A stretch of DNA of 64,000 nucleotides. It comes from Pseudobdellovibrionaceae bacterium. Lineage in GTDB: Bacteria > Bdellovibrionota > Bdellovibrionia > Bdellovibrionales > Bdellovibrionaceae. The notes under the pieces are model-generated. The model saw only the letters and a program-made list of their open reading frames with translations. It was not told the DNA's origin and searched no databases. The stretch is taken from assembly GCA_030158485.1 (NCBI GenBank), contig JAOASS010000014.1:49367-113366 (forward strand). The letters are read 5' to 3'. The position numbers were made by a program, and so were the translations under genes. Of this stretch, positions 1-64,000 are shown piece by piece (positions within the stretch are counted from its first letter, which is position 1; each line of letters opens with the position of its first letter).

Positions 1-70
1 AAGCACTACACATGCCTCAAATTTGAGTGTAGCCTCTTTTTGTTATTAAAAGATGCGAAAGGATTAATTT

Positions 71-961
71 ATGGCATGGGTTAAACGAATCGGGCTTTTT
101 TTCGTTGTGAATATTCTGATCATGGTGACCGTTGGTATTGTTTGGTCCATTTTAGGACAATACTTTGGAATCACGGGTCACACTGCTTATCTTGTCGTGT
201 TTTCAGGAATTGCTGGATTTGGCGGGGCCCTGTTTTCGCTTTGGACAAGTAAGTGGATGGCAAAAACACTTTACGGTGTTCAAATTATCGACCCTCTCAC
301 TCACGACAGTCGACTGCGCTCATTGGTTGAAAAAGTTCACGGCATGGCCCGAGCCGCAAAACTTCCCAAAATGCCTGATGTCGGTATTTATGAAGCAAAT
401 GACGTCAACGCTTTTGCAACCGGACCTTCTAAGTCAAATTCACTTGTCGCGGTTTCTTCAGGACTTCTTTATAAAATGAATGAAAAAGAAGTTGACGGAG
501 TTTTGGCACATGAAGTCAGCCATATTGCGAATGGTGATATGGTCACGATGACTCTGATCCAGGGAATCGTAAATACTTTTTCTCTTCTATTTTCTCGGCT
601 TTTAGCAAATCTGATTTCAAGTCAAGTTGACGAAAAAGCACGAACGATTGTTTATTTTGCCTGCACGATTTTAGGCGATATTCTTTTCACACTTTTGGGT
701 TCAATTGTGGTTTCTCACTTTTCAAGAGCACGTGAATTCCGGGCCGACAATGGTGGAGCTCAGCTTTCTTCGCGGGATAATATGATTTCAGCTTTAAAAA
801 AATTGCAGCTACTTCATGACCAGCCTGCCCTGGAAGAAAGTAAAAAAGATGGCTTAGCGACTTTAAAAATTTCTCATCGTGAACGTGGTGGTTTGGCCGC
901 TTTGTTTATGACTCATCCACCACTGGAAGTCAGAATTCAAGCACTTGAGAAAGGCCGATGA
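71..961 (+). CDS. htpX: Membrane zinc metalloprotease HtpX (M48B)
   Basis: Integral inner-membrane zinc protease that degrades misfolded membrane proteins as part of envelope quality control. The 296-residue protein has two N-terminal membrane segments (about 7-27 and 38-58), the zinc motif HEVSH at residues 147-151, and a third ligand E222 in the REFRAD motif. It also has the ANDVNAFATG segment typical of HtpX and two further hydrophobic stretches around 165-215. Length and residue spacing match the E. coli family. An AAAGGA Shine-Dalgarno lies just upstream of the ATG. It overlaps the next gene by ATGA, so the pair is probably co-transcribed. Assignment is secure. Confidence 0.95.
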   Translation: MAWVKRIGLFFVVNILIMVTVGIVWSILGQYFGITGHTAYLVVFSGIAGFGGALFSLWTSKWMAKTLYGVQIIDPLTHDSRLRSLVEKVHGMARAAKLPKMPDVGIYEANDVNAFATGPSKSNSLVAVSSGLLYKMNEKEVDGVLAHEVSHIANGDMVTMTLIQGIVNTFSLLFSRLLANLISSQVDEKARTIVYFACTILGDILFTLLGSIVVSHFSRAREFRADNGGAQLSSRDNMISALKKLQLLHDQPALEESKKDGLATLKISHRERGGLAALFMTHPPLEVRIQALEKGR

Positions 962-2724
962 GGTTTTTTTTATTAGTTTTCTTGCTTTTAAATTTCCAAA
1001 CAGTTCTAGCGAAAAGTACCGCTCCTCATCCTGAACTCAAGCCTGCTTGGGTTCAGGATTGGAAAAACATTCAAGTTTTATCTCGCCAAGATCGCAACAA
1101 AGCTTGCGAAAAAATAGAGCAGTTAAGCTGGGCTCAGGAATTTCCGTTTCCACATGTCATCGAAGATAAAAAATCTTTTCTGTGTCGAAAACCGCCTTCT
1201 CTTGTCACGCCTGATTTTGAAAATTTAATTAAAGCCAGCCAGTTTTATAGAAATGATTTTGAACATCAGAAAGCACAAGAATTTCTGAAAAAAGCTTTTA
1301 CAAAAGCAAAAACCAAATCACAAAAAATAACTTATTGGGAAGAACAGCTCAAAATAGACCGCGCGGCTCAGGATAAAATTAAACGCCTCAGGTCTGCACG
1401 AAAACTAAAGGAACTCGATCCTGATCAATTTTTAGTCGATTACGCTCGCCTACTGTGGACTTACGACAAAACTCAAAAAGCTATCCAAACCTTAAATGAA
1501 GCCCGCAAGCTTTTTAAAAAAACAACTTCACAACAGGAAGTCCTCTTTGTTTTAGGACGAATTCAAGAGGAAAGAAAAAGATCTCGCAAAGCTTTAGTTT
1601 TTTATAATCAAGCACTCCAAGAACCACTTGTATCAATCGATGTTCAGACAAAAATTCTATCCTTCGCCGCTTGGGTTCATTACAAATTAAATGAATTTGA
1701 ACCGTCCGAAAAATTTTGGCAAAAACTTTACGATCAATCACCCGAACGCTTCACAAAATCAAGAGCTCTTTATTGGATGGCTATTTGTCAAAAAAAAATG
1801 AACCAAAAAGAACTTTCTATAAAAACTTTGGAACGCCTGATTCAAGAAGATCCTGTTAGTTACTACACTGTTTTAGCTTACCGAGAACTTAAAACTCCCT
1901 TTACCCCGATCAAGCCTTTTCAAGAAAATATAAAAATATTTGAAAAATTGAAAATTTTAAACAAACAAGAAAAAAATCTTTTAAGCTGGCTTGTCGCTTT
2001 TGATGAAAAAGATTTAGCTGAAATTTTACTACTTTCAGTTTGGGATGAAGCCCTGACTGCTTCAGAAGATCAACAGTCTGCTTACTTTCAAACTTTTTGG
2101 AAATTAGGCCTGACGAATTCCCTGATTCGCGCGCTCAACCAATTAAATGATGAAACTCGGATCAAGCTTACCCAAAAATATCAAGCGGCACTTTTTCCTT
2201 ATCATTATGAAAAAGAAATTCTTGAAGCATCCCTTGAAGAAAATTTAAATCCCTACTTCGTGATGGCACTTATTAGACAAGAATCTGCTTTCAATCCGGA
2301 AGCCCGCAGTCCGACCGATGCCCTTGGTTTGATGCAAGTTATGCCTGCCCTTGCAAAAAAAATTGCAGTGGCTAAAAAACTAGATTACACAAAAGACAGC
2401 GAACTTTTTAATCCGCTTTTGAATATTAAAATCGGAACTCGTGAGCTCAAAGAAAGACTCGATGATTTTAAAGGAAACTCAGTCCTGGCATCGGCTTCCT
2501 ATAATGCTGGTGCAGATGTTGTAAAAAGTTGGCTTAAGTCACGTTACCAAGAAGATCCAATCGAATTTATTGAAGCTATCCCTTACGAAGAAACTCGAAG
2601 CTACGTTCGTCTGATCATTCGAAATGAAATTTTCTATCAAAGATTTTTTACGAAAGTCGATTTCTTTTTCCCGGACGAAAAGCTCACTCAAGGCTGGAAA
2701 AAAGAAAGACTTAAGTCTAGGTAA
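958..2724 (+). CDS. slt: Soluble-type lytic murein transglycosylase (Slt70-like)
   Basis: Exported enzyme that cleaves the MurNAc-GlcNAc bond of peptidoglycan, forming 1,6-anhydro ends. A signal peptide covers residues 1-18. It is followed by a long alpha-helical region rich in TPR-like repeats (about 60-400), as in the Slt70 superhelical ring. The C-terminal SLT domain starts near residue 425, with the catalytic glutamate at about E442 in IRQESAF, then the GLMQVMP and ASYNAG motifs. The total of 588 residues is close to Slt70. The start codon overlaps the htpX stop. Murein-cleaving enzymes are expanded in Bdellovibrio-type predators, but a specific predation role is only inference. Confidence 0.92.
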   Translation: MRFFLLVFLLLNFQTVLAKSTAPHPELKPAWVQDWKNIQVLSRQDRNKACEKIEQLSWAQEFPFPHVIEDKKSFLCRKPPSLVTPDFENLIKASQFYRNDFEHQKAQEFLKKAFTKAKTKSQKITYWEEQLKIDRAAQDKIKRLRSARKLKELDPDQFLVDYARLLWTYDKTQKAIQTLNEARKLFKKTTSQQEVLFVLGRIQEERKRSRKALVFYNQALQEPLVSIDVQTKILSFAAWVHYKLNEFEPSEKFWQKLYDQSPERFTKSRALYWMAICQKKMNQKELSIKTLERLIQEDPVSYYTVLAYRELKTPFTPIKPFQENIKIFEKLKILNKQEKNLLSWLVAFDEKDLAEILLLSVWDEALTASEDQQSAYFQTFWKLGLTNSLIRALNQLNDETRIKLTQKYQAALFPYHYEKEILEASLEENLNPYFVMALIRQESAFNPEARSPTDALGLMQVMPALAKKIAVAKKLDYTKDSELFNPLLNIKIGTRELKERLDDFKGNSVLASASYNAGADVVKSWLKSRYQEDPIEFIEAIPYEETRSYVRLIIRNEIFYQRFFTKVDFFFPDEKLTQGWKKERLKSR

Positions 2725-2769
2725 AGTCCTCGCCTCAGGTTCGTCTTTTGATTAGCCGAAAGAGAACTT

Positions 2770-4149
2770 ATGAAATCTTGGGTTTTTCCTTTAAGTCTGG
2801 CAGGAGTCTTCTTTCTTTTTGTGGGTGGACTTATTCTCTTTTTCAATTTCGATGAAAGTTTGAGTAACGACACTTATCGCAGCGGCAGCTCTGTTAATAA
2901 AATTAAAAAAGGAAATTCTTCGGACGAACGATCTTTAGAAGATTCCTTTATCACTTCAAAAGTAGATAAAGTTGAAAATGAACCCAGTGCTCTTTTTAAT
3001 GATCCTGCGATTAATCAGGCATGGGGCTTAAAAAAAGCTGATGCGGCTAGGGCTTGGACTTTAACAAAAGGAAGTCGCGAAGTGATTGTCGCAGTTATCG
3101 ACACAGGTCTTGACGTCAATCACGAAGATATCAAAGGTAATGTTTGGAAAAATCCAGGTGAAACAGGAAAAGATTCATTTGGCAGGGATAAAAGTTCGAA
3201 CCGCGTTGATGATGATCAAAATGGCTTCACTGACGATGTCAATGGATGGAATTTTGTCAGCCAAAATGGCAACCTTGCGGACAATCACGGGCATGGAACA
3301 CATATCGCTGGAATCATTGGCGCTGAAGCTAACAACAACAAAGGTATCGTCGGAATTGCACCAGAAGTTTCGATTATGGTGCTCAAGTACTTTGATCCGC
3401 AAAGTCCCGGTTCTGATAATTTAAAAAACACTATCAAATCGATTCACTATGCGATTGATAAAGGGGCCCATATTATCAACTACTCGGGTGGCGGCCTTGA
3501 ATATTCTCAAGAAGAAAAAGAGGCTGTGGATTTAGCCCGAAAAAAAGGGATTTTATTTGTCGCAGCAGCTGGTAATGAGCGCGCTAATTCAGATAAAATT
3601 CCTTATTATCCAGCAGATTACGGACTGGATAATATTATTTCTGTCACGGCTTTCAACCCCTCTCAAGAAGTTCTTTCTTCAAGTAACTGGGGTGTCTTAA
3701 GCGTTGATATTGCAGCCCCGGGGCAAAATATTTTATCCACATTACCTGGTGGCGCTTACGGTTTTATGACAGGCACATCCCAAGCCACGGCTTTTGTGAC
3801 AGGAGCAGCAGCCCTTGTGATGTCACACAAAACAGGTTTTAAATACAATGACGTCAAAAAATATATTTTAGCTTCTGGCGATGCTTTACCATCGCTTGCC
3901 GATAAAACTAAAACTTCTCGAAAATTAAATTTATACAAAGCTTTGATTGTTTTAGATGAAGATCTGACAGCTTCCGGAGTTCGAGCTGTTAATGACAGTC
4001 AAGTTAAAATCCTCAGTTCAAAACAAGAACAAAGTCGAACTTCAATTCAATCAACTGCTCAGTTTGGAAAAAGCCTAATTGAAGCTTTAGAAAAAGAAAA
4101 TCAAAAAGAACCTCTCAAAGGTCGCATCGGAAATAAACCAGAACTTTAA
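2770..4149 (+). CDS. Subtilisin-like serine protease (S8), exported or membrane-anchored
   Basis: Peptidase S8 family. The N-terminus has a hydrophobic segment at about residues 5-25, acting as a signal or membrane anchor. A Ser/Asp-rich linker follows, and then the catalytic triad in canonical order: D111 (AVIDTG), H175 (HGHGTH) and S337 (GTSQATA). Asp-rich calcium-site-like stretches lie after the first motif. Secreted subtilases are common in predatory deltaproteobacteria-like lineages. The physiological substrate is unknown. The stop overlaps the 3' end of the convergent gene by four bases. The C-terminal 60 residues, after the protease fold, are low-complexity and polar. Confidence 0.92.
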   Translation: MKSWVFPLSLAGVFFLFVGGLILFFNFDESLSNDTYRSGSSVNKIKKGNSSDERSLEDSFITSKVDKVENEPSALFNDPAINQAWGLKKADAARAWTLTKGSREVIVAVIDTGLDVNHEDIKGNVWKNPGETGKDSFGRDKSSNRVDDDQNGFTDDVNGWNFVSQNGNLADNHGHGTHIAGIIGAEANNNKGIVGIAPEVSIMVLKYFDPQSPGSDNLKNTIKSIHYAIDKGAHIINYSGGGLEYSQEEKEAVDLARKKGILFVAAAGNERANSDKIPYYPADYGLDNIISVTAFNPSQEVLSSSNWGVLSVDIAAPGQNILSTLPGGAYGFMTGTSQATAFVTGAAALVMSHKTGFKYNDVKKYILASGDALPSLADKTKTSRKLNLYKALIVLDEDLTASGVRAVNDSQVKILSSKQEQSRTSIQSTAQFGKSLIEALEKENQKEPLKGRIGNKPEL

Positions 4150-4784
4150 AGTTTCATAAGAGAAAGTTTAAATCTTTTTCTGTAAATCAAAAAATCAAGA
4201 ATACAAACGAGAACACCCGCACCGATCATATTTTTTTGACCCGGCATCAGGCTTCCTAATAAAATCAAAAGTGCACCCAACCCTAGAATAATCCAGGGCG
4301 TCCGCTCTGCCCATGGTGTGAGCTTAATACGCTCGGGTTCTAATATCACTTTTAAGTATTCAGGAAGACCATCCCAATTCAAATAGACCGAAAGCTGTTT
4401 GTATTTATCTCGTGCTAAATTCAAACTATTTTTCTGACGACACAAGTAAATAAATTGTTCATGAGCTTTAATTTCACCTAAATTTTCTAAATTATTACGC
4501 CAAGCACGAACGACTTGCGACTGACGAGTTTCACCTGGAATATCAAAAAGAATTTTCAAAATTTGTTCGTCTGACCATTTTTGAGCAACCTGACGACCAC
4601 TGGCTTCTTTATGGATTAGAAACTGACTTTGACACTGCTGGCATTGGTAGATCAAACCTTCTTGAGGATTTAAAATCTGATAGGATTTTGCGCAATCAGG
4701 ACAGTTCACGGGAGTACTCAGCTGGATGCCGAAATTCGCTTTGTCTTCAACAAGATTGTTTGCCACCGTGTCCACATTCACCAT
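4146..4784 (-). CDS. Zinc-ribbon protein with two C-terminal membrane segments
   Basis: No known family was recognised. The 212-residue protein has a CxxC...CxxC zinc-ribbon near the N-terminus (CPDC at about 28-31, CQQC at about 49-52), resembling MJ0042-type ribbons. A charged helical middle follows, with two hydrophobic helices at about 164-183 and 187-205 near the C-terminus. It may be a cytoplasmic ribbon tethered to the inner membrane. It diverges from lnt with only 14 bases between start codons, so any promoter for lnt must lie inside this gene and vice versa. Confidence 0.7.
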   Translation of the reverse strand: MVNVDTVANNLVEDKANFGIQLSTPVNCPDCAKSYQILNPQEGLIYQCQQCQSQFLIHKEASGRQVAQKWSDEQILKILFDIPGETRQSQVVRAWRNNLENLGEIKAHEQFIYLCRQKNSLNLARDKYKQLSVYLNWDGLPEYLKVILEPERIKLTPWAERTPWIILGLGALLILLGSLMPGQKNMIGAGVLVCILDFLIYRKRFKLSLMKL

Positions 4785-4798
4785 AATCTAAAATCATT

Positions 4799-6400
4799 GT
4801 GACTAATTTTTTTCTACGACTCAAGCCTTTTCAACCACAATTTTTTCCACTTTTAAGCGGAATACTGGTGGGCACTTCTTACCCACCCTTCGCCAGCTGG
4901 GCTCTGACTTTCTGTTGGGTGCCTCTTTGGTTTTCGATTTTCGAAGAAAAAAGTCCTCAAAAAGTGTTTTGGAAATCTTGGCTCACCCAATTCACCTTGA
5001 GTCTAATCGGGTTTCATTGGATCGCTCATACTGCCCACGCTTTTGGCAATTTACCCTGGGCCCTTTCAATTTTGGCCCTTTTTCTTTTTTGCGCTCTGAT
5101 GCATTTGCATATTCCTGTTAGCCTTTTGCTTGCAAAGTGGATCACTCAAAATGCACGTCGCACAGTTTCGGCCCCCCTCTTCTTTTTCATTTGCGCACTT
5201 TTACAATCATTGATCGAAAGAATTTGGCCCATGATCTTTCCTTGGCATTTGGGCTACAGTCTTCTGTATTCTCGCCTTGAAGTTTCACAGTTGGCTGAAT
5301 TCATCGGCTTTCAAGGGCTTTCGACCCTTCTTTTTCTATTGAATGCCGTTTTTGCCACAGGTTTATGGATGATGAAAAATCACAAAACGAAAGCTTGGAT
5401 CACAATTTTTGGCGGGATATTGATCTTTTTTGGACTTAATTTCGCCGGCTGGATTGTGCGTCCTGATTTAAAATCAGATCGATCGTTAAATGCGTTGATC
5501 GTTCAGGCCAATATTGGCCAACTTGATAAAATTGCAGGTGATCTTGGAAATAAAAACTCAAAGCCACAGGAGGGCCAGCTTCAAAAGCTCATCCAAAAAA
5601 AATATATCGACCTAACGCAAGAAGGCTTAGCACGCCATCCAGAGACTCAAGTCATCGTCTGGCCTGAAACGGCATTACCCGATTATTACGATATCGAATT
5701 CTTATCGCGTCCGCGTCAGCTTGAACTCCGAAGCCAAATTGCAACTTGGAAGAAAGCTCTTATCACGGGAGCTTATTCGCGAGATCTGGTAAATCAAAAA
5801 GTTTTTAATGCCCTTTTTGTGTTCAATGACGAAGGAAACTTAGCCGCACCCGCCTACCGAAAAAGTGAGCTCTTAGCTTTTGGCGAATACTTACCTTTAG
5901 GCGAAACTTTTCCAGTCCTTTATCAACTGATGCCCTTTGTTTCAAGTTTTGGTCGCGGCCCAGGCCCTGAAATCAAAGCTTTCACAGTCAATGGAGACAC
6001 TTTTAAAGCGGCTCCGCAAATTTGCTATGAAAGTCTTTCTGATCATTTTTCACGCAAAGCAGCTCTACTTGGAACAGATTTTCATGTGAATATCACAAAT
6101 GACTCTTGGTTCGGAAAAACAGTTGAACCTTTTCAACACGGAACAATGAATTGGGCCCGAGCTATAGAGACAAGAAAACCTCTGATTCGAGCCACTAACA
6201 CAGGCCAATCTTCAATTGTCTTGCAAGACGGCAAAATTGTTCTTTTATCCCCTCTTGAACAAGAATGGTACGGAGCTGCCATAATTCCTTTGATTGATGC
6301 AGGCCCCACTTTTTTTATGAAATATGGTTATCTTGACTGGGTCCTCTATCTTATGATTCTTTTGGTTCTGATAGGGAGACTTAGAAAAAAACATGTTTGA
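4799..6400 (+). CDS. lnt: Apolipoprotein N-acyltransferase Lnt
   Basis: Last step of lipoprotein maturation: transfer of an acyl chain from phospholipid to the N-terminal Cys of apolipoproteins in the inner membrane. It has multiple N-terminal membrane segments (about 1-220), then a carbon-nitrogen hydrolase domain with the catalytic triad E290 (WPETALP), K355 (RKSELLAFGEYLP) and C409 (QICYES). A closing membrane helix lies near 510. The start is GTG without an obvious Shine-Dalgarno; the next residues lead directly into the expected N-terminal helix. The 3' end overlaps mutS2 by 8 bases. The many lipoproteins in this window are its likely clients. Confidence 0.95.
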   Translation: MTNFFLRLKPFQPQFFPLLSGILVGTSYPPFASWALTFCWVPLWFSIFEEKSPQKVFWKSWLTQFTLSLIGFHWIAHTAHAFGNLPWALSILALFLFCALMHLHIPVSLLLAKWITQNARRTVSAPLFFFICALLQSLIERIWPMIFPWHLGYSLLYSRLEVSQLAEFIGFQGLSTLLFLLNAVFATGLWMMKNHKTKAWITIFGGILIFFGLNFAGWIVRPDLKSDRSLNALIVQANIGQLDKIAGDLGNKNSKPQEGQLQKLIQKKYIDLTQEGLARHPETQVIVWPETALPDYYDIEFLSRPRQLELRSQIATWKKALITGAYSRDLVNQKVFNALFVFNDEGNLAAPAYRKSELLAFGEYLPLGETFPVLYQLMPFVSSFGRGPGPEIKAFTVNGDTFKAAPQICYESLSDHFSRKAALLGTDFHVNITNDSWFGKTVEPFQHGTMNWARAIETRKPLIRATNTGQSSIVLQDGKIVLLSPLEQEWYGAAIIPLIDAGPTFFMKYGYLDWVLYLMILLVLIGRLRKKHV

Positions 6401-8717
6401 ATGGCACGCCCTTGATTGGGACTTGATTTTAAATAAAATAAAAAGTTGTGCGACAAGTTTAGCTGGTCAAGAAAAAATCAGTAGAACTCAACCACTCAAA
6501 TCCGCATTGGAAGCTGAAGCTCAATTTAAAGAAATTGAAGCAGCTTTTGCGATCCTCACTTCAGGTGTCCGACCTCATACTCAAAGTTTAGATCTTTTTG
6601 ATAACTGGATTATTCGAATTCGAAAAAAATCAGTGCTTAAGTCAATTGAGCTTAAAGATGTCAGAGCATTTTGTTTGGAAGCGATTGCTCTGAAAGAAAC
6701 TTTGAAAAATTTCGAATCTTCTTGGGCTGTTGATATGCATTCCGTTATGCTTGATACGACAGAACCTTTATCCGCAATTGACCAAATCTTAACTCCCCAA
6801 GGAGATATTCGAAGTGATGCCAGCGAAACACTTCACCGACTTCATAATGAAAAAGAACGCTTAGCCCGAGATGTGCAGCATACTTTAGATCGCTTGGTAA
6901 AAGACCATCAAGCAGAAAACATGCTTCAAGATAAATATGTGACGACACGTGATGGTCGCTGGGTCGTCCCCGTCAGATCCGGCATGCAGCACTTTGTTCC
7001 TGGTGTGATTCACGGCTCATCGCAAACAAAACAAACTGTTTTTATGGAGCCTGAAAAAGTTGTCCCGATGAATAACCGACTTCGCCAAATTGAAGTTGAA
7101 ATCGAAGACGAAATCGAAAAACTTTTAACTGAACTTTCAAAATATCTACACAGCCTGACCGCCAGATTCGAAATCACTCGGGACCAAATGGAGCAAGCTG
7201 ATATTCGTTTTGCACAAGCTCAGTTCAGCAGCCTGATTCAAGCAAATCCTGTGAAGTTTTCTGAAAATCAAATTTTACTTGAAGAAGTTCGCCATCCAAT
7301 TTTGCAAATGTCTGGAAAGCCCGTTGTACCAAATACTGTCAAACTCAATGACCAGAAAAAAATTCTCATGCTTTCGGGTCCCAATGCAGGGGGAAAAACG
7401 ATTTTACTAAAATCGATTGGTCTCAGTGCGCAAATGGCGCGTTGTGGTCTTCCGATCTGTGCGGCCCCCGGTTCAGAAATTCCTTTTTTTACAGAAGTTG
7501 TTGTTGGAATTGGAGACTCCCAAAGTGTGGATGAAGACCTCAGCACTTTTGCCGCTCATTTGAAAATTTTGGATCAAGCGGCTCATAAAAAAGGGCCTCA
7601 AACTCTTATTTTAATCGACGAAATGTGTGGGTCAACTGACCCAGAAGAAGGCTCTGCTTTAGCCAGGTCTTTTATCGAAGAATATGAAAAAAACGAAGTC
7701 TTTGCTATTATCACTTCTCACTTATCACCTCTTAAAACAGGTTGGGGCCCAGAAAGCCGAGTATTAAACGGAAGTCTTGAGTTTAACAGTGCCAAAGGGC
7801 GCCCGACGTATCAATATTTACCTGGAATTCCGGGGGACTCACTTGCTCTACAAACAGCCAAACGAGTCGGCGTCAACCACTCGATTATTGAAAAAGCACT
7901 TCATTACTTATCACCTGTCAGCAAAAAAAGATTTGATAGTTTAAACGAAGTCGAAAAAATGAAAAAAGATCTGATGGATCTTCAGCAAACCTGGAAAGCT
8001 GAATCCATTAAAGCCCAGGCTTTGAAGCAAGAATTTGAACAGAAATTAAAAAAATTCGAAAGTGAAAAAGATCGCTTGCTTGATAAAGAAGTTAAGAAAG
8101 CTGAAAAAAAAGTTGAAGAAGCTATTAGCACCGCAAGGGTGCAAGATACTTTTAAAAAATATCGTGATTTAAGTGAAATCAAAAGTGCTCTTCCTGAAAT
8201 TGTGAAAGCGACACCTTTCACAATGGAAAATAAAATCACAACAGCTGAAGACTTTGCACAAAAATTTCCGCCCGGATCAAAAGTTCATGTTCCCGCTTTG
8301 AGTCAAGACGGAATTATTCAAAGTAATCCGAATTCAAAAGGTGAAGTCCTTATTTTATCAAACTCAATTAGGCTGCAATTACCTTGGACTGAATTGAAGC
8401 CTGCTGGACAAGCACAAAATCCTACTGCTCAGATCGTCAGAAAAACAACTGGTTTCACAGCTTCACTTGTTGATTCAGATAAAACTTTAGATCTCCGTGG
8501 TAAAACGGTCACTGAAGCTTTAGAAGAACTTGAAATAGCACTGGATAGTGCTTTCGCGCAAAAAGAAGATCGAATGAAAATTATCCATGGGCATGGAACG
8601 GAAGCATTGAAAAAATCAGTCCGAACTTATCTTTCAAGATCAGTTTATGTAAAAAAATGGAAAGCTGGCGCCGAACAAGGTGGTGACGGTATCACTTGGG
8701 TTGAAATCGGCGAATAA
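6393..8717 (+). CDS. mutS2: Endonuclease MutS2 (DNA mismatch-family ATPase with Smr domain)
   Basis: MutS-family protein lacking the mismatch-recognition domain. It is implicated in suppression of recombination, and in some bacteria in rescue of collided ribosomes. Visible features are the core domain with the VVPVRSGMQHFVPGVIHG segment (about 188-206), Walker A GPNAGGKT (about 329-336), Walker B LILIDE with the STDPEEG signature, and a long coiled coil (about 510-590). The C-terminal Smr nuclease domain starts with LDLRGKT near 699 and contains HGHGTEALK. The length of 774 is normal. It overlaps lnt by 8 bases, implying coupled translation. Confidence 0.95.
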   Translation: MFEWHALDWDLILNKIKSCATSLAGQEKISRTQPLKSALEAEAQFKEIEAAFAILTSGVRPHTQSLDLFDNWIIRIRKKSVLKSIELKDVRAFCLEAIALKETLKNFESSWAVDMHSVMLDTTEPLSAIDQILTPQGDIRSDASETLHRLHNEKERLARDVQHTLDRLVKDHQAENMLQDKYVTTRDGRWVVPVRSGMQHFVPGVIHGSSQTKQTVFMEPEKVVPMNNRLRQIEVEIEDEIEKLLTELSKYLHSLTARFEITRDQMEQADIRFAQAQFSSLIQANPVKFSENQILLEEVRHPILQMSGKPVVPNTVKLNDQKKILMLSGPNAGGKTILLKSIGLSAQMARCGLPICAAPGSEIPFFTEVVVGIGDSQSVDEDLSTFAAHLKILDQAAHKKGPQTLILIDEMCGSTDPEEGSALARSFIEEYEKNEVFAIITSHLSPLKTGWGPESRVLNGSLEFNSAKGRPTYQYLPGIPGDSLALQTAKRVGVNHSIIEKALHYLSPVSKKRFDSLNEVEKMKKDLMDLQQTWKAESIKAQALKQEFEQKLKKFESEKDRLLDKEVKKAEKKVEEAISTARVQDTFKKYRDLSEIKSALPEIVKATPFTMENKITTAEDFAQKFPPGSKVHVPALSQDGIIQSNPNSKGEVLILSNSIRLQLPWTELKPAGQAQNPTAQIVRKTTGFTASLVDSDKTLDLRGKTVTEALEELEIALDSAFAQKEDRMKIIHGHGTEALKKSVRTYLSRSVYVKKWKAGAEQGGDGITWVEIGE

Positions 8718-8730
8718 TTTCAATCAGGAT

Positions 8731-9588
8731 TTAATGAGAATTTTCTTGAACCACTTCTTCGGCTTGAAGGTTTTCTCCCATTCGATATCGATCGACTAAA
8801 GTTGCATCATTTGTAGGAAAAGAAAAAAGCAATGTGTGAACGGCTTGGCCTTCATCTTCAACAGTCGCTACTATGTAAGTCAAATCACTGGTGGCATGAT
8901 CTGGAAACTCTTTAATAAAAACGACTAATTGGTGACCACTCAAATCTGATTTTCTCCAGATTTCATCGGGCTCTTCGATTGTGGATTCACGGATGTCGGC
9001 AAAGTTTTTAAATTCACTTTGAGGAATATCTTGGTCTGATCGAACTTTTAACATTGATAAATAAAGACCCAAAGCCAGTCCATCGGACTCTAACAAAGAA
9101 TCCCCTTCCAAAGCTCCTTCTGCAACTTTTTCGAAAACTTTATCGTAGATGAGTTCACCTTTTTTAAAATGTTTATGAAGTTCTTGGTCTTTTGTGGGAA
9201 AATGAGTCAGGACGAAAGTCGGGACTTGTTCATCAACCGTCACATAGCAAATCGCAATATAAATAAAGTCCTGGGATTTGGCTTGAATTTCTTTTGTGTA
9301 AATATGAATGACTAAGTCCGAAAATGTTTTTGAATCTTTCCAAATTCGATCGGGCGCTGCTAATACTTCTTCGAGATGCTTCTCAAGCTTAACTTGGGCT
9401 TTATCTGAAAAATCCGTACTTTTTCGGTGAGTCGTGTACTGGGTCTCAAGCTCGTCGATATGGCGATTAAAATACCCATCCAATGCTTTTTCCGATTCAA
9501 AAATAAGACCTGCTTTTTCATCAATGACGATAAGCTCTTCTGCTTTTGCTGACTTTTTTTTGTGACCACGAGACTTCGAGTTTTTCAT
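8731..9588 (-). CDS. Hypothetical protein with two tandem related domains (possible PBECR-like fold)
   Basis: The 285-residue soluble protein has a Lys/Ser-rich start (KSRGHKKKSAK) and no signal peptide. Its body is an internal duplication: residues about 72-146 and 200-275 share a P-D-x-I-W motif (79-83 and 207-211), then alternating beta strands, a T/L-L-x-x-F-P-T core and a closing G-E-L/G-E-N-L. The pattern PDxIW followed by strands recalls phage-associated Barnase/EndoU/ColicinE5/RelE-like (PBECR) nuclease folds, but that link is memory-based and uncertain. It is transcribed away from a palindrome-rich region shared with the divergent small gene. Confidence 0.7.
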   Translation of the reverse strand: MKNSKSRGHKKKSAKAEELIVIDEKAGLIFESEKALDGYFNRHIDELETQYTTHRKSTDFSDKAQVKLEKHLEEVLAAPDRIWKDSKTFSDLVIHIYTKEIQAKSQDFIYIAICYVTVDEQVPTFVLTHFPTKDQELHKHFKKGELIYDKVFEKVAEGALEGDSLLESDGLALGLYLSMLKVRSDQDIPQSEFKNFADIRESTIEEPDEIWRKSDLSGHQLVVFIKEFPDHATSDLTYIVATVEDEGQAVHTLLFSFPTNDATLVDRYRMGENLQAEEVVQENSH

Positions 9589-9600
9589 AATTTCATATTC

Positions 9601-9624
9601 ACTTGAAGTTCAAGTTGTCACAAC
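9601..9624. promoter_or_regulatory. Two overlapping perfect palindromes in a divergent intergenic region
   Basis: ACTTGAA-g-TTCAAGT (9601-9615) and GTTGT-c-ACAAC (9614-9624) are perfect odd palindromes that share two bases. They lie 12 bases upstream of the minus-strand ATG at 9588 and about 130 bases upstream of the plus-strand gene. Placement suits a repressor or activator binding site for the minus-strand gene. No regulator can be named from the sequence. Confidence 0.4.
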
Positions 9625-9637
9625 ATCTGCTTTACCA

Positions 9638-9660
9638 GAAATGACATTTGACGTCATTTC
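9638..9660. promoter_or_regulatory. 8-bp inverted repeat, candidate operator
   Basis: GAAATGAC and its exact complement GTCATTTC are separated by seven bases. This site sits between the divergent genes starting at 9588 (-) and 9751 (+), next to the palindromes at 9601-9624. It is not followed by a T-tract on either strand, so it does not look like a terminator; an operator is more likely. Confidence 0.4.
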
Positions 9661-9750
9661 CCACACGTCCACCTTGAAATTTAATGAAGAGTCATTCAGC
9701 ATAAAATCAGAGGGCGTAAAGGACTCAACTATCTCGCAAGGAGGCGGAGA

Positions 9751-10071
9751 TTGTCTGGGATCGTAGAAGAAAAAAATTTAGAGCGCATGGAAGCACTCTT
9801 AGCTTATTCAGCACGTGGCGTGCATATCTTATTTGACAACAAGTCACTTGCAGATGTGCTGAAACACGTCAAAGACGATGCTGATTTTTTCAATTTTGAT
9901 AAAATGAAAAAAGTGCAAGATGTCATGACAGAACTGATTGCAAAACCCAGTTTCTTTGAAAAAGTGTCTTATATTAAAACACTGGACAGAGAATCTTTCG
10001 AAATGGTTGTCAGAGCTTACTTCCATATTGTGGAAAGCACTGTTCGCACGAATCACGATCTCAATCACTAA
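9751..10071 (+). CDS. Small hypothetical protein, TTG start
   Basis: A 106-residue, mostly helical, acidic/basic mixed protein without signal peptide, membrane segment or recognisable motif. The TTG start is chosen because a perfect AAGGAGG Shine-Dalgarno (9738-9744) precedes it by six bases, and no ATG lies near. The strong ribosome site suggests high or tightly set expression. The function is unknown, and it is apparently monocistronic. It is divergent from the duplicated-domain gene and shares its palindromic intergenic region. Confidence 0.75.
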   Translation: MSGIVEEKNLERMEALLAYSARGVHILFDNKSLADVLKHVKDDADFFNFDKMKKVQDVMTELIAKPSFFEKVSYIKTLDRESFEMVVRAYFHIVESTVRTNHDLNH

Positions 10072-10232
10072 TCATCAATCTTAAATTTAATAGATCATTT
10101 TGAGACTTCTGAAGATTTCGTTTTTTTGTTGAACTTTTAGCGCCCTATTTTGACCCAAATAACGGTTAGCTCAACAAACCTAGACCAATGTCTTGTATTC
10201 TTTGATCAAAGCATTCGTCCAGGAGGACACTC

Positions 10233-11387
10233 ATGAATACCACGCAATCACGTTTTGCTACCGTGGCAATGGGAGTTCTCGCAATGTTGTACGTTACCGG
10301 ATGTGAGAGTCAAAACCAGGTTCCACAAGAAGAAGTTCGATTTCATGCCTATGACATCAACGCTTATCCTTTGAATAAAGTCGTCTGCGATCCCATGGGA
10401 AGCAGTGGTGGCAGTTCTCCAAAACAAGGGGTTAAAGCTGAACTTTTTTATCGCTCCCAAGGGCAGCCACGATATTATACGGCCCAGCAGTATATTGATC
10501 ACACGACTCAAGCCGATCAAAATCTCTTTTTTTCGGATATCTTTGTACCAACCCGTTTGTTTAACGTGGGTTTTACCACTCAGACAAGCGGCGTCTTAAA
10601 AGATGATACCGGCCAAACTTTGATTGAATATTTTGGCCTTAAAATGAAAACGACGATTCGCCTCTCGCCAAATGATTCAGAAGGTGTTTACGAATTTGCA
10701 CTTCTCAGTGACGATGGTTCGCTGATGAGTATCAAAGAAAATGATACTTGGAAGCAAATCATTAATAATGACGGCGACCATCCGACTCGTCTTGGCTGTT
10801 CATCACATCGCGTGACGATGACTGCCGATACAAAATTAGAAACCGAAATTCTTTATTACCAAGGACCTCGTACACACATCTCCAATACTTTGCTTTGGAG
10901 AAAATTAAGTGATGCTCAAGTTGCAGGTCAGGATTTAGCTTGTGGCCAAACTGGAAATGACCACTGGTTTCAATCGACAAATAATTCCATCCCAACAGCT
11001 CACTTCACAGGACTACTTGCAAGAGGCTGGAATGTTGTCAGTCAAAGTAACTTTTATGTTCCACAAGAAAGTACAGAAAACGCTCAGTACAATCCTTGTA
11101 CTGATGGAATGGCACCTGTTATTTCTGATTTACAAATCACAGAGCTTGTCAGCACTGACATCTGGGTGGGTTGGCAAACTGATTTACCTTCAACAGGTCA
11201 GCTTATTATCACAAATGTCGCAACTGGTGATACTGTTTTGACAGCTACAGATAATATTTTAAGAACACGTCATAATATTCACTATTCTGGTTTGGAACCA
11301 AACACACAGTATCAATTACGAGTGATTAATGTGTCAGAAGATTTGGGTAAGGCACTGGGTGGACCCATTGACTTTACGACGCCTTAA
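10233..11387 (+). CDS. Lipoprotein with PA14-like and fibronectin type III-like domains
   Basis: A lipoprotein signal peptide ends in the lipobox VTGC, with lipidated C24. Residues about 60-215 look like a PA14 beta-barrel domain (F-Y-x-F, LLSDDGSL, I-N-N-D-G-D-H and a following YYQGP segment), a fold linked to carbohydrate binding or processing. Residues about 290-384 read as a fibronectin type III domain (WVGWQTD..., YSGLEPNTQYQLRV, closing PIDFTTP). Such a surface lipoprotein could bind glycans. A strong AGGAGGA site precedes the ATG. It stands first in a block of exported proteins. Domain calls are by pattern only. Confidence 0.75.
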   Translation: MNTTQSRFATVAMGVLAMLYVTGCESQNQVPQEEVRFHAYDINAYPLNKVVCDPMGSSGGSSPKQGVKAELFYRSQGQPRYYTAQQYIDHTTQADQNLFFSDIFVPTRLFNVGFTTQTSGVLKDDTGQTLIEYFGLKMKTTIRLSPNDSEGVYEFALLSDDGSLMSIKENDTWKQIINNDGDHPTRLGCSSHRVTMTADTKLETEILYYQGPRTHISNTLLWRKLSDAQVAGQDLACGQTGNDHWFQSTNNSIPTAHFTGLLARGWNVVSQSNFYVPQESTENAQYNPCTDGMAPVISDLQITELVSTDIWVGWQTDLPSTGQLIITNVATGDTVLTATDNILRTRHNIHYSGLEPNTQYQLRVINVSEDLGKALGGPIDFTTP

Positions 11388-11408
11388 TTTTTGATTTGAT
11401 ATCAAAAA
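11388..11408. terminator. Weak AT-rich hairpin after the PA14-like lipoprotein gene
   Basis: TTTTTGAT pairs with ATCAAAAA across a five-base loop, directly after the stop codon at 11387. It has no GC-rich core and no T-tract on the plus strand, so it would be a poor intrinsic terminator. Confidence 0.25.
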
Positions 11409-11418
11409 GCCACACGAC

Positions 11419-11437
11419 TTGAAAGTTTAACTTTCAA
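11419..11437. promoter_or_regulatory. Perfect 8-bp inverted repeat upstream of a small secreted protein gene
   Basis: TTGAAAGT and ACTTTCAA are separated by TTA, 27 bases before the ATG at 11464. The position between two genes on the same strand allows either an operator or a leader hairpin. The following bases contain an AGAGG ribosome-site-like sequence. Confidence 0.3.
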
Positions 11438-11463
11438 AGGAATTCAACCGAAGAGGTCAGAAG

Positions 11464-11784
11464 ATGAAAATTTTCTTACCTCTTCTGTTTTTTTTATCTT
11501 TCGTTTATATTCCAAAAGTCTACGGCGAATACCGTGTTTTTGTCTTAGAGATCTCCAAACCGAATCCCGACAAAAGCCAGCCTCCTATTAAGCGAACAGT
11601 TCAAAGTAATTTAGATCCAGTCCAGTACCGTGATTATTATCCGCTCACGCCCGATGAACAAATTGATTACGTTGACACTTGGATGTGCACAGGAAGAACA
11701 AGTGAATTCCTGGACTATTGCCCCGCACCCTCTCAAAAAGCCCAGATTCCAGAGCCCAATGTCTCAAATCAAAACGGTCCATGA
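11464..11784 (+). CDS. Small exported hypothetical protein
   Basis: A 106-residue protein with a clear signal peptide (MKIF + hydrophobic core, cleavage near residue 21 after VYG). The mature part is Pro/Asp/Tyr-rich with two Cys (WMCTGR and YCPAP), probably forming one disulfide in the periplasm or outside. No family was recognised. It lies 12 bases upstream of the coiled-coil/alpha-crystallin-like gene and is almost certainly co-transcribed with it, so the two may act together. Confidence 0.7.
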   Translation: MKIFLPLLFFLSFVYIPKVYGEYRVFVLEISKPNPDKSQPPIKRTVQSNLDPVQYRDYYPLTPDEQIDYVDTWMCTGRTSEFLDYCPAPSQKAQIPEPNVSNQNGP

Positions 11785-11796
11785 TAAACTTATTCC

Positions 11797-13095
11797 ATGG
11801 CAGTGGAATCTTCAAAAGCTCGAAGTCGGTATCAAGATGATCTTGCAGATCTGCAGGCGGAATACTCTCGAAAAAAGAAAAAGTTGAACGAACAAAATGA
11901 AGCTGAAATCAATGATTTACAAGAAGGTCATCAAAGTAAAAAGCAAGCTCTGAATATGCAAAACGAAGCTTCGGTTAACCATATCCAAAAAACACAACAA
12001 GAGACTTTAGAAAACTATGCAGCTTCCCGCGCAAAAGCCGCAGAAAAAGGAAAAGAAAAAGTCGAAAAAATGCAAACAGCTTACAATTCTAGAATTGATG
12101 AAATGCAACAAGATCGAGCGTTAGCTATCAACAATATCAACGCTGAAAAAAAAGCAAAGCTTCAAGAAATTATGGAATATACTCAAGCAAAAGTAAATGA
12201 AGCCCGAGAAAATGGAAAGCGCGAACTCGATTCGATTAAAAATCATTACAAAACACAAACACTGACTCAAAACGAAAAATCTGCTTCGAAACTTGAACAA
12301 ACTCGTGAAAACAACGATGTTCAAATTGAAAGCGAAAAAATGCGCGGAGAAAGGTCTCAAGAAAAAGTTCGCTTAACTTATGAACAACAAATTAAAAAAT
12401 TGCACCAAGAAGGTGATGCTCAAGCTGAATTCGAAAAAAACTTAGCTGATCAAAAATTACAAAAAGTCGATTCTGAATTTAAAAAGAATTATGAAAAAGC
12501 TTATCAAACTTGGACTCAACGTGAAAAGTACATGCAAGACTCCTACGCGCAAAAGCTTGAAACTCAAAAAGAAAACCATCAAGAACTGATTAAAAATCAA
12601 AATCAGCATTTCGAAAAAGTTTATGGAAAAAAAGAAACTGACAATCAAATAGCACTTGGAATTCAAGAAAGTCGCTACACAAAACAAGTCTTAAATCAAA
12701 AACGAAAAATGATGCGAGAAGTAAGTCAGTACGCAGGAAAAGAAGAAGATCCTTTCTATAAAATCGAAGACCGGGGTTCGCGAATTAAAGAAACATCACG
12801 CTCTTATATTTTAGAAGCTTATTCCCCCGAACACGAAAAAGATTCAATCCGAGTCACTGTCGATCGATCAAAAGCCGTTATTAGCGGGCAAAGAGCCTTT
12901 AACGATAAACTTGAAGACGAAACAAAAAAAATCTCCACTGACAACTTCCAAAGCTTCAGAGAAGAATTTAAATTCGATATCCCCGTCGCCACCGAAGCTA
13001 TGGTCCGCGAACGTCGGGGCGATTATGTCATATTTGAAATACCCAAAATGTCGGCAGTCGACAGCCAAACTGTAAAGTTTTCTAAAAAAGTTTAG
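11797..13095 (+). CDS. Long coiled-coil protein with a C-terminal alpha-crystallin (Hsp20)-like domain
   Basis: Residues about 5-310 are a continuous, highly charged Lys/Glu/Gln coiled coil without signal peptide. Residues about 335-418 resemble an alpha-crystallin domain: SYILEAYSP like the Y-x-L-x-x-x-L-P strand, then DSIRVTVDRSKAVISGQR like the I-x-V-x-V-x-x-x-x-L-x-I-x-G-E-R strand. FREEFKFDIP matches the F-x-R-x-F-x-L-P strand, and the domain closes with GDYVIFEIPK, matching the G-V-L-x-I-x-I-P-K end. No family with this layout is known to me. It could be a cytoplasmic scaffold or holdase. It converges with the pseudopilin operon, 13 bases away. Confidence 0.7.
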   Translation: MAVESSKARSRYQDDLADLQAEYSRKKKKLNEQNEAEINDLQEGHQSKKQALNMQNEASVNHIQKTQQETLENYAASRAKAAEKGKEKVEKMQTAYNSRIDEMQQDRALAINNINAEKKAKLQEIMEYTQAKVNEARENGKRELDSIKNHYKTQTLTQNEKSASKLEQTRENNDVQIESEKMRGERSQEKVRLTYEQQIKKLHQEGDAQAEFEKNLADQKLQKVDSEFKKNYEKAYQTWTQREKYMQDSYAQKLETQKENHQELIKNQNQHFEKVYGKKETDNQIALGIQESRYTKQVLNQKRKMMREVSQYAGKEEDPFYKIEDRGSRIKETSRSYILEAYSPEHEKDSIRVTVDRSKAVISGQRAFNDKLEDETKKISTDNFQSFREEFKFDIPVATEAMVRERRGDYVIFEIPKMSAVDSQTVKFSKKV

Positions 13096-13108
13096 GGAAC
13101 TGAAGGCT

Positions 13109-14011
13109 TTAAGGACAAGCTTGAGAATTGGGACCTGAACAAGTTCCAGCCAAGCAGCTTCTTGTTTGCCTGCCGTCAGAACAAGCCGTCCAATCGGACC
13201 ACACGCCATTTCTTGATAAGGATCCACAAGTCGCGACCCCATTGATGTAGCTCGTGACAAAGTTCCCTGGACCACAATTCACTGTCTGAGCATTTGTGAT
13301 ACATTTTCCTGAACCATCGACTGTTCCACCAAGAGTCGCACAAATTTCTAAGCCCGTTCCCATGCAATCTTGTGCCGTTGCATCCCAAACAAGTCCCAAG
13401 TCTTCACAAAGAACTTGCGGATTCATTTCGGGAACAAGGTCGCAAGTTTGAATCACACCTGATGCATCTGTTTCGATCCTTAAAGTTTGAATAACTAATG
13501 GTTTAAAGCTCATTTCATTTTCTGATAATGCCGCAACTTTCACTTGTAGATCAACAGTGTATAGATTTGGCGCCACAGCTACCGGAGCATTCAATGAATC
13601 ATGATTTGTGATGGTCATCGAAATCACTTGCAGTTTTGAGCCTGTCGAAACGGCAGTGCTCAAACCTGGTACCACACTTAAATTATAAGTCGGTAAAGCA
13701 TCACTTTCTTGCATGAGACTCGTTAAAGAATAATTTGGCGTCGCACCGAATGAAACGTTATTCAGGTCTCGCAAATTATAAAGACAAGTTGCAGATCGTC
13801 CCAGAGCGGATTCAATTTGTGACTGTAAGGACTTGATTTCATTTTTTATCGAAGCCCGACTCACTTCAGAGTTCATATTGGCACCGATGGTCATCAAGGC
13901 AAATGCGAGAGCTCCCAAAAGGCTCACGGCAATCATGACTTCCACAAGTCCAAAGCCTGATTCTTGAAGTTTGGAAAATTTGATAACAGCTATTCTTTTT
14001 TGTTTTATCAT
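13109..14011 (-). CDS. Prepilin-like protein 3 of cluster, Cys-rich tail with TSP1-like motif
   Basis: A type II/IV prepilin N-terminus, GFGLVEVMIAVSLLG (about residues 19-33), predicts cleavage by prepilin peptidase after Gly and N-methylation. A roughly 150-residue pilin-like middle follows. The tail contains two C-x-x-LG...C modules (CEDLGLVWD..., CATLGGTVD...) and ends with WSDWTAC...R-x-x-R-S-C, which resembles a thrombospondin type 1 repeat. It is the last gene of a three-gene minus-strand operon. An upstream in-frame GTG at 14032 would add seven residues; ATG 14011 was chosen because an AGG-type ribosome site fits better. Confidence 0.85.
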   Translation of the reverse strand: MIKQKRIAVIKFSKLQESGFGLVEVMIAVSLLGALAFALMTIGANMNSEVSRASIKNEIKSLQSQIESALGRSATCLYNLRDLNNVSFGATPNYSLTSLMQESDALPTYNLSVVPGLSTAVSTGSKLQVISMTITNHDSLNAPVAVAPNLYTVDLQVKVAALSENEMSFKPLVIQTLRIETDASGVIQTCDLVPEMNPQVLCEDLGLVWDATAQDCMGTGLEICATLGGTVDGSGKCITNAQTVNCGPGNFVTSYINGVATCGSLSRNGVWSDWTACSDGRQTRSCLAGTCSGPNSQACP

Positions 14012-14053
14012 AAGCTCTTTAATTTTCCTCACTGCAAATCATAGATTAAAAAT

Positions 14054-15016
14054 TTATGGTGAAACGCAATCTTCAACTGTCGGCCCGTCACATATACCCA
14101 ATAAACAAGTTCGAGTTCGAGTTCCTGGCCCAGGGCTTGGGGAACATCGCGTCCATCTTGACCAAGTTGGCGTCGCAGCTGGAGTCTGACAAATTGGCAT
14201 ACCATCACTATAACCCACAATCACTTGATTAGGATCAGGACATGAGAAGTCTTTAAGCGCAGAGGGTAGCTTGCAATACCATGGAGGTTGCCAACACCAT
14301 CGTGTGATACAAACAGCCGGCTGACTGCCACCGAGTTCAGCACATAAACTTCTTTTTGCTTCGGGAGACGTCGGAAGACATGTGCCCGTTCCAGACATCT
14401 CCAAACCCATAACGTCTTCGCAGCTCTCCCTTGGTGGCGCAGTATCGCGAGTTGATAAACAGTCTTGTAAGTTTCGAGATCCGTCTGTGTGCAAAACAAT
14501 AGACGGGATAACAATGGGTTTTAAAGTCACTTCTCCTTTGGGCGTTGTAAAAGTCACTCGTAAAGACCCCAAGTAAGTTCGGACTGTCGTATTGTTTTTT
14601 ACCAAAACGGGGTTGTTCGAAGCTGAACTAGGAGAAGTGAGCTGCATACTCGCCACTTGTAATTTTGAATTAGGAAAAACTGGAACTCCCGTCGCAGGTA
14701 TAACTGTTGAAACTTCAGTGGTTCCAGTGGGGTCATATTCTTTAATCGCAGCAAAGTCGGTTTTGATGGCTCCAGCCCTAAGAGAAAAACCATTCGCGAC
14801 AAGATTCGCGTGACACAGAGCGGGCTTTCTAAAAATATTCTCAAGTTGATTCTGCAATGAATTACGATCAGCTGCTAGTTGAGCCGAAGCCATTTGTTTC
14901 CAAACCTGAGAAACTAAGCTCGCCACACCTAAACCCACAACTCCAACTAAAGCAGTGACCACGAGGGTCTCAACTAAACTGAAGCCTTGATCGGAACTTA
15001 TATTTTTTTTGATCAT
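14054..15016 (-). CDS. Prepilin-like protein 2 of cluster, Cys-rich tail with TSP1-like motif
   Basis: The start MIKKNISSDQ is followed by the prepilin motif GFSLVETLVVTALVG, with Glu at +5 of the mature protein. The rest is a pilin-like body and a Cys-rich tail: an ESCED...C module, a C-AELGG module, an unusual Trp/Cys-rich insert (CWQPPWYC), then TWSRWTRC with T-R-T-R-T-C as in thrombospondin type 1 repeats. It is paralogous to the genes on either side. Pseudopilins are incorporated into type IV pilus or type II secretion filaments; minor pilins at tips often carry adhesive domains, which would suit this tail. The adhesin role is inference. Confidence 0.85.
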   Translation of the reverse strand: MIKKNISSDQGFSLVETLVVTALVGVVGLGVASLVSQVWKQMASAQLAADRNSLQNQLENIFRKPALCHANLVANGFSLRAGAIKTDFAAIKEYDPTGTTEVSTVIPATGVPVFPNSKLQVASMQLTSPSSASNNPVLVKNNTTVRTYLGSLRVTFTTPKGEVTLKPIVIPSIVLHTDGSRNLQDCLSTRDTAPPRESCEDVMGLEMSGTGTCLPTSPEAKRSLCAELGGSQPAVCITRWCWQPPWYCKLPSALKDFSCPDPNQVIVGYSDGMPICQTPAATPTWSRWTRCSPSPGPGTRTRTCLLGICDGPTVEDCVSP

Positions 15017-15056
15017 GACATTTTGTCTTTCTCAAATAAGAAAATTTTTAAAAGTT

Positions 15057-16226
15057 TCAGTAGGGGTTCATGATTTCAGTGTAGTCGGTCCACGTTGGTC
15101 CTCCAACAGAACCCGTAACCTCGGCAGCACCAGGTGAACAATAACTACCGGGTCCTCCACCCACTCTTGTTCCATTCGGAGGACACGCAGTCGCGCTACA
15201 AATTGTATATTGACCACCGCCGCCGGGATTGTTGCTATCGGGTAACGGCACTGTGCTGACACATGTAAAAGTACATCCGATATAAGGAGCATTGTACTGG
15301 CTGCAAGTCTTAGAACTAGCACCGGAACAATTTCCTGCAATACATGATCTTGTTACCGTCGCACTTCCACAACCTGTTGGACAGCTTGTTGGCCACGGCC
15401 CCCAAACTCCAGCAGTTAAGGGCTCACACACAGGCTGTCCGCTGCCATCGAAGCGGTTCACAGCTTGACCAGCAGGGCATGCCATGGTCAAAGCTGGAAC
15501 GACTTCACATTTGCCAGTCGTCGCATTAATTGTTCCACCGAGCTCTGCACAAGTTCTTTCTGCATTTTGAACGCAACCACCACCAGGGTTGGGATTCGAG
15601 CGCGTCGGTTCGTATTGTTTCCAAACCATTCCAAGTGCCGCACAAGTTGTTTCAGGAACTGCTTGAACAGAAGAAGCACTGCATTCTGAAAAGTTTCCGG
15701 CCAAATCCGTTTTCATGATAATCGAAGGCACAATAACAGGCTTCATCGCCACTGTTTTGTCTGTGGGTGCAAATTCAATTACGACGTCAGATAAATAACT
15801 TTTTATTGTTCCCACAGTTGAAATTAGAATCGGAGCACCCGTCCCGCCTGGACCTGTAATTTTCATAGCGGAAGCTCTTAATTTTGAGCCAGCGGCGATA
15901 GGTTGATTTAATCCTGGAACAAGAGTCGCAATAGAAGTTGGATTGTTATCTGCGTAATCACGTAACACTGAAAAAGTTAGAACTGGATTAGCCGCACGAA
16001 TTTTAATGCCTGCGACGTTCATATTTCGATCACAAGCGTAGGGCTTTTTCAAAACTGCTTCGACTGAAGACTGTAAAGAATTACGCTCAACTCGAGCCGA
16101 AGTCTGTGCCATCTGATTCGCAGACTGGGTCACAAGAGCCCCAATCCCCAAACCCACTATAGTCAAAATACTAATCGAGACCAAAGTCTCAACAAGGGTA
16201 AAACCGTGATTATTATTTAAATTCAT
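15057..16226 (-). CDS. Prepilin-like protein 1 of cluster, Cys-rich tail with TSP1-like motif
   Basis: First gene of the operon. ATG 16226 is preceded by GAGAGG; a TTG nine bases further out is possible. The prepilin motif GFTLVETLVSISILTIVG is near the N-terminus. The pilin body (to about 200) is followed by CAALG...C and CAELGGTINATTGKC modules, then GVWGPWPTSCPTGCGSATVTRSC, the best thrombospondin-type-1 match of the three (W-x-x-W...C...C-G...R-x-C). It ends in a Gly/Pro/Cys-rich extension about 55 residues longer than in its paralogues. It is probably secreted through a type II/IV pilus-like machine encoded elsewhere. Confidence 0.85.
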   Translation of the reverse strand: MNLNNNHGFTLVETLVSISILTIVGLGIGALVTQSANQMAQTSARVERNSLQSSVEAVLKKPYACDRNMNVAGIKIRAANPVLTFSVLRDYADNNPTSIATLVPGLNQPIAAGSKLRASAMKITGPGGTGAPILISTVGTIKSYLSDVVIEFAPTDKTVAMKPVIVPSIIMKTDLAGNFSECSASSVQAVPETTCAALGMVWKQYEPTRSNPNPGGGCVQNAERTCAELGGTINATTGKCEVVPALTMACPAGQAVNRFDGSGQPVCEPLTAGVWGPWPTSCPTGCGSATVTRSCIAGNCSGASSKTCSQYNAPYIGCTFTCVSTVPLPDSNNPGGGGQYTICSATACPPNGTRVGGGPGSYCSPGAAEVTGSVGGPTWTDYTEIMNPY

Positions 16227-16370
16227 ACCTCTCAATTTTAAACTAAATTTTTGTTTTTATTCAAATTTCTAATTTATTTCCAAACCAAATCACTACGTTT
16301 GACTTGAAAAATTAAATTCCAAATTTGAGATTTCCCATTTTGAGAAAAATGACATTTTTTGTGAAACTGA

Positions 16371-18353
16371 TTGAGAGAATACAATTCAAAAGCTCTAGAC
16401 CCCATTAGATTTCAAATCTGTCTGGTACGATCTTCGCTAGCATCAATTCTTATGTTGTTAGCGCTCTTCATTTTTATTCAAGCGTTTGGTGCAAAATCCG
16501 ACTTAAGCTTACTTCAGCGTGCCCAGTCAGACGAACCTGTTCATACAGAGTTGCTGGACGAAGATGGGTTAAGAGGATTTATTAAAGTCTATGAAAACGG
16601 CACTTGGGTGCCGCTGCCTCAAGTCAGACGAACTCAATACTTTACATATGCTTTCGAAAAAATGCCTTTGATTTTAGAACATCTAAATCGCAATGAAAGC
16701 TTTATCAAAAATTTAAGCGAATCAGAACTTCACATGCTACAACAAATCGATGATTATCTTAAAATAAAAAAAATAAGACTTCAATTTTCCTATAATCAAG
16801 CTTACTTCCAATTAAACACCAACGAAACTGTTCGTACAGCTTCGACTACGCCTGAAATTGACAGCGATATCTTCATCAATAAACTGATTATAGACGATCC
16901 TTTAAATGAAATTAATTTTTCTGATGCTTTAAGACTTCTGATCCACGAATTGGGTCATAAAATCAAAAAATCAAGTCAATCTGAACTTGATCTACTTGCA
17001 AATAAAATTAAAAACACATTTGAAAATGAAATCGAGTCCAAAAGTCTTATTGGATTAGGTAAAATGACTTTAGTGAAAAATCCTTTTCTTATTTTTGTCG
17101 AGAACTCTGATGAAGTGATCGAATTGTCTGAACAACTTATGAAAACACTTAACTTAAAACAACAGATGATAAAACCCGGTATGATGTATTCCTCTTACTC
17201 AAACGAGCAAAAAAAAGTCATACGTCAAACTTCAATTTTAGAAGCTCAAACCTATTTAGGACCGTTGAATCATACCATTCTACGATTAAAATCAAACTAT
17301 TCTGCACATTTTGCATCAAATCAGTTAGCGAGTGAGTTTATAGATGCATTGCAATTTAGCTCACTTGCTACGGAAAATGATGTCCTTATCACTTCAAATC
17401 CAAAATCGCCTTTTAAACTTTTGAGCTCAAAAAAGCTTTATCAGGTCGAAGATCAAATAATAATTGGAAGTATTTCAGCTCAATGGCTCGATCACAATCG
17501 AATCGAAATTTCGGCACAAATTCCTAAAGTATTGAATACAGAATTTCCAGATCTCTTGATTGAAAATGGAAAAATATCATTTCGCTTGAAAATACAAAGT
17601 CTTGACGAGAAAGGAAATGCAAAATGGCTTTTGAATACTGAAAATGGAGCTCAAGATTCTGAGTTTTTGGCACAAGCCGTTGTCACAAAGGCAGGTAAAA
17701 TTATTTTTTCAGAAAATGGAATTCTGCTAAAACTTCTTGGTGATCAACAACTCCAATCAAAACTTCGATTAAAATCAATTCAAGTTCAAAATACCGAGCC
17801 CGAGATGAATGAAAAAGGACCTGCTCAAGCTTTTATTAAACTTCGCTTTAAATCACGCACTCCCATCAAAGAAGTCAGACTTGCTTTTACAAAAGAGTGG
17901 GCTTCTTATGCAAAATATCAAGTTACTGAACCCCATTTTTTTAGCTCTAATTTACAAAATGGATATCCACGAAGTGAATCCCCATTAGCGTACAAAGATG
18001 GTATCGATTTTATGATCTTTGATGAAACTGATTTTACGCAAAAAAAAGTGGGACCGTACTATGAAGTTGAAATCACCAAAGAAGAATACCTCGAACACAT
18101 TTCAATTTTTGCTGGCCAGTACACACAACATATAAGTTGGGCTTATACAAATACTCAAACAGCAAAAAAATATTTCGGTATTGATGAAGGTCATCGAAAA
18201 ATCTCCCATATCGAAGCTGTTAACACTTCTCTTGAACAAGTCTCAACAAAATGGCGGACTTCAGTAAAGTACAGAATTTATGAACAACGCTTCTGTCGTG
18301 AGCTCATTCAAAGACAGGAAGCCTTTCAAAGAAATTTAAAAAATAGTTATTAA
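16371..18353 (+). CDS. Exported hypothetical protein with HELGH zinc-site motif
   Basis: The protein has about 660 residues with one hydrophobic export segment (about 21-40, SLASILMLLALFIFIQAFGA), so it is probably periplasmic or secreted. HELGH at about 192-196, in the context ALRLLIHELGHKIKK, matches the HExxH zinc-metalloprotease signature. The rest is beta-rich with no recognised domain. The start is uncertain: TTG 16371 gives a Lys/Arg-containing n-region; the ATG at 16452 would leave a signal peptide without positive charge. It neighbours a second HExGH lipoprotein (18514-20361) and may form a pair with it. Confidence 0.65.
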   Translation: MREYNSKALDPIRFQICLVRSSLASILMLLALFIFIQAFGAKSDLSLLQRAQSDEPVHTELLDEDGLRGFIKVYENGTWVPLPQVRRTQYFTYAFEKMPLILEHLNRNESFIKNLSESELHMLQQIDDYLKIKKIRLQFSYNQAYFQLNTNETVRTASTTPEIDSDIFINKLIIDDPLNEINFSDALRLLIHELGHKIKKSSQSELDLLANKIKNTFENEIESKSLIGLGKMTLVKNPFLIFVENSDEVIELSEQLMKTLNLKQQMIKPGMMYSSYSNEQKKVIRQTSILEAQTYLGPLNHTILRLKSNYSAHFASNQLASEFIDALQFSSLATENDVLITSNPKSPFKLLSSKKLYQVEDQIIIGSISAQWLDHNRIEISAQIPKVLNTEFPDLLIENGKISFRLKIQSLDEKGNAKWLLNTENGAQDSEFLAQAVVTKAGKIIFSENGILLKLLGDQQLQSKLRLKSIQVQNTEPEMNEKGPAQAFIKLRFKSRTPIKEVRLAFTKEWASYAKYQVTEPHFFSSNLQNGYPRSESPLAYKDGIDFMIFDETDFTQKKVGPYYEVEITKEEYLEHISIFAGQYTQHISWAYTNTQTAKKYFGIDEGHRKISHIEAVNTSLEQVSTKWRTSVKYRIYEQRFCRELIQRQEAFQRNLKNSY

Positions 18354-18513
18354 CCTAAAAACTCCGAAATCAAAATCAACCAAAAACGAATAACTTTTAA
18401 ACACTTCTAAAATATTTGAGAAATCTTTTCTGAGCCCGTACTTGCTCCACAATAAATCAGGATTCTGTCCTATATTGCGTTTTTAATTCGCATTATTGGG
18501 AGTCCAGAATACC

Positions 18514-20361
18514 ATGCCAAAACAATTTATTTTTCTCACTTTATTTGCGGCAAGCTTCTTAACTGCTTGTTTGAAAGAGTCCACTGCCGCTTCGAGCAAA
18601 AATCGAATTCTACAACAAATCCAGTCTTCAGAGCAAAAACCAGTTCAAAATTCGCAGCACTTAGCTTGTGCCACTGATACTTGTGGGTCGGCAGCCAAAC
18701 TCCCCTACTTGTCTGTTAAGCCCCAGGAAGTCGATGTTCATCTTTATAAAAAAAATCTAGAACATATTTTGCAAGAATATTTAGATTTGCAAAAAGATTC
18801 TCTTCAATTCAAAAGCAAGGTTCTTCAAGATTTTAGCGCGATGCAAATACACAGTCTATCGGACTCGAATTTAGTTTTAATTAATTTTTTACTTTTCGTT
18901 CAGTATGATGGGGCTGTTTCAAGTGCTCTGAAATTTGCAAATAATCGAATACAAGTAGATGTTGAAAGCCTGAAAAAAGAACTTGAAAAAGTAAGTTTAG
19001 TTGACGTCGGGCAAATACGTTGGATCACAACAACGGCGAAATTAATTTTTGAGTCCCAGTTCTTTTATGAGAATTGGTATTTGAGCCAGTTTCCACTAGA
19101 AATTTTTGTGCAAAAAAAATATCCCGAACTTCAAATTTTAGATGCCTTATCTGCTGAAGCTAAAACACTCTTGGAGACCCAAAACCGATTTATTGAAAAC
19201 TATCCCCTTTTGGAAGATGGCGCAGATTCTACTCTTGCCGTTCTTAAGAAAGCGATTTCGAAGCAGCCCTTATCGCCCGATGAAAAAAAAGAATTTATTT
19301 TGTCTCGACTCACTTTATCAATTTATCGAGATATACTGCCTCATGGTTCATGGAGAAGTCATTTTACGAAAAGTCCTTTTATCATCAACCAGATTATTCA
19401 AGATTCCTTAGCAAAATATCAAAAGTCTTTAAAGTATTCTAATGACAAAACAAAAATGCAAAAAGATTTTCAAACTGTTAGCTTTGAATGTAGCTACCAT
19501 CTCTTGAACAAAATTGCAGCGTCACCGACACTTCAACAGAATAATCGATTCAGAAATAGAATTCAAAATTTAAAATCCGAAAGTCTTAAAATTATCAACT
19601 CAAACTATAAATCACCTGAAGTCCTACAAGCTTTAGATCAAGTAAAGCTCATTTTACCACCAACAAAAGATGAAACAGTGACTGGTCAGATCAGGTCTTT
19701 TTTGCACGAAATAAAATCGACTAAAAAAATGATCGAAAGAATTAAAAAATTCAATTTTAATAATCAAGATGACAAAGAAACTGTTCTTTTGATGCTTGTC
19801 GGTTCATCCATTTCTTCAACTATTTCAACAGATGAAAATGTTTTTATCGATGTCAAAGAATACTGCGAAGAACAAAGCCCTGAAACGATTTCGGACGCAG
19901 CTTACACAAACTACCAAGTCGTCAACGTGGGCTGGAGATCCGTGCTTTATCCTGAATACGGGCTTGGAATTGCGGCCCATGAAATCGGCCACGTTCTTTC
20001 AACTGCGGACGCCGCACAAGGTTCCCAATCTCAATTCACAAAAGTAAAAGCCTGTTTGTCACAGAACCAAAATGGCTCGACAAATTTCGTGGAAGAAGAT
20101 TTTGCAGATTTATTTGCAGCTCAAATCATAAAACAACAACCGCAAGCTCATTCAAATTATTCTTGTCTATTGTTGTCGCAAGAAAGTGGTGAATTTTCAG
20201 AACTTGAGCTGACTTCCTCACACCCGGAAGCGAAGCATTCAAGTAGCTTTTACCGCTTGATTGCCATCGGAAGTCACACCCATAAATTAAGTCCTAGTTG
20301 CCGAGCTGTTAAATTAAATTCAGATAAAGGACATGCACTTAAAAACTGCTGGGGACTCTAA
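18514..20361 (+). CDS. Putative metallopeptidase lipoprotein (HEIGH...E)
   Basis: A lipoprotein signal ending in LTAC predicts an envelope-anchored protein. ATG 18514 was chosen because it gives the lipobox directly after a short hydrophobic core; a TTG six codons upstream is the alternative. The central region is helical. HEIGH lies at 489-493, followed about 33 residues later by an EEDFADLFA segment (E527/E528) that could supply the third zinc ligand, as in gluzincin-type peptidases. Several Cys after residue 40 suggest disulfides. No family was recognised. Like its upstream neighbour it combines export and an HExGH site. Confidence 0.65.
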   Translation: MPKQFIFLTLFAASFLTACLKESTAASSKNRILQQIQSSEQKPVQNSQHLACATDTCGSAAKLPYLSVKPQEVDVHLYKKNLEHILQEYLDLQKDSLQFKSKVLQDFSAMQIHSLSDSNLVLINFLLFVQYDGAVSSALKFANNRIQVDVESLKKELEKVSLVDVGQIRWITTTAKLIFESQFFYENWYLSQFPLEIFVQKKYPELQILDALSAEAKTLLETQNRFIENYPLLEDGADSTLAVLKKAISKQPLSPDEKKEFILSRLTLSIYRDILPHGSWRSHFTKSPFIINQIIQDSLAKYQKSLKYSNDKTKMQKDFQTVSFECSYHLLNKIAASPTLQQNNRFRNRIQNLKSESLKIINSNYKSPEVLQALDQVKLILPPTKDETVTGQIRSFLHEIKSTKKMIERIKKFNFNNQDDKETVLLMLVGSSISSTISTDENVFIDVKEYCEEQSPETISDAAYTNYQVVNVGWRSVLYPEYGLGIAAHEIGHVLSTADAAQGSQSQFTKVKACLSQNQNGSTNFVEEDFADLFAAQIIKQQPQAHSNYSCLLLSQESGEFSELELTSSHPEAKHSSSFYRLIAIGSHTHKLSPSCRAVKLNSDKGHALKNCWGL

Positions 20362-20454
20362 ATTGAAAAAAATTGGCTTAGAAACTGCAATAACGAATAA
20401 ACGACTACAAAGTAGGGGCAAATTGACTCCACTTTTGAATGAAAGGAATTTGTT

Positions 20455-21585
20455 TTGAAAACACACAAAAACCGTTCGAACCACTTACCTCAACTTTTCG
20501 CTCTCACTCTGATCGGAAGTTTAAGCTTTGGACTGATTCTGCCATTTGCGGCTTCGGCTCAAAGCCGATCATTTGGAGTCATCGGTATTGACTCGAATCA
20601 AAATGTAAATTTACCCAGCGATCGTTATGACGACTATGATATTGGACGATATCAAGATTCCTATGACCAAGCAGAACGTCGACTCAGAAATGAAGAAAGA
20701 CGTTTTGAAAGCATCAATCGTGATTACGAACGGGCTGTTGATCGAAAAGAACGCGCTGATAAAAGCTTTCAAGCGGAAGCTCGAAAAGTAGAAATGAATC
20801 AAAAACTGATTCCCGAGCTTGAAAAATCCATCGAAGCAGACAAACAAGTTCTAGCTGGCTTAGAAATTCCTTTAGTTCGCGCTGCAAATGAAGTCCGTGC
20901 GTATCAGACTCGATACGACGAAGCGAAAGCCAATATTGAACATTTCAAAGCTCGTCGCGATAAAGCAAGCCCCAGTGATAAAGTCGCATTGGACAAACTA
21001 ATTGCTGCTCATGAAGCGGCTCTCGTTCATAAGCTCGAGCTTTTAAATACTAAAAAACAAGAGCAGATTCAATTGGAAGCCGTTAATTCTCAAAAGAAGA
21101 ACGCTGTTGAACAAAACACAAAAAAGCTCGAAACAGCAAAGCGCGATCTTGAAATGGCTCAATCTCAAGTTGCTTCTTTGAAACGACAAGCTGAAGAAGC
21201 TCAAAATGAAGTCAAAGAAATGAAACGTGAAGTTGATTTTGCTGCTGATAACTTGCGGACTGAAAGAAGAAATGTTGAAATCGCACTTCGAAATTTAGAT
21301 CGCGTTGAAAGAAATATTTCTGTCGCACGTCAGATTTTAGAAGACCAAGGTCACCGGGATGGTGAAAATGATGGCCGCAGAGAATGCTTTGAGCTGACTC
21401 GCGAAGCTTCAAGTGAATCTACAAACTTGCGTCCACAAGGTCGCTTTTCAAATAACGGTGACGACCGTTATTACAATCCCAGAAGAATTTCAGTGCCTCA
21501 TGATCGTCTCACGCGTTTTTATCCAGATGCCTACGACCGTGGGTACCGCGATGAATTGGATCGAAACTGTCGAATCGGTTTTTAA
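20455..21585 (+). CDS. Exported coiled-coil hypothetical protein, TTG start
   Basis: A signal peptide (about 1-35, ending ASA) is followed by a long charged coiled coil (about 70-300) and a Cys-containing, Arg/Asp/Tyr-rich C-terminus with GHRDGENDGRRECF and AYDRGYRDELDRNC, which look like two halves of a repeated motif. TTG is the start because AAAGGA lies seven bases upstream and no ATG is available before the signal peptide. It is probably a periplasmic or surface structural protein. Its family is unknown. A strong intrinsic terminator follows. Confidence 0.7.
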   Translation: MKTHKNRSNHLPQLFALTLIGSLSFGLILPFAASAQSRSFGVIGIDSNQNVNLPSDRYDDYDIGRYQDSYDQAERRLRNEERRFESINRDYERAVDRKERADKSFQAEARKVEMNQKLIPELEKSIEADKQVLAGLEIPLVRAANEVRAYQTRYDEAKANIEHFKARRDKASPSDKVALDKLIAAHEAALVHKLELLNTKKQEQIQLEAVNSQKKNAVEQNTKKLETAKRDLEMAQSQVASLKRQAEEAQNEVKEMKREVDFAADNLRTERRNVEIALRNLDRVERNISVARQILEDQGHRDGENDGRRECFELTREASSESTNLRPQGRFSNNGDDRYYNPRRISVPHDRLTRFYPDAYDRGYRDELDRNCRIGF

Positions 21586-21611
21586 GGATATCACAAGTTT
21601 TGTTTGAAATT

Positions 21612-21648
21612 AAAACCTGGGCTTCATGACATGGAGCTCAGGTTTTTT
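21612..21648 (+). terminator. Rho-independent terminator after the exported coiled-coil gene
   Basis: CCTGGGCTTCAT (21616-21627) pairs with ATGGAGCTCAGG (21631-21642) as a 12-bp stem with two G-U wobbles around a GAC loop. Six T follow, and four A precede the stem. The wobbles favour the plus-strand transcript, matching the orientation of the preceding gene. Confidence 0.85.
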
Positions 21649-21773
21649 AGTTTTTAAAAAACCTGCAATTTGCGTCAGTCCCCTGTAGTTTCTGCTGTCC
21701 ACAATCCTAACACTCGAAAGTCGCCCAGAATCACGCTATGACTTAAGGCCAAGGGCTAAACGGGGGTTTTCAA

Positions 21774-22259
21774 ATGAAATCAATGATCGTCACAATGGCT
21801 TTCTTTATGACAACGGTTTTACCACAGACAGTTCATGCTGAAAATGCTGACATTAATAATTGCGTTCAGGAAATTCGAAAAAATTGGCTTTCAAAAACAA
21901 GTGTTCATTACAAAGGATACACCCGCGTCGATGAATCTCCCTGTGAACTGATAATGGAATTAGATCAAAATGGATTAACAGTTCAAGGCTTGTCGGAAAA
22001 TACAAATGTGACTTTTGAGTTCCAAAATAGGACTTTGGGCAAAAGTCGAAGTCTTCAAACTTGCCGAGTCGATCAGGAAAAAATTCATTTTGCATTTGAA
22101 GAAAGAACAACTGGTAGCTTCGAAAAAAGAGATCGTTTCCAGATGACTCTTCTCAAGCGAGACGGAAATAAAATGAGCTTGATCTTAAATAAACAAGAAA
22201 ACAAAATCTTAAGGCCTTTACAGAAAAGCAGTCTGATCTGTCATTTAACAAAATTCTAG
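21774..22259 (+). CDS. Small exported hypothetical protein
   Basis: A 161-residue protein with a signal peptide (MKSMIVTMAFFMTTVLPQTVHA) and a beta-rich mature domain containing four Cys, which could form two disulfides in the periplasm. No family was recognised. The ATG is preceded by a G-rich ribosome site (GGGGG, eight bases upstream). Its stop codon lies two bases from the 3' end of a convergent small gene, leaving no room for a terminator between them. Confidence 0.65.
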   Translation: MKSMIVTMAFFMTTVLPQTVHAENADINNCVQEIRKNWLSKTSVHYKGYTRVDESPCELIMELDQNGLTVQGLSENTNVTFEFQNRTLGKSRSLQTCRVDQEKIHFAFEERTTGSFEKRDRFQMTLLKRDGNKMSLILNKQENKILRPLQKSSLICHLTKF

Positions 22260-22260
22260 A

Positions 22261-22488
22261 TTATTCTTCTGTACGCAGACCTGCTGATTTCAATTCATTT
22301 GTCATAAAGTGAAATCGTTTTTGTAGATCTTCAACAAGTGCCAATCGAGTTCTAAATTCTTCTTCTAATGTCGAAAATGAAACGGGCACATCCGCCATTT
22401 CATGATAAGCCGCAAAGTGAACTGCATGAGAAATTTCAATTTTTTGTTGAACTTCAACTGAATTACTATTGATTATATTTTGCTTCAC
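22261..22488 (-). CDS. Small hypothetical protein, GTG start
   Basis: A short cytoplasmic helical protein of about 75 residues, beginning VKQNIINSNSVEV, without motifs. GTG 22488 was chosen because a perfect AGGAG sits seven bases upstream. The open frame continues 34 codons further to a GTG at 22590 that has no ribosome site, so the longer version cannot be excluded. It is convergent with the exported protein ending at 22259. The function is unknown. Confidence 0.5.
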   Translation of the reverse strand: MKQNIINSNSVEVQQKIEISHAVHFAAYHEMADVPVSFSTLEEEFRTRLALVEDLQKRFHFMTNELKSAGLRTEE

Positions 22489-22632
22489 TTGGGTTCTCCT
22501 GTATTGGTCAACCGCATAATTTGTCGGCTTTCCAGTTTTTTTTTCAAAAGCCCCGACACACAAGTCTAGAAAGGCTTTGTTAACATCCACAACTTAAATA
22601 AACTGACATGAGTTTTTTACACGTCCTCTTTG

Positions 22633-23244
22633 TTAATACTCACACTGCAAACTTGCTAAATCTGTTTCCTGTAATTGATTGCGATCGTGGTTAGCTTTTA
22701 AATAGGTCGCCATCACACTTGGAGACGCGTCATTATGACGCAAGCCTATAACGTGACCGAGCTCATGCAGCAAAAGAGCTTGAATACTAATCGCTTGCGG
22801 ATTTGAAACCGAATCCGTCACATAGAATTGATAGTTTTGTCCGTTGATTCGAATATCAGCTTCTTGAATTTGATCACCCACCCAGTAAAGTGAAGTGCGA
22901 GCTTGTTCAGAAGCTTTTTCTGTTTCCCAAGTTGAGCTTAAATAAATCACATTCTTGCCATCACGAACTGGAGACCCACCAGCTAGCCTCAGGGATTCAA
23001 TCGTTATGAGTTGTCGCCGATGAGCTTTGTTCCAGCTTTCAGCTGCAGCTCGAATTCCAATTTCATAATCAGCAGGAATTGAAGCGTGAAGAAATAGCTT
23101 AATCGGTGAATTTTGCTTCCAAGAAACTCTTTCACCATAAACATTTTGAACATAACCACAATCTTTTTGAGCTTTTGGTTTTGCGCAACTCGCAAGAATC
23201 AAAATAAGATACATTAAAAAAACTAAACGTAGGCCAGTCGTCAA
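22633..23244 (-). CDS. Matrixin-like zinc metalloprotease lipoprotein (M10/M12 type)
   Basis: This appears to be a metzincin-type peptidase. HELGHVIGLRH gives three zinc-binding His and the catalytic Glu (about residues 160-170), and the Met-turn VMATYL follows about eight residues later. A lipobox (LASC, Cys about 20) anchors it to the envelope. TTG 23244 was taken as the start because AGGAG lies ten bases upstream; an in-frame GTG at 23286 and ATG at 23277 would lengthen the N-terminus. The substrate is unknown. It is one of three zinc-protease-like exported proteins within 7 kb. Confidence 0.8.
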   Translation of the reverse strand: MTTGLRLVFLMYLILILASCAKPKAQKDCGYVQNVYGERVSWKQNSPIKLFLHASIPADYEIGIRAAAESWNKAHRRQLITIESLRLAGGSPVRDGKNVIYLSSTWETEKASEQARTSLYWVGDQIQEADIRINGQNYQFYVTDSVSNPQAISIQALLLHELGHVIGLRHNDASPSVMATYLKANHDRNQLQETDLASLQCEY

Positions 23245-23430
23245 ATGCTCAAGTCTCCTGATACTCTTCGCTATCATACTCTTCACTATCGCAAGATGAA
23301 GACCGCCTGATTTCAGGTTTAAATCGATCCTAACTTGACAGCCCTTAGCCGAATTGAATCTTAAAAACCAAGTATTGGGCTAACAATTTAAAATGATTAA
23401 AGAAAATGCTGACTAATTTATCGACACCCC

Positions 23431-23458
23431 AAAAGCCCCGAAAGAGTCCTCTCGAGGC
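23431..23458 (-). terminator. Intrinsic terminator-like hairpin of the candidate RNA
   Basis: Read on the minus strand, GCCTCGAGAG pairs with CTTTCGGGGC-type sequence as a 10-bp stem (two G-U wobbles) around GACT, followed by four T. On the plus strand the wobbles become C-A mismatches and no T-tract follows, which argues for a minus-strand transcript. Confidence 0.55.
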
Positions 23459-23698
23459 ACCGCAAGCGCTTCACCACGAGACACTCTCTCGAAACAACAT
23501 AGGGACATGATATGCGGGGGGATGTCTCAAGCTCACAAGTTCCCGCGCGCGGAAGGCCGGCGGGGTTTTTGAATCCCTGGCTCCCTAGGTAGGCTTGTGT
23601 TGGTGGGCGAATCAGCTTCTGTCTTGAGCTCCCGATTGGGAAGAAGCTGGGCGTGTCTTACTAATCTAGCTAAGCACAGCTCGTGCCATGCCATTTTA
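23431..23698 (-). ncRNA. Candidate structured non-coding RNA, family unknown
   Basis: The 562 bases between 23287 and 23848 contain no credible gene but are much more GC-rich than their surroundings and full of hairpins. On the minus strand a promoter-like TTGGCA-18-GATAAT (23729-23734 and 23705-23710) would start transcription near 23698. Hairpins follow: CAGCTTCT...AGAAGCTG enclosing CCC-aatc-GGG, then CCCGC...GCGGG, and CGAGA...TCTCG. A 10-bp stem with tetraloop GACT (23435-23458) and then TTTT would end the RNA. I could not match RNase P RNA, tmRNA, SRP RNA or a c-di-GMP riboswitch core. Confidence 0.5.
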
Positions 23699-23704
23699 TT
23701 TAAT

Positions 23705-23734
23705 ATTATCAAATCTTTATCTCACCAGTGCCAA
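23705..23734 (-). promoter_or_regulatory. Sigma-70-like promoter of the candidate RNA
   Basis: TTGGCA (23729-23734, five of six consensus bases) and GATAAT (23705-23710, five of six) are 18 bases apart on the minus strand. They face the GC-rich gene-free segment. The start site would be near 23698. Confidence 0.5.
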
Positions 23735-23848
23735 ACTGGACCTAGGCCCTTCTCAATGAAAAGGTGCAGAATCGCCCCACCGAATCAATCCCATCAGAGC
23801 ACTGGACAAAACCGCCGCAAAGCTTTTAAGTCAAAAAAAGGGAGTAAA

Positions 23849-24418
23849 ATGAAAAATTTTATTTTGAGTCTCAGTTTTTTGGTAGTTCTTGCAAGCTGCT
23901 CTTCGAACCCTCACAAAGCAGAAAAAGTCGAAACAAAAATCGATAACAAAAGTGAAATCACAAGCGATACTGCGATCGGCATCAAAGAAGGAAATCTTGT
24001 TGTTCAACGAAAAGTTGAAATGAACGAAGAAGTTCGCAGACTTCAAAATGAAGTTTTCGAACTTGAAGACCGCGTATATGGAAACAGAAAGTATGGATCT
24101 CTGGGGCTTTACGGTGTTTTAAGACAATGTAAAATTGATTTATCAGATCCGAAACAAGGCGGTGACGGAAAAGTCAAATGGACAGAGCCTCTTGATCGCA
24201 TCACCGATAAAGAAGATGAATGGAAAATAGGTTTAGATGAAAAAAATAAACTCGTTGGTTTAAGTGAAGAGTTTTTAAAAGATCGAATCGAAAGATTCCG
24301 GGGCTACAAAAAAATCTTGATGCAACGGCAAGACGAATATGAAGAAAAAGTCCAAATCTGCAAAGCCGAATTAAAATCCCAAAAGTCAAAAATTCCGCCA
24401 ACGACAACTGATCTTTGA
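23849..24418 (+). CDS. Small lipoprotein, helical
   Basis: A 189-residue protein with a lipobox (VLASC, Cys17) and a highly charged, mostly helical body including a heptad-like stretch (EVRRLQNEVFELEDRV). ATG 23849 with GGGAG upstream is the start. The open frame extends 84 codons further 5' through the GC-rich RNA-like segment, but that part has no protein character. No family was recognised; it is probably an envelope protein. Confidence 0.75.
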   Translation: MKNFILSLSFLVVLASCSSNPHKAEKVETKIDNKSEITSDTAIGIKEGNLVVQRKVEMNEEVRRLQNEVFELEDRVYGNRKYGSLGLYGVLRQCKIDLSDPKQGGDGKVKWTEPLDRITDKEDEWKIGLDEKNKLVGLSEEFLKDRIERFRGYKKILMQRQDEYEEKVQICKAELKSQKSKIPPTTTDL

Positions 24419-24495
24419 AAGTCGGCTTGCGAAGATCTGGACAGAAATGTTTTTTTTCAAAGTTCGAAACGAATTGTCACAAAATCGTTCAGAAC

Positions 24496-25404
24496 TTAAT
24501 TCAGACTGTTTTTATAAAGATGATTCTTCAAATGGGTTAATTCTTCGATTTCAATCAAGTAAGGTCGGCCACAGACCTGACAAGTCACATCTGCTTTTTC
24601 ATTCTTTCTAATCATATCCTCTAATTCTGCAAGTCCTAAAGTTTCCAAAGCTCGGACCACTCGATCTTTCGTACAAGGGCAAGTGTAAGTCAGAGGAAAA
24701 TTATGCTCGAGTTCCATAAAAGGAATGCCCTGGAAATAAGGTTTTACAAGATCTACTGATTGGGCTCCATCAAAAAGCATTTGTGAAACAGGAACAAGAT
24801 GGGAATCTGCATTCTTTTGAATTTGATCGATAATCTGATCTTCAACACCTGGCATGACTTCAATAATCACTCCGCCCGCAGATCGAACTTGTCCGTAAGC
24901 ATCTAAATAAACTCCCACTGAAACCAAACTTCTGATTTGATGCGACTGGATCAAGTAGTGAGCAATATCTTCACCAATTTCGCCCGATACTAAATTCACA
25001 GTTCCTTGATGTGGAGTTTTTTGAAAAGGTTGATGCCTTGCCACAGTTAAAGAGCCTTCACCAATTGCCGCTTTTAAATTATATTCGTTGTTGTAATTTT
25101 CGGGTTCGTAGTGAGTCATCGGGCAATAACCCCGAACCTGACCTTCGAAATGGGCTTCTGCATAGATGGCACGAAGAGGTCCCTGGCAACGAATATACAC
25201 TCCCACTTGGTGTCCTTGTTTCTGTTGAGCTGCCATCAACATGGCTCCCACCATGGCCCTTCCGATAGCAAGAGAAGGAAGAGCTTTGGCCCCTTGAAGA
25301 ACCTGCATTTCTCGAACAACAGCAGTGGCATCAACAGCTGCCGCCCGAACAGTGAAGTCATGAGTTACAAAACGCTGAACTCGATTTAAAGAAGATGTAG
25401 ACAT
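24496..25404 (-). CDS. hslO: Redox-regulated chaperone Hsp33
   Basis: A holdase chaperone that is activated by oxidation when its C-terminal zinc site releases Zn and forms disulfides. The 302-residue protein shows the four zinc cysteines C242, C244, C275 and C278 in the C-x-C...C-x-x-C arrangement, with the same spacing as E. coli Hsp33. Its start codon is three bases from the start of the divergent phosphatase-like gene as drawn, which suggests that the other gene may begin further downstream. Confidence 0.95.
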   Translation of the reverse strand: MSTSSLNRVQRFVTHDFTVRAAAVDATAVVREMQVLQGAKALPSLAIGRAMVGAMLMAAQQKQGHQVGVYIRCQGPLRAIYAEAHFEGQVRGYCPMTHYEPENYNNEYNLKAAIGEGSLTVARHQPFQKTPHQGTVNLVSGEIGEDIAHYLIQSHQIRSLVSVGVYLDAYGQVRSAGGVIIEVMPGVEDQIIDQIQKNADSHLVPVSQMLFDGAQSVDLVKPYFQGIPFMELEHNFPLTYTCPCTKDRVVRALETLGLAELEDMIRKNEKADVTCQVCGRPYLIEIEELTHLKNHLYKNSLN

Positions 25405-25407
25405 AGG

Positions 25408-25944
25408 GTGTCAAAATCTCAAATGGTCTTTGCGGAGTCAAGCTTGAGAGCGTTAGCCTTAAAAAATATGATGTGGGTCCTCTTTCGTCACGGTGAAAAA
25501 CAAATCCAAGGCTTCGATCCGGAGCTCACTCCAACTGGCCAAGCGCAGGCCCAAGCTCTTTTAGAGAAAGTGAAAGCTGGAAAGCTTCCCAAACCACATG
25601 CGATTTATGTCTCAACAAAACGTAGAACGGCACAAACTTTAGAGCCTTTGGCCCGCCAGTTTAAAATGAAAACCCAAGTTAAGGCCGAACTCACAGAAAA
25701 AGTTCCCGGAGAAACTCCAGAAAAATTCCGTTTTCGCATACAAGAATTTCTTGTTAAATTACTTTTGCTTCACCAAGATCATGAAGTCATTTACTTGTGC
25801 ACACACTTTGACTGGTTGGAAGAATTTCTGACTGTGATTGAAAGTGATTCGGACTTGTCACGTTTTTCACACTTCACACCCGCACAATACATTTTATTTG
25901 AAAAAAAAGAACTCTGGCATTTTTTGAAAAGTGAAAACGTATGA
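25408..25944 (+). CDS. Histidine phosphatase superfamily protein (SixA/PGM-like)
   Basis: It contains the LFRHGE catalytic-histidine motif (about residues 25-30), the TPTGQAQAQ segment, STKRRTAQT (second Arg), and a second His in CTHFDW near 130. The substrate is not predictable (phosphoprotein or sugar phosphate). The start is uncertain: GTG 25408 is given, but it is three bases from the hslO start and lacks a ribosome site. ATG 25423 or the ATG ATG at 25465-25468, immediately before WVLFRHGE, are alternatives. It overlaps the next gene by ATGA. Confidence 0.8.
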   Translation: MSKSQMVFAESSLRALALKNMMWVLFRHGEKQIQGFDPELTPTGQAQAQALLEKVKAGKLPKPHAIYVSTKRRTAQTLEPLARQFKMKTQVKAELTEKVPGETPEKFRFRIQEFLVKLLLLHQDHEVIYLCTHFDWLEEFLTVIESDSDLSRFSHFTPAQYILFEKKELWHFLKSENV

Positions 25945-26525
25945 AACCTCATCAATACTGGTGCATTGGCAGAAACTTCAGCGATCACGCTGTTGAACTC
26001 GGGAACCCGATACCTGAAAAACCTCTGATTTTTTTAAAAAGCGGAGGCTGTCTTCAGCCAGGTCCCGAACTGAGCTTTCCATTTTTTTGCGGCGAAGTTC
26101 ATCACGAACTCGAAATCGTTTTATTATTAGGAAATAATCTCTACCCCTCCCATTGGACTTTAGGTCTTGATCTCACTGAAAGAAAAATTCAAAGTGAGCT
26201 CAAACAAATGGGACAACCTTGGGAACTCAGCAAATCATTTAAAGGTGCCGTCGCTTTAGGCGCTTGGCAGACAATCAAAAACTTAGATGAATTAGCTGAT
26301 TTAGAATTCACTTTAAAAATCAATGGCGTGATAAAACAACAGGGTTTTGTTTCACACATGACGTTTAGTTTTGATCGACTGATACAGTATTTATATGATC
26401 GCTTCCCCATTGCGCCAGGTGACGCTCTTTTTACAGGAACGCCTGCCGGAGTCGGCCCCCTTAAATCGAAAGATCGTTTAGAAGCTTCAGCTGGGCCCCT
26501 TCAAGTTCAGTGGACAATAAAGTAG
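25941..26525 (+). CDS. Fumarylacetoacetate hydrolase (FAH) family protein
   Basis: FAH/FAHD1-like fold, the family of acylpyruvate hydrolases, oxaloacetate decarboxylases and related enzymes. It shows the opening CIGRNFSDHAVE, the metal-binding HHELEIVLLLG (Glu pair), GLDLTER and the late FTGTPAGVGP motif. At 194 residues it is the compact FAHD1 size. It is translationally coupled to the upstream phosphatase by ATGA. The exact substrate cannot be told from the sequence. Confidence 0.88.
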   Translation: MKPHQYWCIGRNFSDHAVELGNPIPEKPLIFLKSGGCLQPGPELSFPFFCGEVHHELEIVLLLGNNLYPSHWTLGLDLTERKIQSELKQMGQPWELSKSFKGAVALGAWQTIKNLDELADLEFTLKINGVIKQQGFVSHMTFSFDRLIQYLYDRFPIAPGDALFTGTPAGVGPLKSKDRLEASAGPLQVQWTIK

Positions 26526-26590
26526 CTGCCGAGGCCATTAAAAGACCTCACTTGCCCAGTGACAGGCTACCAAAATCGAGTTAATGTTCC

Positions 26591-26613
26591 ACCTCCGTCA
26601 GACTACCGGAGGT
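26591..26613 (+). promoter_or_regulatory. Hairpin sequestering the putA Shine-Dalgarno
   Basis: ACCTCCG (26591-26597) pairs perfectly with CGGAGGT (26607-26613), leaving a nine-base loop. The 3' arm contains GGAGG, the ribosome site of putA, whose ATG is at 26619. Folding would hide the ribosome site, giving a simple means of translational control. Confidence 0.55.
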
Positions 26614-26618
26614 TCTAA

Positions 26619-29576
26619 ATGGAAATGTCGCATCAAGCTTCTTCTGATTTACAAAATTTGATTAAAGCAAAAGGTGAAGCCATTTTAAAAAAAATGGAAT
26701 CCCAATCAAAGCCCAGTCTTTTTTCTCGCGACTTTTGGTACGGCTCTATTATGGAATGGAGCATGAAAAATGAAAAATTTAAAACCAATATGTTTCGGTT
26801 TGTTGACGTTTTACCTTCACTCCAATCGGGTCAAGATGTTTCCAAACATCTAAAAGAATACTTCACAGAAAACGGCGGAGAACTTCCACCTGTTTTCAAC
26901 GTAGGCTTAGGCTTAGGTTCGTTAGCCCCTTCTTTGATGGCCGGTGCCATCAAAAAAAATGTCACATCAATGGCGAAAATGTTTATCACCGGCGAAAATC
27001 CACAAGAATCGCTCACGGTCCTAAAAAAAGCCCGCAAAGATAAAATGACTTTCACTGTGGATATTTTAGGTGAAGCTACTTTAAGCGAAAAAGAAGCTCT
27101 TGAATACCAAGCTCGCTATATGGAATTAATTGAATGGCTCTCCCGAGACTCCCAGAAATGGGACTCAATTCCACAAATTGATCAAGATGCTGACGGCGAT
27201 ATTCCCAAAATTAATGTGTCTGTTAAACTGACTGCTTTATTTTCACAGATCAATGACAAAGCTTGGGATTTTACAAAAACAGAATTAAAGAATCGACTGC
27301 GTCCGATTCTACGTTCCGCTATGAAAAGTGGTGTGTTTATTAATCTGGATATGGAAAGTTATGCTGTCAAACATCTGACTTTGGAAGTTTTTAAAGATCT
27401 GATGATCGAAGATGAATTTAAATCTTACAAACACTTCGGCTGCGTGATTCAAGCTTACTTACGTGATTCAGCCGCAGATATTCGTGATCTCATTACTTTT
27501 GCCGCTCGCAGAGGTACTCCCTTCACTGTTCGACTGGTAAAAGGTGCCTATTGGGATTCGGAAACAATCGAGGCTGAACAGCGTGGTTGGACTTGCCCTG
27601 TTTACACCGTTAAAGCGGAAAGCGATGCCAATTACGAAGCTTGCGCCAAGCTTTTGCTTGATAACTATAAAGTCATACGAGTCGCCCTTGCGTCTCATAA
27701 CGTCAGATCTTTATCAGCTGCGCTTGTGCATGCAGAAAGTTTAGGTCTACCTAAAAACGCTTTTGAAATTCAAATGCTTTACGGCATGGCAGAGCCCATT
27801 AAAAAAACATTTGTTGAAATGGGTTACCGCGTTCGTGAATACGCTCCTGTTGGCGACCTTCTTCCCGGCATGGCTTATCTTGTTCGTAGACTTCTTGAAA
27901 ATACTTCGAATGAATCTTGGCTCAGGGGAAAGTTTGCGGAAGGAAAATCTTTGGACGATTTATTAGCAGATCCTCTTCAAAAAATTCCGACAACAAAACC
28001 TCAACTTTATAAATCACGTGCTTTTAATAATGAACCTTATCTGGATTTTGCAATCGAATCAGACCGCCAGAAAATGATCAGTGCGATCAAAAATTTCAAA
28101 TTAGACCAAAAAGTAGCTCCGGTGATCGATGGCCAAATCGCGATAGGCGGTGATGTTATTTCACGGATGAATCCTTCGAACACATCAGAAGTTGTCGCTC
28201 ATGTTACCTGCGCAACAATCGACCAAGCTGAAAAAGCAATTCAATCAGCACACACTTACTGGAAAGAATGGAAAAAGGTTCCCATTTCTACTCGCGCTCA
28301 TATTTTAGAAAAAGTCGCAGATATCATGACTGCCAAAAAGTTCGAACTTGCGGCAACTCAAGTTTATGAAGTGGGAAAACCTTGGGCGGAAGCCGATGCT
28401 GATGTCGCAGAAGCCATCGACTTCTGTCGGTACTATGCTCAAAATGCAAAAGAACTTTTTAAAGTACAAAAAGTAGGTGGAATCCCCGGTGAAAATAGTG
28501 ATTATATTTATCGCTCCCGGGGCGTGACAGCTGTCATTTCTCCTTGGAACTTTCCCCTTGCTATTCTAGCGGGTCAAGTCACTGCGGCTCTTGTCACAGG
28601 AAATACAGTCGTGATGAAGCCCGCTGAACAAAGCTCGCTTGTCGCATTGGGACTTTTTCAAATTCTGAAGGAAGCAGGTGTCCCTCCTCAAGCCGTTCAA
28701 TTCCTTCCAGGTTTAGGCGAAGTTGTAGGCGCACACTTAGTTAACCATGCTTTAACTGCAACGATTGCTTTTACAGGCTCGAAAACTGTGGGTTTATTAA
28801 TTTTAAATCAAGCTTCACTCATTAAGCCCGGTCAACAAAACGTCAAACGAAGTATTATTGAAATGGGTGGAAAAAATGCCGTGATTATCGATAACGACGC
28901 AGACCTTGATGAAGCTGTTGAAGGCGTTCTTTACAGCGCTTTTGGTTTTGCTGGTCAAAAATGCTCTGCGGCTTCAAGATGTATTATCTTAGAAAATGTT
29001 TATGATCGTTTCAAAGATCGTCTGGTTGAAGCCGCAAAATCAATCACGATTGCAGATGCAAAAGATCCTATTGCTTACTTAGGCCCTGTTGTTGACGAAG
29101 ACGCTTACCAAAGACTGATGCAAGAAATTAAAAAAGCGGAACAAAATAACCAAATACTTTACAAATCACCTGTGCCTGCTAACGGCTACTTTGTGCCGAT
29201 TACAATTCTTGAAAACGTGAAAGCAAATGATTATTTCGCACAAACAGAATTTTTTGGTCCGCTTTTAGCTCTCCTTAAAGTGAAAGACTTAAATGAAGCT
29301 TTGGAAGCTGCCAACTCGACAGAGTATGCATTAACAGGTGGCTTGTTTTCTCGAAGTCCTGAAAATATTTCGACCGTCAAAGAGGAAATGGTTTGCGGAA
29401 ATATGTACATCAACCGCAGCATTACGGGCGCGATGGTCGATCGCCATCCTTTTGGTGGATTTAAGATGTCAGGAGTTGGTAGCAAAACCGGTGGCCCTGA
29501 TTACTTACGACAATTTGTTGAACCCGTCTGTATAACAGAGAATAACATTCGCAGAGGCTTTGCTCCAGCAGACTAA
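26619..29576 (+). CDS. putA: Bifunctional proline dehydrogenase / glutamate-semialdehyde dehydrogenase PutA
   Basis: Oxidises proline to glutamate in two steps (FAD-dependent PRODH, then NAD-dependent GSALDH), channelled within one polypeptide. The PRODH barrel (about 170-450) shows VKGAYWDSE, SHNVRSL, EIQMLYGM and YRVREYAPVGDLLPGM. The aldehyde dehydrogenase half (about 500-975) shows SPWNFPLAI, the FTGSK NAD motif, E748 (EMGGKN) and catalytic C782 (GQKCSA). At 985 residues it is a minimal PutA without the DNA-binding domain of enterobacterial PutA. Amino-acid catabolism fits a protein-feeding lifestyle. The ribosome site is in a hairpin. Confidence 0.96.
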   Translation: MEMSHQASSDLQNLIKAKGEAILKKMESQSKPSLFSRDFWYGSIMEWSMKNEKFKTNMFRFVDVLPSLQSGQDVSKHLKEYFTENGGELPPVFNVGLGLGSLAPSLMAGAIKKNVTSMAKMFITGENPQESLTVLKKARKDKMTFTVDILGEATLSEKEALEYQARYMELIEWLSRDSQKWDSIPQIDQDADGDIPKINVSVKLTALFSQINDKAWDFTKTELKNRLRPILRSAMKSGVFINLDMESYAVKHLTLEVFKDLMIEDEFKSYKHFGCVIQAYLRDSAADIRDLITFAARRGTPFTVRLVKGAYWDSETIEAEQRGWTCPVYTVKAESDANYEACAKLLLDNYKVIRVALASHNVRSLSAALVHAESLGLPKNAFEIQMLYGMAEPIKKTFVEMGYRVREYAPVGDLLPGMAYLVRRLLENTSNESWLRGKFAEGKSLDDLLADPLQKIPTTKPQLYKSRAFNNEPYLDFAIESDRQKMISAIKNFKLDQKVAPVIDGQIAIGGDVISRMNPSNTSEVVAHVTCATIDQAEKAIQSAHTYWKEWKKVPISTRAHILEKVADIMTAKKFELAATQVYEVGKPWAEADADVAEAIDFCRYYAQNAKELFKVQKVGGIPGENSDYIYRSRGVTAVISPWNFPLAILAGQVTAALVTGNTVVMKPAEQSSLVALGLFQILKEAGVPPQAVQFLPGLGEVVGAHLVNHALTATIAFTGSKTVGLLILNQASLIKPGQQNVKRSIIEMGGKNAVIIDNDADLDEAVEGVLYSAFGFAGQKCSAASRCIILENVYDRFKDRLVEAAKSITIADAKDPIAYLGPVVDEDAYQRLMQEIKKAEQNNQILYKSPVPANGYFVPITILENVKANDYFAQTEFFGPLLALLKVKDLNEALEAANSTEYALTGGLFSRSPENISTVKEEMVCGNMYINRSITGAMVDRHPFGGFKMSGVGSKTGGPDYLRQFVEPVCITENNIRRGFAPAD

Positions 29577-29588
29577 GCTTTTTTCGTC

Positions 29589-30518
29589 TTACGTGATTTT
29601 AACAGGCGCCAGGTTGGCTCCGTATTTAAAAGCTAATCCTAAGATAAGGCCTGCAAAGGCTCCGCCCAAGTGGGCGCTGTGAGCAACCCCACCACCCCAG
29701 CCCGGAGGATTTGACAGGAGCTCCGATAGATCGCCCACTAAAAACAAAGAAATGACCCAAAGAGGACTTAAATAAACTCGTCCGTAAAAACCTTGAACTG
29801 GGGCTAAAAAATAAAAGTATTCAATATTTTTTCGCAATGATCCAGCGGCCACGAACCCCATTAAAGCTGTCACAGAAGCACTGGCTCCGACCATGGGAAT
29901 GAGTCCCGATGTTTCCATATTCATAAAAAAAGAAGCTCCGACTAATCCACCCAAAAGATAAATCACACCCAACATCAATCCGCCTACCATTTTTTCAACG
30001 ACAGCAGCGAAAAAAATCATGAGCAGCATATTCGAAAACAGATGATAAGCACCTTGATGAGAAAACTGATAAGTAATCCAAGTCAGAGGTTTATTTTCAA
30101 CTTGTGATAAACCAAAGATGTTAATGGCTTTATTTTCTTGGTTTTTAAAAATGAGATCAAAATCTTTTCTCCACTGATCAAATCCGACGGGATCAATTTT
30201 TGACTGCCACTGATTCAAACTTAAAATAAAATCCCCGTCCCTCACAGCTTGAGACCCAAGAGCCTGTACTTCTAATTCCTGTCGTCCCAATTGAGACGCT
30301 TTATTCCATTCTAAATAATATCTTCCCGCTTGTTGTATGAACTCATTTGTTAATTCGTTTTCACTTTTTTTAGATGATATTGCTTTTTTGTCAGGCTCGG
30401 GCGACTGGTAAAATAAAACACAATAAAAAAACAGATTCAGAAAAGCCAGAGTGATGGTCCAGGGAAACACTTCCATCAATTCCGTGATTTTAAACTGAGG
30501 TGGAACCGGTACGATCAC
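29589..30518 (-). CDS. Rhomboid-family intramembrane serine protease
   Basis: The 309-residue protein has a first membrane helix (about 18-38), a roughly 100-residue extramembrane domain, then a rhomboid core. The core has H159-x3-N163 (HLFSN), catalytic Ser213 in GASAS and catalytic His283 in AHLGG. The nucleophile motif is GASAS rather than the commoner GxSG. It overlaps the upstream RDD gene by four bases, so the two are translated together. It is convergent with putA, 12 bases apart. Confidence 0.9.
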   Translation of the reverse strand: MIVPVPPQFKITELMEVFPWTITLAFLNLFFYCVLFYQSPEPDKKAISSKKSENELTNEFIQQAGRYYLEWNKASQLGRQELEVQALGSQAVRDGDFILSLNQWQSKIDPVGFDQWRKDFDLIFKNQENKAINIFGLSQVENKPLTWITYQFSHQGAYHLFSNMLLMIFFAAVVEKMVGGLMLGVIYLLGGLVGASFFMNMETSGLIPMVGASASVTALMGFVAAGSLRKNIEYFYFLAPVQGFYGRVYLSPLWVISLFLVGDLSELLSNPPGWGGGVAHSAHLGGAFAGLILGLAFKYGANLAPVKIT

Positions 30519-31672
30519 GGCAACCCTCTTTCTACGACATATTTTTTAATAGCAGAAACTTCATCAGAGCTGGCTGGAACTCGTTTTTGTTTTATTTGAT
30601 TTTCACGAAGAGCCCAAAACAAACTCACATCCCAAATTTTCAAAGCGTCTTCCAATGTGGAGTTCAATGCTGCTTGCTTTTTCACTTGATTATAAATTTT
30701 AAGCGCACTAACAAACTGAGCTTTTTTAGTCAGCTCCTTCATTAAGTAGACTCGCAAAGTGAGCCCCTGAACTTCTTCTAGTTTTTGAGACCAAGCTTGA
30801 AGAGTTTTGTCATCGTTTTTAACTGAATACTTTGACAGCGCGCAAATTGAATCTGGCTTTTCGTTTGGGCTCCAATTGCAAATCTGAACTGACAAAGCTT
30901 CTTTAACATCTTCATCTTTTTCGACTTGGAGTTTAAAAAAGTAAGCAATCGATTTTTCATATTTTTTACCTGAACGCCAAATTCGATCTTCAATTTCATT
31001 TTGAGTATCTTCAGAAAAATCTTTTTTCAAAAGAGCTTGGGCTACGAAACTATCCGTGCTTTCAGAAGACTCCTCATCGGGTATAAAAGTCAGTTCTTCT
31101 TTTCCATCAATAAATGAATTAAAGGAAATAAAAACTAAGAAAAGTCCTAGGATCATAAAAAATCGGACCATTTGAACATTCAACTGAATCGTCGGGCTAA
31201 AAGGTTTCGATTTCAAATCAATCACGAATGTATCAGACACCCGATCGTGCCAAGCTCGTCCGAGCACGTGAGTAATGACTTCAAGAAATGGAAGACCTAA
31301 TAAAAAAAATGAAAAAAGTGAAAAAGTAGAACGCAACAAACATTGATTCCAACTCAGTTGGCCATTCAAAGAACGAACTCGAGTGTGTATGATCATTCCA
31401 CCAGGAGTCGTTCCCATAAAATAAAGAAAAGCCGCTTGAACAACAATATAACTTAAAACCCAAAGTAAAATGATTTCATACCAGATTGTCGATTCAAAAC
31501 CTTGCAAGTAATCAAGTCTTGCATCTCGAATATGCAGCGAAGGGACGAAACTTGCGATTGGGACCAAAAGCATCAGATCAAATGATCCGGCTATGAATCG
31601 ATCCATCATAGATGCGGGTTTGAGAGGCGTATTATTTTGAAAATGTGGAGCCGATAAATCTGGTATTACCAT
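30515..31672 (-). CDS. RDD-family membrane protein with helical C-terminal domain
   Basis: The RDD domain (about 20-150) has Arg/Asp-containing membrane helices (MDRFIAGSFDLM, TTPGGMIIHTRV, GRAWHDRVSDTFVID). A further membrane segment lies near 170, followed by a roughly 200-residue soluble helical domain of unknown type. RDD proteins are ion transporters or accessory membrane proteins; no function is assigned here. It overlaps the rhomboid gene by ATGA, suggesting a membrane complex or a substrate relation. Confidence 0.85.
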   Translation of the reverse strand: MVIPDLSAPHFQNNTPLKPASMMDRFIAGSFDLMLLVPIASFVPSLHIRDARLDYLQGFESTIWYEIILLWVLSYIVVQAAFLYFMGTTPGGMIIHTRVRSLNGQLSWNQCLLRSTFSLFSFFLLGLPFLEVITHVLGRAWHDRVSDTFVIDLKSKPFSPTIQLNVQMVRFFMILGLFLVFISFNSFIDGKEELTFIPDEESSESTDSFVAQALLKKDFSEDTQNEIEDRIWRSGKKYEKSIAYFFKLQVEKDEDVKEALSVQICNWSPNEKPDSICALSKYSVKNDDKTLQAWSQKLEEVQGLTLRVYLMKELTKKAQFVSALKIYNQVKKQAALNSTLEDALKIWDVSLFWALRENQIKQKRVPASSDEVSAIKKYVVERGLP

Positions 31673-31699
31673 GATCTTCTATCGGCTTAAAACATGTGA

Positions 31700-32296
31700 C
31701 TACTGAGTCGAAAACTCAAGTTTCCTAACGGTCTGAAGATCATCTAGACCAAAAATAGCCTGGCCGACAGTCTGTCCTTTTTTATCCAATAGTTTATACG
31801 TTTCTACTTTTGAACGAAGCTCCTGCTTCTGAGTATCTAACTCAACGCGATCAAAAGAAACGGACCAGACAGCTTTATAGGATTCCAAAAATTCTTCCCT
31901 GTTTTTAAGCTCAACGGGTTTGATCATTTCTAATGAAGAAATTCGCGATCCATCACGAGTCATTTTAACATCACCTTGCAAAACACCAAATAATAAATTA
32001 TCCAGCTGATTTGGTTCTTCACTTGTATAACCGGGCCGTATATTAGATCCCTTTAAAGAATCAGCCCAATTGTGTTCCCATTTAATTTGTTTTTCAATGT
32101 CTTGGGAAGGCAGACTTGCTAAACCTCTTGATGTGCTGATTTTTTGATTTGCAAATTGAATCCATTCGCTCAAAGAAAGCGAAACAACTAAAACCGATAA
32201 AAGGGAAAGTGGGATAACAGCTTTTTGCTGAAATGATTTTTGTAAAATTCGTGCTCGCACTGATTTTTCCTTTGGAAATTCAAGAATTTTAGCCAT
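31700..32296 (-). CDS. Single-span membrane hypothetical protein
   Basis: A 198-residue protein with a basic cytoplasmic N-terminus (about 1-25), one membrane helix (about 27-45) and a mostly beta extracytoplasmic domain. No family was recognised. It sits 27 bases upstream of the RDD/rhomboid pair on the same strand, so all three probably form one operon, and it may be a partner or rhomboid substrate (inference only). Confidence 0.65.
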   Translation of the reverse strand: MAKILEFPKEKSVRARILQKSFQQKAVIPLSLLSVLVVSLSLSEWIQFANQKISTSRGLASLPSQDIEKQIKWEHNWADSLKGSNIRPGYTSEEPNQLDNLLFGVLQGDVKMTRDGSRISSLEMIKPVELKNREEFLESYKAVWSVSFDRVELDTQKQELRSKVETYKLLDKKGQTVGQAIFGLDDLQTVRKLEFSTQ

Positions 32297-32365
32297 ATTA
32301 AACGGCCCCCTTTTTTGAGTCTAATTCATAATCGATCCAAGATCTTGTATTGCGAGACTGGGACC

Positions 32366-32391
32366 AGGTCTAGAATCTCTAGATTCGACCT
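32366..32391. promoter_or_regulatory. Bulged hairpin in the leader of the membrane-protein operon
   Basis: AGGTC and GACCT, then GAATC and GATTC, pair around a TCTA loop with a two-base bulge. It lies about 70 bases upstream of the minus-strand start at 32296 and has no T-tract after it. The role is unknown; it could be a leader hairpin or operator. Confidence 0.25.
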
Positions 32392-32496
32392 CAAGCGCTT
32401 TTCATGTGAATCAGCTGGACGACTGTCGATTATTCTTTAGGCGGCTCAGAATAAGACGTCTCTGAATAAAACAGATTCCATTATCAACTTTAAAAT

Positions 32497-32530
32497 AAAT
32501 AAAATCGACTTTTCAAAGTCGATTTTATTT
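32497..32530. terminator. Long AT-rich bidirectional terminator
   Basis: AAATAAAATCGACTTT and its exact complement (32515-32530) form a 16-bp perfect inverted repeat with a two-base centre. The T-rich arms act as T-tracts in both directions. On the minus strand it follows the Fis-type regulator gene ending at 32573. Confidence 0.75.
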
Positions 32531-32572
32531 TGTTCAATCAGTTTCATAACATTGATTTTGGAAATGCTAAAT

Positions 32573-33001
32573 TTATGCTGCCATTGCTTTTTTCTTACGA
32601 GCTACTGCGGGATCAATCTGGTACTGCTTTACTTTTCTATAAAGTGTCGCCCGTCCGATACCCAACGCTTTTGCAGCTTCTGTTAAGTTACCTTTGTATT
32701 GCAAAATAGCATTTTCAATCGCTTTTGCTTCCATGTGATCCATCTTTTGAACATGGGAATCATTTGAAGATGGAAAAGCTAAAACTTGCCCTGGAGAATT
32801 TGAAACCATTGAATTCGCACCACCAGCTAAAGCCGGTACTCCTTGAATCAACTGTTGACGAAAGAAAGGGCTTTCAAGTCCCGTTCTCCACTGCTCAGGC
32901 GAGAAAGTTTGCACAGTGCAATCCTGACCTTCAAATTGTTTTTTACTGTTATCAACGAAGTCATGATTGCTGCTCACCATGATGACGATTGAACGAGACA
33001 T
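32573..33001 (-). CDS. Fis-type helix-turn-helix DNA-binding protein
   Basis: The C-terminal residues about 95-130 (AIENAILQYKGNLTEAAKALGIGRATLYRKVK) are a Fis/NtrC-type helix-turn-helix. The N-terminal 60 residues resemble the start of a receiver or small alpha/beta domain, but lack clear phosphorylation Asp residues. At 142 residues it lacks the sigma-54 AAA+ domain, so it is a stand-alone DNA-binding protein or the DNA-binding remnant of an NtrC-type activator. A perfect AGGAGG precedes the ATG. Its leader contains two hairpins. Confidence 0.85.
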   Translation of the reverse strand: MSRSIVIMVSSNHDFVDNSKKQFEGQDCTVQTFSPEQWRTGLESPFFRQQLIQGVPALAGGANSMVSNSPGQVLAFPSSNDSHVQKMDHMEAKAIENAILQYKGNLTEAAKALGIGRATLYRKVKQYQIDPAVARKKKAMAA

Positions 33002-33020
33002 GTATCCTCCTGAAAAACAA

Positions 33021-33075
33021 CAGCTTCACTTTAAGCTGTCGTGAAATGTGTCATATCGATTCATTATCGAGACAC
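33021..33075 (-). promoter_or_regulatory. Two leader hairpins upstream of the Fis-type gene
   Basis: Read toward the gene, GTGTC...GACAC enclosing TCGAT...ATCGA (33048-33075) comes first, then CAGCTT-6-AAGCTG (33021-33038). The latter is followed by TTGTTTTT just before the ribosome site. The second hairpin plus T-rich run resembles a weak attenuator. Confidence 0.35.
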
Positions 33076-33115
33076 ACTTCTTTTCGGCGGATCAATGTGA
33101 GACTAAAGGGGCTTG

Positions 33116-33159
33116 AAAAAAAAATGGACCTTAGGCGCGGCTTTTGCGGCTAAGGTCCA
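33116..33159 (-). terminator. Strong intrinsic terminator
   Basis: TGGACCTTAG (33150-33159 on the minus strand) and CTAAGGTCCA are a perfect 10-bp stem. A secondary GCCGC/GCGGC-type helix closes around AAAA in the loop, and nine T follow on the minus strand. It ends the transcript of the gene at 33233-33811. Confidence 0.88.
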
Positions 33160-33232
33160 GAATGAAAAATATTGAACTGAGTTTTTTGAACGAATAAAAA
33201 GTCTTGTCGGGACTTAAAACTTAATGTCCGCT

Positions 33233-33811
33233 CTATCTTCGTCCTGACTTGATTTTCAATTGAAGTTTTGAAATTAAATGTACGGCCATTTTTTCTTGAA
33301 CCTTACACATTTTTAATTCGTCGCGACGGTAAGAACGTTGTGAAGGGGTCAGTGTTCCTGTTTCAAGTTCCATTTCGTAATCCATTTTAGAAGACCGAAT
33401 GCCTTCAAGTTCTTTCGTTTGTTGCTTGAAAAGTTTTGTCACTCCAGAAAGAGGAGCCACTTCAATCCACTCTTCTTTGCCACGGTACCAGCTCACCATT
33501 CTTAAAAATCGAGCTTTATTTTTTGCTAAAGTAAATTTCGGAAATTGCTGATCTGGCAAATCTAAGATGTTATTGATTTCATCAAGACTGGCCATGTCGT
33601 CTTCTTCTTCATTCAATGGCATGCTTTGCATTTCACTTTCAAGAGCCGCCAATTCTCGAGCTTCTTCTTCAGAAGATAAATCAAATTGTGAGCGCGGCTT
33701 TGACCGAGTTTCTTCCGAATCTAATGATTCGTCTGCGTCTTCGATAGCCTCCATTGATTTTTCATTGATTGACTTCATAGTAGCTGGTTCATTTGAATTC
33801 ACATTCGACAT
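33233..33811 (-). CDS. Acidic cytoplasmic hypothetical protein
   Basis: About 192 residues. The first 90 are strongly acidic and Ser/Glu-rich, probably disordered. Residues about 95-192 form a compact domain (FTLAKNKARFLRMVSWYRGKEEW...) ending in a basic helix (ISKLQLKIKSGRR). No family was recognised. ATG 33811 was chosen because GGGGGAAATA precedes it; a longer frame to 33862 lacks a ribosome site. It is monocistronic with its own terminator. Confidence 0.7.
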   Translation of the reverse strand: MSNVNSNEPATMKSINEKSMEAIEDADESLDSEETRSKPRSQFDLSSEEEARELAALESEMQSMPLNEEEDDMASLDEINNILDLPDQQFPKFTLAKNKARFLRMVSWYRGKEEWIEVAPLSGVTKLFKQQTKELEGIRSSKMDYEMELETGTLTPSQRSYRRDELKMCKVQEKMAVHLISKLQLKIKSGRR

Positions 33812-34049
33812 TATTTCCCCCGGTAGAGCGTTTCTGTATACCGCACATGAAGGCATTGACACAAGATGGCGAAGCGTAAAAAGCTCTCAATTTGGTATTT
33901 TTAACATTTTAAAACCCAGAAAAGAGCTTGAAAGTTGAAAAAACAAGAAGAGAAAAGTCTGAATCTACCCAAATTAAATTTGAAAAGTAAAATATGCAAT
34001 CCGAAGAAGTCTCGATTGTTTTGAGGAAAAAATTTCTGAATTTTTAAAA

Positions 34050-34080
34050 AAACCCCACATTTGTTTCAAATGTGGGGTTT
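34050..34080 (-). terminator. Intrinsic terminator after the secreted HNH nuclease gene
   Basis: A perfect 14-bp stem (AAACCCCACATTTG and its complement) with a three-base loop is followed on the minus strand by a run of T. It lies 29 bases after the stop of the gene at 34109. Confidence 0.9.
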
Positions 34081-34108
34081 GAATGATCTTATTTTAAAAT
34101 GGTTTATT

Positions 34109-34609
34109 TTAAAGTCGGCTAACGTAAGCCAAGATGCCTTTAATCTGAGAAAAGTCGCTTTTCCCTTTTTTGATCAAAGCAATGGCTTCAGCTTGCTTTA
34201 AGCGCCCCATTGACATCTTTTCACATAGCAAAGGCTCCATTGGATCAGTTTGCTGGTAAACTCGCTCATGCTGAGGCCATAAGTTTGAAATATCATTACT
34301 TCCACCCATGCAAAGAGGAATGTAGTGATCGATTTTGAAGCTCATGCGATTACCTGAATTGATATTGTAACCAAATTTAGAAACGTAAACTTTAATTACA
34401 TGCCATTTCGTTTCTGGATCGACATCGCGTTCACAATACTTAATTCGTTCTGGGTAACGAATTCGAGTCGCAAACTGACAAAGTTGACCAGGAGTCAAAG
34501 TTGGATCTGGCATCAAAGGGTATGAGCCCTGCTGACCAGCTTGCGAAAATTGAATAAAACTGAAACTCAGAACGAGCGCTGCTAGAACATGTTTAACAGA
34601 TGCCTTCAT
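34109..34609 (-). CDS. Secreted HNH-family endonuclease
   Basis: A signal peptide (about 1-24, ending SQA) followed by an HNH/ββα-metal nuclease signature: FKIDHYIPLCMGGSND with the catalytic His, then NLWPQ and a C-terminal helix. Three further Cys could form disulfides in the periplasm. Exported DNases of this kind degrade extracellular or prey DNA and are typical of predatory bacteria, though an environmental nutrient role is equally possible. GAGGGG precedes the ATG. It has its own terminator. The substrate (DNA or RNA) is not determined. Confidence 0.85.
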   Translation of the reverse strand: MKASVKHVLAALVLSFSFIQFSQAGQQGSYPLMPDPTLTPGQLCQFATRIRYPERIKYCERDVDPETKWHVIKVYVSKFGYNINSGNRMSFKIDHYIPLCMGGSNDISNLWPQHERVYQQTDPMEPLLCEKMSMGRLKQAEAIALIKKGKSDFSQIKGILAYVSRL

Positions 34610-34778
34610 TTATTAATCCCCTCAGTAGAGAAGCATTTACGGTGCTTCGTAGAAACGCTGAACCTTATTTCCAGCTTATATCTTTGGTCTGGGACAACAA
34701 TTAGCGACTTGTGTAAATTCGATCAAGTAAGTTTCGAATCTTGACCAAGTCCTGATGACGCATTAAGTAATCTGGCTT

Positions 34779-35732
34779 ATGAGAAAATGCAAACAAATAT
34801 CCAATTTAAAAACCACTATCCTCGTTGTTTTCTTCGCACATATAACTTGGGCAGCACCCAAAAACGTTTCTATTGCAGCTGAAGTAGTCAAAGTTAAATT
34901 GTCCTCTACAGAATCCGCTTACGCTTTAGTCAGAATATTAGATGAAGAGCTTCCCACTTTGATTTTTTTACCCGGAATATTCCGAGGCTTTCTTCAAAAT
35001 GAAGATTTTTTAAATGTTCTCAATCGAAAAAAGTTGAATTGGGTGGCTTGGCACACAAGTCGTCACCCTGAATCCATTAAAATCGGAAATCAAAATCCTT
35101 GGTTTCACCCAGCAACAAGCCAAAGTTTAGCTCATGAGCTCGTCACACTTAAAAAATTTTTAAAAATTAAAAAACCCATTCTGGTGACTCTTTCTTATAG
35201 TGCGAGCCTGATTCCGTTTGTGGATTCAAACGCATTTCCCGTAGTCATCGAGACAGCTCCTATGGGGCAAGCTTTAGAAAACAATCCTCCAGCACCTTTT
35301 TATGATAGTTGGAAACAGTGGATGGGTTTTTTCCCAGTTTTTGGAAATATTGTCATCGCTAACCAAGAATATTGGGCTTACCGTGGTTTCTGGATGCAAC
35401 AAACTGAAAGTTTGGCTCAAACTTATCCAAGTTACGGGCCTTACAAAAGGCCGATTGCAGAAGGCCTTGCTCAATTAGCTTATGCGGGACGTGATTTTGA
35501 TTTAAGACAACAAGACTTTGCCAAGGGACCCAAAAGATTTTGGATTTTAGGCCAAAAAGAAAACCGCTCCCGAAAAACGATTCAATTACAAGCCATCAAA
35601 CTTTATGAAGAACAATCAGGAAATAAAAACTCTGCTATCATGATCGAAAATTCAGCGCATGTCATTCCGAATGAAAATCCGTTGGCTTACGTCAAAGTTT
35701 TATCTGAACTTGTACAAAAGATATTTGAGTAG
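34779..35732 (+). CDS. Exported alpha/beta-hydrolase-like protein
   Basis: A signal peptide (about 1-27) precedes an alpha/beta-hydrolase-type core. LIFLPGIFRG resembles the oxyanion-hole HG-type loop. The strand-turn-helix VTLSYSAS supplies a candidate Ser nucleophile, though with S-Y-S-A-S in place of the usual G-x-S-x-G. ENSAHVIPNENP near the end supplies the His. It may be a divergent hydrolase or an inactive relative. The 3' end is 15 bases from the YejM/PbgA-like gene, so they are likely co-transcribed. Confidence 0.65.
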   Translation: MRKCKQISNLKTTILVVFFAHITWAAPKNVSIAAEVVKVKLSSTESAYALVRILDEELPTLIFLPGIFRGFLQNEDFLNVLNRKKLNWVAWHTSRHPESIKIGNQNPWFHPATSQSLAHELVTLKKFLKIKKPILVTLSYSASLIPFVDSNAFPVVIETAPMGQALENNPPAPFYDSWKQWMGFFPVFGNIVIANQEYWAYRGFWMQQTESLAQTYPSYGPYKRPIAEGLAQLAYAGRDFDLRQQDFAKGPKRFWILGQKENRSRKTIQLQAIKLYEEQSGNKNSAIMIENSAHVIPNENPLAYVKVLSELVQKIFE

Positions 35733-35747
35733 ATACAATCAGATCAG

Positions 35748-37589
35748 ATGATGAAAAAAAGTTTAAATTGGTTCTGGAGTCTTTTTGCTATCAATAGCGT
35801 TATCGCACTTCTGATATCCATTCTTTATCTTTCAACCCCCTCCACAAGACCTGACAATATCATAGCCGCTCTTTTTACGGCCCCTTACTTTTGGGCTCAC
35901 TTAGGGCTCATGGCGATTCTTCTTTACAGTCCGTTTTTTTGGCTGACACTTTTTTTTCCACGGACATCTTTCTTAAAGTGGATTTTTTGTCTTTACATCT
36001 CGTTTATTCATACGATCTTACTTGTCGATACTTTTGTTTTTCAACAATACCGCTTTCATATTAACTTCTTTGTTCTTGATTTGTTTTTTAATGGCCAAGG
36101 TCAAGTCATTAGCTTTTCTTGGTATCTTTGGGCCCTTGTCATTTCTTTTATGACAGTACTTTGGGCTTTTCAAATTTGGCTCTCTCATACTTTTGAAAAG
36201 TCCGCAAATACTCAAAGTCTCAAAATTTCACGTTGGGTTTTAGGCCTGTGGTTTCTTATTTTTCTGGGATCACATCTCACTCATGCTGTGGCGGATGCTT
36301 TCTTTTACCGACCCATTATGAAAATCGGTAGCATCCCGCCGTTTGCCGTGCCGCTCAATGCTCAAGAAACATTTGCAAAATACGGGCTTGTTGATGTTGA
36401 AACCCATAAAAATCGATCTTTGATGTCAATCGATGAGGAATTAAAAAGTCTGGTTCAATATCCCCTTGAAGATCTCAATTGTAAAACTCCTGAAAAGCTA
36501 AACGTGCTTTTTATTCTTCTCGATTCAACTCGCTCTGATGTTTTAAATGAAGTTGTGATGCCTCACTCTTATGCATTGTCTCAAAAATCGACTGTCTTTC
36601 AAAAACATTTTAGTGGAAGCAATTCAACCCGTGGTGGAGTTTTTAGTTTCTTTTATGGCTTACCTCCACTTTACTTTGATAAATTTAAAGAAACCCACAC
36701 TTCGCCCGTGCTGATGGATCAATTTATTAAACATCAATACCAAACTCAAATCCTTGGTAGTGCTCCCCTTACAAAACCCGAATTTGATCGAACTGTTTTT
36801 AGTAAAATTGAAAATTTAAGAAAAAAATCGAAAGCTTTTCCAGCCTATGAAAGAGACCGTGAAATAACTGACGAATGGTTGCAGTTTACTTCAACTAGAA
36901 ATCCGAACTCACTGTTTTTTGGATTTTTATTTTATGATTCAGCCCATGAGTTTTCTTATGATCCTGCCCACGCTCAGTTTAATCCTTATTTAAAAGATAT
37001 TAATTATTTTACACTGAATAACTCGACAGATCCGACTTTGTTTTTAAATCGCTACAAAAATAGTGTCTATTATATCGATCAACAAATCGGACGAGTCATT
37101 GAAGATTTAAAAAAACAAAATCTGATGGATGACACTGTGATTGTTTTCAGTTCAGACCACGGTAAAGAATTTAATGACAACAAACTTAACTATTGGGGCC
37201 ATAATTCAAATTTCACGGATGCCCAAACACAAGTTCCCTTTTTTATTTACTGGCCCTCAAAATTTAAAAAAAATCGACCTCAAACCGTCGATCACTGGAC
37301 AACTCACTACGATTTAGCCCCGACGCTAATGGAAGAAATCTTTAATTGCAAAGCCCCGCCCGAAAGTCATAGTAGCGGGCGAAACCTTTTTACGGGAAAA
37401 GGGCATCAATGGGTTCTTCACGGAACTTACGGAGACTTTGGAATTCGACTCAAAGATCACTTTATCGTCATCAAAACGGCTGGCTCTTATGAAGTTTTAG
37501 ATTTAAATTATAAACCAGTCGAAAATATCAAAGTTGATTATGATATTTATAATAAAGCCCTTTTTGAAATGCGACGGTTTTATAAATAA
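35748..37589 (+). CDS. yejM: YejM/PbgA-like membrane protein with sulfatase-fold periplasmic domain
   Basis: Five membrane helices in the first about 190 residues match the DUF3413-type N-terminus of YejM (PbgA/LapC), an inner-membrane regulator of lipopolysaccharide synthesis. The periplasmic alkaline-phosphatase-superfamily domain (about 245-600) shows FILLDSTRSD with the nucleophile position Thr/Ser, FSGSNSTRGG, and FSSDHGKEFND plus GHNS as metal-binding segments. At 613 residues it is close to E. coli YejM (586). In E. coli it senses LPS and protects LpxC from FtsH; the same role here is inference. Confidence 0.88.
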   Translation: MMKKSLNWFWSLFAINSVIALLISILYLSTPSTRPDNIIAALFTAPYFWAHLGLMAILLYSPFFWLTLFFPRTSFLKWIFCLYISFIHTILLVDTFVFQQYRFHINFFVLDLFFNGQGQVISFSWYLWALVISFMTVLWAFQIWLSHTFEKSANTQSLKISRWVLGLWFLIFLGSHLTHAVADAFFYRPIMKIGSIPPFAVPLNAQETFAKYGLVDVETHKNRSLMSIDEELKSLVQYPLEDLNCKTPEKLNVLFILLDSTRSDVLNEVVMPHSYALSQKSTVFQKHFSGSNSTRGGVFSFFYGLPPLYFDKFKETHTSPVLMDQFIKHQYQTQILGSAPLTKPEFDRTVFSKIENLRKKSKAFPAYERDREITDEWLQFTSTRNPNSLFFGFLFYDSAHEFSYDPAHAQFNPYLKDINYFTLNNSTDPTLFLNRYKNSVYYIDQQIGRVIEDLKKQNLMDDTVIVFSSDHGKEFNDNKLNYWGHNSNFTDAQTQVPFFIYWPSKFKKNRPQTVDHWTTHYDLAPTLMEEIFNCKAPPESHSSGRNLFTGKGHQWVLHGTYGDFGIRLKDHFIVIKTAGSYEVLDLNYKPVENIKVDYDIYNKALFEMRRFYK

Positions 37590-37661
37590 GCTTTTTGCCC
37601 CTTTATTTTTGTCATTTAAAATATTTTTTAATTAATATCTGTGCTTATCGTCTAGCCCACA

Positions 37662-37677
37662 TGGCACTTTGCTTGCA
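37662..37677 (+). promoter_or_regulatory. Sigma-54 (RpoN) promoter
   Basis: TGGCAC-5-TTGCA matches the RpoN -24/-12 consensus exactly, with the required GG and GC ten bases apart. It lies in the 186-base gap upstream of the small membrane-protein gene at 37776, on the same strand. Transcription would start near 37688, giving a leader of about 88 bases. Confidence 0.75.
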
Positions 37678-37775
37678 GTCTTAAGCTGTTGAATAAGCGG
37701 GCTCTCAATTTGCAAAATTAGGTTTTAAATAAAATCTTCACAACTTGATTCCATCAATATAAAAAAGGAGACTTC

Positions 37776-38069
37776 ATGGAACAATCATCCCTTATCAATC
37801 CAACAATAAATCGAACACAAGTTCCAATCAAAGGACAAACAGCAACAGGACTTGAAAAAGTCGCTTCTAAAATTACCTCCGGTGGCTATATGTCATTAGC
37901 TTTAGGAAGTTTGGCATTATCAGCTGCTATTGCCGCCTTTTCGAAGCGTAAATCAATGGCCAATTTTGTGGGTCTTTGGGTTCCGACACTAATGTTAGTT
38001 GGAATCTATAATAAGCTGACTCAAACTGAAGACTCCGTCAGCACTCGTTCGCAAAAAAATCTTCACTGA
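37776..38069 (+). CDS. Small membrane protein, sigma-54-controlled
   Basis: A 97-residue protein: a polar N-terminus of about 35 residues, two hydrophobic segments (about 38-55 and 65-83) separated by a basic turn (SKRKS), and a polar tail. No family was recognised. A strong AAGGAG ribosome site precedes the ATG. The perfect sigma-54 promoter upstream suggests control by an NtrC-type activator, hence expression only under a specific signal or life-cycle phase. It is convergent with msrC. Confidence 0.75.
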   Translation: MEQSSLINPTINRTQVPIKGQTATGLEKVASKITSGGYMSLALGSLALSAAIAAFSKRKSMANFVGLWVPTLMLVGIYNKLTQTEDSVSTRSQKNLH

Positions 38070-38095
38070 GTTTAAAAATAAGTTCGTCTTGGTGT

Positions 38096-38563
38096 TTAAG
38101 AAAAGTGAACTCCCGAGGGGCGGGCATTCTGCCGCTCGAGGAGCGCTTCGGTAACGGCCTTAAAAAAGTTTTGAGATTCCAAATCGAATCTTGCGACTTC
38201 GGGTGAATCAATATCCAAAACACCGATCATTTCTTGATTCTTAAAAAGTGGAATGACCATTTCAGATCTAGAGTTCACATCGCAAGTGATATGATCCGGA
38301 AAAGTATGAACATCATCAACGACCATGACTTGTTGAGACTGGACAGATTTTCCACAAACTCCGCGACCAACTGCGATTTCAGTACATGCAGGTTTGCCTT
38401 GGAATGGCCCTAGAAAAAGTTTTTGACCCTCTAGCAAGTAAAAACCCACCCAATTAATCCGTGGATATTCAGACATTAAAAAGGCACTTGTATTAGCCAA
38501 ATCTGTGATCCAATAACCAGTCAAAAGGCTTTTATACTCTTTTAATAAACTCGCGTAATTCAT
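38096..38563 (-). CDS. msrC: Free methionine-R-sulfoxide reductase (GAF domain)
   Basis: Reduces free Met-R-sulfoxide using a GAF fold. The 155-residue protein has the conserved Cys set: CTEI, GVCG (second Cys after about ten residues) and HITCD, with the closing GVLDIDSP, as in E. coli MsrC/YebR. ATG 38563 was chosen because GGAGTGGGA lies immediately upstream; the frame extends 18 codons further without a ribosome site. It diverges from the phosphoesterase gene; the two starts are 65 bases apart. Confidence 0.93.
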   Translation of the reverse strand: MNYASLLKEYKSLLTGYWITDLANTSAFLMSEYPRINWVGFYLLEGQKLFLGPFQGKPACTEIAVGRGVCGKSVQSQQVMVVDDVHTFPDHITCDVNSRSEMVIPLFKNQEMIGVLDIDSPEVARFDLESQNFFKAVTEALLERQNARPSGVHFS

Positions 38564-38628
38564 TCCCACTCCAGAGGTGACAAGTACATTAGATGTCACC
38601 TGGCGCTGTGTTTGCAATAGGATTTAGT

Positions 38629-39681
38629 ATGAAAAGGGTTTTGAGCTGTTCCGTATTTTTAATTGGTTTGGCGCTACTCTTAGTGCCGCTCTTAACGATG
38701 GCGGAAAATGAGATGTGGCCTGTTTTGGCACCAGATGACATTCCTTGGAAATTCCAAACAAACTCCCGAATTATTGCCATTGGCGATATCCACGGTGACT
38801 TAGGTGCCCTACGCTACAATTTAGAGCAAAACGGAGTTATCGACTCTGGTGGCGATTGGATAGCGGGATCTGACCATCTTGTTTTAAATGGCGACTTAGT
38901 CAACCAAGGCACTGACAGCTTCGGTGTTTTGAATTTTGTGATTGAATTGCAAAAGCGTGCAAAAGTAAAAGGTGGATTTGTCCATACGATCCTGGGCAAC
39001 CATGAAATGATGTTGGCTCAAGGTAAATTCAACTTATTAAGCCCTCAGGACAAAATTTATTTTAAGAATTCCATACCAGGAAATTCAGGATCTGAAAAAG
39101 ACCAACTTCTTCGCGCTTTCACTGGAAACTCAAAGTATGCTGAATTTTTCACTCATTTAAATTCAATCATTCAAATCAATGAAATGATCTTTGTTCATGC
39201 TGGCTTAGGCAGCTGGGCTGTTCAAACTGACTTTGGTTCTGTTAACTCAACCGTCAGGGCTTGGTTTTCTTACTTTCAAACTCGATATTCACCAGATCTG
39301 AACCCTCGGCCCAGTCCCCCGTTGGAAACTGAATGGGTCGTTCATCAAGGGGCCAATCAAAGTCCACTTTGGACATCAGAAATGTTTGACGACTTAAACG
39401 ATCTAGCTGAAAAAAAAGAAAGAATGCCTGTTAGCGTTTTGCAGCAAATTTTAAATAAATTTAAAGCTCGATATGTAATCGTGGGACATATTATGACCCG
39501 AGACCGCCGCATTTCTTTGAACCACAGTCTTTATGATAAAGCCGTCATTCAAACAGATACAGGAAATTCAAATTATCACCAAGGTCAAATCAGCGCCCTC
39601 ATTTTTGAAAATAGTCTTCCAAAAGTCTGGCACTCTGATCGACCTCAAATAACAAATTCTTGCTTTAAGCGGCTGCAATAG
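38629..39681 (+). CDS. Exported calcineurin-like metallophosphoesterase
   Basis: A signal peptide (about 1-26) precedes a metallophosphatase domain with GDIHGD (metal ligands), NGDLVNQG, GNHEMM and a late GHIMT motif, all in family order. It resembles Shewanella-like protein phosphatases (SLP) in length and spacing. The substrate is unknown. ATG 38629 with AGGA upstream was chosen; an ATG 36 bases earlier lacks a ribosome site and would spoil the signal peptide. Confidence 0.9.
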   Translation: MKRVLSCSVFLIGLALLLVPLLTMAENEMWPVLAPDDIPWKFQTNSRIIAIGDIHGDLGALRYNLEQNGVIDSGGDWIAGSDHLVLNGDLVNQGTDSFGVLNFVIELQKRAKVKGGFVHTILGNHEMMLAQGKFNLLSPQDKIYFKNSIPGNSGSEKDQLLRAFTGNSKYAEFFTHLNSIIQINEMIFVHAGLGSWAVQTDFGSVNSTVRAWFSYFQTRYSPDLNPRPSPPLETEWVVHQGANQSPLWTSEMFDDLNDLAEKKERMPVSVLQQILNKFKARYVIVGHIMTRDRRISLNHSLYDKAVIQTDTGNSNYHQGQISALIFENSLPKVWHSDRPQITNSCFKRLQ

Positions 39682-39699
39682 TGATATCCTCATCATAAG

Positions 39700-40173
39700 A
39701 TGAAAGAACTTATCACAGAAATCACATTGCCCTACTCGAAAGAAGCTGTCTGGAAAGCTCTGACTGATTTTCCCAATTATTGTAATTGGAATTCATTTCT
39801 TCCCTCCATTCATGGGCCCCTTCAAGAGAAAAGTTTTCTTCAGTTAAAAATGGTCCCACCAGGACAGAGTCCACAAAATGTGACTGTGGAAATTATCAGA
39901 CTTGAACCAGGTGTCGAACTCAGTTGGCTTGGTCATTTCAAATCGATTCCTGGACTTATTGACGGAACTCACACTTTTTATCTTAAAAGTTTATCAACTC
40001 ATGAAACTCAATTGATTCACCGAGAAAAATTTCGCGGGATCCTCGTCCCCTTCGTTTGGAATTACTTTCTGAATCGATACCTTCGTCAAGGCTTTGAAGA
40101 CATGAACTCGGCCCTTCTGAAATATCTAAATGAGTTGGGCCAAAAGAAAATTGGTGCGGCCGGAGAGATTTGA
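39700..40173 (+). CDS. SRPBCC (START/Bet v1-like) domain protein
   Basis: A 157-residue single-domain protein of the polyketide cyclase/SRPBCC superfamily: ITLPYSKEAVWKALTDFPNYCNWNSF at the N-terminus, then alternating strands and a long C-terminal helix. It binds a hydrophobic ligand by analogy; the ligand is unknown. The last seven codons and the stop lie inside the antisense tRNA-Arg gene, so the C-terminal residues GAAGEI are encoded by the complement of the tRNA acceptor/T-arm. Confidence 0.85.
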   Translation: MKELITEITLPYSKEAVWKALTDFPNYCNWNSFLPSIHGPLQEKSFLQLKMVPPGQSPQNVTVEIIRLEPGVELSWLGHFKSIPGLIDGTHTFYLKSLSTHETQLIHREKFRGILVPFVWNYFLNRYLRQGFEDMNSALLKYLNELGQKKIGAAGEI

Positions 40174-40228
40174 ACTCCCGACACCCTGGTTCGAAGCCAG
40201 GTACTCTATCCAGCTGAGCTACGGCCGC
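40152..40228 (-). tRNA. tRNA-Arg, anticodon TCG, with encoded CCA
   Basis: The minus-strand cloverleaf is intact. The acceptor stem GCGGCCG pairs with CGGCCGC, the D-arm contains AGCTCAGCTGG, and the anticodon stem CCTGG/CCAGG holds loop CTTCGAA (anticodon TCG, reading CGA). The T-arm has GTTCAAATC. Discriminator A and an encoded CCA (40152-40154) complete the 77 bases. The 3' end overlaps the end of the opposite-strand SRPBCC gene by 22 bases. Confidence 0.96.
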
Positions 40229-40249
40229 ACATCTACTGAAGTTTGATTT

Positions 40250-40278
40250 ATAATAAAAGACTGACGCGGCGTCGACAA
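40250..40278 (-). promoter_or_regulatory. Promoter of tRNA-Arg
   Basis: On the minus strand, TTGTCG (40273-40278) and TATTAT (40250-40255) are exactly 17 bases apart and about 15 bases upstream of the tRNA 5' end after the expected start near 40243. A perfect 11-base palindrome GACGC-c-GCGTC (40263-40273) fills much of the spacer. Confidence 0.6.
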
Positions 40279-40317
40279 GAAAAGTGAATTCTGGCTAACC
40301 GCGCATGATCTATTTTT

Positions 40318-40965
40318 TTAGTCTTTGATGATTAAGTGATCCGGTAATTGATTATGAGCCAAACTTGCCGCTGGAAGATGGGACTGTAGGATTTCACCAC
40401 ACTTTTTTATCGCTTTTTCAAAGCCCACATAGACTTGGCCTTTTTTGAATTCATCCGTCATCAGTCTTACAATTTCATCCCAGGTCTCTGTTTGGTAATG
40501 AGCCGCAATTCCCTCATCTGCTAAAATAACGACTCGCCTTTCCATCACAGAGACAAAGATTAAAATCCCTGTTCGCTTTGTCGTTTTTTTCATTTGAGTT
40601 CGGTAAAATTCGAGTTCCGCACGAGCATGAACTTGGGATATTTCATCTTCATTCGGAGTCAACACTCTTTGAAACCAAGGAATTTTGGCCAAATAAACTG
40701 AAGAAAGATAAAACAAAATAAAAGCCACCGGAGGCGCCATTACACTGAGGCTGTCCCAATGATTTTGAATGTAAACAGTTTCCGCAATCACAAAAACCAA
40801 AGTCATCAGTGAAGTCAGAATCCACTTTACGTGGCCGACCGCACTTGATCTTCGAACAATGATGGGAACGATTTCGCCTTCAGTGCTTTTTTCGGCTTCT
40901 GCGACAATATCGGAAATTTTTTTAATTTCTGCATCTGATAAGTAAGATTGAATCCAATTTTTCAT
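40318..40965 (-). CDS. TPM-domain membrane protein
   Basis: TPM (YgcG-type) domain protein of 215 residues. An opening DAEIKKISDIVAEAEKSTEGEIVPIIVRRS is followed by two membrane helices (about 48-68 and 73-93), inserted ahead of the second half of the domain (RTGILIFVSVMERRVVILADEGIA). It is the third gene of a LemA-TPM-TPM operon. TPM domains are linked to membrane-protein quality control or photosystem repair in other lineages; the function here is unknown. Confidence 0.85.
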   Translation of the reverse strand: MKNWIQSYLSDAEIKKISDIVAEAEKSTEGEIVPIIVRRSSAVGHVKWILTSLMTLVFVIAETVYIQNHWDSLSVMAPPVAFILFYLSSVYLAKIPWFQRVLTPNEDEISQVHARAELEFYRTQMKKTTKRTGILIFVSVMERRVVILADEGIAAHYQTETWDEIVRLMTDEFKKGQVYVGFEKAIKKCGEILQSHLPAASLAHNQLPDHLIIKD

Positions 40966-40973
40966 TTATTTTT

Positions 40974-41705
40974 TCACCATGAGCTTGAAGATCCGCCACC
41001 GCTGAATCCCCCGCCTCCGCCAGACCAACCACCGCCGCCACTACTTCCGCCAAAGCCTCCACCACCAAAACCACCACCACCGGCCCAGGTTCCATTTGTG
41101 AAACGTCTTCGACCGCCACCCAATCTGCCAAAAAGAATCACTAAAATCCATAAAGGCACAATCACCCAAAATGGAAGCGAAACACCACGTTTTTTCGCCC
41201 GAGTCTGTGGTGTTGCCGCGGCTTTAAGCTCTTCACCGTCAAGGACAGAAAAAATCCCACGAATTCCTCGATAGACACCTTCTGACATTTGGCCTTGTTT
41301 GAAAAAGGGCGATACAATGTCTTCAGTAATTCTCTTAGCGTAGACATCCGGCATAAGACCTTCAAGTCCCTGCCCCACTTCAATTCTCATTTTTCTTTCA
41401 GTTGGAGCAATCAAAAATAAAAGACCATTATCCTTGTCTTTGCTTCCTAGTTTCCACTGGTCCGTAATTTCGATTGAAGCTTGTTCAATCGGCAGATCCT
41501 GTAATGATTTGGTAATAAAAACTTGAACTTGAGCCATACCCTTTTGATTAAAAGAAAAAAGCATTTGTTCGATTTCAGCTTGATGCTGAGGCGTCAACAG
41601 ACCCACTTCATCGATAACAGGTCCAGACAAAGGCGGTGTTTTAAACTGTGCCTGACTGAAGCTTACAACAAACAAAAAAAGGGGAATTCCAAAAAACCAA
41701 GACAT
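40974..41705 (-). CDS. Exported TPM-domain protein with Gly-rich tail (YgcG-like)
   Basis: A signal peptide (about 1-19), then a TPM domain (about 25-165; VIDEVGLLT, MRIEVGQGLEGLMPD), one membrane helix (about 175-195), and a Gly/Ser-rich tail of about 45 residues. This is the standard layout of YgcG proteins, which travel with LemA. The translation start overlaps the LemA stop (TAATG). The reverse-strand Pro-rich reading of the tail is an artefact. Confidence 0.9.
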   Translation of the reverse strand: MSWFFGIPLFLFVVSFSQAQFKTPPLSGPVIDEVGLLTPQHQAEIEQMLFSFNQKGMAQVQVFITKSLQDLPIEQASIEITDQWKLGSKDKDNGLLFLIAPTERKMRIEVGQGLEGLMPDVYAKRITEDIVSPFFKQGQMSEGVYRGIRGIFSVLDGEELKAAATPQTRAKKRGVSLPFWVIVPLWILVILFGRLGGGRRRFTNGTWAGGGGFGGGGFGGSSGGGGWSGGGGGFSGGGSSSSW

Positions 41706-42316
41706 TAAAATTTAACTTCTGGAGCTTGTTCGTTTTTTGTTTTTTCAGCTTCTGAAACATCCCACTGAGCCATTTTAGGATGATGATAAATTAAAGAGTT
41801 TGTAAAACTTGTTGGCGGTACAGAAATGAGGTTATTAAACTCTTTTATGGATTCAATATATCTTTGTCGAGCCACAGTAATTCGGTTTTCAGTTCCTTCA
41901 AGCTGAGCTTGCAAATCACGAAATTGAGCATCCGCTTTTAGATTAGGATAATTTTCAGTGATCATCATAAGCTTGCCCAAAGCTTGCGATAATTGACCTT
42001 GTGACTGTGCGTACTGATTCAACTGGGCAGGAGTCGCATTGCTAGGATCAATCGTGATACTTGTCGCTTTGGCACGAGCTTCTGTCACTTGAGTGAAAGT
42101 ATCTTGTTCATGCTTAGCATAACCTTTGACGACGCTGACAAGATTAGGCACCAAATCCGCGCGGCGTTTGTATTGATTTGTGACTTCCGCTAATGAAGCT
42201 TCAGTTTGGTTTTTTGCTTGTGGGATAGACTGAATTCCACAACCTGAAAGCCCACCTGCCAATGCTAAAAAACTGATAAAAATAATCCCTTTTTTTAAAA
42301 AAATATTCAATTTCAT
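41705..42316 (-). CDS. lemA: LemA-family lipoprotein
   Basis: The N-terminus ends in a lipobox-like GLSGC; the body is the helical LemA domain (QYKRRADLVPNLVSVVKGYAKHE..., ENYPNLKADAQFRDLQAQLEGTENRITVARQRYIE..., FNNLI). ATG 42316 was chosen because AAAGGAA precedes it; an earlier in-frame start adds 12 residues and has no ribosome site. It heads the LemA-TPM-TPM operon, a conserved association of unknown biochemical role. Confidence 0.92.
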   Translation of the reverse strand: MKLNIFLKKGIIFISFLALAGGLSGCGIQSIPQAKNQTEASLAEVTNQYKRRADLVPNLVSVVKGYAKHEQDTFTQVTEARAKATSITIDPSNATPAQLNQYAQSQGQLSQALGKLMMITENYPNLKADAQFRDLQAQLEGTENRITVARQRYIESIKEFNNLISVPPTSFTNSLIYHHPKMAQWDVSEAEKTKNEQAPEVKF

Positions 42317-42433
42317 TTTACAATTCCTTTTTGATAATTCGATCCTCAGCAACCGGACTATAAACCCTTAAAACGGCCCTCACAACAAGAACCGGATTTG
42401 ACAACCTCTGACAAACGTCATCCAATATCATCT

Positions 42434-43996
42434 ATGTCCATTCGCAACCTTAAATTGAAGTATCGGTTATCAAAACCTTATCTTTTCGTGGACAAAGCCG
42501 CTGGTCTCAACACTCATGCCCCCGATTCAGGCAAGCCAGGCCTGGTTGAAATGCTGCAATCTGAATTAGGACAAACGCTTCACGTCGTCAGTCGCCTTGA
42601 CAAAGGAACTTCTGGCGCCCTTGTCTTTGCTCTCAATATCGAAGCTGCCCAAAAATTAACAACTCAATTTGAAAAACACGAAATCAAAAAAAAATATCTG
42701 TTTCTGACACATCAAACACATAAGTTAACAGAAATCACCCATCATTCTTTGATCTACAAAGATGGAAATCTTCCCGCAAGTGATCCCAAAAATACGAAAC
42801 CAAATTCTTCGACAAAATTTAAATTTTTGAAAACTATCGGCGACTTTTATCTTTGGGAAGCCACACCTGAGACCGGAAAAAATCATCAGATTAGGCTTCA
42901 TGCTCAAGATTGCGGAATACCCGTGCTCGGAGATTCCGATCATGGTGGCAAAGTTTTTTATCGACTTTGCCTTCATGCTCAAGAAATTGAATTTCAAATC
43001 GACGGTTTGAAGCATCAGCATAAAGCCGCTCCACCCGTATGGATTAATGCTTTTGCAGAAGACTACCTTGAGCTATTTGAATGCCTTGCAAAACGAACAA
43101 GCCTTCTTGAGATTCCCAAAACACCAAACGAGTGTCTACGCTGGGTTCACCGGGAACTTGAGAACTTCAGAATCGATCAATTCGGCGATCATTTTTGGGT
43201 TTACTGGTATAAAAAAGAAGACCCGACTGAATTAGATCTTAAAAAATTTGAAGTCTTAGGTAAAACATTGAACTCAAGCGGTTGGATCAGAGAAATGATC
43301 AACCGTGGTGCTAAAGGAGACAGCTCTAGAATTTGGCCCATTGGCACGCCTTCCAATCGATGGGTAGCACAGGAAAATGAAATTCAGTATGAATTCAGAT
43401 CTGATCAAGGAATGTCACCCGGGCTTTTTTTAGATCAACGAGAAAACAGACAGTGGGTCAAAAATAATTCAAAAGACAAAAAAGTTCTGAATCTTTTTTG
43501 CTATACAGGTGGGTTTACTGTCAACGCCAGCTTGGGTGGAGCTTTAGAAACTTGCTCGATTGATGTGAGTAAAACTTATCTCGATTGGACTCAAATCAAT
43601 ATGATTCAAAACGGTCTTGATGTAAAAAGTGGAGCCCACCAGTTTTGGGAAGCTGATTGTTTGTTCTTTCTTAAAAGTTGCATCAAAAAGGGACGAAAAT
43701 TTGATTTGATTGTGTGCGATCCGCCCTCTATTGGCAGATCGAAAGAAGGGACTTTTCAAATTCATAAAAATTTACCTGAATTGCTCGAGTCCTGCTTAAA
43801 ATGTCTTGAAAACGAAGGTAAAATACTTCTTTCAACAAATTATGAAGGCTGGACCCTAGAGGATTTACAAAAGCAAGTTTTTGCTTATCGAAATATTTAT
43901 CCAATTGAGATCTTACCAACGCCGATCCCCACATTTGACTTCGAGTTGCCGAGCGAAGCCCCTTTAATGAAGTCCTTGATCGTGAAGCGCCGCTAA
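42434..43996 (+). CDS. Fused RluA-type pseudouridine synthase and RlmI-type SAM methyltransferase
   Basis: Two RNA-modifying enzymes in one chain. Residues about 10-210 are an RluA-family pseudouridine synthase (SRLDKGTSG with catalytic Asp56, then NHQIRLHAQDCGIPVLGD). Residues about 230-520 are a class I methyltransferase of the RlmI/RlmK (YccW) type (LDQRENR, motif I NLFCYTGGF near 353-361, motif IV DPPS at 429). RluA enzymes isomerise uridine and RlmI-type enzymes methylate rRNA cytidine or guanosine. ATG 42434 was chosen; an in-frame TTG at 42398 is possible. It lies upstream of queF. Confidence 0.88.
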   Translation: MSIRNLKLKYRLSKPYLFVDKAAGLNTHAPDSGKPGLVEMLQSELGQTLHVVSRLDKGTSGALVFALNIEAAQKLTTQFEKHEIKKKYLFLTHQTHKLTEITHHSLIYKDGNLPASDPKNTKPNSSTKFKFLKTIGDFYLWEATPETGKNHQIRLHAQDCGIPVLGDSDHGGKVFYRLCLHAQEIEFQIDGLKHQHKAAPPVWINAFAEDYLELFECLAKRTSLLEIPKTPNECLRWVHRELENFRIDQFGDHFWVYWYKKEDPTELDLKKFEVLGKTLNSSGWIREMINRGAKGDSSRIWPIGTPSNRWVAQENEIQYEFRSDQGMSPGLFLDQRENRQWVKNNSKDKKVLNLFCYTGGFTVNASLGGALETCSIDVSKTYLDWTQINMIQNGLDVKSGAHQFWEADCLFFLKSCIKKGRKFDLIVCDPPSIGRSKEGTFQIHKNLPELLESCLKCLENEGKILLSTNYEGWTLEDLQKQVFAYRNIYPIEILPTPIPTFDFELPSEAPLMKSLIVKRR

Positions 43997-44011
43997 GATA
44001 CATAAGCTTCT

Positions 44012-44515
44012 ATGAAGTCATCACGAACAAAAGAACTTAAAAAATTTAAATTAGGTCAAGCTCAGACAAAATATCCCAAAACTTATGCCCCCGAAGCCTT
44101 AGAAGCATTTGATCATCAAAATCCTGGAAAAATTGCTTGGACAACTTTTATTTGCACAGAATTTACTTCACTTTGCCCCAAGACAGGACAACCTGATTTT
44201 GCTAAAATCTATATCAATTATATTGCTGATAAAAAAATGGTGGAAAGCAAATCGTTAAAAATTTATCTTTTTTCTTTTCGAAATCACGGGGACTTTCATG
44301 AAGACTGTGTGCAAAAAATCTGTGATGATCTTGTTCAACTGATTAAGCCTAAATATTTAGAAGTTGTGGGCGAATTTACTCCACGGGGTGGAATTGCTAT
44401 TTTTCCTTTTGCTTCTTTTGCTAACAAAGAAAATCAATTTAGAACGATTCAAACCGAACGTTTGACAAATTATGCACCTGGAAAATACTCGATGAAGCTT
44501 GACCGAATTTATTAA
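44012..44515 (+). CDS. queF: 7-cyano-7-deazaguanine reductase QueF (type I)
   Basis: NADPH-dependent reduction of preQ0 to preQ1 in queuosine biosynthesis. The 167-residue, single-domain type I form shows FTSLCPKTGQPD with the catalytic Cys, the ESKSLKIYLFSFRNHGDFHED NADPH/preQ0 motif, and FTPRGGI. It lies 15 bases after the fused RNA-modification gene, so two RNA-modification functions are probably co-transcribed. It is convergent with trmH. Confidence 0.95.
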   Translation: MKSSRTKELKKFKLGQAQTKYPKTYAPEALEAFDHQNPGKIAWTTFICTEFTSLCPKTGQPDFAKIYINYIADKKMVESKSLKIYLFSFRNHGDFHEDCVQKICDDLVQLIKPKYLEVVGEFTPRGGIAIFPFASFANKENQFRTIQTERLTNYAPGKYSMKLDRIY

Positions 44516-44518
44516 ATA

Positions 44519-45229
44519 TCAAGTTTGGTTTGAAAAAAGTCTTTGTAAAATATCAGCACCTGAATCTTGAGTTCTTAAATAGTAGTGTGCTTTTAAAATT
44601 TCTTTTTGTTCATCAGTCACATCGGCGACTTGGTTAAAGCAGCCGAAACGTTTTAGATAAATATGATACAAACTTAAGGCTCCTGCGACAGAAATATTAA
44701 AACTTTGAACAAAACCTGACATGGGTATGATGACTCTTTCGTCACTCAGTTCAAACATTTCTTTTGAAATACCTTCTTTTTCATTTCCCAAAACAAGGGC
44801 CGTGGGAACTGTCCAATCAATTTGGTCTAAGGGTTTTGAAGCTTCTAAACTTGTGGCCACAATTTTATGGCCTCTTTTTTTTAATTCTCGAATACAGTCA
44901 CCCGTGGTTTTCCATTTTTGAACCTCTGTCCATTTATCTGCACCTTGCGTGACTCGATTTGATTCTTTAAATTTTTCTTGAGTTTCAATAATATGGAAAT
45001 TCACAAAACCAAAAGCTTCTGCTGTTCTCATGACAGCACTGATGTTACCACGGTCATAAATTCCTTCGAGAACAATGGCATTTGAAAAATTTCTTCCGGC
45101 GACCACTCGCTCAATTTTTGCAAGCCGTTCAGGGGTCAACAAAGGACCTATTGTATCCACTACGAATTTGTAATGGATATGCAAGTTTTCGCGCACAGGT
45201 ATCTGTGTTGAAAGTGGAAAAAGACTCAT
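44519..45229 (-). CDS. trmH: tRNA (guanosine-2'-O-)-methyltransferase TrmH (SPOUT)
   Basis: SPOUT-fold 2'-O-methyltransferase with VLEGIYDRGNISAVMRTAEAFG, ALVLGNEKEGIS and the C-terminal knot motif IPMSGFVQSFNISVAGALSLY, typical of TrmH (Gm18 of tRNA). The roughly 236 residues match. It overlaps the acyl-CoA dehydrogenase stop by ATGA-type overlap, so it is the downstream member of a two-gene operon. Confidence 0.93.
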   Translation of the reverse strand: MSLFPLSTQIPVRENLHIHYKFVVDTIGPLLTPERLAKIERVVAGRNFSNAIVLEGIYDRGNISAVMRTAEAFGFVNFHIIETQEKFKESNRVTQGADKWTEVQKWKTTGDCIRELKKRGHKIVATSLEASKPLDQIDWTVPTALVLGNEKEGISKEMFELSDERVIIPMSGFVQSFNISVAGALSLYHIYLKRFGCFNQVADVTDEQKEILKAHYYLRTQDSGADILQRLFSNQT

Positions 45230-46431
45230 TTGTATAGAAACTCCAAATTATTAATTAAATCACGAGTGATATTTTTCTGGTGCGCTTCTAGCGTGCCTCC
45301 GCCAATTTCAAGAAGTTTTGCGTCCCGCCAGAGCCTTTCGACAACATATTCACCAACATAGCCATAGCCACCTAATACTTGAATAGCCCGGTCTGCGACA
45401 TTTTTTCCCATTGTCGTTGCGACGAGCTTAACACCGTCTGAATCCAAACGATTTCCTTCTGAATTCAAATCAAGCTTACGCGCGACTTCGTAAACATAAG
45501 CACGACTGGATTTGTATTCTGCATAAGAGTCTCCGATGTATTTTTGAACTTGTCCAAAATGACTGAGAGGTTTTCCAAAAGCTTCCCGCTCACTGGCGTA
45601 TTTCGTCATGATTTCAATTGATCGTCGAGCAATTCCGATCGACATCGCAGCCAAAGTCAGGCGTTCAATTTCTAAGTTTCTCATCATGTGAACCATCGAA
45701 TCACCTTCGTGTCCGATTAAGTTTTCTAAAGGCACTTCGCAATCTTGAAAAACAAGTTCCGCCGTATTTGATCCCCGCATCCCTAATTTATCTTTAATTT
45801 TTTGACCAACGGAAAAACCTTTATAGCTTTTTTCAACCAAGAAGCTTGAAATAAGAGCTCGGCCATTTTTTTCACCGGTTTTTGCGTAGACTAAAACTAA
45901 ATCACAAGGTGTACCATTTTCATCAATAGTTCCATTGGTGATCCACATTTTACGACCATTTAAAACATAGTGATCACCTTTTTTAACAGCTGTGGATTGC
46001 ATCCCTAAAACATCGGTTCCCACAGCGGGTTCGCTCATGGCCATGGCGCCAATCCATTCCCCTGAACTCAGCTTGGGTAAATATTTACTTTTCTGAGCTT
46101 CACTGCCATTCACTGCCAGATTATTGACCATCAACATCGAGTGCGCTAAGTAAGCCAAACAAAAACCAGGGTCACTGGCCGAAAGTTCCTCATGAATAAT
46201 TGTCGCTGCCGTCGCATCCATTCCCGCGCCTCCGTACTTTTCAGGCACGGTGATTCCCATCAAACCTAATTCGCTTAACTTTTTAAAAAGTGAGAGATTA
46301 AATATTTCTTTTTTATCAGAAGCTGCCGCTTGGGGCTCAACTTCTGCCTTCACAAATGAGCTGAGAGTGTCTCTGAGCATTGAATGTTCGGGAGTGGGAT
46401 TGAAAAGATCAAAGTTTTTGTAGCTTTGCAT
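45226..46431 (-). CDS. Acyl-CoA dehydrogenase
   Basis: FAD-dependent acyl-CoA dehydrogenase, about 401 residues. The N-terminal helical domain shows ELGLMGITVPEKYGGAG, the beta domain MAMSEPAVGTDV and WITNG, and the C-terminal domain QVLGGYGYVGEYVVERLWRDAKLLEIGGGT, containing the region of the catalytic Glu. The substrate (short, branched or other) is not predictable. ATG 46431 with AAGGAGA upstream was chosen over an earlier in-frame ATG at 46503. It is involved in fatty-acid or amino-acid breakdown. Confidence 0.92.
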   Translation of the reverse strand: MQSYKNFDLFNPTPEHSMLRDTLSSFVKAEVEPQAAASDKKEIFNLSLFKKLSELGLMGITVPEKYGGAGMDATAATIIHEELSASDPGFCLAYLAHSMLMVNNLAVNGSEAQKSKYLPKLSSGEWIGAMAMSEPAVGTDVLGMQSTAVKKGDHYVLNGRKMWITNGTIDENGTPCDLVLVYAKTGEKNGRALISSFLVEKSYKGFSVGQKIKDKLGMRGSNTAELVFQDCEVPLENLIGHEGDSMVHMMRNLEIERLTLAAMSIGIARRSIEIMTKYASEREAFGKPLSHFGQVQKYIGDSYAEYKSSRAYVYEVARKLDLNSEGNRLDSDGVKLVATTMGKNVADRAIQVLGGYGYVGEYVVERLWRDAKLLEIGGGTLEAHQKNITRDLINNLEFLYK

Positions 46432-46546
46432 TTGGTAGTTCTCCTTCACGAGGAACTCTGTTTTCGCGAAGCTTGTCAAAAAACTCAAGTCGTTTCTTGA
46501 CATGGCGCATAGCGCTTGAGATCAAGGGGCCCGTTATGATTTCAAA

Positions 46547-47650
46547 ATGAAATTTAGCATTCTAGCAGTTGGCACCGAACTCACTTCTGGTCAAATCACA
46601 AACAGGAATGCCGCTTGGATTTCTCAACGTCTTTCAAACTTAGGCTTACAAACTGAAATCCATGTTACGGTCTCTGATGACAGAGCTTCAATTCTGGAAG
46701 CTCTGTCAATTTTGGAAAGCAAAAGTGATTTTATTTTTGTGAGTGGAGGCTTAGGCCCCACGTCTGATGATTTTACAAGAGACCTCATCACGGAGTGGTC
46801 AGGTCAGGCCGTTCAGTTTCATGAACTTTCATGGAAAAAAATTCAAGACAGACTTCAATCTCGGGGGCTACCTGTTTCTGACTTTCAAAAACAACAATGT
46901 TATTTTCCTCATAATGCGCAAGTTTTAGACAACTCGGAAGGAACCGCGAATGGCTTTTATCTTACAAAAAATACTAAACATCTCTGGGCGTTGCCTGGCC
47001 CACCCAATGAAGTTGCGGCTATTTGGAATGATCATATCGAAATTCAGATACAGAAATTAACTGAAAGCTTAGACCGCTATATGACAGTTTCTTGGGACGC
47101 TTTAGGTTTAGGTGAATCTTTAGCGCCCAGCTTGATTGAACCCGCAGTGAAAGGATCTGGGGCCGATATCGGCTACCGAGTCCACATGCCTTATTTGGAA
47201 ATAAAATTATCTTTTTTTAGATCGCAGTATGAAAAAATGAAACCTTTTATCAACCAAGTCGAAGAATCACTTCAAAAATACACAGTCAGCCGAAATGGTG
47301 AGGATATTATAAATTCTCTTCAAAAAATTATTTTAAAAGCACCCCATTTTTTCGTTTGCGATGAAGTGACTCAAGGTCTGTTGATGATGCGTCTTTCGAA
47401 TCTTCGTAAATCAGATTACACATTCACGACAGATCAAAACCTAGTCGCACCATTGAATTGCTGGAAGATACACTGTCAATTTATCAATGAGTTCGAAATC
47501 CAACTTGAACTGACAAAACCGGATGACTTACCTTTCAGGCGAATCATTCAAAGTCCTTATATTAAGTCTGCACAAATGTCGAATCGAATGCGCCAATACT
47601 TTTCTGAAATGATTCTGATCATGACTTGCCAACATTGGAGAGTTTTATGA
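46547..47650 (+). CDS. cinA: CinA-like protein, N-terminal (MoaB/MogA-like) domain
   Basis: The N-terminal 170 residues show the CinA COG1058 domain: ILAVGTELTSGQITNRNAAWIS, FVSGGLGPTSDDFTRD, and GTANGF with LPGPP. This molybdopterin-binding-like domain acts as an ADP-ribose or CoA pyrophosphatase in CinA. The C-terminal half (about 200-367) does not show the PncC nicotinamide-mononucleotide deamidase motifs, so the usual second enzyme is absent or unrecognisable. It overlaps the next lipoprotein gene by ATGA. Confidence 0.87.
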   Translation: MKFSILAVGTELTSGQITNRNAAWISQRLSNLGLQTEIHVTVSDDRASILEALSILESKSDFIFVSGGLGPTSDDFTRDLITEWSGQAVQFHELSWKKIQDRLQSRGLPVSDFQKQQCYFPHNAQVLDNSEGTANGFYLTKNTKHLWALPGPPNEVAAIWNDHIEIQIQKLTESLDRYMTVSWDALGLGESLAPSLIEPAVKGSGADIGYRVHMPYLEIKLSFFRSQYEKMKPFINQVEESLQKYTVSRNGEDIINSLQKIILKAPHFFVCDEVTQGLLMMRLSNLRKSDYTFTTDQNLVAPLNCWKIHCQFINEFEIQLELTKPDDLPFRRIIQSPYIKSAQMSNRMRQYFSEMILIMTCQHWRVL

Positions 47651-48486
47651 AAAAAATAATCATACTGATCGCGATTTTATCAAACCTAGTCAGCTGTGCC
47701 CGATTAGATTTTGGTCTTCAGTTTTTTAGTTTTTATATCAAATCAGAAGTCGATGATATGTTTGACTTAAATACCCCACAGAAGGATCTTTTTGAAAAAA
47801 ACTTTTCGACCGAACTTGAAAAAGCAAAACGAGATCGATTTCCAATTTATGCTGATTATTTAGAAAGTATCTCGCAAGCAATTGAAAGCACGAATCTAAC
47901 CGGTGAAAAAGTATCACAACTTTTCGATCAAGGATCTGAACTTTTTTTACAGACCCCACCCCAGTGGAAAACAGCGCTAGAAGAAGTTGTTCTAACTTTG
48001 AAAGTCGACCAATTTAAAGTCTTCGAAGAATACTTTTATACAAAAATTGAAAAACAAAAAGATCGTTCGAAAACATTAAAATCCAGACAAAAACAGCAAT
48101 TAAAAGCAATGCAAAAATGGATTGATGAATCCATTGAAGATTTGACCAGCACTCAAGAAAAAAAACTTGAACAGTATATTAAAACAAATCCTAAACCTTT
48201 TGAACTTTCGATTAAAAGCCAAGAGTTTGTGTTCAGCCAGTTTAAAGAAGCTTTCCCTGAAGTTAATAAACGGCAAATCTTTATTCAAACTTTTTTAACA
48301 GATTGGCGAACACTTCAATTGCCAGATTACGTCAAAGCCCATGAACTTTACTTAGTAAAATTAAAAGATTACGTGATGGATTTAAGTTTGAATTTAAATG
48401 AAAAACAAAAAAATAACCTGATTCGAAACTTGAAGAAACGGGCTCTTGAACTTCGAAAAATTTCAATTCAATCAGAAGCTGAATAA
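47647..48486 (+). CDS. DUF6279-like lipoprotein
   Basis: A lipoprotein of about 279 residues: MKKIIIL start, lipobox NLVSC, then the RLDFG...L...Y...V motif that opens DUF6279-type lipoproteins, and a long all-helical body. GGAGAG lies nine bases before ATG 47647. The start overlaps the stop of the CinA-like gene, indicating translational coupling. The function of the family is unknown. Confidence 0.8.
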   Translation: MKKIIILIAILSNLVSCARLDFGLQFFSFYIKSEVDDMFDLNTPQKDLFEKNFSTELEKAKRDRFPIYADYLESISQAIESTNLTGEKVSQLFDQGSELFLQTPPQWKTALEEVVLTLKVDQFKVFEEYFYTKIEKQKDRSKTLKSRQKQQLKAMQKWIDESIEDLTSTQEKKLEQYIKTNPKPFELSIKSQEFVFSQFKEAFPEVNKRQIFIQTFLTDWRTLQLPDYVKAHELYLVKLKDYVMDLSLNLNEKQKNNLIRNLKKRALELRKISIQSEAE

Positions 48487-48490
48487 GAAA

Positions 48491-49111
48491 TTAAACCTGT
48501 TTTAAACTTTGAATAATATGTTCTAAAAAACTTGAGATTTCTGAATCAAAAAAGCCTACAGATTGATGCAAAGCTTTGTGATAACTGGCTCTTTCAATTG
48601 TTATCAGCATAAAAAGAATTTTTTTAAAAACAAGATTCCGATCAGGTTGCGTTCCCAGAAGTCCCACCACTTTATCTGTTATCGTATTAGCATGCGCTTC
48701 AAATAAATCATTAAAAGGTTGTCGGTAGCGCTCATCCCGAATGGCTCGGTCTCTAAAAAAATGAATTAAATGCATATAATGTGAGTTGCTTTGCTTTCGC
48801 ATGCTATCTTCAGCCACAGCCTTCAAATAATCTTCTAAGTTGTTACTGGAGTCATTTTCAATTCCAAAACTTGTATGAGTTCGAAAAAAATGAAGACTTT
48901 CGATACAAAGATGATCAATGGTTTCAAAATGATGAAACAAAGCCCCTTTACTTGATTTCGTTCTTTTAATCAGTTCATTAGCAGAAAGTCCATCAGCACC
49001 ATTTTCTGCAATCACTTCAAATGTCGCATAAAGAAATTTTTCTTTTAAATTAACAGGTTCGATTTTTTTATTAAATATAAGACTCATCGGGCTTTCATTT
49101 TTTGATATCAT
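48491..49111 (-). CDS. TetR-family transcriptional regulator
   Basis: The N-terminal helix-turn-helix reads EKFLYATFEVIAENGADGLSANELIKRTKSSKGALFHHFETIDHL; the ligand-binding C-terminal domain is helical and unassigned. ATG 49111 was chosen because GGA precedes it by seven bases; the open frame extends to a TTG at 49186. A 12-bp inverted repeat lies upstream (49305-49365) and may be its operator. It is adjacent to nrdJ but not in an operon with it, because a terminator intervenes. Confidence 0.85.
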   Translation of the reverse strand: MISKNESPMSLIFNKKIEPVNLKEKFLYATFEVIAENGADGLSANELIKRTKSSKGALFHHFETIDHLCIESLHFFRTHTSFGIENDSSNNLEDYLKAVAEDSMRKQSNSHYMHLIHFFRDRAIRDERYRQPFNDLFEAHANTITDKVVGLLGTQPDRNLVFKKILFMLITIERASYHKALHQSVGFFDSEISSFLEHIIQSLKQV

Positions 49112-49304
49112 CTCAATTTCCATCTTTAGAGGCGTCATCATCGATTTTTCGACTTTTCTGGCAAACTGTGAAATTGAATTTTTCAATCAAAGTATTTTTC
49201 ACAGAAGTCCCATATTTAAATGTTTTAATATCTAAAATAAAAAAGATTATTTAACCTTCGTTTACCTTCTTTATAATTTCATCGATAGTTCAAAATGTAA
49301 ATAT

Positions 49305-49365
49305 TTTTGCTTGAAAGTCGAGTCATAGTATATTTATTTAGTTTCATTCTAGATTTCAAGCAAAA
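49305..49365. promoter_or_regulatory. 12-bp inverted repeat with a 37-base spacer
   Basis: TTTTGCTTGAAA (49305-49316) and its exact complement TTTCAAGCAAAA (49354-49365) flank 37 AT-rich bases in the region upstream of the TetR-type gene. The arms are about three helical turns apart or more, suiting two regulator half-sites or a looped operator. No T-tract-terminator shape is present. Confidence 0.35.
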
Positions 49366-49390
49366 TGTGAGGACTTTTTTTGTTGTTTTC

Positions 49391-49419
49391 AAAAAAAACA
49401 TTCTGTAGTCTCAAATGTT
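49391..49419 (-). terminator. AT-rich terminator after nrdJ
   Basis: On the minus strand AACATT pairs with AATGTT across an 11-base loop, followed by a run of eight or more T. It lies just after the nrdJ stop codon. Confidence 0.5.
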
Positions 49420-49427
49420 AAATTATT

Positions 49428-51557
49428 TCAACAATCTAAACATTCAATACTTTGTAACGGTTGAGAGCTTTTAGAATGATCTCGGTAAACGGCGATCGCT
49501 TTAAGACCCAATCGATACGCTAGTTTATACACATTTGAAATATCTTCTGGCTGAGCTGATTCCGGCAAATTGACAGTTTTCGAAATAGCTCCCGATATAA
49601 AGGGCTGAACAGCTGACATCATCAGCAAGTGCGACTCTGGACTGAGTCGCGGCGTTCCTGTTGCTGTTGCAAATATGAACATTTGATCATCTTCAATCAT
49701 CCCTTGAATGGATTTGTTTTCATTTACATTTTTTATTATTTTTTCAATCTGATTTGTTTGATATCCTAGCTTTTTTAAAGCCGGAGCAAGTGCTTGATTG
49801 ATTAAAGTTAAACTCCCACCACCAGCTAAAATTTTATGCTTAGACAAAGAAAAATCAGGCTCAATTCCAAAAGTGTCACAATCCATCATCAAACCAATCG
49901 TTCCAGTTGGTGCAATCACAGTGGCTTGAGCGTTTCGAAACCCAAATTGGCGACCTAAATATAAAGTTTCGTGCCATAATTTTTCAGTCGAAAGTTGAGC
50001 CGAATCTGGCAAATGTGAGTAATCTATCTTATCCAAAGCCGCTTGATGTTTTTGAATCACTTTCATCATCGCTTTTTGATTCTTTTTATATCCTTTGAAG
50101 GAACCTTTAAATTGAGCCATCTCGGCAGAGGTCTTATAAGCTTGCCCCGTCATCAAAGCTGACAGATAACCCGCCCAAGCACGGCCTTTTTCTGAATCAT
50201 AACCAAGCCCCAATCTCATCAAAAGCGATCCCAAATTAGCGAAACCTAAGCCCAGGGGTCTAAAATCATGGGAATTTTGTGCGATTAATTCCGTCGGATA
50301 ACTTGAGTAGTCGACTAAAATTTCTTGAGCTATAAAAAGAATTCGGCTGACATGAAGATACTTTTCAATCTGGAAATTGCCTTTCTCATCAAAAAAATGA
50401 ATCAAATTTAGTGAAGCTAAATTACAAGCGGAGTTATCTAAAAATAAATACTCCGAACACGGGTTGCTGGCCCGAATGGAATCTGACACAGGACAAGTGT
50501 GCCATTCGTTAATCGTGTCTTTGAACTGAACACCAGGGTCTGCACAGCTCCAAGCCGCACGAATCAGCTTGGCCCATACTTCTTCAGCTGAAAATTCCCG
50601 AAGTGTTTGACCCGTTAATTGAGATTTTAAAGACCATTTTAATTTTTTTTCGACAGATTCCATCAATCGATTTGAAATGCGGACGGAGTTATTAGAATTC
50701 TGCCCTGAAACAGTTTTATAAGCAGGGCCTTCATAAGCTGAAGAATAACCGGCTTTGATTAAAGCTTGAGCTTTTTTTTCTTCTTCCCATTTCCAATTAA
50801 TAAATTCAATAAGCTCTGGATGATCATCATCTAATAAAACCATTTTTGCAGCACGCCTTGTGGTTCCACCCGATTTAATCGCACCTGCCCCCTTATCTAA
50901 AACTTCAAGAAATGAAATCAAACCGGAAGACGTTCCACCTGCACTTATTTCTTCATATTTTGAACGAAGAGAGGAAAAATTAGTTCCCGTCCCAGAACCG
51001 TATTTAAAAATTCTGGCTTCATTACGAGCTAGTTCAAAAATACTTTCAATTGAATCATCAACACTTTGGATAAAACACGCGGAACACTGGGGGCGTGCAA
51101 AAACATTCGCGATCGGTTTTATTTTTTTTGTAATAAAATCATAAGCCCAGTGTTCACCAAATGATTTTAATTTATAACTTTCAAAAAGGCCCACATTAAA
51201 CCAAACGGGGGAATTAAACGCACCCATTTGATAATAAACAATGTGTCGAAGCTCTTTTAAGAAAATTTGAAGATCTTTTGGCGTAGAAAAATACTTTTGC
51301 TGAGCTGCTGTTTTTCCTATGGCTTTTGTAACTCGACCAACAAGCTGCTTCAAACTTGTTTCCCATTCAGAATCAGAATGGGACCCTTTTCTTCTAAAAT
51401 ATCGACTGGCTGTTATTTCAACCGCTGTTGAGCTCCAAAAATCGGGAAACTCATATTCATGCTCTTTCATTTTTATATTTTTCCAACGAATTTTCTTTTC
51501 AGGATCTTGGCCCTGAGTCAAAAGAGGGGTCACTGACAAGCCATTTAATTTCTTCAT
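49428..51557 (-). CDS. nrdJ: Adenosylcobalamin-dependent ribonucleotide reductase (class II, NrdJ)
   Basis: Reduces ribonucleotides to deoxyribonucleotides using adenosylcobalamin. It contains NSPVWFNVG, CSACFIQSVDDS, YGSGTGTNFSSLRS, GGTTRRAAKM, the NPCSE active-site cysteine motif, CNLASLNL, and LKAIAVYRDHSKSSQPL near the end. The C-terminus carries ECLDC, a likely redox-active Cys pair. At 709 residues it is shorter than many NrdJ proteins. No cobalamin riboswitch fits into the 56 bases upstream. dNTP supply for filamentous growth would be a plausible role. Confidence 0.93.
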   Translation of the reverse strand: MKKLNGLSVTPLLTQGQDPEKKIRWKNIKMKEHEYEFPDFWSSTAVEITASRYFRRKGSHSDSEWETSLKQLVGRVTKAIGKTAAQQKYFSTPKDLQIFLKELRHIVYYQMGAFNSPVWFNVGLFESYKLKSFGEHWAYDFITKKIKPIANVFARPQCSACFIQSVDDSIESIFELARNEARIFKYGSGTGTNFSSLRSKYEEISAGGTSSGLISFLEVLDKGAGAIKSGGTTRRAAKMVLLDDDHPELIEFINWKWEEEKKAQALIKAGYSSAYEGPAYKTVSGQNSNNSVRISNRLMESVEKKLKWSLKSQLTGQTLREFSAEEVWAKLIRAAWSCADPGVQFKDTINEWHTCPVSDSIRASNPCSEYLFLDNSACNLASLNLIHFFDEKGNFQIEKYLHVSRILFIAQEILVDYSSYPTELIAQNSHDFRPLGLGFANLGSLLMRLGLGYDSEKGRAWAGYLSALMTGQAYKTSAEMAQFKGSFKGYKKNQKAMMKVIQKHQAALDKIDYSHLPDSAQLSTEKLWHETLYLGRQFGFRNAQATVIAPTGTIGLMMDCDTFGIEPDFSLSKHKILAGGGSLTLINQALAPALKKLGYQTNQIEKIIKNVNENKSIQGMIEDDQMFIFATATGTPRLSPESHLLMMSAVQPFISGAISKTVNLPESAQPEDISNVYKLAYRLGLKAIAVYRDHSKSSQPLQSIECLDC

Positions 51558-51613
51558 TGTTCCATTTCACATTCCTCTTGAAGTGAGGGTCAAGAAGAAG
51601 TACGTCTTTGAAT

Positions 51614-52810
51614 ATGAGTCACAATATTTATTTTGATAACAATGCAACAACGCCTTTGGATTCCAGAGTTTTTGAAGCCATGAAACCTTATTTCGACATC
51701 TGCTACGGCAATCCAGCCAGTCAACTTCATCAAAAAGGTTGGGAAGCAAAAGAAGCCGTCGAAATGGCTCGAAAAAAAGTAGCCCAACTCATTCATGCGA
51801 AACCAGAAGAAATCACTTTCACAGCTGGCTCAACTGAAAGCAATAACTGGGCTCTTAAAGGTCTGATTGAGTCTCTCAAAGAAAAGAATCCACTCGAACC
51901 ACTTCATATCCTGACTTCTAATATAGAGCACGCAAGCGTCAAAGAACCGCTTCTTTACATGAAAAAAAAAGGGCTTATAGATATTGATTTTTTACCTGTC
52001 GATTCCCAAGGTTTTTTGTCACTTGAAACCCTCAAAAAAAACTGTCGGTCTTCGACAAAAGTAATCAGTCTGATTTGGGTTCATAATGAAATCGGGACCA
52101 TTCAAAATTTAAAAGAAATCGCAGCGTGGGCTCAGGAAAATCATATTTACTTGCATACGGATGCAACTCAAGCTGTTGGTAAAATTGAAGTCAATATGGA
52201 TGAAAACCCGATCTCTTTACTTTCGTTTTCAGGACATAAGCTTTACGGGCCCAAAGGGATTGGTGCTCTTTATACTCGAAGTTTGAATCCCAAAATCACA
52301 CTTCATCCATTACTTCATGGCGGTGGACAAGAAATAAGCGGTCGATCGGGTACTTTGAATGTTCCTTCTATTGTGGGCCTTGGCAAAGCTTGTGAAATTG
52401 CACAACTTGAAATGAAAAATGATTGGATAAAAACCAGTCAACTCATGACTGATCTTTGGAACAATTTAAAATCTGAATTTCCTCAGATTAAACTGAACGG
52501 TCCTAAAGTCGGCACACGCACCGTCTATAATCTCAATCTGACTTTACCTGGAATCCAGGGTTCAGATATTCTTCCGCACCTTCAGAATCTCTGCGTTTCA
52601 GGAGGCTCAGCTTGCAGCTCTGGTAACCTTCAAGGAAATCCCGTTCTATTAGCAATCGGCCATAATCCAAATGATACTTCGGTTTCATTAAGAATAAGCT
52701 CGGGTAGAATGACAACAAATGAAGATTTTCAAAAAGCTTTCAACGAAATATCTAAGGCTTTGAAATCACTTCGTTTTAATGAAAAAGAAGAAGTTCACAG
52801 AGTTTTATAA
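51614..52810 (+). CDS. iscS: Cysteine desulfurase (IscS/NifS)
   Basis: PLP-dependent enzyme that moves sulfur from cysteine to Fe-S cluster and thio-cofactor assembly. It shows YFDNNATTPLD, the HTDATQAVGKI region, the PLP lysine in SFSGHKLYGPKG, and the catalytic Cys in SGGSACSSG. ATG 51614 follows a TTG two codons earlier. It diverges from nrdJ by 56 bases and is followed by an A-type carrier gene. Confidence 0.93.
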   Translation: MSHNIYFDNNATTPLDSRVFEAMKPYFDICYGNPASQLHQKGWEAKEAVEMARKKVAQLIHAKPEEITFTAGSTESNNWALKGLIESLKEKNPLEPLHILTSNIEHASVKEPLLYMKKKGLIDIDFLPVDSQGFLSLETLKKNCRSSTKVISLIWVHNEIGTIQNLKEIAAWAQENHIYLHTDATQAVGKIEVNMDENPISLLSFSGHKLYGPKGIGALYTRSLNPKITLHPLLHGGGQEISGRSGTLNVPSIVGLGKACEIAQLEMKNDWIKTSQLMTDLWNNLKSEFPQIKLNGPKVGTRTVYNLNLTLPGIQGSDILPHLQNLCVSGGSACSSGNLQGNPVLLAIGHNPNDTSVSLRISSGRMTTNEDFQKAFNEISKALKSLRFNEKEEVHRVL

Positions 52811-52842
52811 CTATGCTAGAATAAGTTCTCGAGGTTAAAACT

Positions 52843-53169
52843 ATGATTCAAATATCTGAAACCGCTGCTAAACGAATCCAGTCCCTTAAAGCAGAAGAAG
52901 GACAAACTGAAGCAGCTTTTTTGCGAGTTGAAGTCAAAAAAGGAGGCTGTTCAGGGCTTTCTTATAAAATGAATTTCGATGCTCAGCCCAAAGACGGTGA
53001 TCAATTTTTTGAAGCTCACGGTCAAAAAATTGCGGTTGATTCAGAAAGTTTTCTTTATCTGATCGGAATGATTTTAGATTATTCCGGTGGTTTAAATGGT
53101 AAAGGATTTGTCTTCAATAACCCCAATGCTACAAAAAACTGCGGCTGTGGTTCTAGCTTCAACGTTTAA
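52843..53169 (+). CDS. iscA: Fe-S cluster carrier of IscA/ErpA type
   Basis: The 108-residue A-type carrier shows the three conserved cysteines: one in GGCSG and two in the C-terminal NCGCGSSF. It transfers Fe-S clusters to apoproteins. It lies 32 bases downstream of iscS and is probably in the same transcript. No IscU scaffold or co-chaperone gene is present next to it. Confidence 0.92.
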   Translation: MIQISETAAKRIQSLKAEEGQTEAAFLRVEVKKGGCSGLSYKMNFDAQPKDGDQFFEAHGQKIAVDSESFLYLIGMILDYSGGLNGKGFVFNNPNATKNCGCGSSFNV

Positions 53170-53183
53170 AAAAAAATCTCTTT

Positions 53184-53432
53184 TTAATTCACATCTATAA
53201 AGTCTTTGAACTTATTGTGAGGTCCGTTCTTCCATTTAAATTTTGTGAAAATCGACTGAGTTGGCATAACGGCCGACCTGACAATCGCCAGTAATAAAAG
53301 TAATCCGATACAGTGAATAAAAGGTATCTGCTGAGCTGCTAATGGCAAGCTCGTAAAATAAAGTGGCGCAAGCCAGTTCCAAAGAAAATAAAAAGGGATC
53401 GCCAAAAAAATATTTTTAAAAACCAAACCCAT
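53184..53432 (-). CDS. Small two-span membrane protein
   Basis: An 82-residue protein with two hydrophobic segments (about 5-25 and 39-57) and a basic C-terminal tail. No family was recognised. It is probably the last gene of the tyrS-ferredoxin operon on the minus strand and converges with iscA. Confidence 0.55.
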   Translation of the reverse strand: MGLVFKNIFLAIPFYFLWNWLAPLYFTSLPLAAQQIPFIHCIGLLLLLAIVRSAVMPTQSIFTKFKWKNGPHNKFKDFIDVN

Positions 53433-53449
53433 GCCTGACCTCTCTTTCT

Positions 53450-53914
53450 TTATTTTTTATTTGAATCTCGATTTTTAGAAGCCTCAGGTCTTCGATGCGT
53501 TTCTGTTTTTGTGTCGACTTCTTCTGAAGGGCTTTCATTTAAAAGCATGGTGTCTAAAATAGCTTTTGATTCGTACTGCTTTTCAGATTTGTGACCACGA
53601 ATTTTTTTTGCTGGATTATTCGTGCGACTGATCTGCTCCGAAGTATCCACGGTTACAGGTCCAAAACACCGAACCTGACAAGAAAGCCTTCTGCCATCTA
53701 TATAATAACTATTACCGATCAAACTGAGTTCAGCTTTTGAAGGTTTATTAATATTGTGTTCGCCTTCAAGAATTTTAATTCGACATTCTGCGCACGAAGG
53801 AACGCCTTTGCAAATCGAATGAATTTGAATTCCATTTTCCAATGCGATATTCAGAATACTTTTATTAGGATTCAAATCCACTTCAATATCTTGAGGCATA
53901 AATTTTATTTTCAT
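53450..53914 (-). CDS. [2Fe-2S] ferredoxin with extended tail
   Basis: A plant/vertebrate-type ferredoxin fold with the cluster ligands C35, C41, C44 and C79 (C-x5-C-x2-C...C). A Lys/Glu/Thr-rich, probably disordered tail (about 100-154) is unusual for the family. Its gene overlaps the tyrS stop by four bases. It may supply electrons to Fe-S assembly or another oxidoreductase; no partner is certain. Confidence 0.85.
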
Positions 53915-55131
53915 AAGACTTTCACTTTCATAAAGACTTTTTTCCCAGCCTTAAGTAAAAAGCTTTTTCCTGAATCAAGATCCATTTTCATTTTTTTATC
54001 ATTTACTTTTTGACCCTCGATCTGAACTCCACCGCCTTCGATTAATCGACTGGCTTCAGAATTGGATCCGCAGATGGCCAGTTTGACCATCAAAGCCGCT
54101 AAGGAAATTCCTTTTTCGGGCCCGACAGAAACTTCTTGTACTTCATCAGGCAAACCTTTTTGTGCAAAAATACGATTAAACTCTTCTTCGGCTTGAACCG
54201 CCAAAGCCTGGGAATGAAACCGAGTGACTAAAAACTTGGCTAAATGAACTTTCACTTCGCGTGGATGCCGCGCTCCTGATGAAACATCTTTTTTAAGTTG
54301 AACCAGCTCTGAAGGTTTTATATCAGTCAAAAGTTCATAATAGCGGTACATCAGGTCATCGCTGATCCTCATGGTTTTACCGAACATTTCCTTCGGAGTT
54401 TCAACGACTGAAATATAATTATCTAAAGATTTGGACATTTTATTAACGCCGTCGAGGCCTTCCAAAATAGGCATCGTTAAAACAACTTGAGGTTCCTGAG
54501 AATACTGAGACTGTAAAGAACGACCTACTAATAAATTAAACAGCTGATCTGTTCCACCCAGTTCAACATCTGATTCCATGGCAACTGAATCATAACCCTG
54601 AGTCAAAGGATAAAGAAATTCATGGATGGCAATAGGCGTACCCGATTTATAACGCTTCGTAAAGTCTTCGCGTTCAAGCATTTGGGCGACTGTGTATTTG
54701 GCAGCTAACTTAATAAAATCAATACTTGAAAGTTGGGAAAGCCAAGTTGAATTATAAACAATTTCTGTCTTATCAGGATCTAAAATTTTAAATATTTGCT
54801 GAGCATAGGTTCTACCATTTTCTTCAATTTCTTCTTTTGTCAAAATTGGACGAGTCGTACTTTTACCCGATGGATCACCAATTAAAGCTGTGAAATCACC
54901 AATCAAGAACTGAACATGATGACCCAGCTCTTGGAAAGTTCGCATTTTGTTGATGACAACAGTATGACCAATATGAATATCGGGCCGAGTCGGATCTGCA
55001 CCAAATTTTATTTTGAGTGGCTGATTTTTTAAATGAGACTTCTTCAATTTTTTTAAAAGATCGGCTTCGCTGATCAGATCAACGACTCCCCATTTAATTC
55101 TTTCAAGCTGCTCATGCGGATCTAAAAACAT
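53911..55131 (-). CDS. tyrS: Tyrosyl-tRNA synthetase
   Basis: Class I aminoacyl-tRNA synthetase for tyrosine. The HIGH motif reads HIGH in [13 protein letters not shown] and the KMSKS motif is intact (NKMSKSLDN); the C-terminal S4-type RNA-binding domain begins near [14 protein letters not shown] 55131 (11 bases after the end of rny) was taken as the start because the 16 residues upstream of it are not conserved-looking. Confidence 0.95.
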
Positions 55132-55141
55132 GCTCTTACTT

Positions 55142-56713
55142 TCATCGTGCCATCTCGACAGCTCTGGTTTCGCGAACAACAGTGACTTTTACATGACCCG
55201 CTTGCGGCAGTTCTCGTTCAATTTTTCGTACAATATCGCGCACTAGCATTCCACTTTGATCATCCGTCACTTTCGCTGACTCGACTAAAACGCGGACTTC
55301 ACGCCCGGCTTGGACGGCATATGTTTTAAGAACTCCATCGAAGCTATTACCAATACTTTCAAGTTCATGTAACCGATTTAAATAGTTATCCATTTGAGGA
55401 CGTCTTGCGCCTGGACGTGAATTCGAAAGCATATTTGAAGTTTGAACAATCCAAGCAAGTGGAGTCTGCGGTTTTTCGTCGTCATGATGAGATCTAATCG
55501 CATGACAGACTTCATCTGATTCCCCGTATTTTTTTGCTATTTCTGCACCAACCAAAGCATGGGGACCTTCAACTGAATGTTCCACTGCTTTGCCCAGATC
55601 ATGTAAAAGACCCGCGCGACGTGCAATTTTAACATTCATTCCTAATTCGCCCGCAAGTAAACCTGCAATATAGGAAACTTCCATTGAATGATTTAAAAGA
55701 TTTTGAGCATGAGTTGAACGATACTTCATTGTTCCTAATAGCCTGATAATCTCACTGTTAATTCCAGTCAGTCCCAATTCGACTACGACTCGGTCGCCTT
55801 CTTCTTTAATGGATTTCATTAAGTCTGTTTTTTGTTTTTCAGCTACTTCTTCAATTCTGGCTGGATGGACTCGCCCATCTTCCATTAATTTCTCAATGGT
55901 TCTTCTGGCCAGTTCTCTTCGGATCGGATCAAAACCAGAAATCACAACAGCTTCTGGAGTATCATCCACGATTAAATCAACTCCGCAATGGGCCTCAAGA
56001 GTTCGGATATTTCGACCTTCACGTCCAATAATTTTACCTTTCATTTCATCACTTGGAAGCGACAGAACTGAAACCGTTCTTTCTGAAGTGTATTCAGCCG
56101 CAAATCGAGAAAGTGCCGAAGCAATCACTCGCTTTGCCCGGACTCCAGCTTCTTTTTGAGCTTCTTCTTCGATTTTTTCTAATGAAGATGTTGCTTCTTT
56201 TTTCGCCTCTTCCTCAAGAGCTTCAATCAATTGGCGCTTTGCTTCTTCTTGAGTCATCACGGCAACGCTTTCGAGCTTCGCACGAAGTTCGCCAAATTGA
56301 GTCTCGGCTTTTTTTTCTAATTCCTTTAAACGACTTTCTGAAATGTTTACTTTTTCTTCGCGATCTTTCAGCTGATTGATCACTCTTTGATTGTCGTCTA
56401 GTTTACGATTGTGCTCGTCTTCAATTTCTTTCAAGCGGCGCTCAAGCTGCTGCTCTTTTTGTTTCATTTGATTTTTTTGTTTGAGAATATCTTGTTCGAC
56501 ATTTTTTCTAGAACGAGCTTCAAAATCTTTTGCCTTAGCTTCAGAGTCCCTCTTGATTCGCGCCGATTCTGACTTAGATTTATTCACAATTTTTTCAGCT
56601 TCAATTTTAGCTGATTTTTTTGTGGACTCATCTTGAATTTTCTTGAACATGAAAACGCCGATTCCGCCCAACAAAAGCCCCAGTAGAACCGCTATGACAA
56701 CTTCAATTCCCAT
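55142..56713 (-). CDS. rny: Ribonuclease Y
   Basis: Membrane-anchored endoribonuclease central to mRNA turnover. An N-terminal membrane helix (about 3-22) is followed by a long Lys/Glu coiled coil (about 30-200), a KH RNA-binding domain ([19 protein letters not shown]) and an HD hydrolase domain ([22 protein letters not shown]). At 523 residues it is the standard length. It precedes tyrS in a tightly spaced minus-strand operon. Confidence 0.96.
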
Positions 56714-56722
56714 TTTTTTCCC

Positions 56723-57262
56723 TTACCTTTTTAACCATGTGATTCCCCGGTCCGATACAATAACATCCATTTTGATGTCGTGATCTTCAACAGGAAGTTC
56801 AGCAAATAATTGATATGAATAACAAACACCGACTTTAAGTCCCGGCATCCCTTTTAAAGTTCTATCGTAAAAACCTTTTCCACGCCCGATCCGTTCCCCC
56901 TTTTCAGAGAAAGCCAAACCCGGTACTAAAAAACCATCCAACTTTTCAATCGAAATAGAAGTGCCAACAGAAGGTTCTTGGAAGCCTAAGTCTGACCGAT
57001 TCCAAGAAGACAAACTTGAATCGACTGGTTTCACGAATTCCAAAGCGAGCCCCTGAAGCTTAGGAAAGTACCAATGAATCGAAGACCTGAAGCAACCTTC
57101 AACCGCAGGCTCTTGTGAAAGCGCTCGAAATCCCGCCCAAGATCCTTTTTGATAGTCTAAAAATTGAGACAAGTTTTTTAATACACCCGCAACAGGCAAA
57201 GCTGCCGGTGTCTGAGAAATAATATGCTGTCTGACTTCAGACTTTGTTTGAAACTGCATCAA
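56723..57262 (-). CDS. 5-formyltetrahydrofolate cyclo-ligase
   Basis: Converts 5-formyl-THF to 5,10-methenyl-THF with ATP. The diagnostic motif LVPGLAFSEKGERIGRGKGFYDR is near the C-terminus. At 179 residues it is the normal size. It lies directly downstream of zapA, an arrangement that in many proteobacteria flanks the 6S RNA gene; only 60 bases separate the two here. Confidence 0.93.
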   Translation of the reverse strand: MMQFQTKSEVRQHIISQTPAALPVAGVLKNLSQFLDYQKGSWAGFRALSQEPAVEGCFRSSIHWYFPKLQGLALEFVKPVDSSLSSWNRSDLGFQEPSVGTSISIEKLDGFLVPGLAFSEKGERIGRGKGFYDRTLKGMPGLKVGVCYSYQLFAELPVEDHDIKMDVIVSDRGITWLKR

Positions 57263-57273
57263 CTTGAACCTTT

Positions 57274-57288
57274 GCTGAAAATTTCAGC
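57274..57288. promoter_or_regulatory. Perfect 15-base palindrome between zapA and the folate gene
   Basis: GCTGAAA-a-TTTCAGC occupies the middle of the 60-base gap between the two genes, 12 bases before the ATG of the folate gene on the minus strand. It could be an operator or small hairpin; no T-tract follows. Confidence 0.25.
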
Positions 57289-57322
57289 CGGTTAAAATTG
57301 ATTTCTCGACTTCCAAAAGAAA

Positions 57323-57628
57323 CTATTTCTTCTGAGAGTTTTCCAGGTCATTCGCGAGTTTGAGAATTTTTTCTTCGAGACTTTCAAGTTCGTGAGAGGC
57401 TTTTCTTTTTAAGAGGAGAAGTTCTTCGGCTAAGTGAAGAGCAGTTAAGACCGCCGCATTTTGATAGGATCCATTTTTAGAAACGGCCAGAGCTTGCGCC
57501 ATTTTTTGATTTAAAAAATCCACTAATTCTTTCACCAAGACATCGTCATGGGAAGTTCTCAGCTTGTAGGGCACACCTGCTATTTGAAACTCGTGGGTTT
57601 TTTTATCAGGCGTTCTGTCTAATGCCAC
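57323..57628 (-). CDS. zapA: Cell division protein ZapA
   Basis: A 101-residue protein of the ZapA family, which bundles FtsZ filaments at midcell. The N-terminal globular part reads EFQIAGVPYKLRTSHDD, and a long C-terminal helix (AAVLTALHLAEELLLLKRKASHEL...) forms the dimer coiled coil. It lies upstream of the folate gene on the same strand. Confidence 0.9.
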   Translation of the reverse strand: MALDRTPDKKTHEFQIAGVPYKLRTSHDDVLVKELVDFLNQKMAQALAVSKNGSYQNAAVLTALHLAEELLLLKRKASHELESLEEKILKLANDLENSQKK

Positions 57629-57819
57629 TTTGTTGAAACTCCTTCAAGTAACTGTTCTTATATAATCTCTTAAAATCTATTTAACTTCGAACTTGAAATT
57701 TCTCGTTTTAACTTAAAACGCTTTACCTGACGTTCAACGAGTCTTTTTATGAAAACTCGCGTAAACTAGAGAAATCCAATACTTACACATTTAAGTTTAA
57801 CGATTATTAGACCTGATGA

Positions 57820-58683
57820 TCAATCAAATTTTTCGATTATTTGACCCGTGCTCACACTTTGCGATGTCGCGCCCTTTGAGTCTGATAAAAATCGATATTG
57901 CCCTGGAAAGACAGAAACAAAATCTGAACCCCGCATCGGAGCCGATACTAACTGCCGTCTCATTAAGATCTGGCGCCGATCTCCGGCTTCGGATACTAGA
58001 TTTTGAACGAAATGACCCTTCAACAAATCACGCTCCATATGGTCTTTTCCTTCAAACTTAAAAAGCGCTGACATGTCGCGCCAGTCTTTTGCTTGCGCCG
58101 CAGCCAAACAGATCTCAACAGCTTCTTCATTTTCTGAATTCTTCATTTTAAATGTGTTGCAGATGTCGTAATTCAAACGAAAAGTCACATCTGTCATTCC
58201 CGCCGAAGCCAAGTAAAGATCACCAAACTGATACTGACTCAGGCGAAATAACGGCCTTGCCATGTAAAACTGAAGGAAAAAAAGTTTATTTTTTTCAATA
58301 TCCGAATCAAAATCTCTGAAGACTCGTAATCTTATTTCTTTATTCAAACTCGTCGGAACCGAAAGTTTCACCAGATCAATAACAACATTCTGTCCTGCTC
58401 GAATCACAATCCAACCGGGATAAATGGAATTTTCAAAACCTAAAATATACTGACCTGATTCAAGACTTTTGGCCTGATTCAAATCAAAGTACTCAATACT
58501 TGTACAAGATCGAATCATACCATTACAACGAGCCGCTTTTACTTGTCGAAAAATTTGGCTCGGGCCGGCCTCACCACGTACCGTCAACGTTCCCATGGAG
58601 GTTGCGGCCCTTGCCTGCGAAAGTAAAAAAGTCAGTGTAAATCCAATTATAAAATTCACTTTAAAAAAATTAAAATTTTTCAC
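57820..58683 (-). CDS. Exported hypothetical protein following an L,D-transpeptidase
   Basis: About 287 residues with a signal peptide (VKNFNFFKVNFIIGFTLTFLLSQARA) and a beta-rich body. Four Cys suggest disulfides. GTG 58683 was chosen because GAGG precedes it by five bases. It overlaps the end of the L,D-transpeptidase gene by 14 bases and is therefore translationally coupled, suggesting a partner of cell-wall modification. No family was recognised. Confidence 0.75.
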   Translation of the reverse strand: MKNFNFFKVNFIIGFTLTFLLSQARAATSMGTLTVRGEAGPSQIFRQVKAARCNGMIRSCTSIEYFDLNQAKSLESGQYILGFENSIYPGWIVIRAGQNVVIDLVKLSVPTSLNKEIRLRVFRDFDSDIEKNKLFFLQFYMARPLFRLSQYQFGDLYLASAGMTDVTFRLNYDICNTFKMKNSENEEAVEICLAAAQAKDWRDMSALFKFEGKDHMERDLLKGHFVQNLVSEAGDRRQILMRRQLVSAPMRGSDFVSVFPGQYRFLSDSKGATSQSVSTGQIIEKFD

Positions 58684-60265
58684 GTGAACCTCGTGATCTA
58701 AAAAGCTCAATTAACCTTTGATCTTGACCATAATGATCGATTGCCGTGCGAATTTCACCAGAAGCTGTCACGTCGACGGTTTGGTACATAAAATAAACTG
58801 GCAAACTTTGCTTCACAGGAATAGGCAAAGGTTGTGAACGCTGTATTTTCATTTCTTTTAAATTCCACTGCAACTGATCTCTTAATAAATACTGTGCTAA
58901 TTTAAAAGCATCTTCTAGACGAACACAGCCTGAACTTCTTAAGCGAGCCGATTCTTTCATCAAATGAATTTCGTTTGTGTCGTGAAGATAAATAAACCAG
59001 GGATTCGTCAAAGGAAACTTCACTAAGCCTAATGCGTTCTGTGGACCTGGCTGCTGAACCAATGTAAAATCAAAGTTTGTACGATCATAACTTCTCCAAT
59101 TGATACTTCCCGGATCTACTTCTTGATTTGATCTATTATAAATTTTAATTCCACTTTTTTGCCAAACATAAGGGTTTTCTTGTAAGTCAGGAAGTTTATC
59201 TTTAACCGCAATAGAATACGGCACTGTCCATGTGGGACTTAACTCGACTCTTCTGATTTCATCTCGCATTGTGGGAGTTCTACGGGTGGGCCGTCCGTTG
59301 ACCGTTTTCATCGCCATAATCGTTTGATTATTTTCAACTACATTCATTTCCTGAAATGCCATGTTCACAATTAAATATCGATTTTCCCAAACTTGAGGAA
59401 ACCATCTGTACTTTTCTAAATTGGCTTTGATCTTATCAATTCGATCTTGAAGACCAGGCCCAATGGACTTAAAAAAACTTCTTGAAAGCGTTCTTGTGAT
59501 CTGAAGACTGTTCAGCTCTTGGTACCTTGTAACGGCTTTTTGCAGTTCCGCATCGTAAACATTCGATTGATTTGAAATCGGATAACCCAAATCAGTCATT
59601 CGCTTTTTAACTTCAACTAGAACCTCGTGCTGCGCCCCGACTTTAAGGTCAATCATGGGGTCTACTAATAATTCAGACCAAGCCTTTTGAGCTTTTAAAG
59701 TTTTCATTTTTTTTAAAATAAAAATGAGTTTTTTATATTTTTCGTGCTGAGGCGACATTTTCTCAAAAACAGAAACCAATGTCTCTGGACGCTTTGCTGC
59801 TTCCACTAAAAGGGTGCTGATTTGAAAATTTTTTCGAGGCATTTTAATATCTTCATCAATTAAATCGGGATCTAAGATTTGTCCATTTATCAGGTCTCGA
59901 GAAAAATTAAGATAGGCATCAGAAAGTAAAATTTCAAAAGTCACTGCGTTTTTTTCGTTGACCCGATCAAACAAGTTCAAAAGTTCCTTAGGTAGATACT
60001 GATCTGTCGTCAGACCCCAATCATCTGCTTGCAATAAAATTTGCTTAAAAACCAAAGCCGCCTGATTAGGCTGACCGGCAGCGGTCCAAAGGGCTGCGTA
60101 ACCATTCAGTTCGTAAAGTTGCTTCAGGGGCTCAGTTTCGATGATTTTCTGAGAAGGCTCAACTTTCACATGAAGATACAGTTTATCACTTAAAAGTTTA
60201 TTCAAGTCCGTAGCCTGGGCCTGAAAGACAAATAAAAACTGAATAAGTCCAACGTACAACTTCAT
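58670..60265 (-). CDS. L,D-transpeptidase, YcbB/LdtD-like
   Basis: An exported enzyme that makes 3-3 peptidoglycan cross-links or attaches proteins or amino acids to muramyl peptides. A signal peptide (about 1-18) is followed by a helical domain, a peptidoglycan-binding-like segment (VKKRMTDLGYPI... DAELQKAVTRYQEL, about 220-250), then the YkuD catalytic domain with the YLHDT substrate motif and SSGCVRL catalytic Cys. The order matches YcbB/LdtD. ATG 60265 with GAGA upstream was chosen; an ATG 33 bases earlier is possible. It precedes a coupled exported protein. Confidence 0.9.
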   Translation of the reverse strand: MKLYVGLIQFLFVFQAQATDLNKLLSDKLYLHVKVEPSQKIIETEPLKQLYELNGYAALWTAAGQPNQAALVFKQILLQADDWGLTTDQYLPKELLNLFDRVNEKNAVTFEILLSDAYLNFSRDLINGQILDPDLIDEDIKMPRKNFQISTLLVEAAKRPETLVSVFEKMSPQHEKYKKLIFILKKMKTLKAQKAWSELLVDPMIDLKVGAQHEVLVEVKKRMTDLGYPISNQSNVYDAELQKAVTRYQELNSLQITRTLSRSFFKSIGPGLQDRIDKIKANLEKYRWFPQVWENRYLIVNMAFQEMNVVENNQTIMAMKTVNGRPTRRTPTMRDEIRRVELSPTWTVPYSIAVKDKLPDLQENPYVWQKSGIKIYNRSNQEVDPGSINWRSYDRTNFDFTLVQQPGPQNALGLVKFPLTNPWFIYLHDTNEIHLMKESARLRSSGCVRLEDAFKLAQYLLRDQLQWNLKEMKIQRSQPLPIPVKQSLPVYFMYQTVDVTASGEIRTAIDHYGQDQRLIELFRSRGSREKF

Positions 60266-60421
60266 AGATAGCATCTCAAGTTGCACAAGTCTTGCCATTC
60301 CCTGAAGACTTTGAATGCTTTAGAGAAATAATTTTTTAAGAAAAAGACGCGAAGAGGAAGTCACTGTACAAGGTTTTGACAGTTGATTGAATCATTCTTT
60401 TTTTAAGAAGAATCTCTATCC

Positions 60422-60450
60422 GCGAGAATCGGGCTGCAACCGATTCTCGC
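60422..60450. terminator. Perfect 11-bp hairpin between the two L,D-transpeptidase genes
   Basis: GCGAGAATCGG and CCGATTCTCGC flank a seven-base loop, 18 bases after the stop of the upstream L,D-transpeptidase. No T-tract follows on the minus strand, so it may be a factor-dependent terminator, an mRNA 3' stabiliser or a protein site. Confidence 0.45.
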
Positions 60451-60467
60451 CACTACATCCCCTATTT

Positions 60468-61970
60468 TTACCGGGGCTTTTCTTTATAAGTCACTTTAAT
60501 CGGCGCGGAATCCCCTGATGTTTTCAAATAGTGGGGAAGTTTAGTACGAAATTCTGGAAGTCCACCTATCAAAATATTTTTATGCTTGGGGTGTTGGTAG
60601 TCAACAAATCGGCCTTCATCTACAAGAAATTTGCCGACGAAGTTGGTAGGGCGTTCTCCAAATTGATCATCGATACTGTATCTGTCACCTGTTAAACCTG
60701 AAAAAGCTTTGAAATGGTAATCAGCTTCTGCAGAGTTTGGATACATATCGACATAATAAGTTCCACGCTCAAGCAAGTTCACATTTTCTTGAACCACTAT
60801 TCCGAGCCGCTCAATTGAAAAAGCATCCGCAGAAATTCCACCTGATTTTTGTGCTTCATCTGTTAACATGACATAAGACCACGGTCTTTTTTTAGTGAAG
60901 TCTTTGTACGCAGGAAAAACATTTGCCACTTTACAAACACCCAGAATTGATTTCTTAGCACAATCATTCAGTCGAGTTGTTTCTCTTGCGTAAACTCTGT
61001 AAAAATCTGTTCCTGGAGGTACTAAGTGTCGCAAATAAGCAATTGCACTATTGCTTAGCCGAGTGCAACCTGCTGACCCAGGATTACTGAACATATTAAG
61101 CAATGTAGAGCGTGTTAACTCAATCGCTGCTTCGCCATCACTTCCCCAACCAATCGTCCCATGAATCCATTGTGAGCTAAAACCATTAGGTCCAATGGGT
61201 GGGTAAACTTTAGCTGCATACCAACCAAAAGCTCCATAAATTGTGCTTTCACCATTTACTTTAGTCTGCCATTTTTTACCCCAAGAAAAAGTACTATCTG
61301 GGCGCCCACGAGAATCTAGTGGCGCTTTAGGAGGCACTGATGCCAAGGACTGGCCTTCTCGATACCAATGGGGATAATGTCCACTGTTATCTTGATAAAA
61401 CTTGATCCACTCGGCAATACGGCCGTGACCTAACATTGTCTTGAACGCATTGTCATTTTTTTCAGTGCCTTCTTCAGGGCGTCCGACAACCATTTTCGTT
61501 TCAAAAACCATTTGATGAGGACAATTCAAGCTTGTATCACATCTTTTATAAACCCGAGTCACTTCAGTTGCTATATTTTGAACGATAAAATAGGGCGACT
61601 TCTTTTTCATCATATCAACTGACGAAAGAAACTTTTTAGCTACATAAAAAATGTCTTGAGGATTGGTCGGCTTAAAAGTGTAAGACTTTTTTATCTTCAC
61701 ACCGACAAGTCCCGACTGTAAAATTGGATTTTCAGCTAAAACAACACGCTCGTTAATTCTTAATTTACCGACAACATTTTCACGATTTACATCACTCATT
61801 GAGTTTCGAACTAGTACAACTTCTGTCGATATAAAATACTCTTGATCGACAACTAATGTGACAACTTCACCTAAGTTGTTAGAGTAGACTTCTTGTTGCG
61901 CAAGAGCTTGTTTTGACAAAAAAACAAGCATCAAACTTAAGAATAATTTCATTCTATTAGAAACCCTCAT
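60468..61970 (-). CDS. L,D-transpeptidase (YkuD domain)
   Basis: A 500-residue exported protein: signal peptide (about 1-24), an N-terminal beta-rich domain (about 30-130), then a YkuD domain with QWIHGTIGWGSDG and the catalytic Cys in SAGCTRLSN. About 140 further residues of unknown fold form a C-terminal domain. AGAGGAGC precedes the ATG. Together with its downstream paralogue it adds to the cell-wall remodelling enzymes in this genome. Bdellovibrio-type bacteria use L,D-transpeptidases to remodel prey and own walls; which applies here is open. Confidence 0.9.
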   Translation of the reverse strand: MRVSNRMKLFLSLMLVFLSKQALAQQEVYSNNLGEVVTLVVDQEYFISTEVVLVRNSMSDVNRENVVGKLRINERVVLAENPILQSGLVGVKIKKSYTFKPTNPQDIFYVAKKFLSSVDMMKKKSPYFIVQNIATEVTRVYKRCDTSLNCPHQMVFETKMVVGRPEEGTEKNDNAFKTMLGHGRIAEWIKFYQDNSGHYPHWYREGQSLASVPPKAPLDSRGRPDSTFSWGKKWQTKVNGESTIYGAFGWYAAKVYPPIGPNGFSSQWIHGTIGWGSDGEAAIELTRSTLLNMFSNPGSAGCTRLSNSAIAYLRHLVPPGTDFYRVYARETTRLNDCAKKSILGVCKVANVFPAYKDFTKKRPWSYVMLTDEAQKSGGISADAFSIERLGIVVQENVNLLERGTYYVDMYPNSAEADYHFKAFSGLTGDRYSIDDQFGERPTNFVGKFLVDEGRFVDYQHPKHKNILIGGLPEFRTKLPHYLKTSGDSAPIKVTYKEKPR

Positions 61971-62134
61971 TGTACGCTCCTCTTGAATTAAAATAAATTG
62001 TTACAAGAGTCTTTATATCTCTGATTTAGATTATGAATTTACATTTTAAATTAGTTTGAATTCTTTTCCGGTGACAATTTTAAAACTTCGACAGCCCCAA
62101 GTTGTCACTCTGTACAGGAGTTCAACAAAACACG

Positions 62135-63292
62135 TCACAAAATCGCGTTGAGGAATTCTTTTGGGTCAAAATCACGTAAGTCTTCGATTTTTTCACCGAC
62201 TCCAATTTTTTTAACTGGAATTTTAAGTTCATCATGAAGGCCTATAATAATTCCACCTTTGGCCGTACCATCCATTTTTGTGACAATCGCACCTGATAAT
62301 GGGATTGCTTGGTTGAATTGCTTTGCTTGAATCAAAGCATTTTGCCCCGAATTGGCATCTAAAACAATCCAGGTCTCATGAGGAGCCCCATTAAGAGCTT
62401 TTCCCAGAACCCTTTGTACTTTCTTAAGCTCTTCCATCAAATGATCTTGAGTATGTAGTCTTCCCGCTGTGTCGATAATTACGACATCTATTTGATTTTG
62501 AATTCCTTTTTGAACAGCTTCGTAAGCAACACCACTTGGATCCTTCGTATGCTCCGGAGCAAATATTTCAACTTGAGCTCGTTCACTCCAAACTTTTAAT
62601 TGTGATGCGGCAGCAGCTCGGAATGTATCACCTGCCGCTACTAAAACCTTTTTACCTTCACGAGCCCAAAGCGCCGCCAACTTCCCGATCGTTGTTGTTT
62701 TCCCAACACCGTTCACTCCGACAACAAGTATGATTGTGGGACCCTGATCATTCCAACTAATAGGACTTGGATGAAAAGGTGAGATCATCGATGACATTTC
62801 GCTTTTTAGTGTGTTTGAAATGGTTTCAAAGTTTTTTAAACTTGAATTTGAAAGATCAAACCGAATTTTTTCTAACAAATTTTCGACAGTTTTGGGTCCA
62901 ATATCAGATGTATAAAGAATTTCTTCAACCTGATCAAGAGCTTCGCTTTCCGTATGCCCTTCGAACACGGAACGCATTCTTCCCCAAAGTGTCGACTTCG
63001 TATTTTTTAATTTTTCTTCCAATGAAATGAGTTTTTCGATGGGAGGTAAAACTCCCGAAGCTTCATGATAAGGCCTACCGACATCGATTGATGCCGGTTG
63101 CTTTTGACTTGTTTTTTTAAGATCTTCCGCAGTTTTTAAATATTCTGAAGTTTCAGTTACTTCAGGTAAGATTTTTTGATCCGATTTTTTTTTGCGGAAA
63201 GCTTTTAAAATAAAGGGCAGTGCAATCGCAAAAATTAAAAGGCCCACAAAAGCAACTAAGACTTGAAGAGCTTCAAAATGGGACTCGCGCAT
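62135..63292 (-). CDS. ftsY: Signal recognition particle receptor FtsY
   Basis: GTPase that docks SRP-ribosome complexes at the membrane. The NG domain shows GVNGVGKTTTIGKLA, GDTFRAAA, DTAGRL, TKMDGTAKGG and the closing GVGEKIEDLRDFDP. An N-terminal membrane helix (about 8-30) replaces the acidic domain of E. coli FtsY. It lies just downstream of smc on the same strand, a common arrangement. Confidence 0.95.
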   Translation of the reverse strand: MRESHFEALQVLVAFVGLLIFAIALPFILKAFRKKKSDQKILPEVTETSEYLKTAEDLKKTSQKQPASIDVGRPYHEASGVLPPIEKLISLEEKLKNTKSTLWGRMRSVFEGHTESEALDQVEEILYTSDIGPKTVENLLEKIRFDLSNSSLKNFETISNTLKSEMSSMISPFHPSPISWNDQGPTIILVVGVNGVGKTTTIGKLAALWAREGKKVLVAAGDTFRAAAASQLKVWSERAQVEIFAPEHTKDPSGVAYEAVQKGIQNQIDVVIIDTAGRLHTQDHLMEELKKVQRVLGKALNGAPHETWIVLDANSGQNALIQAKQFNQAIPLSGAIVTKMDGTAKGGIIIGLHDELKIPVKKIGVGEKIEDLRDFDPKEFLNAIL

Positions 63293-63312
63293 AAGCCAAC
63301 CTTCTTTATTTA

Positions 63313-64000
63313 CTATAAGTTAGCGCTTAATGATCCTTCTGTTAAGTTAACAGACACCATCGTCGATACGCCTTTTTCTTGCATCGTGACGCCGTAAAGC
63401 TTCTTTGCCACTTCCATCGTGTGTTTATTATGAGTCACCACGATAATTTGTGAACGTTTTGCCATTTCCCTGACTAGGTCATTGAAACGGAAAACATTGG
63501 CGTCATCAAGCGGAGCATCAACTTCGTCAAGTAAGCAATAAGGAGATGGCTTCACTAAGAAAATAGAAAATACAAGTGCGACTGCTGTCAGAGCTTTTTC
63601 TCCACCCGACATTAATGTCACATTCTGCATTTTTTTACCCGGTGGTTTGGCAATAATTTCGATACCCATTTCACCACGTTCTGGATCTTCATGAAGTTCG
63701 AGCTTTGCTTCACCACCACCAAAAAGAACAGGGAAAACTTTCGTAAATCTGTCATTAACTTGGTCATAAGTTTCTTTGAATCTCTTGCTACAAATACGAT
63801 TAATTCGGTCGATGACTTTACGTAACTGCTCTTGCGCATCGACAAGATCTTGATGCTGCTTATTCAAAAATTCGTAACGAGTCGAAGTTTCTTCAAATTC
63901 GCCAATTGCTGATAAATTCACTTCTCCGATTTTAGAGATTTTTTCTTTCAAATCAGCCAGTTCTGTTTCAACAAGAATTGGATCTTTTTCTTCGCTTGCT
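63313..64000 (-). CDS. smc: Chromosome segregation protein SMC, C-terminal part (truncated by window edge)
   Basis: Only the last about 229 residues are inside the window; the frame stays open to position 64000. It contains the end of the coiled coil, then FGGGEAKLELHED, the ABC signature LMSGGEKALTAVALVFSIF, Walker B YCLLDEVDAPLDD and the H-loop VVTHNKHTM, as in SMC proteins. It organises and segregates the chromosome. The gap to ftsY is about 20 bases, so the two are probably co-transcribed. Confidence 0.95.
   Translation of the reverse strand, partial: ASEEKDPILVETELADLKEKISKIGEVNLSAIGEFEETSTRYEFLNKQHQDLVDAQEQLRKVIDRINRICSKRFKETYDQVNDRFTKVFPVLFGGGEAKLELHEDPERGEMGIEIIAKPPGKKMQNVTLMSGGEKALTAVALVFSIFLVKPSPYCLLDEVDAPLDDANVFRFNDLVREMAKRSQIIVVTHNKHTMEVAKKLYGVTMQEKGVSTMVSVNLTEGSLSANL

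Follow-up and report, generated by a model that had tools for sequence, protein, structure and literature searches.

Tandem prepilins with thrombospondin type 1-like tails in a Bdellovibrionaceae genome: candidate modular pilins within a family of exchangeable tails

Three paralogous prepilins with TSP1-like tails

The window analysed here, a stretch of 64,000 nucleotides from a Pseudobdellovibrionaceae bacterium (GCA_030158485.1; host genome of 2.48 Mb in 23 contigs), carries three genes, A, B and C, whose products combine a prepilin N-terminus and pilin body with a C-terminal domain related at profile level to the thrombospondin type 1 (TSP1) repeat. Such a domain is not specific to pilus biology, and by its sequence-derived architecture the trio is a set of candidate modular type IV pilins. 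Its most probable role, in which we place moderate confidence, is that of modular minor pilins forming a hetero-oligomeric, multivalent TSP1-like adhesive pilus tip.

15057..16226, minus strand: gene A (P0003), prepilin whose TSP1-like tail is followed by a Cys-rich C-terminal extension of ~80 residues (ORF)
14054..15016, minus strand: gene B (P0002), prepilin with a short TSP1-like tail containing four Cys (ORF)
13109..14011, minus strand: gene C (P0001), prepilin with a minimal TSP1-like tail containing four Cys (ORF)

An earlier note on this DNA had described three tandem paralogs at 13109-16226, and both coordinates and paralogy hold: the ORFs are consecutive, with stop-to-likely-start gaps of ~40 bases each, and pairwise comparison aligned the proteins over their full length at 28-30% identity (E 1e-31 to 1e-48). 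Gene A, the first in transcribed order, starts at ATG 16226, with TTG 16235 as a possible alternative, and for gene C ATG 14011 is a likelier start than GTG 14032. A coding artefact is ruled out by the presence of orthologs of all three genes in another genus.

The prepilin cleavage motif claimed near each N-terminus reads GF(T/S/G)LVE in the three proteins and leads into a hydrophobic helix. The Pfam model N_methyl matched A (E 4.7e-7) and B (E 1.2e-4) above its cut-off and C slightly below it (E 4e-4), and the IV_pilin_GFxxxE model matched A and B above cut-off. The C-x-x-LG...C modules reported for each gene were likewise recovered, two per protein; in gene A, residues C229, G233, G234 and C243 are invariant in an eight-sequence alignment.

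16131..16205, minus strand: gene A prepilin cleavage site G11/F12, E at +5, hydrophobic helix (motif and profile)
14912..14986, minus strand: gene B prepilin cleavage site G11/F12, E at +5, hydrophobic helix (motif and profile)
13883..13957, minus strand: gene C prepilin cleavage site G26/F27 (GTG numbering), E at +5, hydrophobic helix (motif and profile)
15507..15644, minus strand: two C-x2-LG...C hairpin modules of gene A, residues 198-243 (motif and alignment)
14309..14422, minus strand: two C-x2-LG-like...C modules of gene B, residues 199-236 (motif)
13301..13408, minus strand: two C-x2-LG...C modules of gene C, residues 209-244 (motif)

Conservation of the trio and the variable-tail pilin family

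A genome of another genus in the same family (G077) encodes one-to-one orthologs of A (L080:6310-7386, core identity 36%), B (L080:7290-8279, 39%) and C (L080:8282-9178, 42%). All three orthologs bear a TSP1-like tail; their gene neighbourhood differs from that in the window, and the C gene is inverted. Core identity is 36-42% between these orthologs and 25-35% between paralogs, whereas the tails of the two trios are 37-68% identical, against 25-42% for the cores. In the tree, both trios and a protein from another family (L164 in G089), which shares the pilin body and lacks a TSP1 tail, form a seven-row set with support of 97/99. Within it the C-C pairing (100/99) and the A-A pairing (86/88) are supported, and the two B proteins are nearest by path, with unsupported branching. 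The search did not find the trio in the two other genomes of its own genus, and of 369 genomes from the phylum only 2 yielded it; it is thus an accessory rather than a core feature.

13109..21770, no strand assigned: strain-variable island holding the trio and three other genes (16371-18353, 18496-20361 and 20455-21585; comparison with relatives)

The surrounding locus varies accordingly among relatives. In G002, of the same genus, homologs of the flanking genes 11797-13095 and 21774-22259 lie only ~116 bases apart; in G001 other genes occupy the interval; and in G003 the left-flank gene is followed directly by a homolog of 22633-23286, with no trio there. Since the interval is empty or otherwise filled in these genomes, the island is strain-variable. 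The G+C content of the trio (45.0%, against 39.4% for the window, s.d. 1.9) fits horizontal gain, although it does not prove it.

With tails removed, the pilin-body profile had matches at E<=1e-8 in 95 of the 141 genomes examined from the order. A sample of 68 clusters, which favours stronger matches, includes some contigs ending near the genes and does not give population frequencies, comprised 42 genes standing alone, 12 pairs, 12 trios and 2 sets of four. Of 110 family members, 60 contain a looser form of the hairpin module, compared with a mean of 12 in shuffled sequences. Among 101 members, Pfam recognized tails of the Hint (6), S74 chaperone (5), TSP1 (4), RCC1 (1) and collagen IV NC1 (1; E 4.8e-37) types. 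Three tandem prepilins of G082 (L211) show directly how tails have been exchanged on a constant body: up to about residue 200 the bodies are for the most part 80-97% identical, and identity of the tails is mostly below 30%. Tails were related in 38 of 60 neighbouring pairs, against 103 of 5,935 between-locus pairs, a within-locus similarity that plain tandem duplication could explain.

Duplication is also the basis of one alternative to a joint tip, namely that A, B and C are independent tandem duplicates acting as separate low-abundance shaft subunits, their three-gene layout arising incidentally as a variable locus underwent duplication. Most other trios in the tree cluster by locus, which implies that trios have formed more than once and speaks for local duplication; cluster size in the family, from one to four genes, and the inconstant orientation of the third gene point the same way. 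Against this, all three orthologs have been retained and kept distinct in both genomes that carry the trio, and trios occur repeatedly across several of the order's families. We regard independent duplication as rather unlikely.

Nature of the C-terminal tails

15273..15410, minus strand: gene A TSP1-like domain, WGPWPTSCPTGCGSATVTRSCIAGNCSGASSKTC plus C6 at residue 321 (tail profile against the PDB; profile-profile comparison)
14066..14170, minus strand: gene B TSP1-like domain, PTWSRWTRCSPSPGPGTRTRTCLLGICDGPTVEDC, lacking C2 and C6 (profile; TSP1_spondin E 0.012, below cut-off)
13115..13207, minus strand: gene C TSP1-like domain, GVWSDWTACSDGRQTRSCLAGTCSGPNSQAC, lacking C2 and C6 (tail profile)
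15060..15302, minus strand: gene A extension beyond the TSP1-like motif, rich in Cys and Gly and containing C6 of the domain; the G077 ortholog is similar

The tails share the motif W-x2-W...C...TR-x-C-x2-G-x-C-x-G-x5-C, present in all three window proteins and in the three G077 orthologs, where the second aromatic residue is W or F; a chance origin is ruled out, as none of 20,000 shuffled C-terminal halves contained it. The pattern W-x-x-W-x-x-C...R-x-C...C previously proposed for these tails is found in every protein, with its R-x-C part reading TR-S/T-C. Protein A does not end with it, as had been proposed, but runs on for ~80 residues past the TSP1-like part.

A profile built from the three tails and searched against all PDB sequences returned 13 matches, all of them TSP1-domain proteins, the best being thrombospondin-1 (E 3.9e-11) and the best single-domain E value 0.002. 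Adding the three G077 orthologs raised this to 22 of 22 TSP1 matches (best E 1.3e-14), and a reversed-tail control profile gave zero. Profile-profile alignment with hhalign against TSP1 domains of the same order reached 97.8% probability over 21 columns, covering the W..W..C..R half of the domain, against 2.9% for the reversed control. Searching A, B and C with Pfam TSP_1, the profile test suggested in the earlier note, gave no match to any of them, and the clearest Pfam trace was TSP1_spondin on tail B alone, far below cut-off. AlphaFold yielded no usable model of the tails alone (pLDDT 41), and for full-length A with its paralogs an unreliable one (pLDDT 39) consisting of a long N-terminal helix followed by strands; these models were uninformative, and no fold search was therefore run.

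The TSP1 signature read from the sequence earlier consequently stands at the level of PDB profile matches and falls short of the curated family, the six-cysteine set being confined to A among the window proteins. In canonical TSP1 domains C2 and C6 form one bridge. Their joint absence from the four-cysteine tails of B and C matches what such a bridge requires. Like TSP_1 and TSP1_spondin, the tails hold W-x2-W, C1, TR-x-C, C4 and C5, with C2 and C6 in gene A, and they resemble thrombospondin-1, F-spondin and TRAP at profile level; unlike those families, they are shorter (31-46 residues), lie below or outside Pfam detection and lack the C2-C6 pair in B and C. 'TSP1-like' is thus the safe name, denoting, from sequence comparison, profile-level relatives rather than members by the curated Pfam threshold.

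Beyond the trio, 24 of the 141 genomes examined from the order encode TSP_1 domains above the Pfam cut-off, mostly in proteins that are not prepilins; 14 control genomes screened at this threshold yielded none. The search for the same architecture among relatives, which the earlier note had suggested, was nevertheless productive: a prepilin-like N-terminus and an above-cut-off TSP_1 domain share one chain in four other genomes of the order (G004, G006, G132 and G038), so that the combination is recurrent there. One of them, G004, has three such genes within a 7-kb stretch, together with a broken fourth copy.

A short Cys-stabilized knot whose likeness to TSP1 (W, C, TR-x-C) is convergent, capping modular pilins with an unrelated small domain, would account for the silence of Pfam TSP_1, the length of the B and C tails (just ~31-35 residues, with four cysteines), the modest best single-domain E value and the short span of the hhalign match. 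We nonetheless consider convergence improbable, given that two profiles retrieved exclusively TSP1 proteins and the reversed control none, that genuine TSP_1 domains sit on prepilins of the same order, that C2 and C6 were lost together and that the six-cysteine form is kept by A in both genera.

Pilin class and pilus genes of the host

None of A, B and C matched a GspI/J/K or PilHIJK equivalog model, the best GspH and GspI scores being 12-18 bits against cut-offs of 44-80. A contig search for relatives retrieved N-terminal pilin-helix matches only, mostly from unrelated phyla, which were set aside, and a PHROGs search gave no convincing match. Glu5 is kept in A, B and C of the window and absent from C of G077. 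In known tip complexes the capping subunit lacks Glu5 (PMC10191384); a Glu5-less cap as a rule for every trio was dropped, as trios are mixed in this respect.

No pilus gene was recognized among the scanned neighbours of the trio. The host genome encodes PilT above its curated cut-off, together with further extension-type secretion or pilus ATPases, and a PilA-like gene lies ~4 kb before the window. A GspG-H-I-J-like cluster on contig C13 indicates that a type II secretion system (T2SS) is probably present. The search for PilY1 had no match in any place searched and is thus uninformative either way. That the trio instead comprises T2SS pseudopilins or minor pilins, or belongs to a DNA-uptake pilus, with tails serving secretion or DNA capture rather than adhesion, is very unlikely: weak similarity to GspH and ComG models and the genome's own GspG-H-I-J-like cluster favour it, but the similarity is mostly N-terminal and far below equivalog cut-offs, the trio lies outside that cluster, and it is accessory and belongs to a family with highly variable tails.

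Proposed working of the trio

In the favoured reading, that of a hetero-oligomeric adhesive tip, the class III signal would insert each prepilin into the inner membrane, the prepilin peptidase would cut after Gly, and the N-terminal helix would join each pilin to a type IVa-like filament. The pilin body would be closed by a conserved Cys pair and would bear two or three Cys-hairpin spacer modules, with the small TSP1-like domain outermost. Placement at the tip is suggested by the bulk and variable ends of these prepilins; there, A, B and C as a hetero-oligomer could display three TSP1-like domains side by side, giving a multivalent hold on prey or some other surface through a glycan or protein there, and PilT retraction might then pull on the gripped target. 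The earlier note had read the trio as a pilus-tip or surface adhesion device, possibly for recognizing prey or surfaces; this is supported in part, for the joining of prepilins to TSP1-like tails, whereas filament incorporation, tip position, hetero-oligomerization, adhesion with its ligand, and prey as the target are all things we infer. A hetero-oligomeric tip is the likeliest arrangement because A, B and C are distinct, share one type of tail and have been retained together in two genera, and an adhesive role is proposed on the precedents of the modules on Streptococcus sanguinis pilins and of Myxococcus three-pilin tips. Counted against this explanation were the lack of a Pfam TSP_1 match, the AlphaFold pLDDT of 39-41, the lack of a recognized adjoining pilus gene, the accessory status of the trio and the retention of Glu5 in all three window proteins.

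More tentatively, and as a possibility we would not yet favour, Bdellovibrionales may possess a large undescribed system of exchangeable type IVa-type hetero-oligomeric tips, encoded as two-to-four-pilin cassettes at variable sites, in which a constant body carries swappable outer domains (TSP1, collagen IV NC1, S74/fibre, RCC1, Hint) that set the prey or surface gripped, the window trio being the TSP1 version. To our knowledge, the pili of Bdellovibrio-like predators have so far had no plausible binding part, and a family of pilins in which the body is constant and recognizable outer domains are exchanged would supply named candidates for prey recognition. The occurrence on bacterial pilins of TSP1 and collagen IV NC1, best known from the animal extracellular matrix, also bears on the origins of these domains.

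Comparison with known systems

GspI-GspJ-GspK and PilHIJK resemble the trio in that several different prepilins are encoded together and are proposed to form a joint tip complex; unlike them, the trio has Glu5 in all three window proteins and Cys-rich tail modules, and its identity as GspIJK is ruled out by the lack of an equivalog match.

Heterotrimeric tips are predicted for Myxococcus, where each is formed by a cluster of three minor pilins and the exchangeable distal domains are needed against different prey (PMC12075869). KilL-KilM-KilN share with the trio three clustered minor-pilin genes, a disulphide-rich character and a predatory lineage; the Kil proteins are a predicted heterotrimer with exchangeable distal domains (PMC12075869), and the trio may assemble in a similar way. 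In addition, KilLMN belong to a Tad pilus as minor pilins of the TadE/F/G type, and their variable distal domain sits mainly on KilN (PMC12075869), whereas the trio consists of N_methyl (GFxxxE) prepilins with a tail domain on all three. A Kil-type tip was rejected for the window trio on its pilin class and on the lack of a recognized pilus gene among the scanned neighbours.

The MAT fibres of Bdellovibrio, from the same bacterial group, parallel the pilin-body family in pairing a constant anchor with diverse adhesive tips, and the S74 chaperone domain ends some sister prepilins and MAT fibres alike (PMC10769870). MATs form trimeric, beta-helical fibres and carry an ordinary signal peptide (PMC10769870); the window trio, with its prepilin signals and no Pfam match to S74, does not look like them.

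Modular pilins, in which adhesive modules are grafted onto pilins, are a known kind, with 264 listed architectures (PMC8179133). The minor-pilin modules of S. sanguinis PilB (vWA) and PilC (lectin) serve adhesion or glycan binding and are modelled at the tip alongside other minor pilins (PMC8179133, PMC9934059). Like the trio, PilB and PilC combine a class III signal and a pilin body with a C-terminal domain that is not pilus-specific and is recognized in other contexts as a binder of proteins or glycans; unlike them, the trio bears a TSP1-like module, repeats this one module on three paralogs and places Cys-hairpin spacers between body and module. The main text of the PMC8179133 survey makes no mention of TSP1, and among open-access full texts no paper was found that connects thrombospondin domains with pilins or Bdellovibrio in this way. 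The earlier description of the fusion as unusual should be toned down, modular pilins being known and swapped-tail prepilins common in the order. The TSP1-like module, the conserved three-gene set with one shared tail type and the extent of tail exchange on a single pilin body within the order appear to be new.

Genomic context of the prepilin trio

The chromosomal site of the island is variable: the corresponding site in the sister genome G001 (L245:6889-10817) holds a different gene set. Within the same variable island, the trio of tandem prepilin genes is adjoined in divergent orientation by two further genes, neither of whose products was assigned a Pfam family.

Both products are exported and show zinc-protease-like motifs (HELGH, HEIGH); their genes lie at 16371-18353 and 18496-20361 of the window.

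Elsewhere in the window, the gene at 8731-9588, conserved across the family, gives a PBECR2 nuclease-like domain match over the cut-off in two stretches (E 1.5e-12). The product of 10233-11387, a gene conserved in G001 and G002, resembles a lipoprotein and matches PA14 and fibronectin III weakly, with scores under the cut-offs.

Tail exchange and recombination

Three tandem prepilins at L211:6541-10599 (G082) are nearly identical over their first ~200 residues and carry unrelated tails (fibre-like, Cys-rich and Hint), a case of tail exchange in place. At L106:9205-9817 (G004), a fourth prepilin/TSP copy is broken, its C-terminal piece being out of frame with the pilin N-terminus and resembling that of the neighbouring gene, and is possibly a recombination remnant.

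Tail domains across the order

Prepilins with other C-terminal domains were as follows:

Hint: L166, L167, L168, L170 (G120); L192:1557-3314; L207:3344-4774; L211:9034-10599
S74 intramolecular chaperone: L186:3946-5199 (G023); L218:4583-6549 (G048); L199:4285-5289 (G016)
Collagen IV NC1: L195:3840-5048 (G098, same order; Pfam C4, E 4.8e-37)

The Hint domain is intein/hedgehog-like; Hint-tailed prepilins terminate in ...YxANGYLVHNK, and these tails are possibly self-processing. Phage tail fibres and the MAT proteins of Bdellovibrio also use the S74 domain, and the collagen IV NC1 domain is familiar from animal basement membranes.
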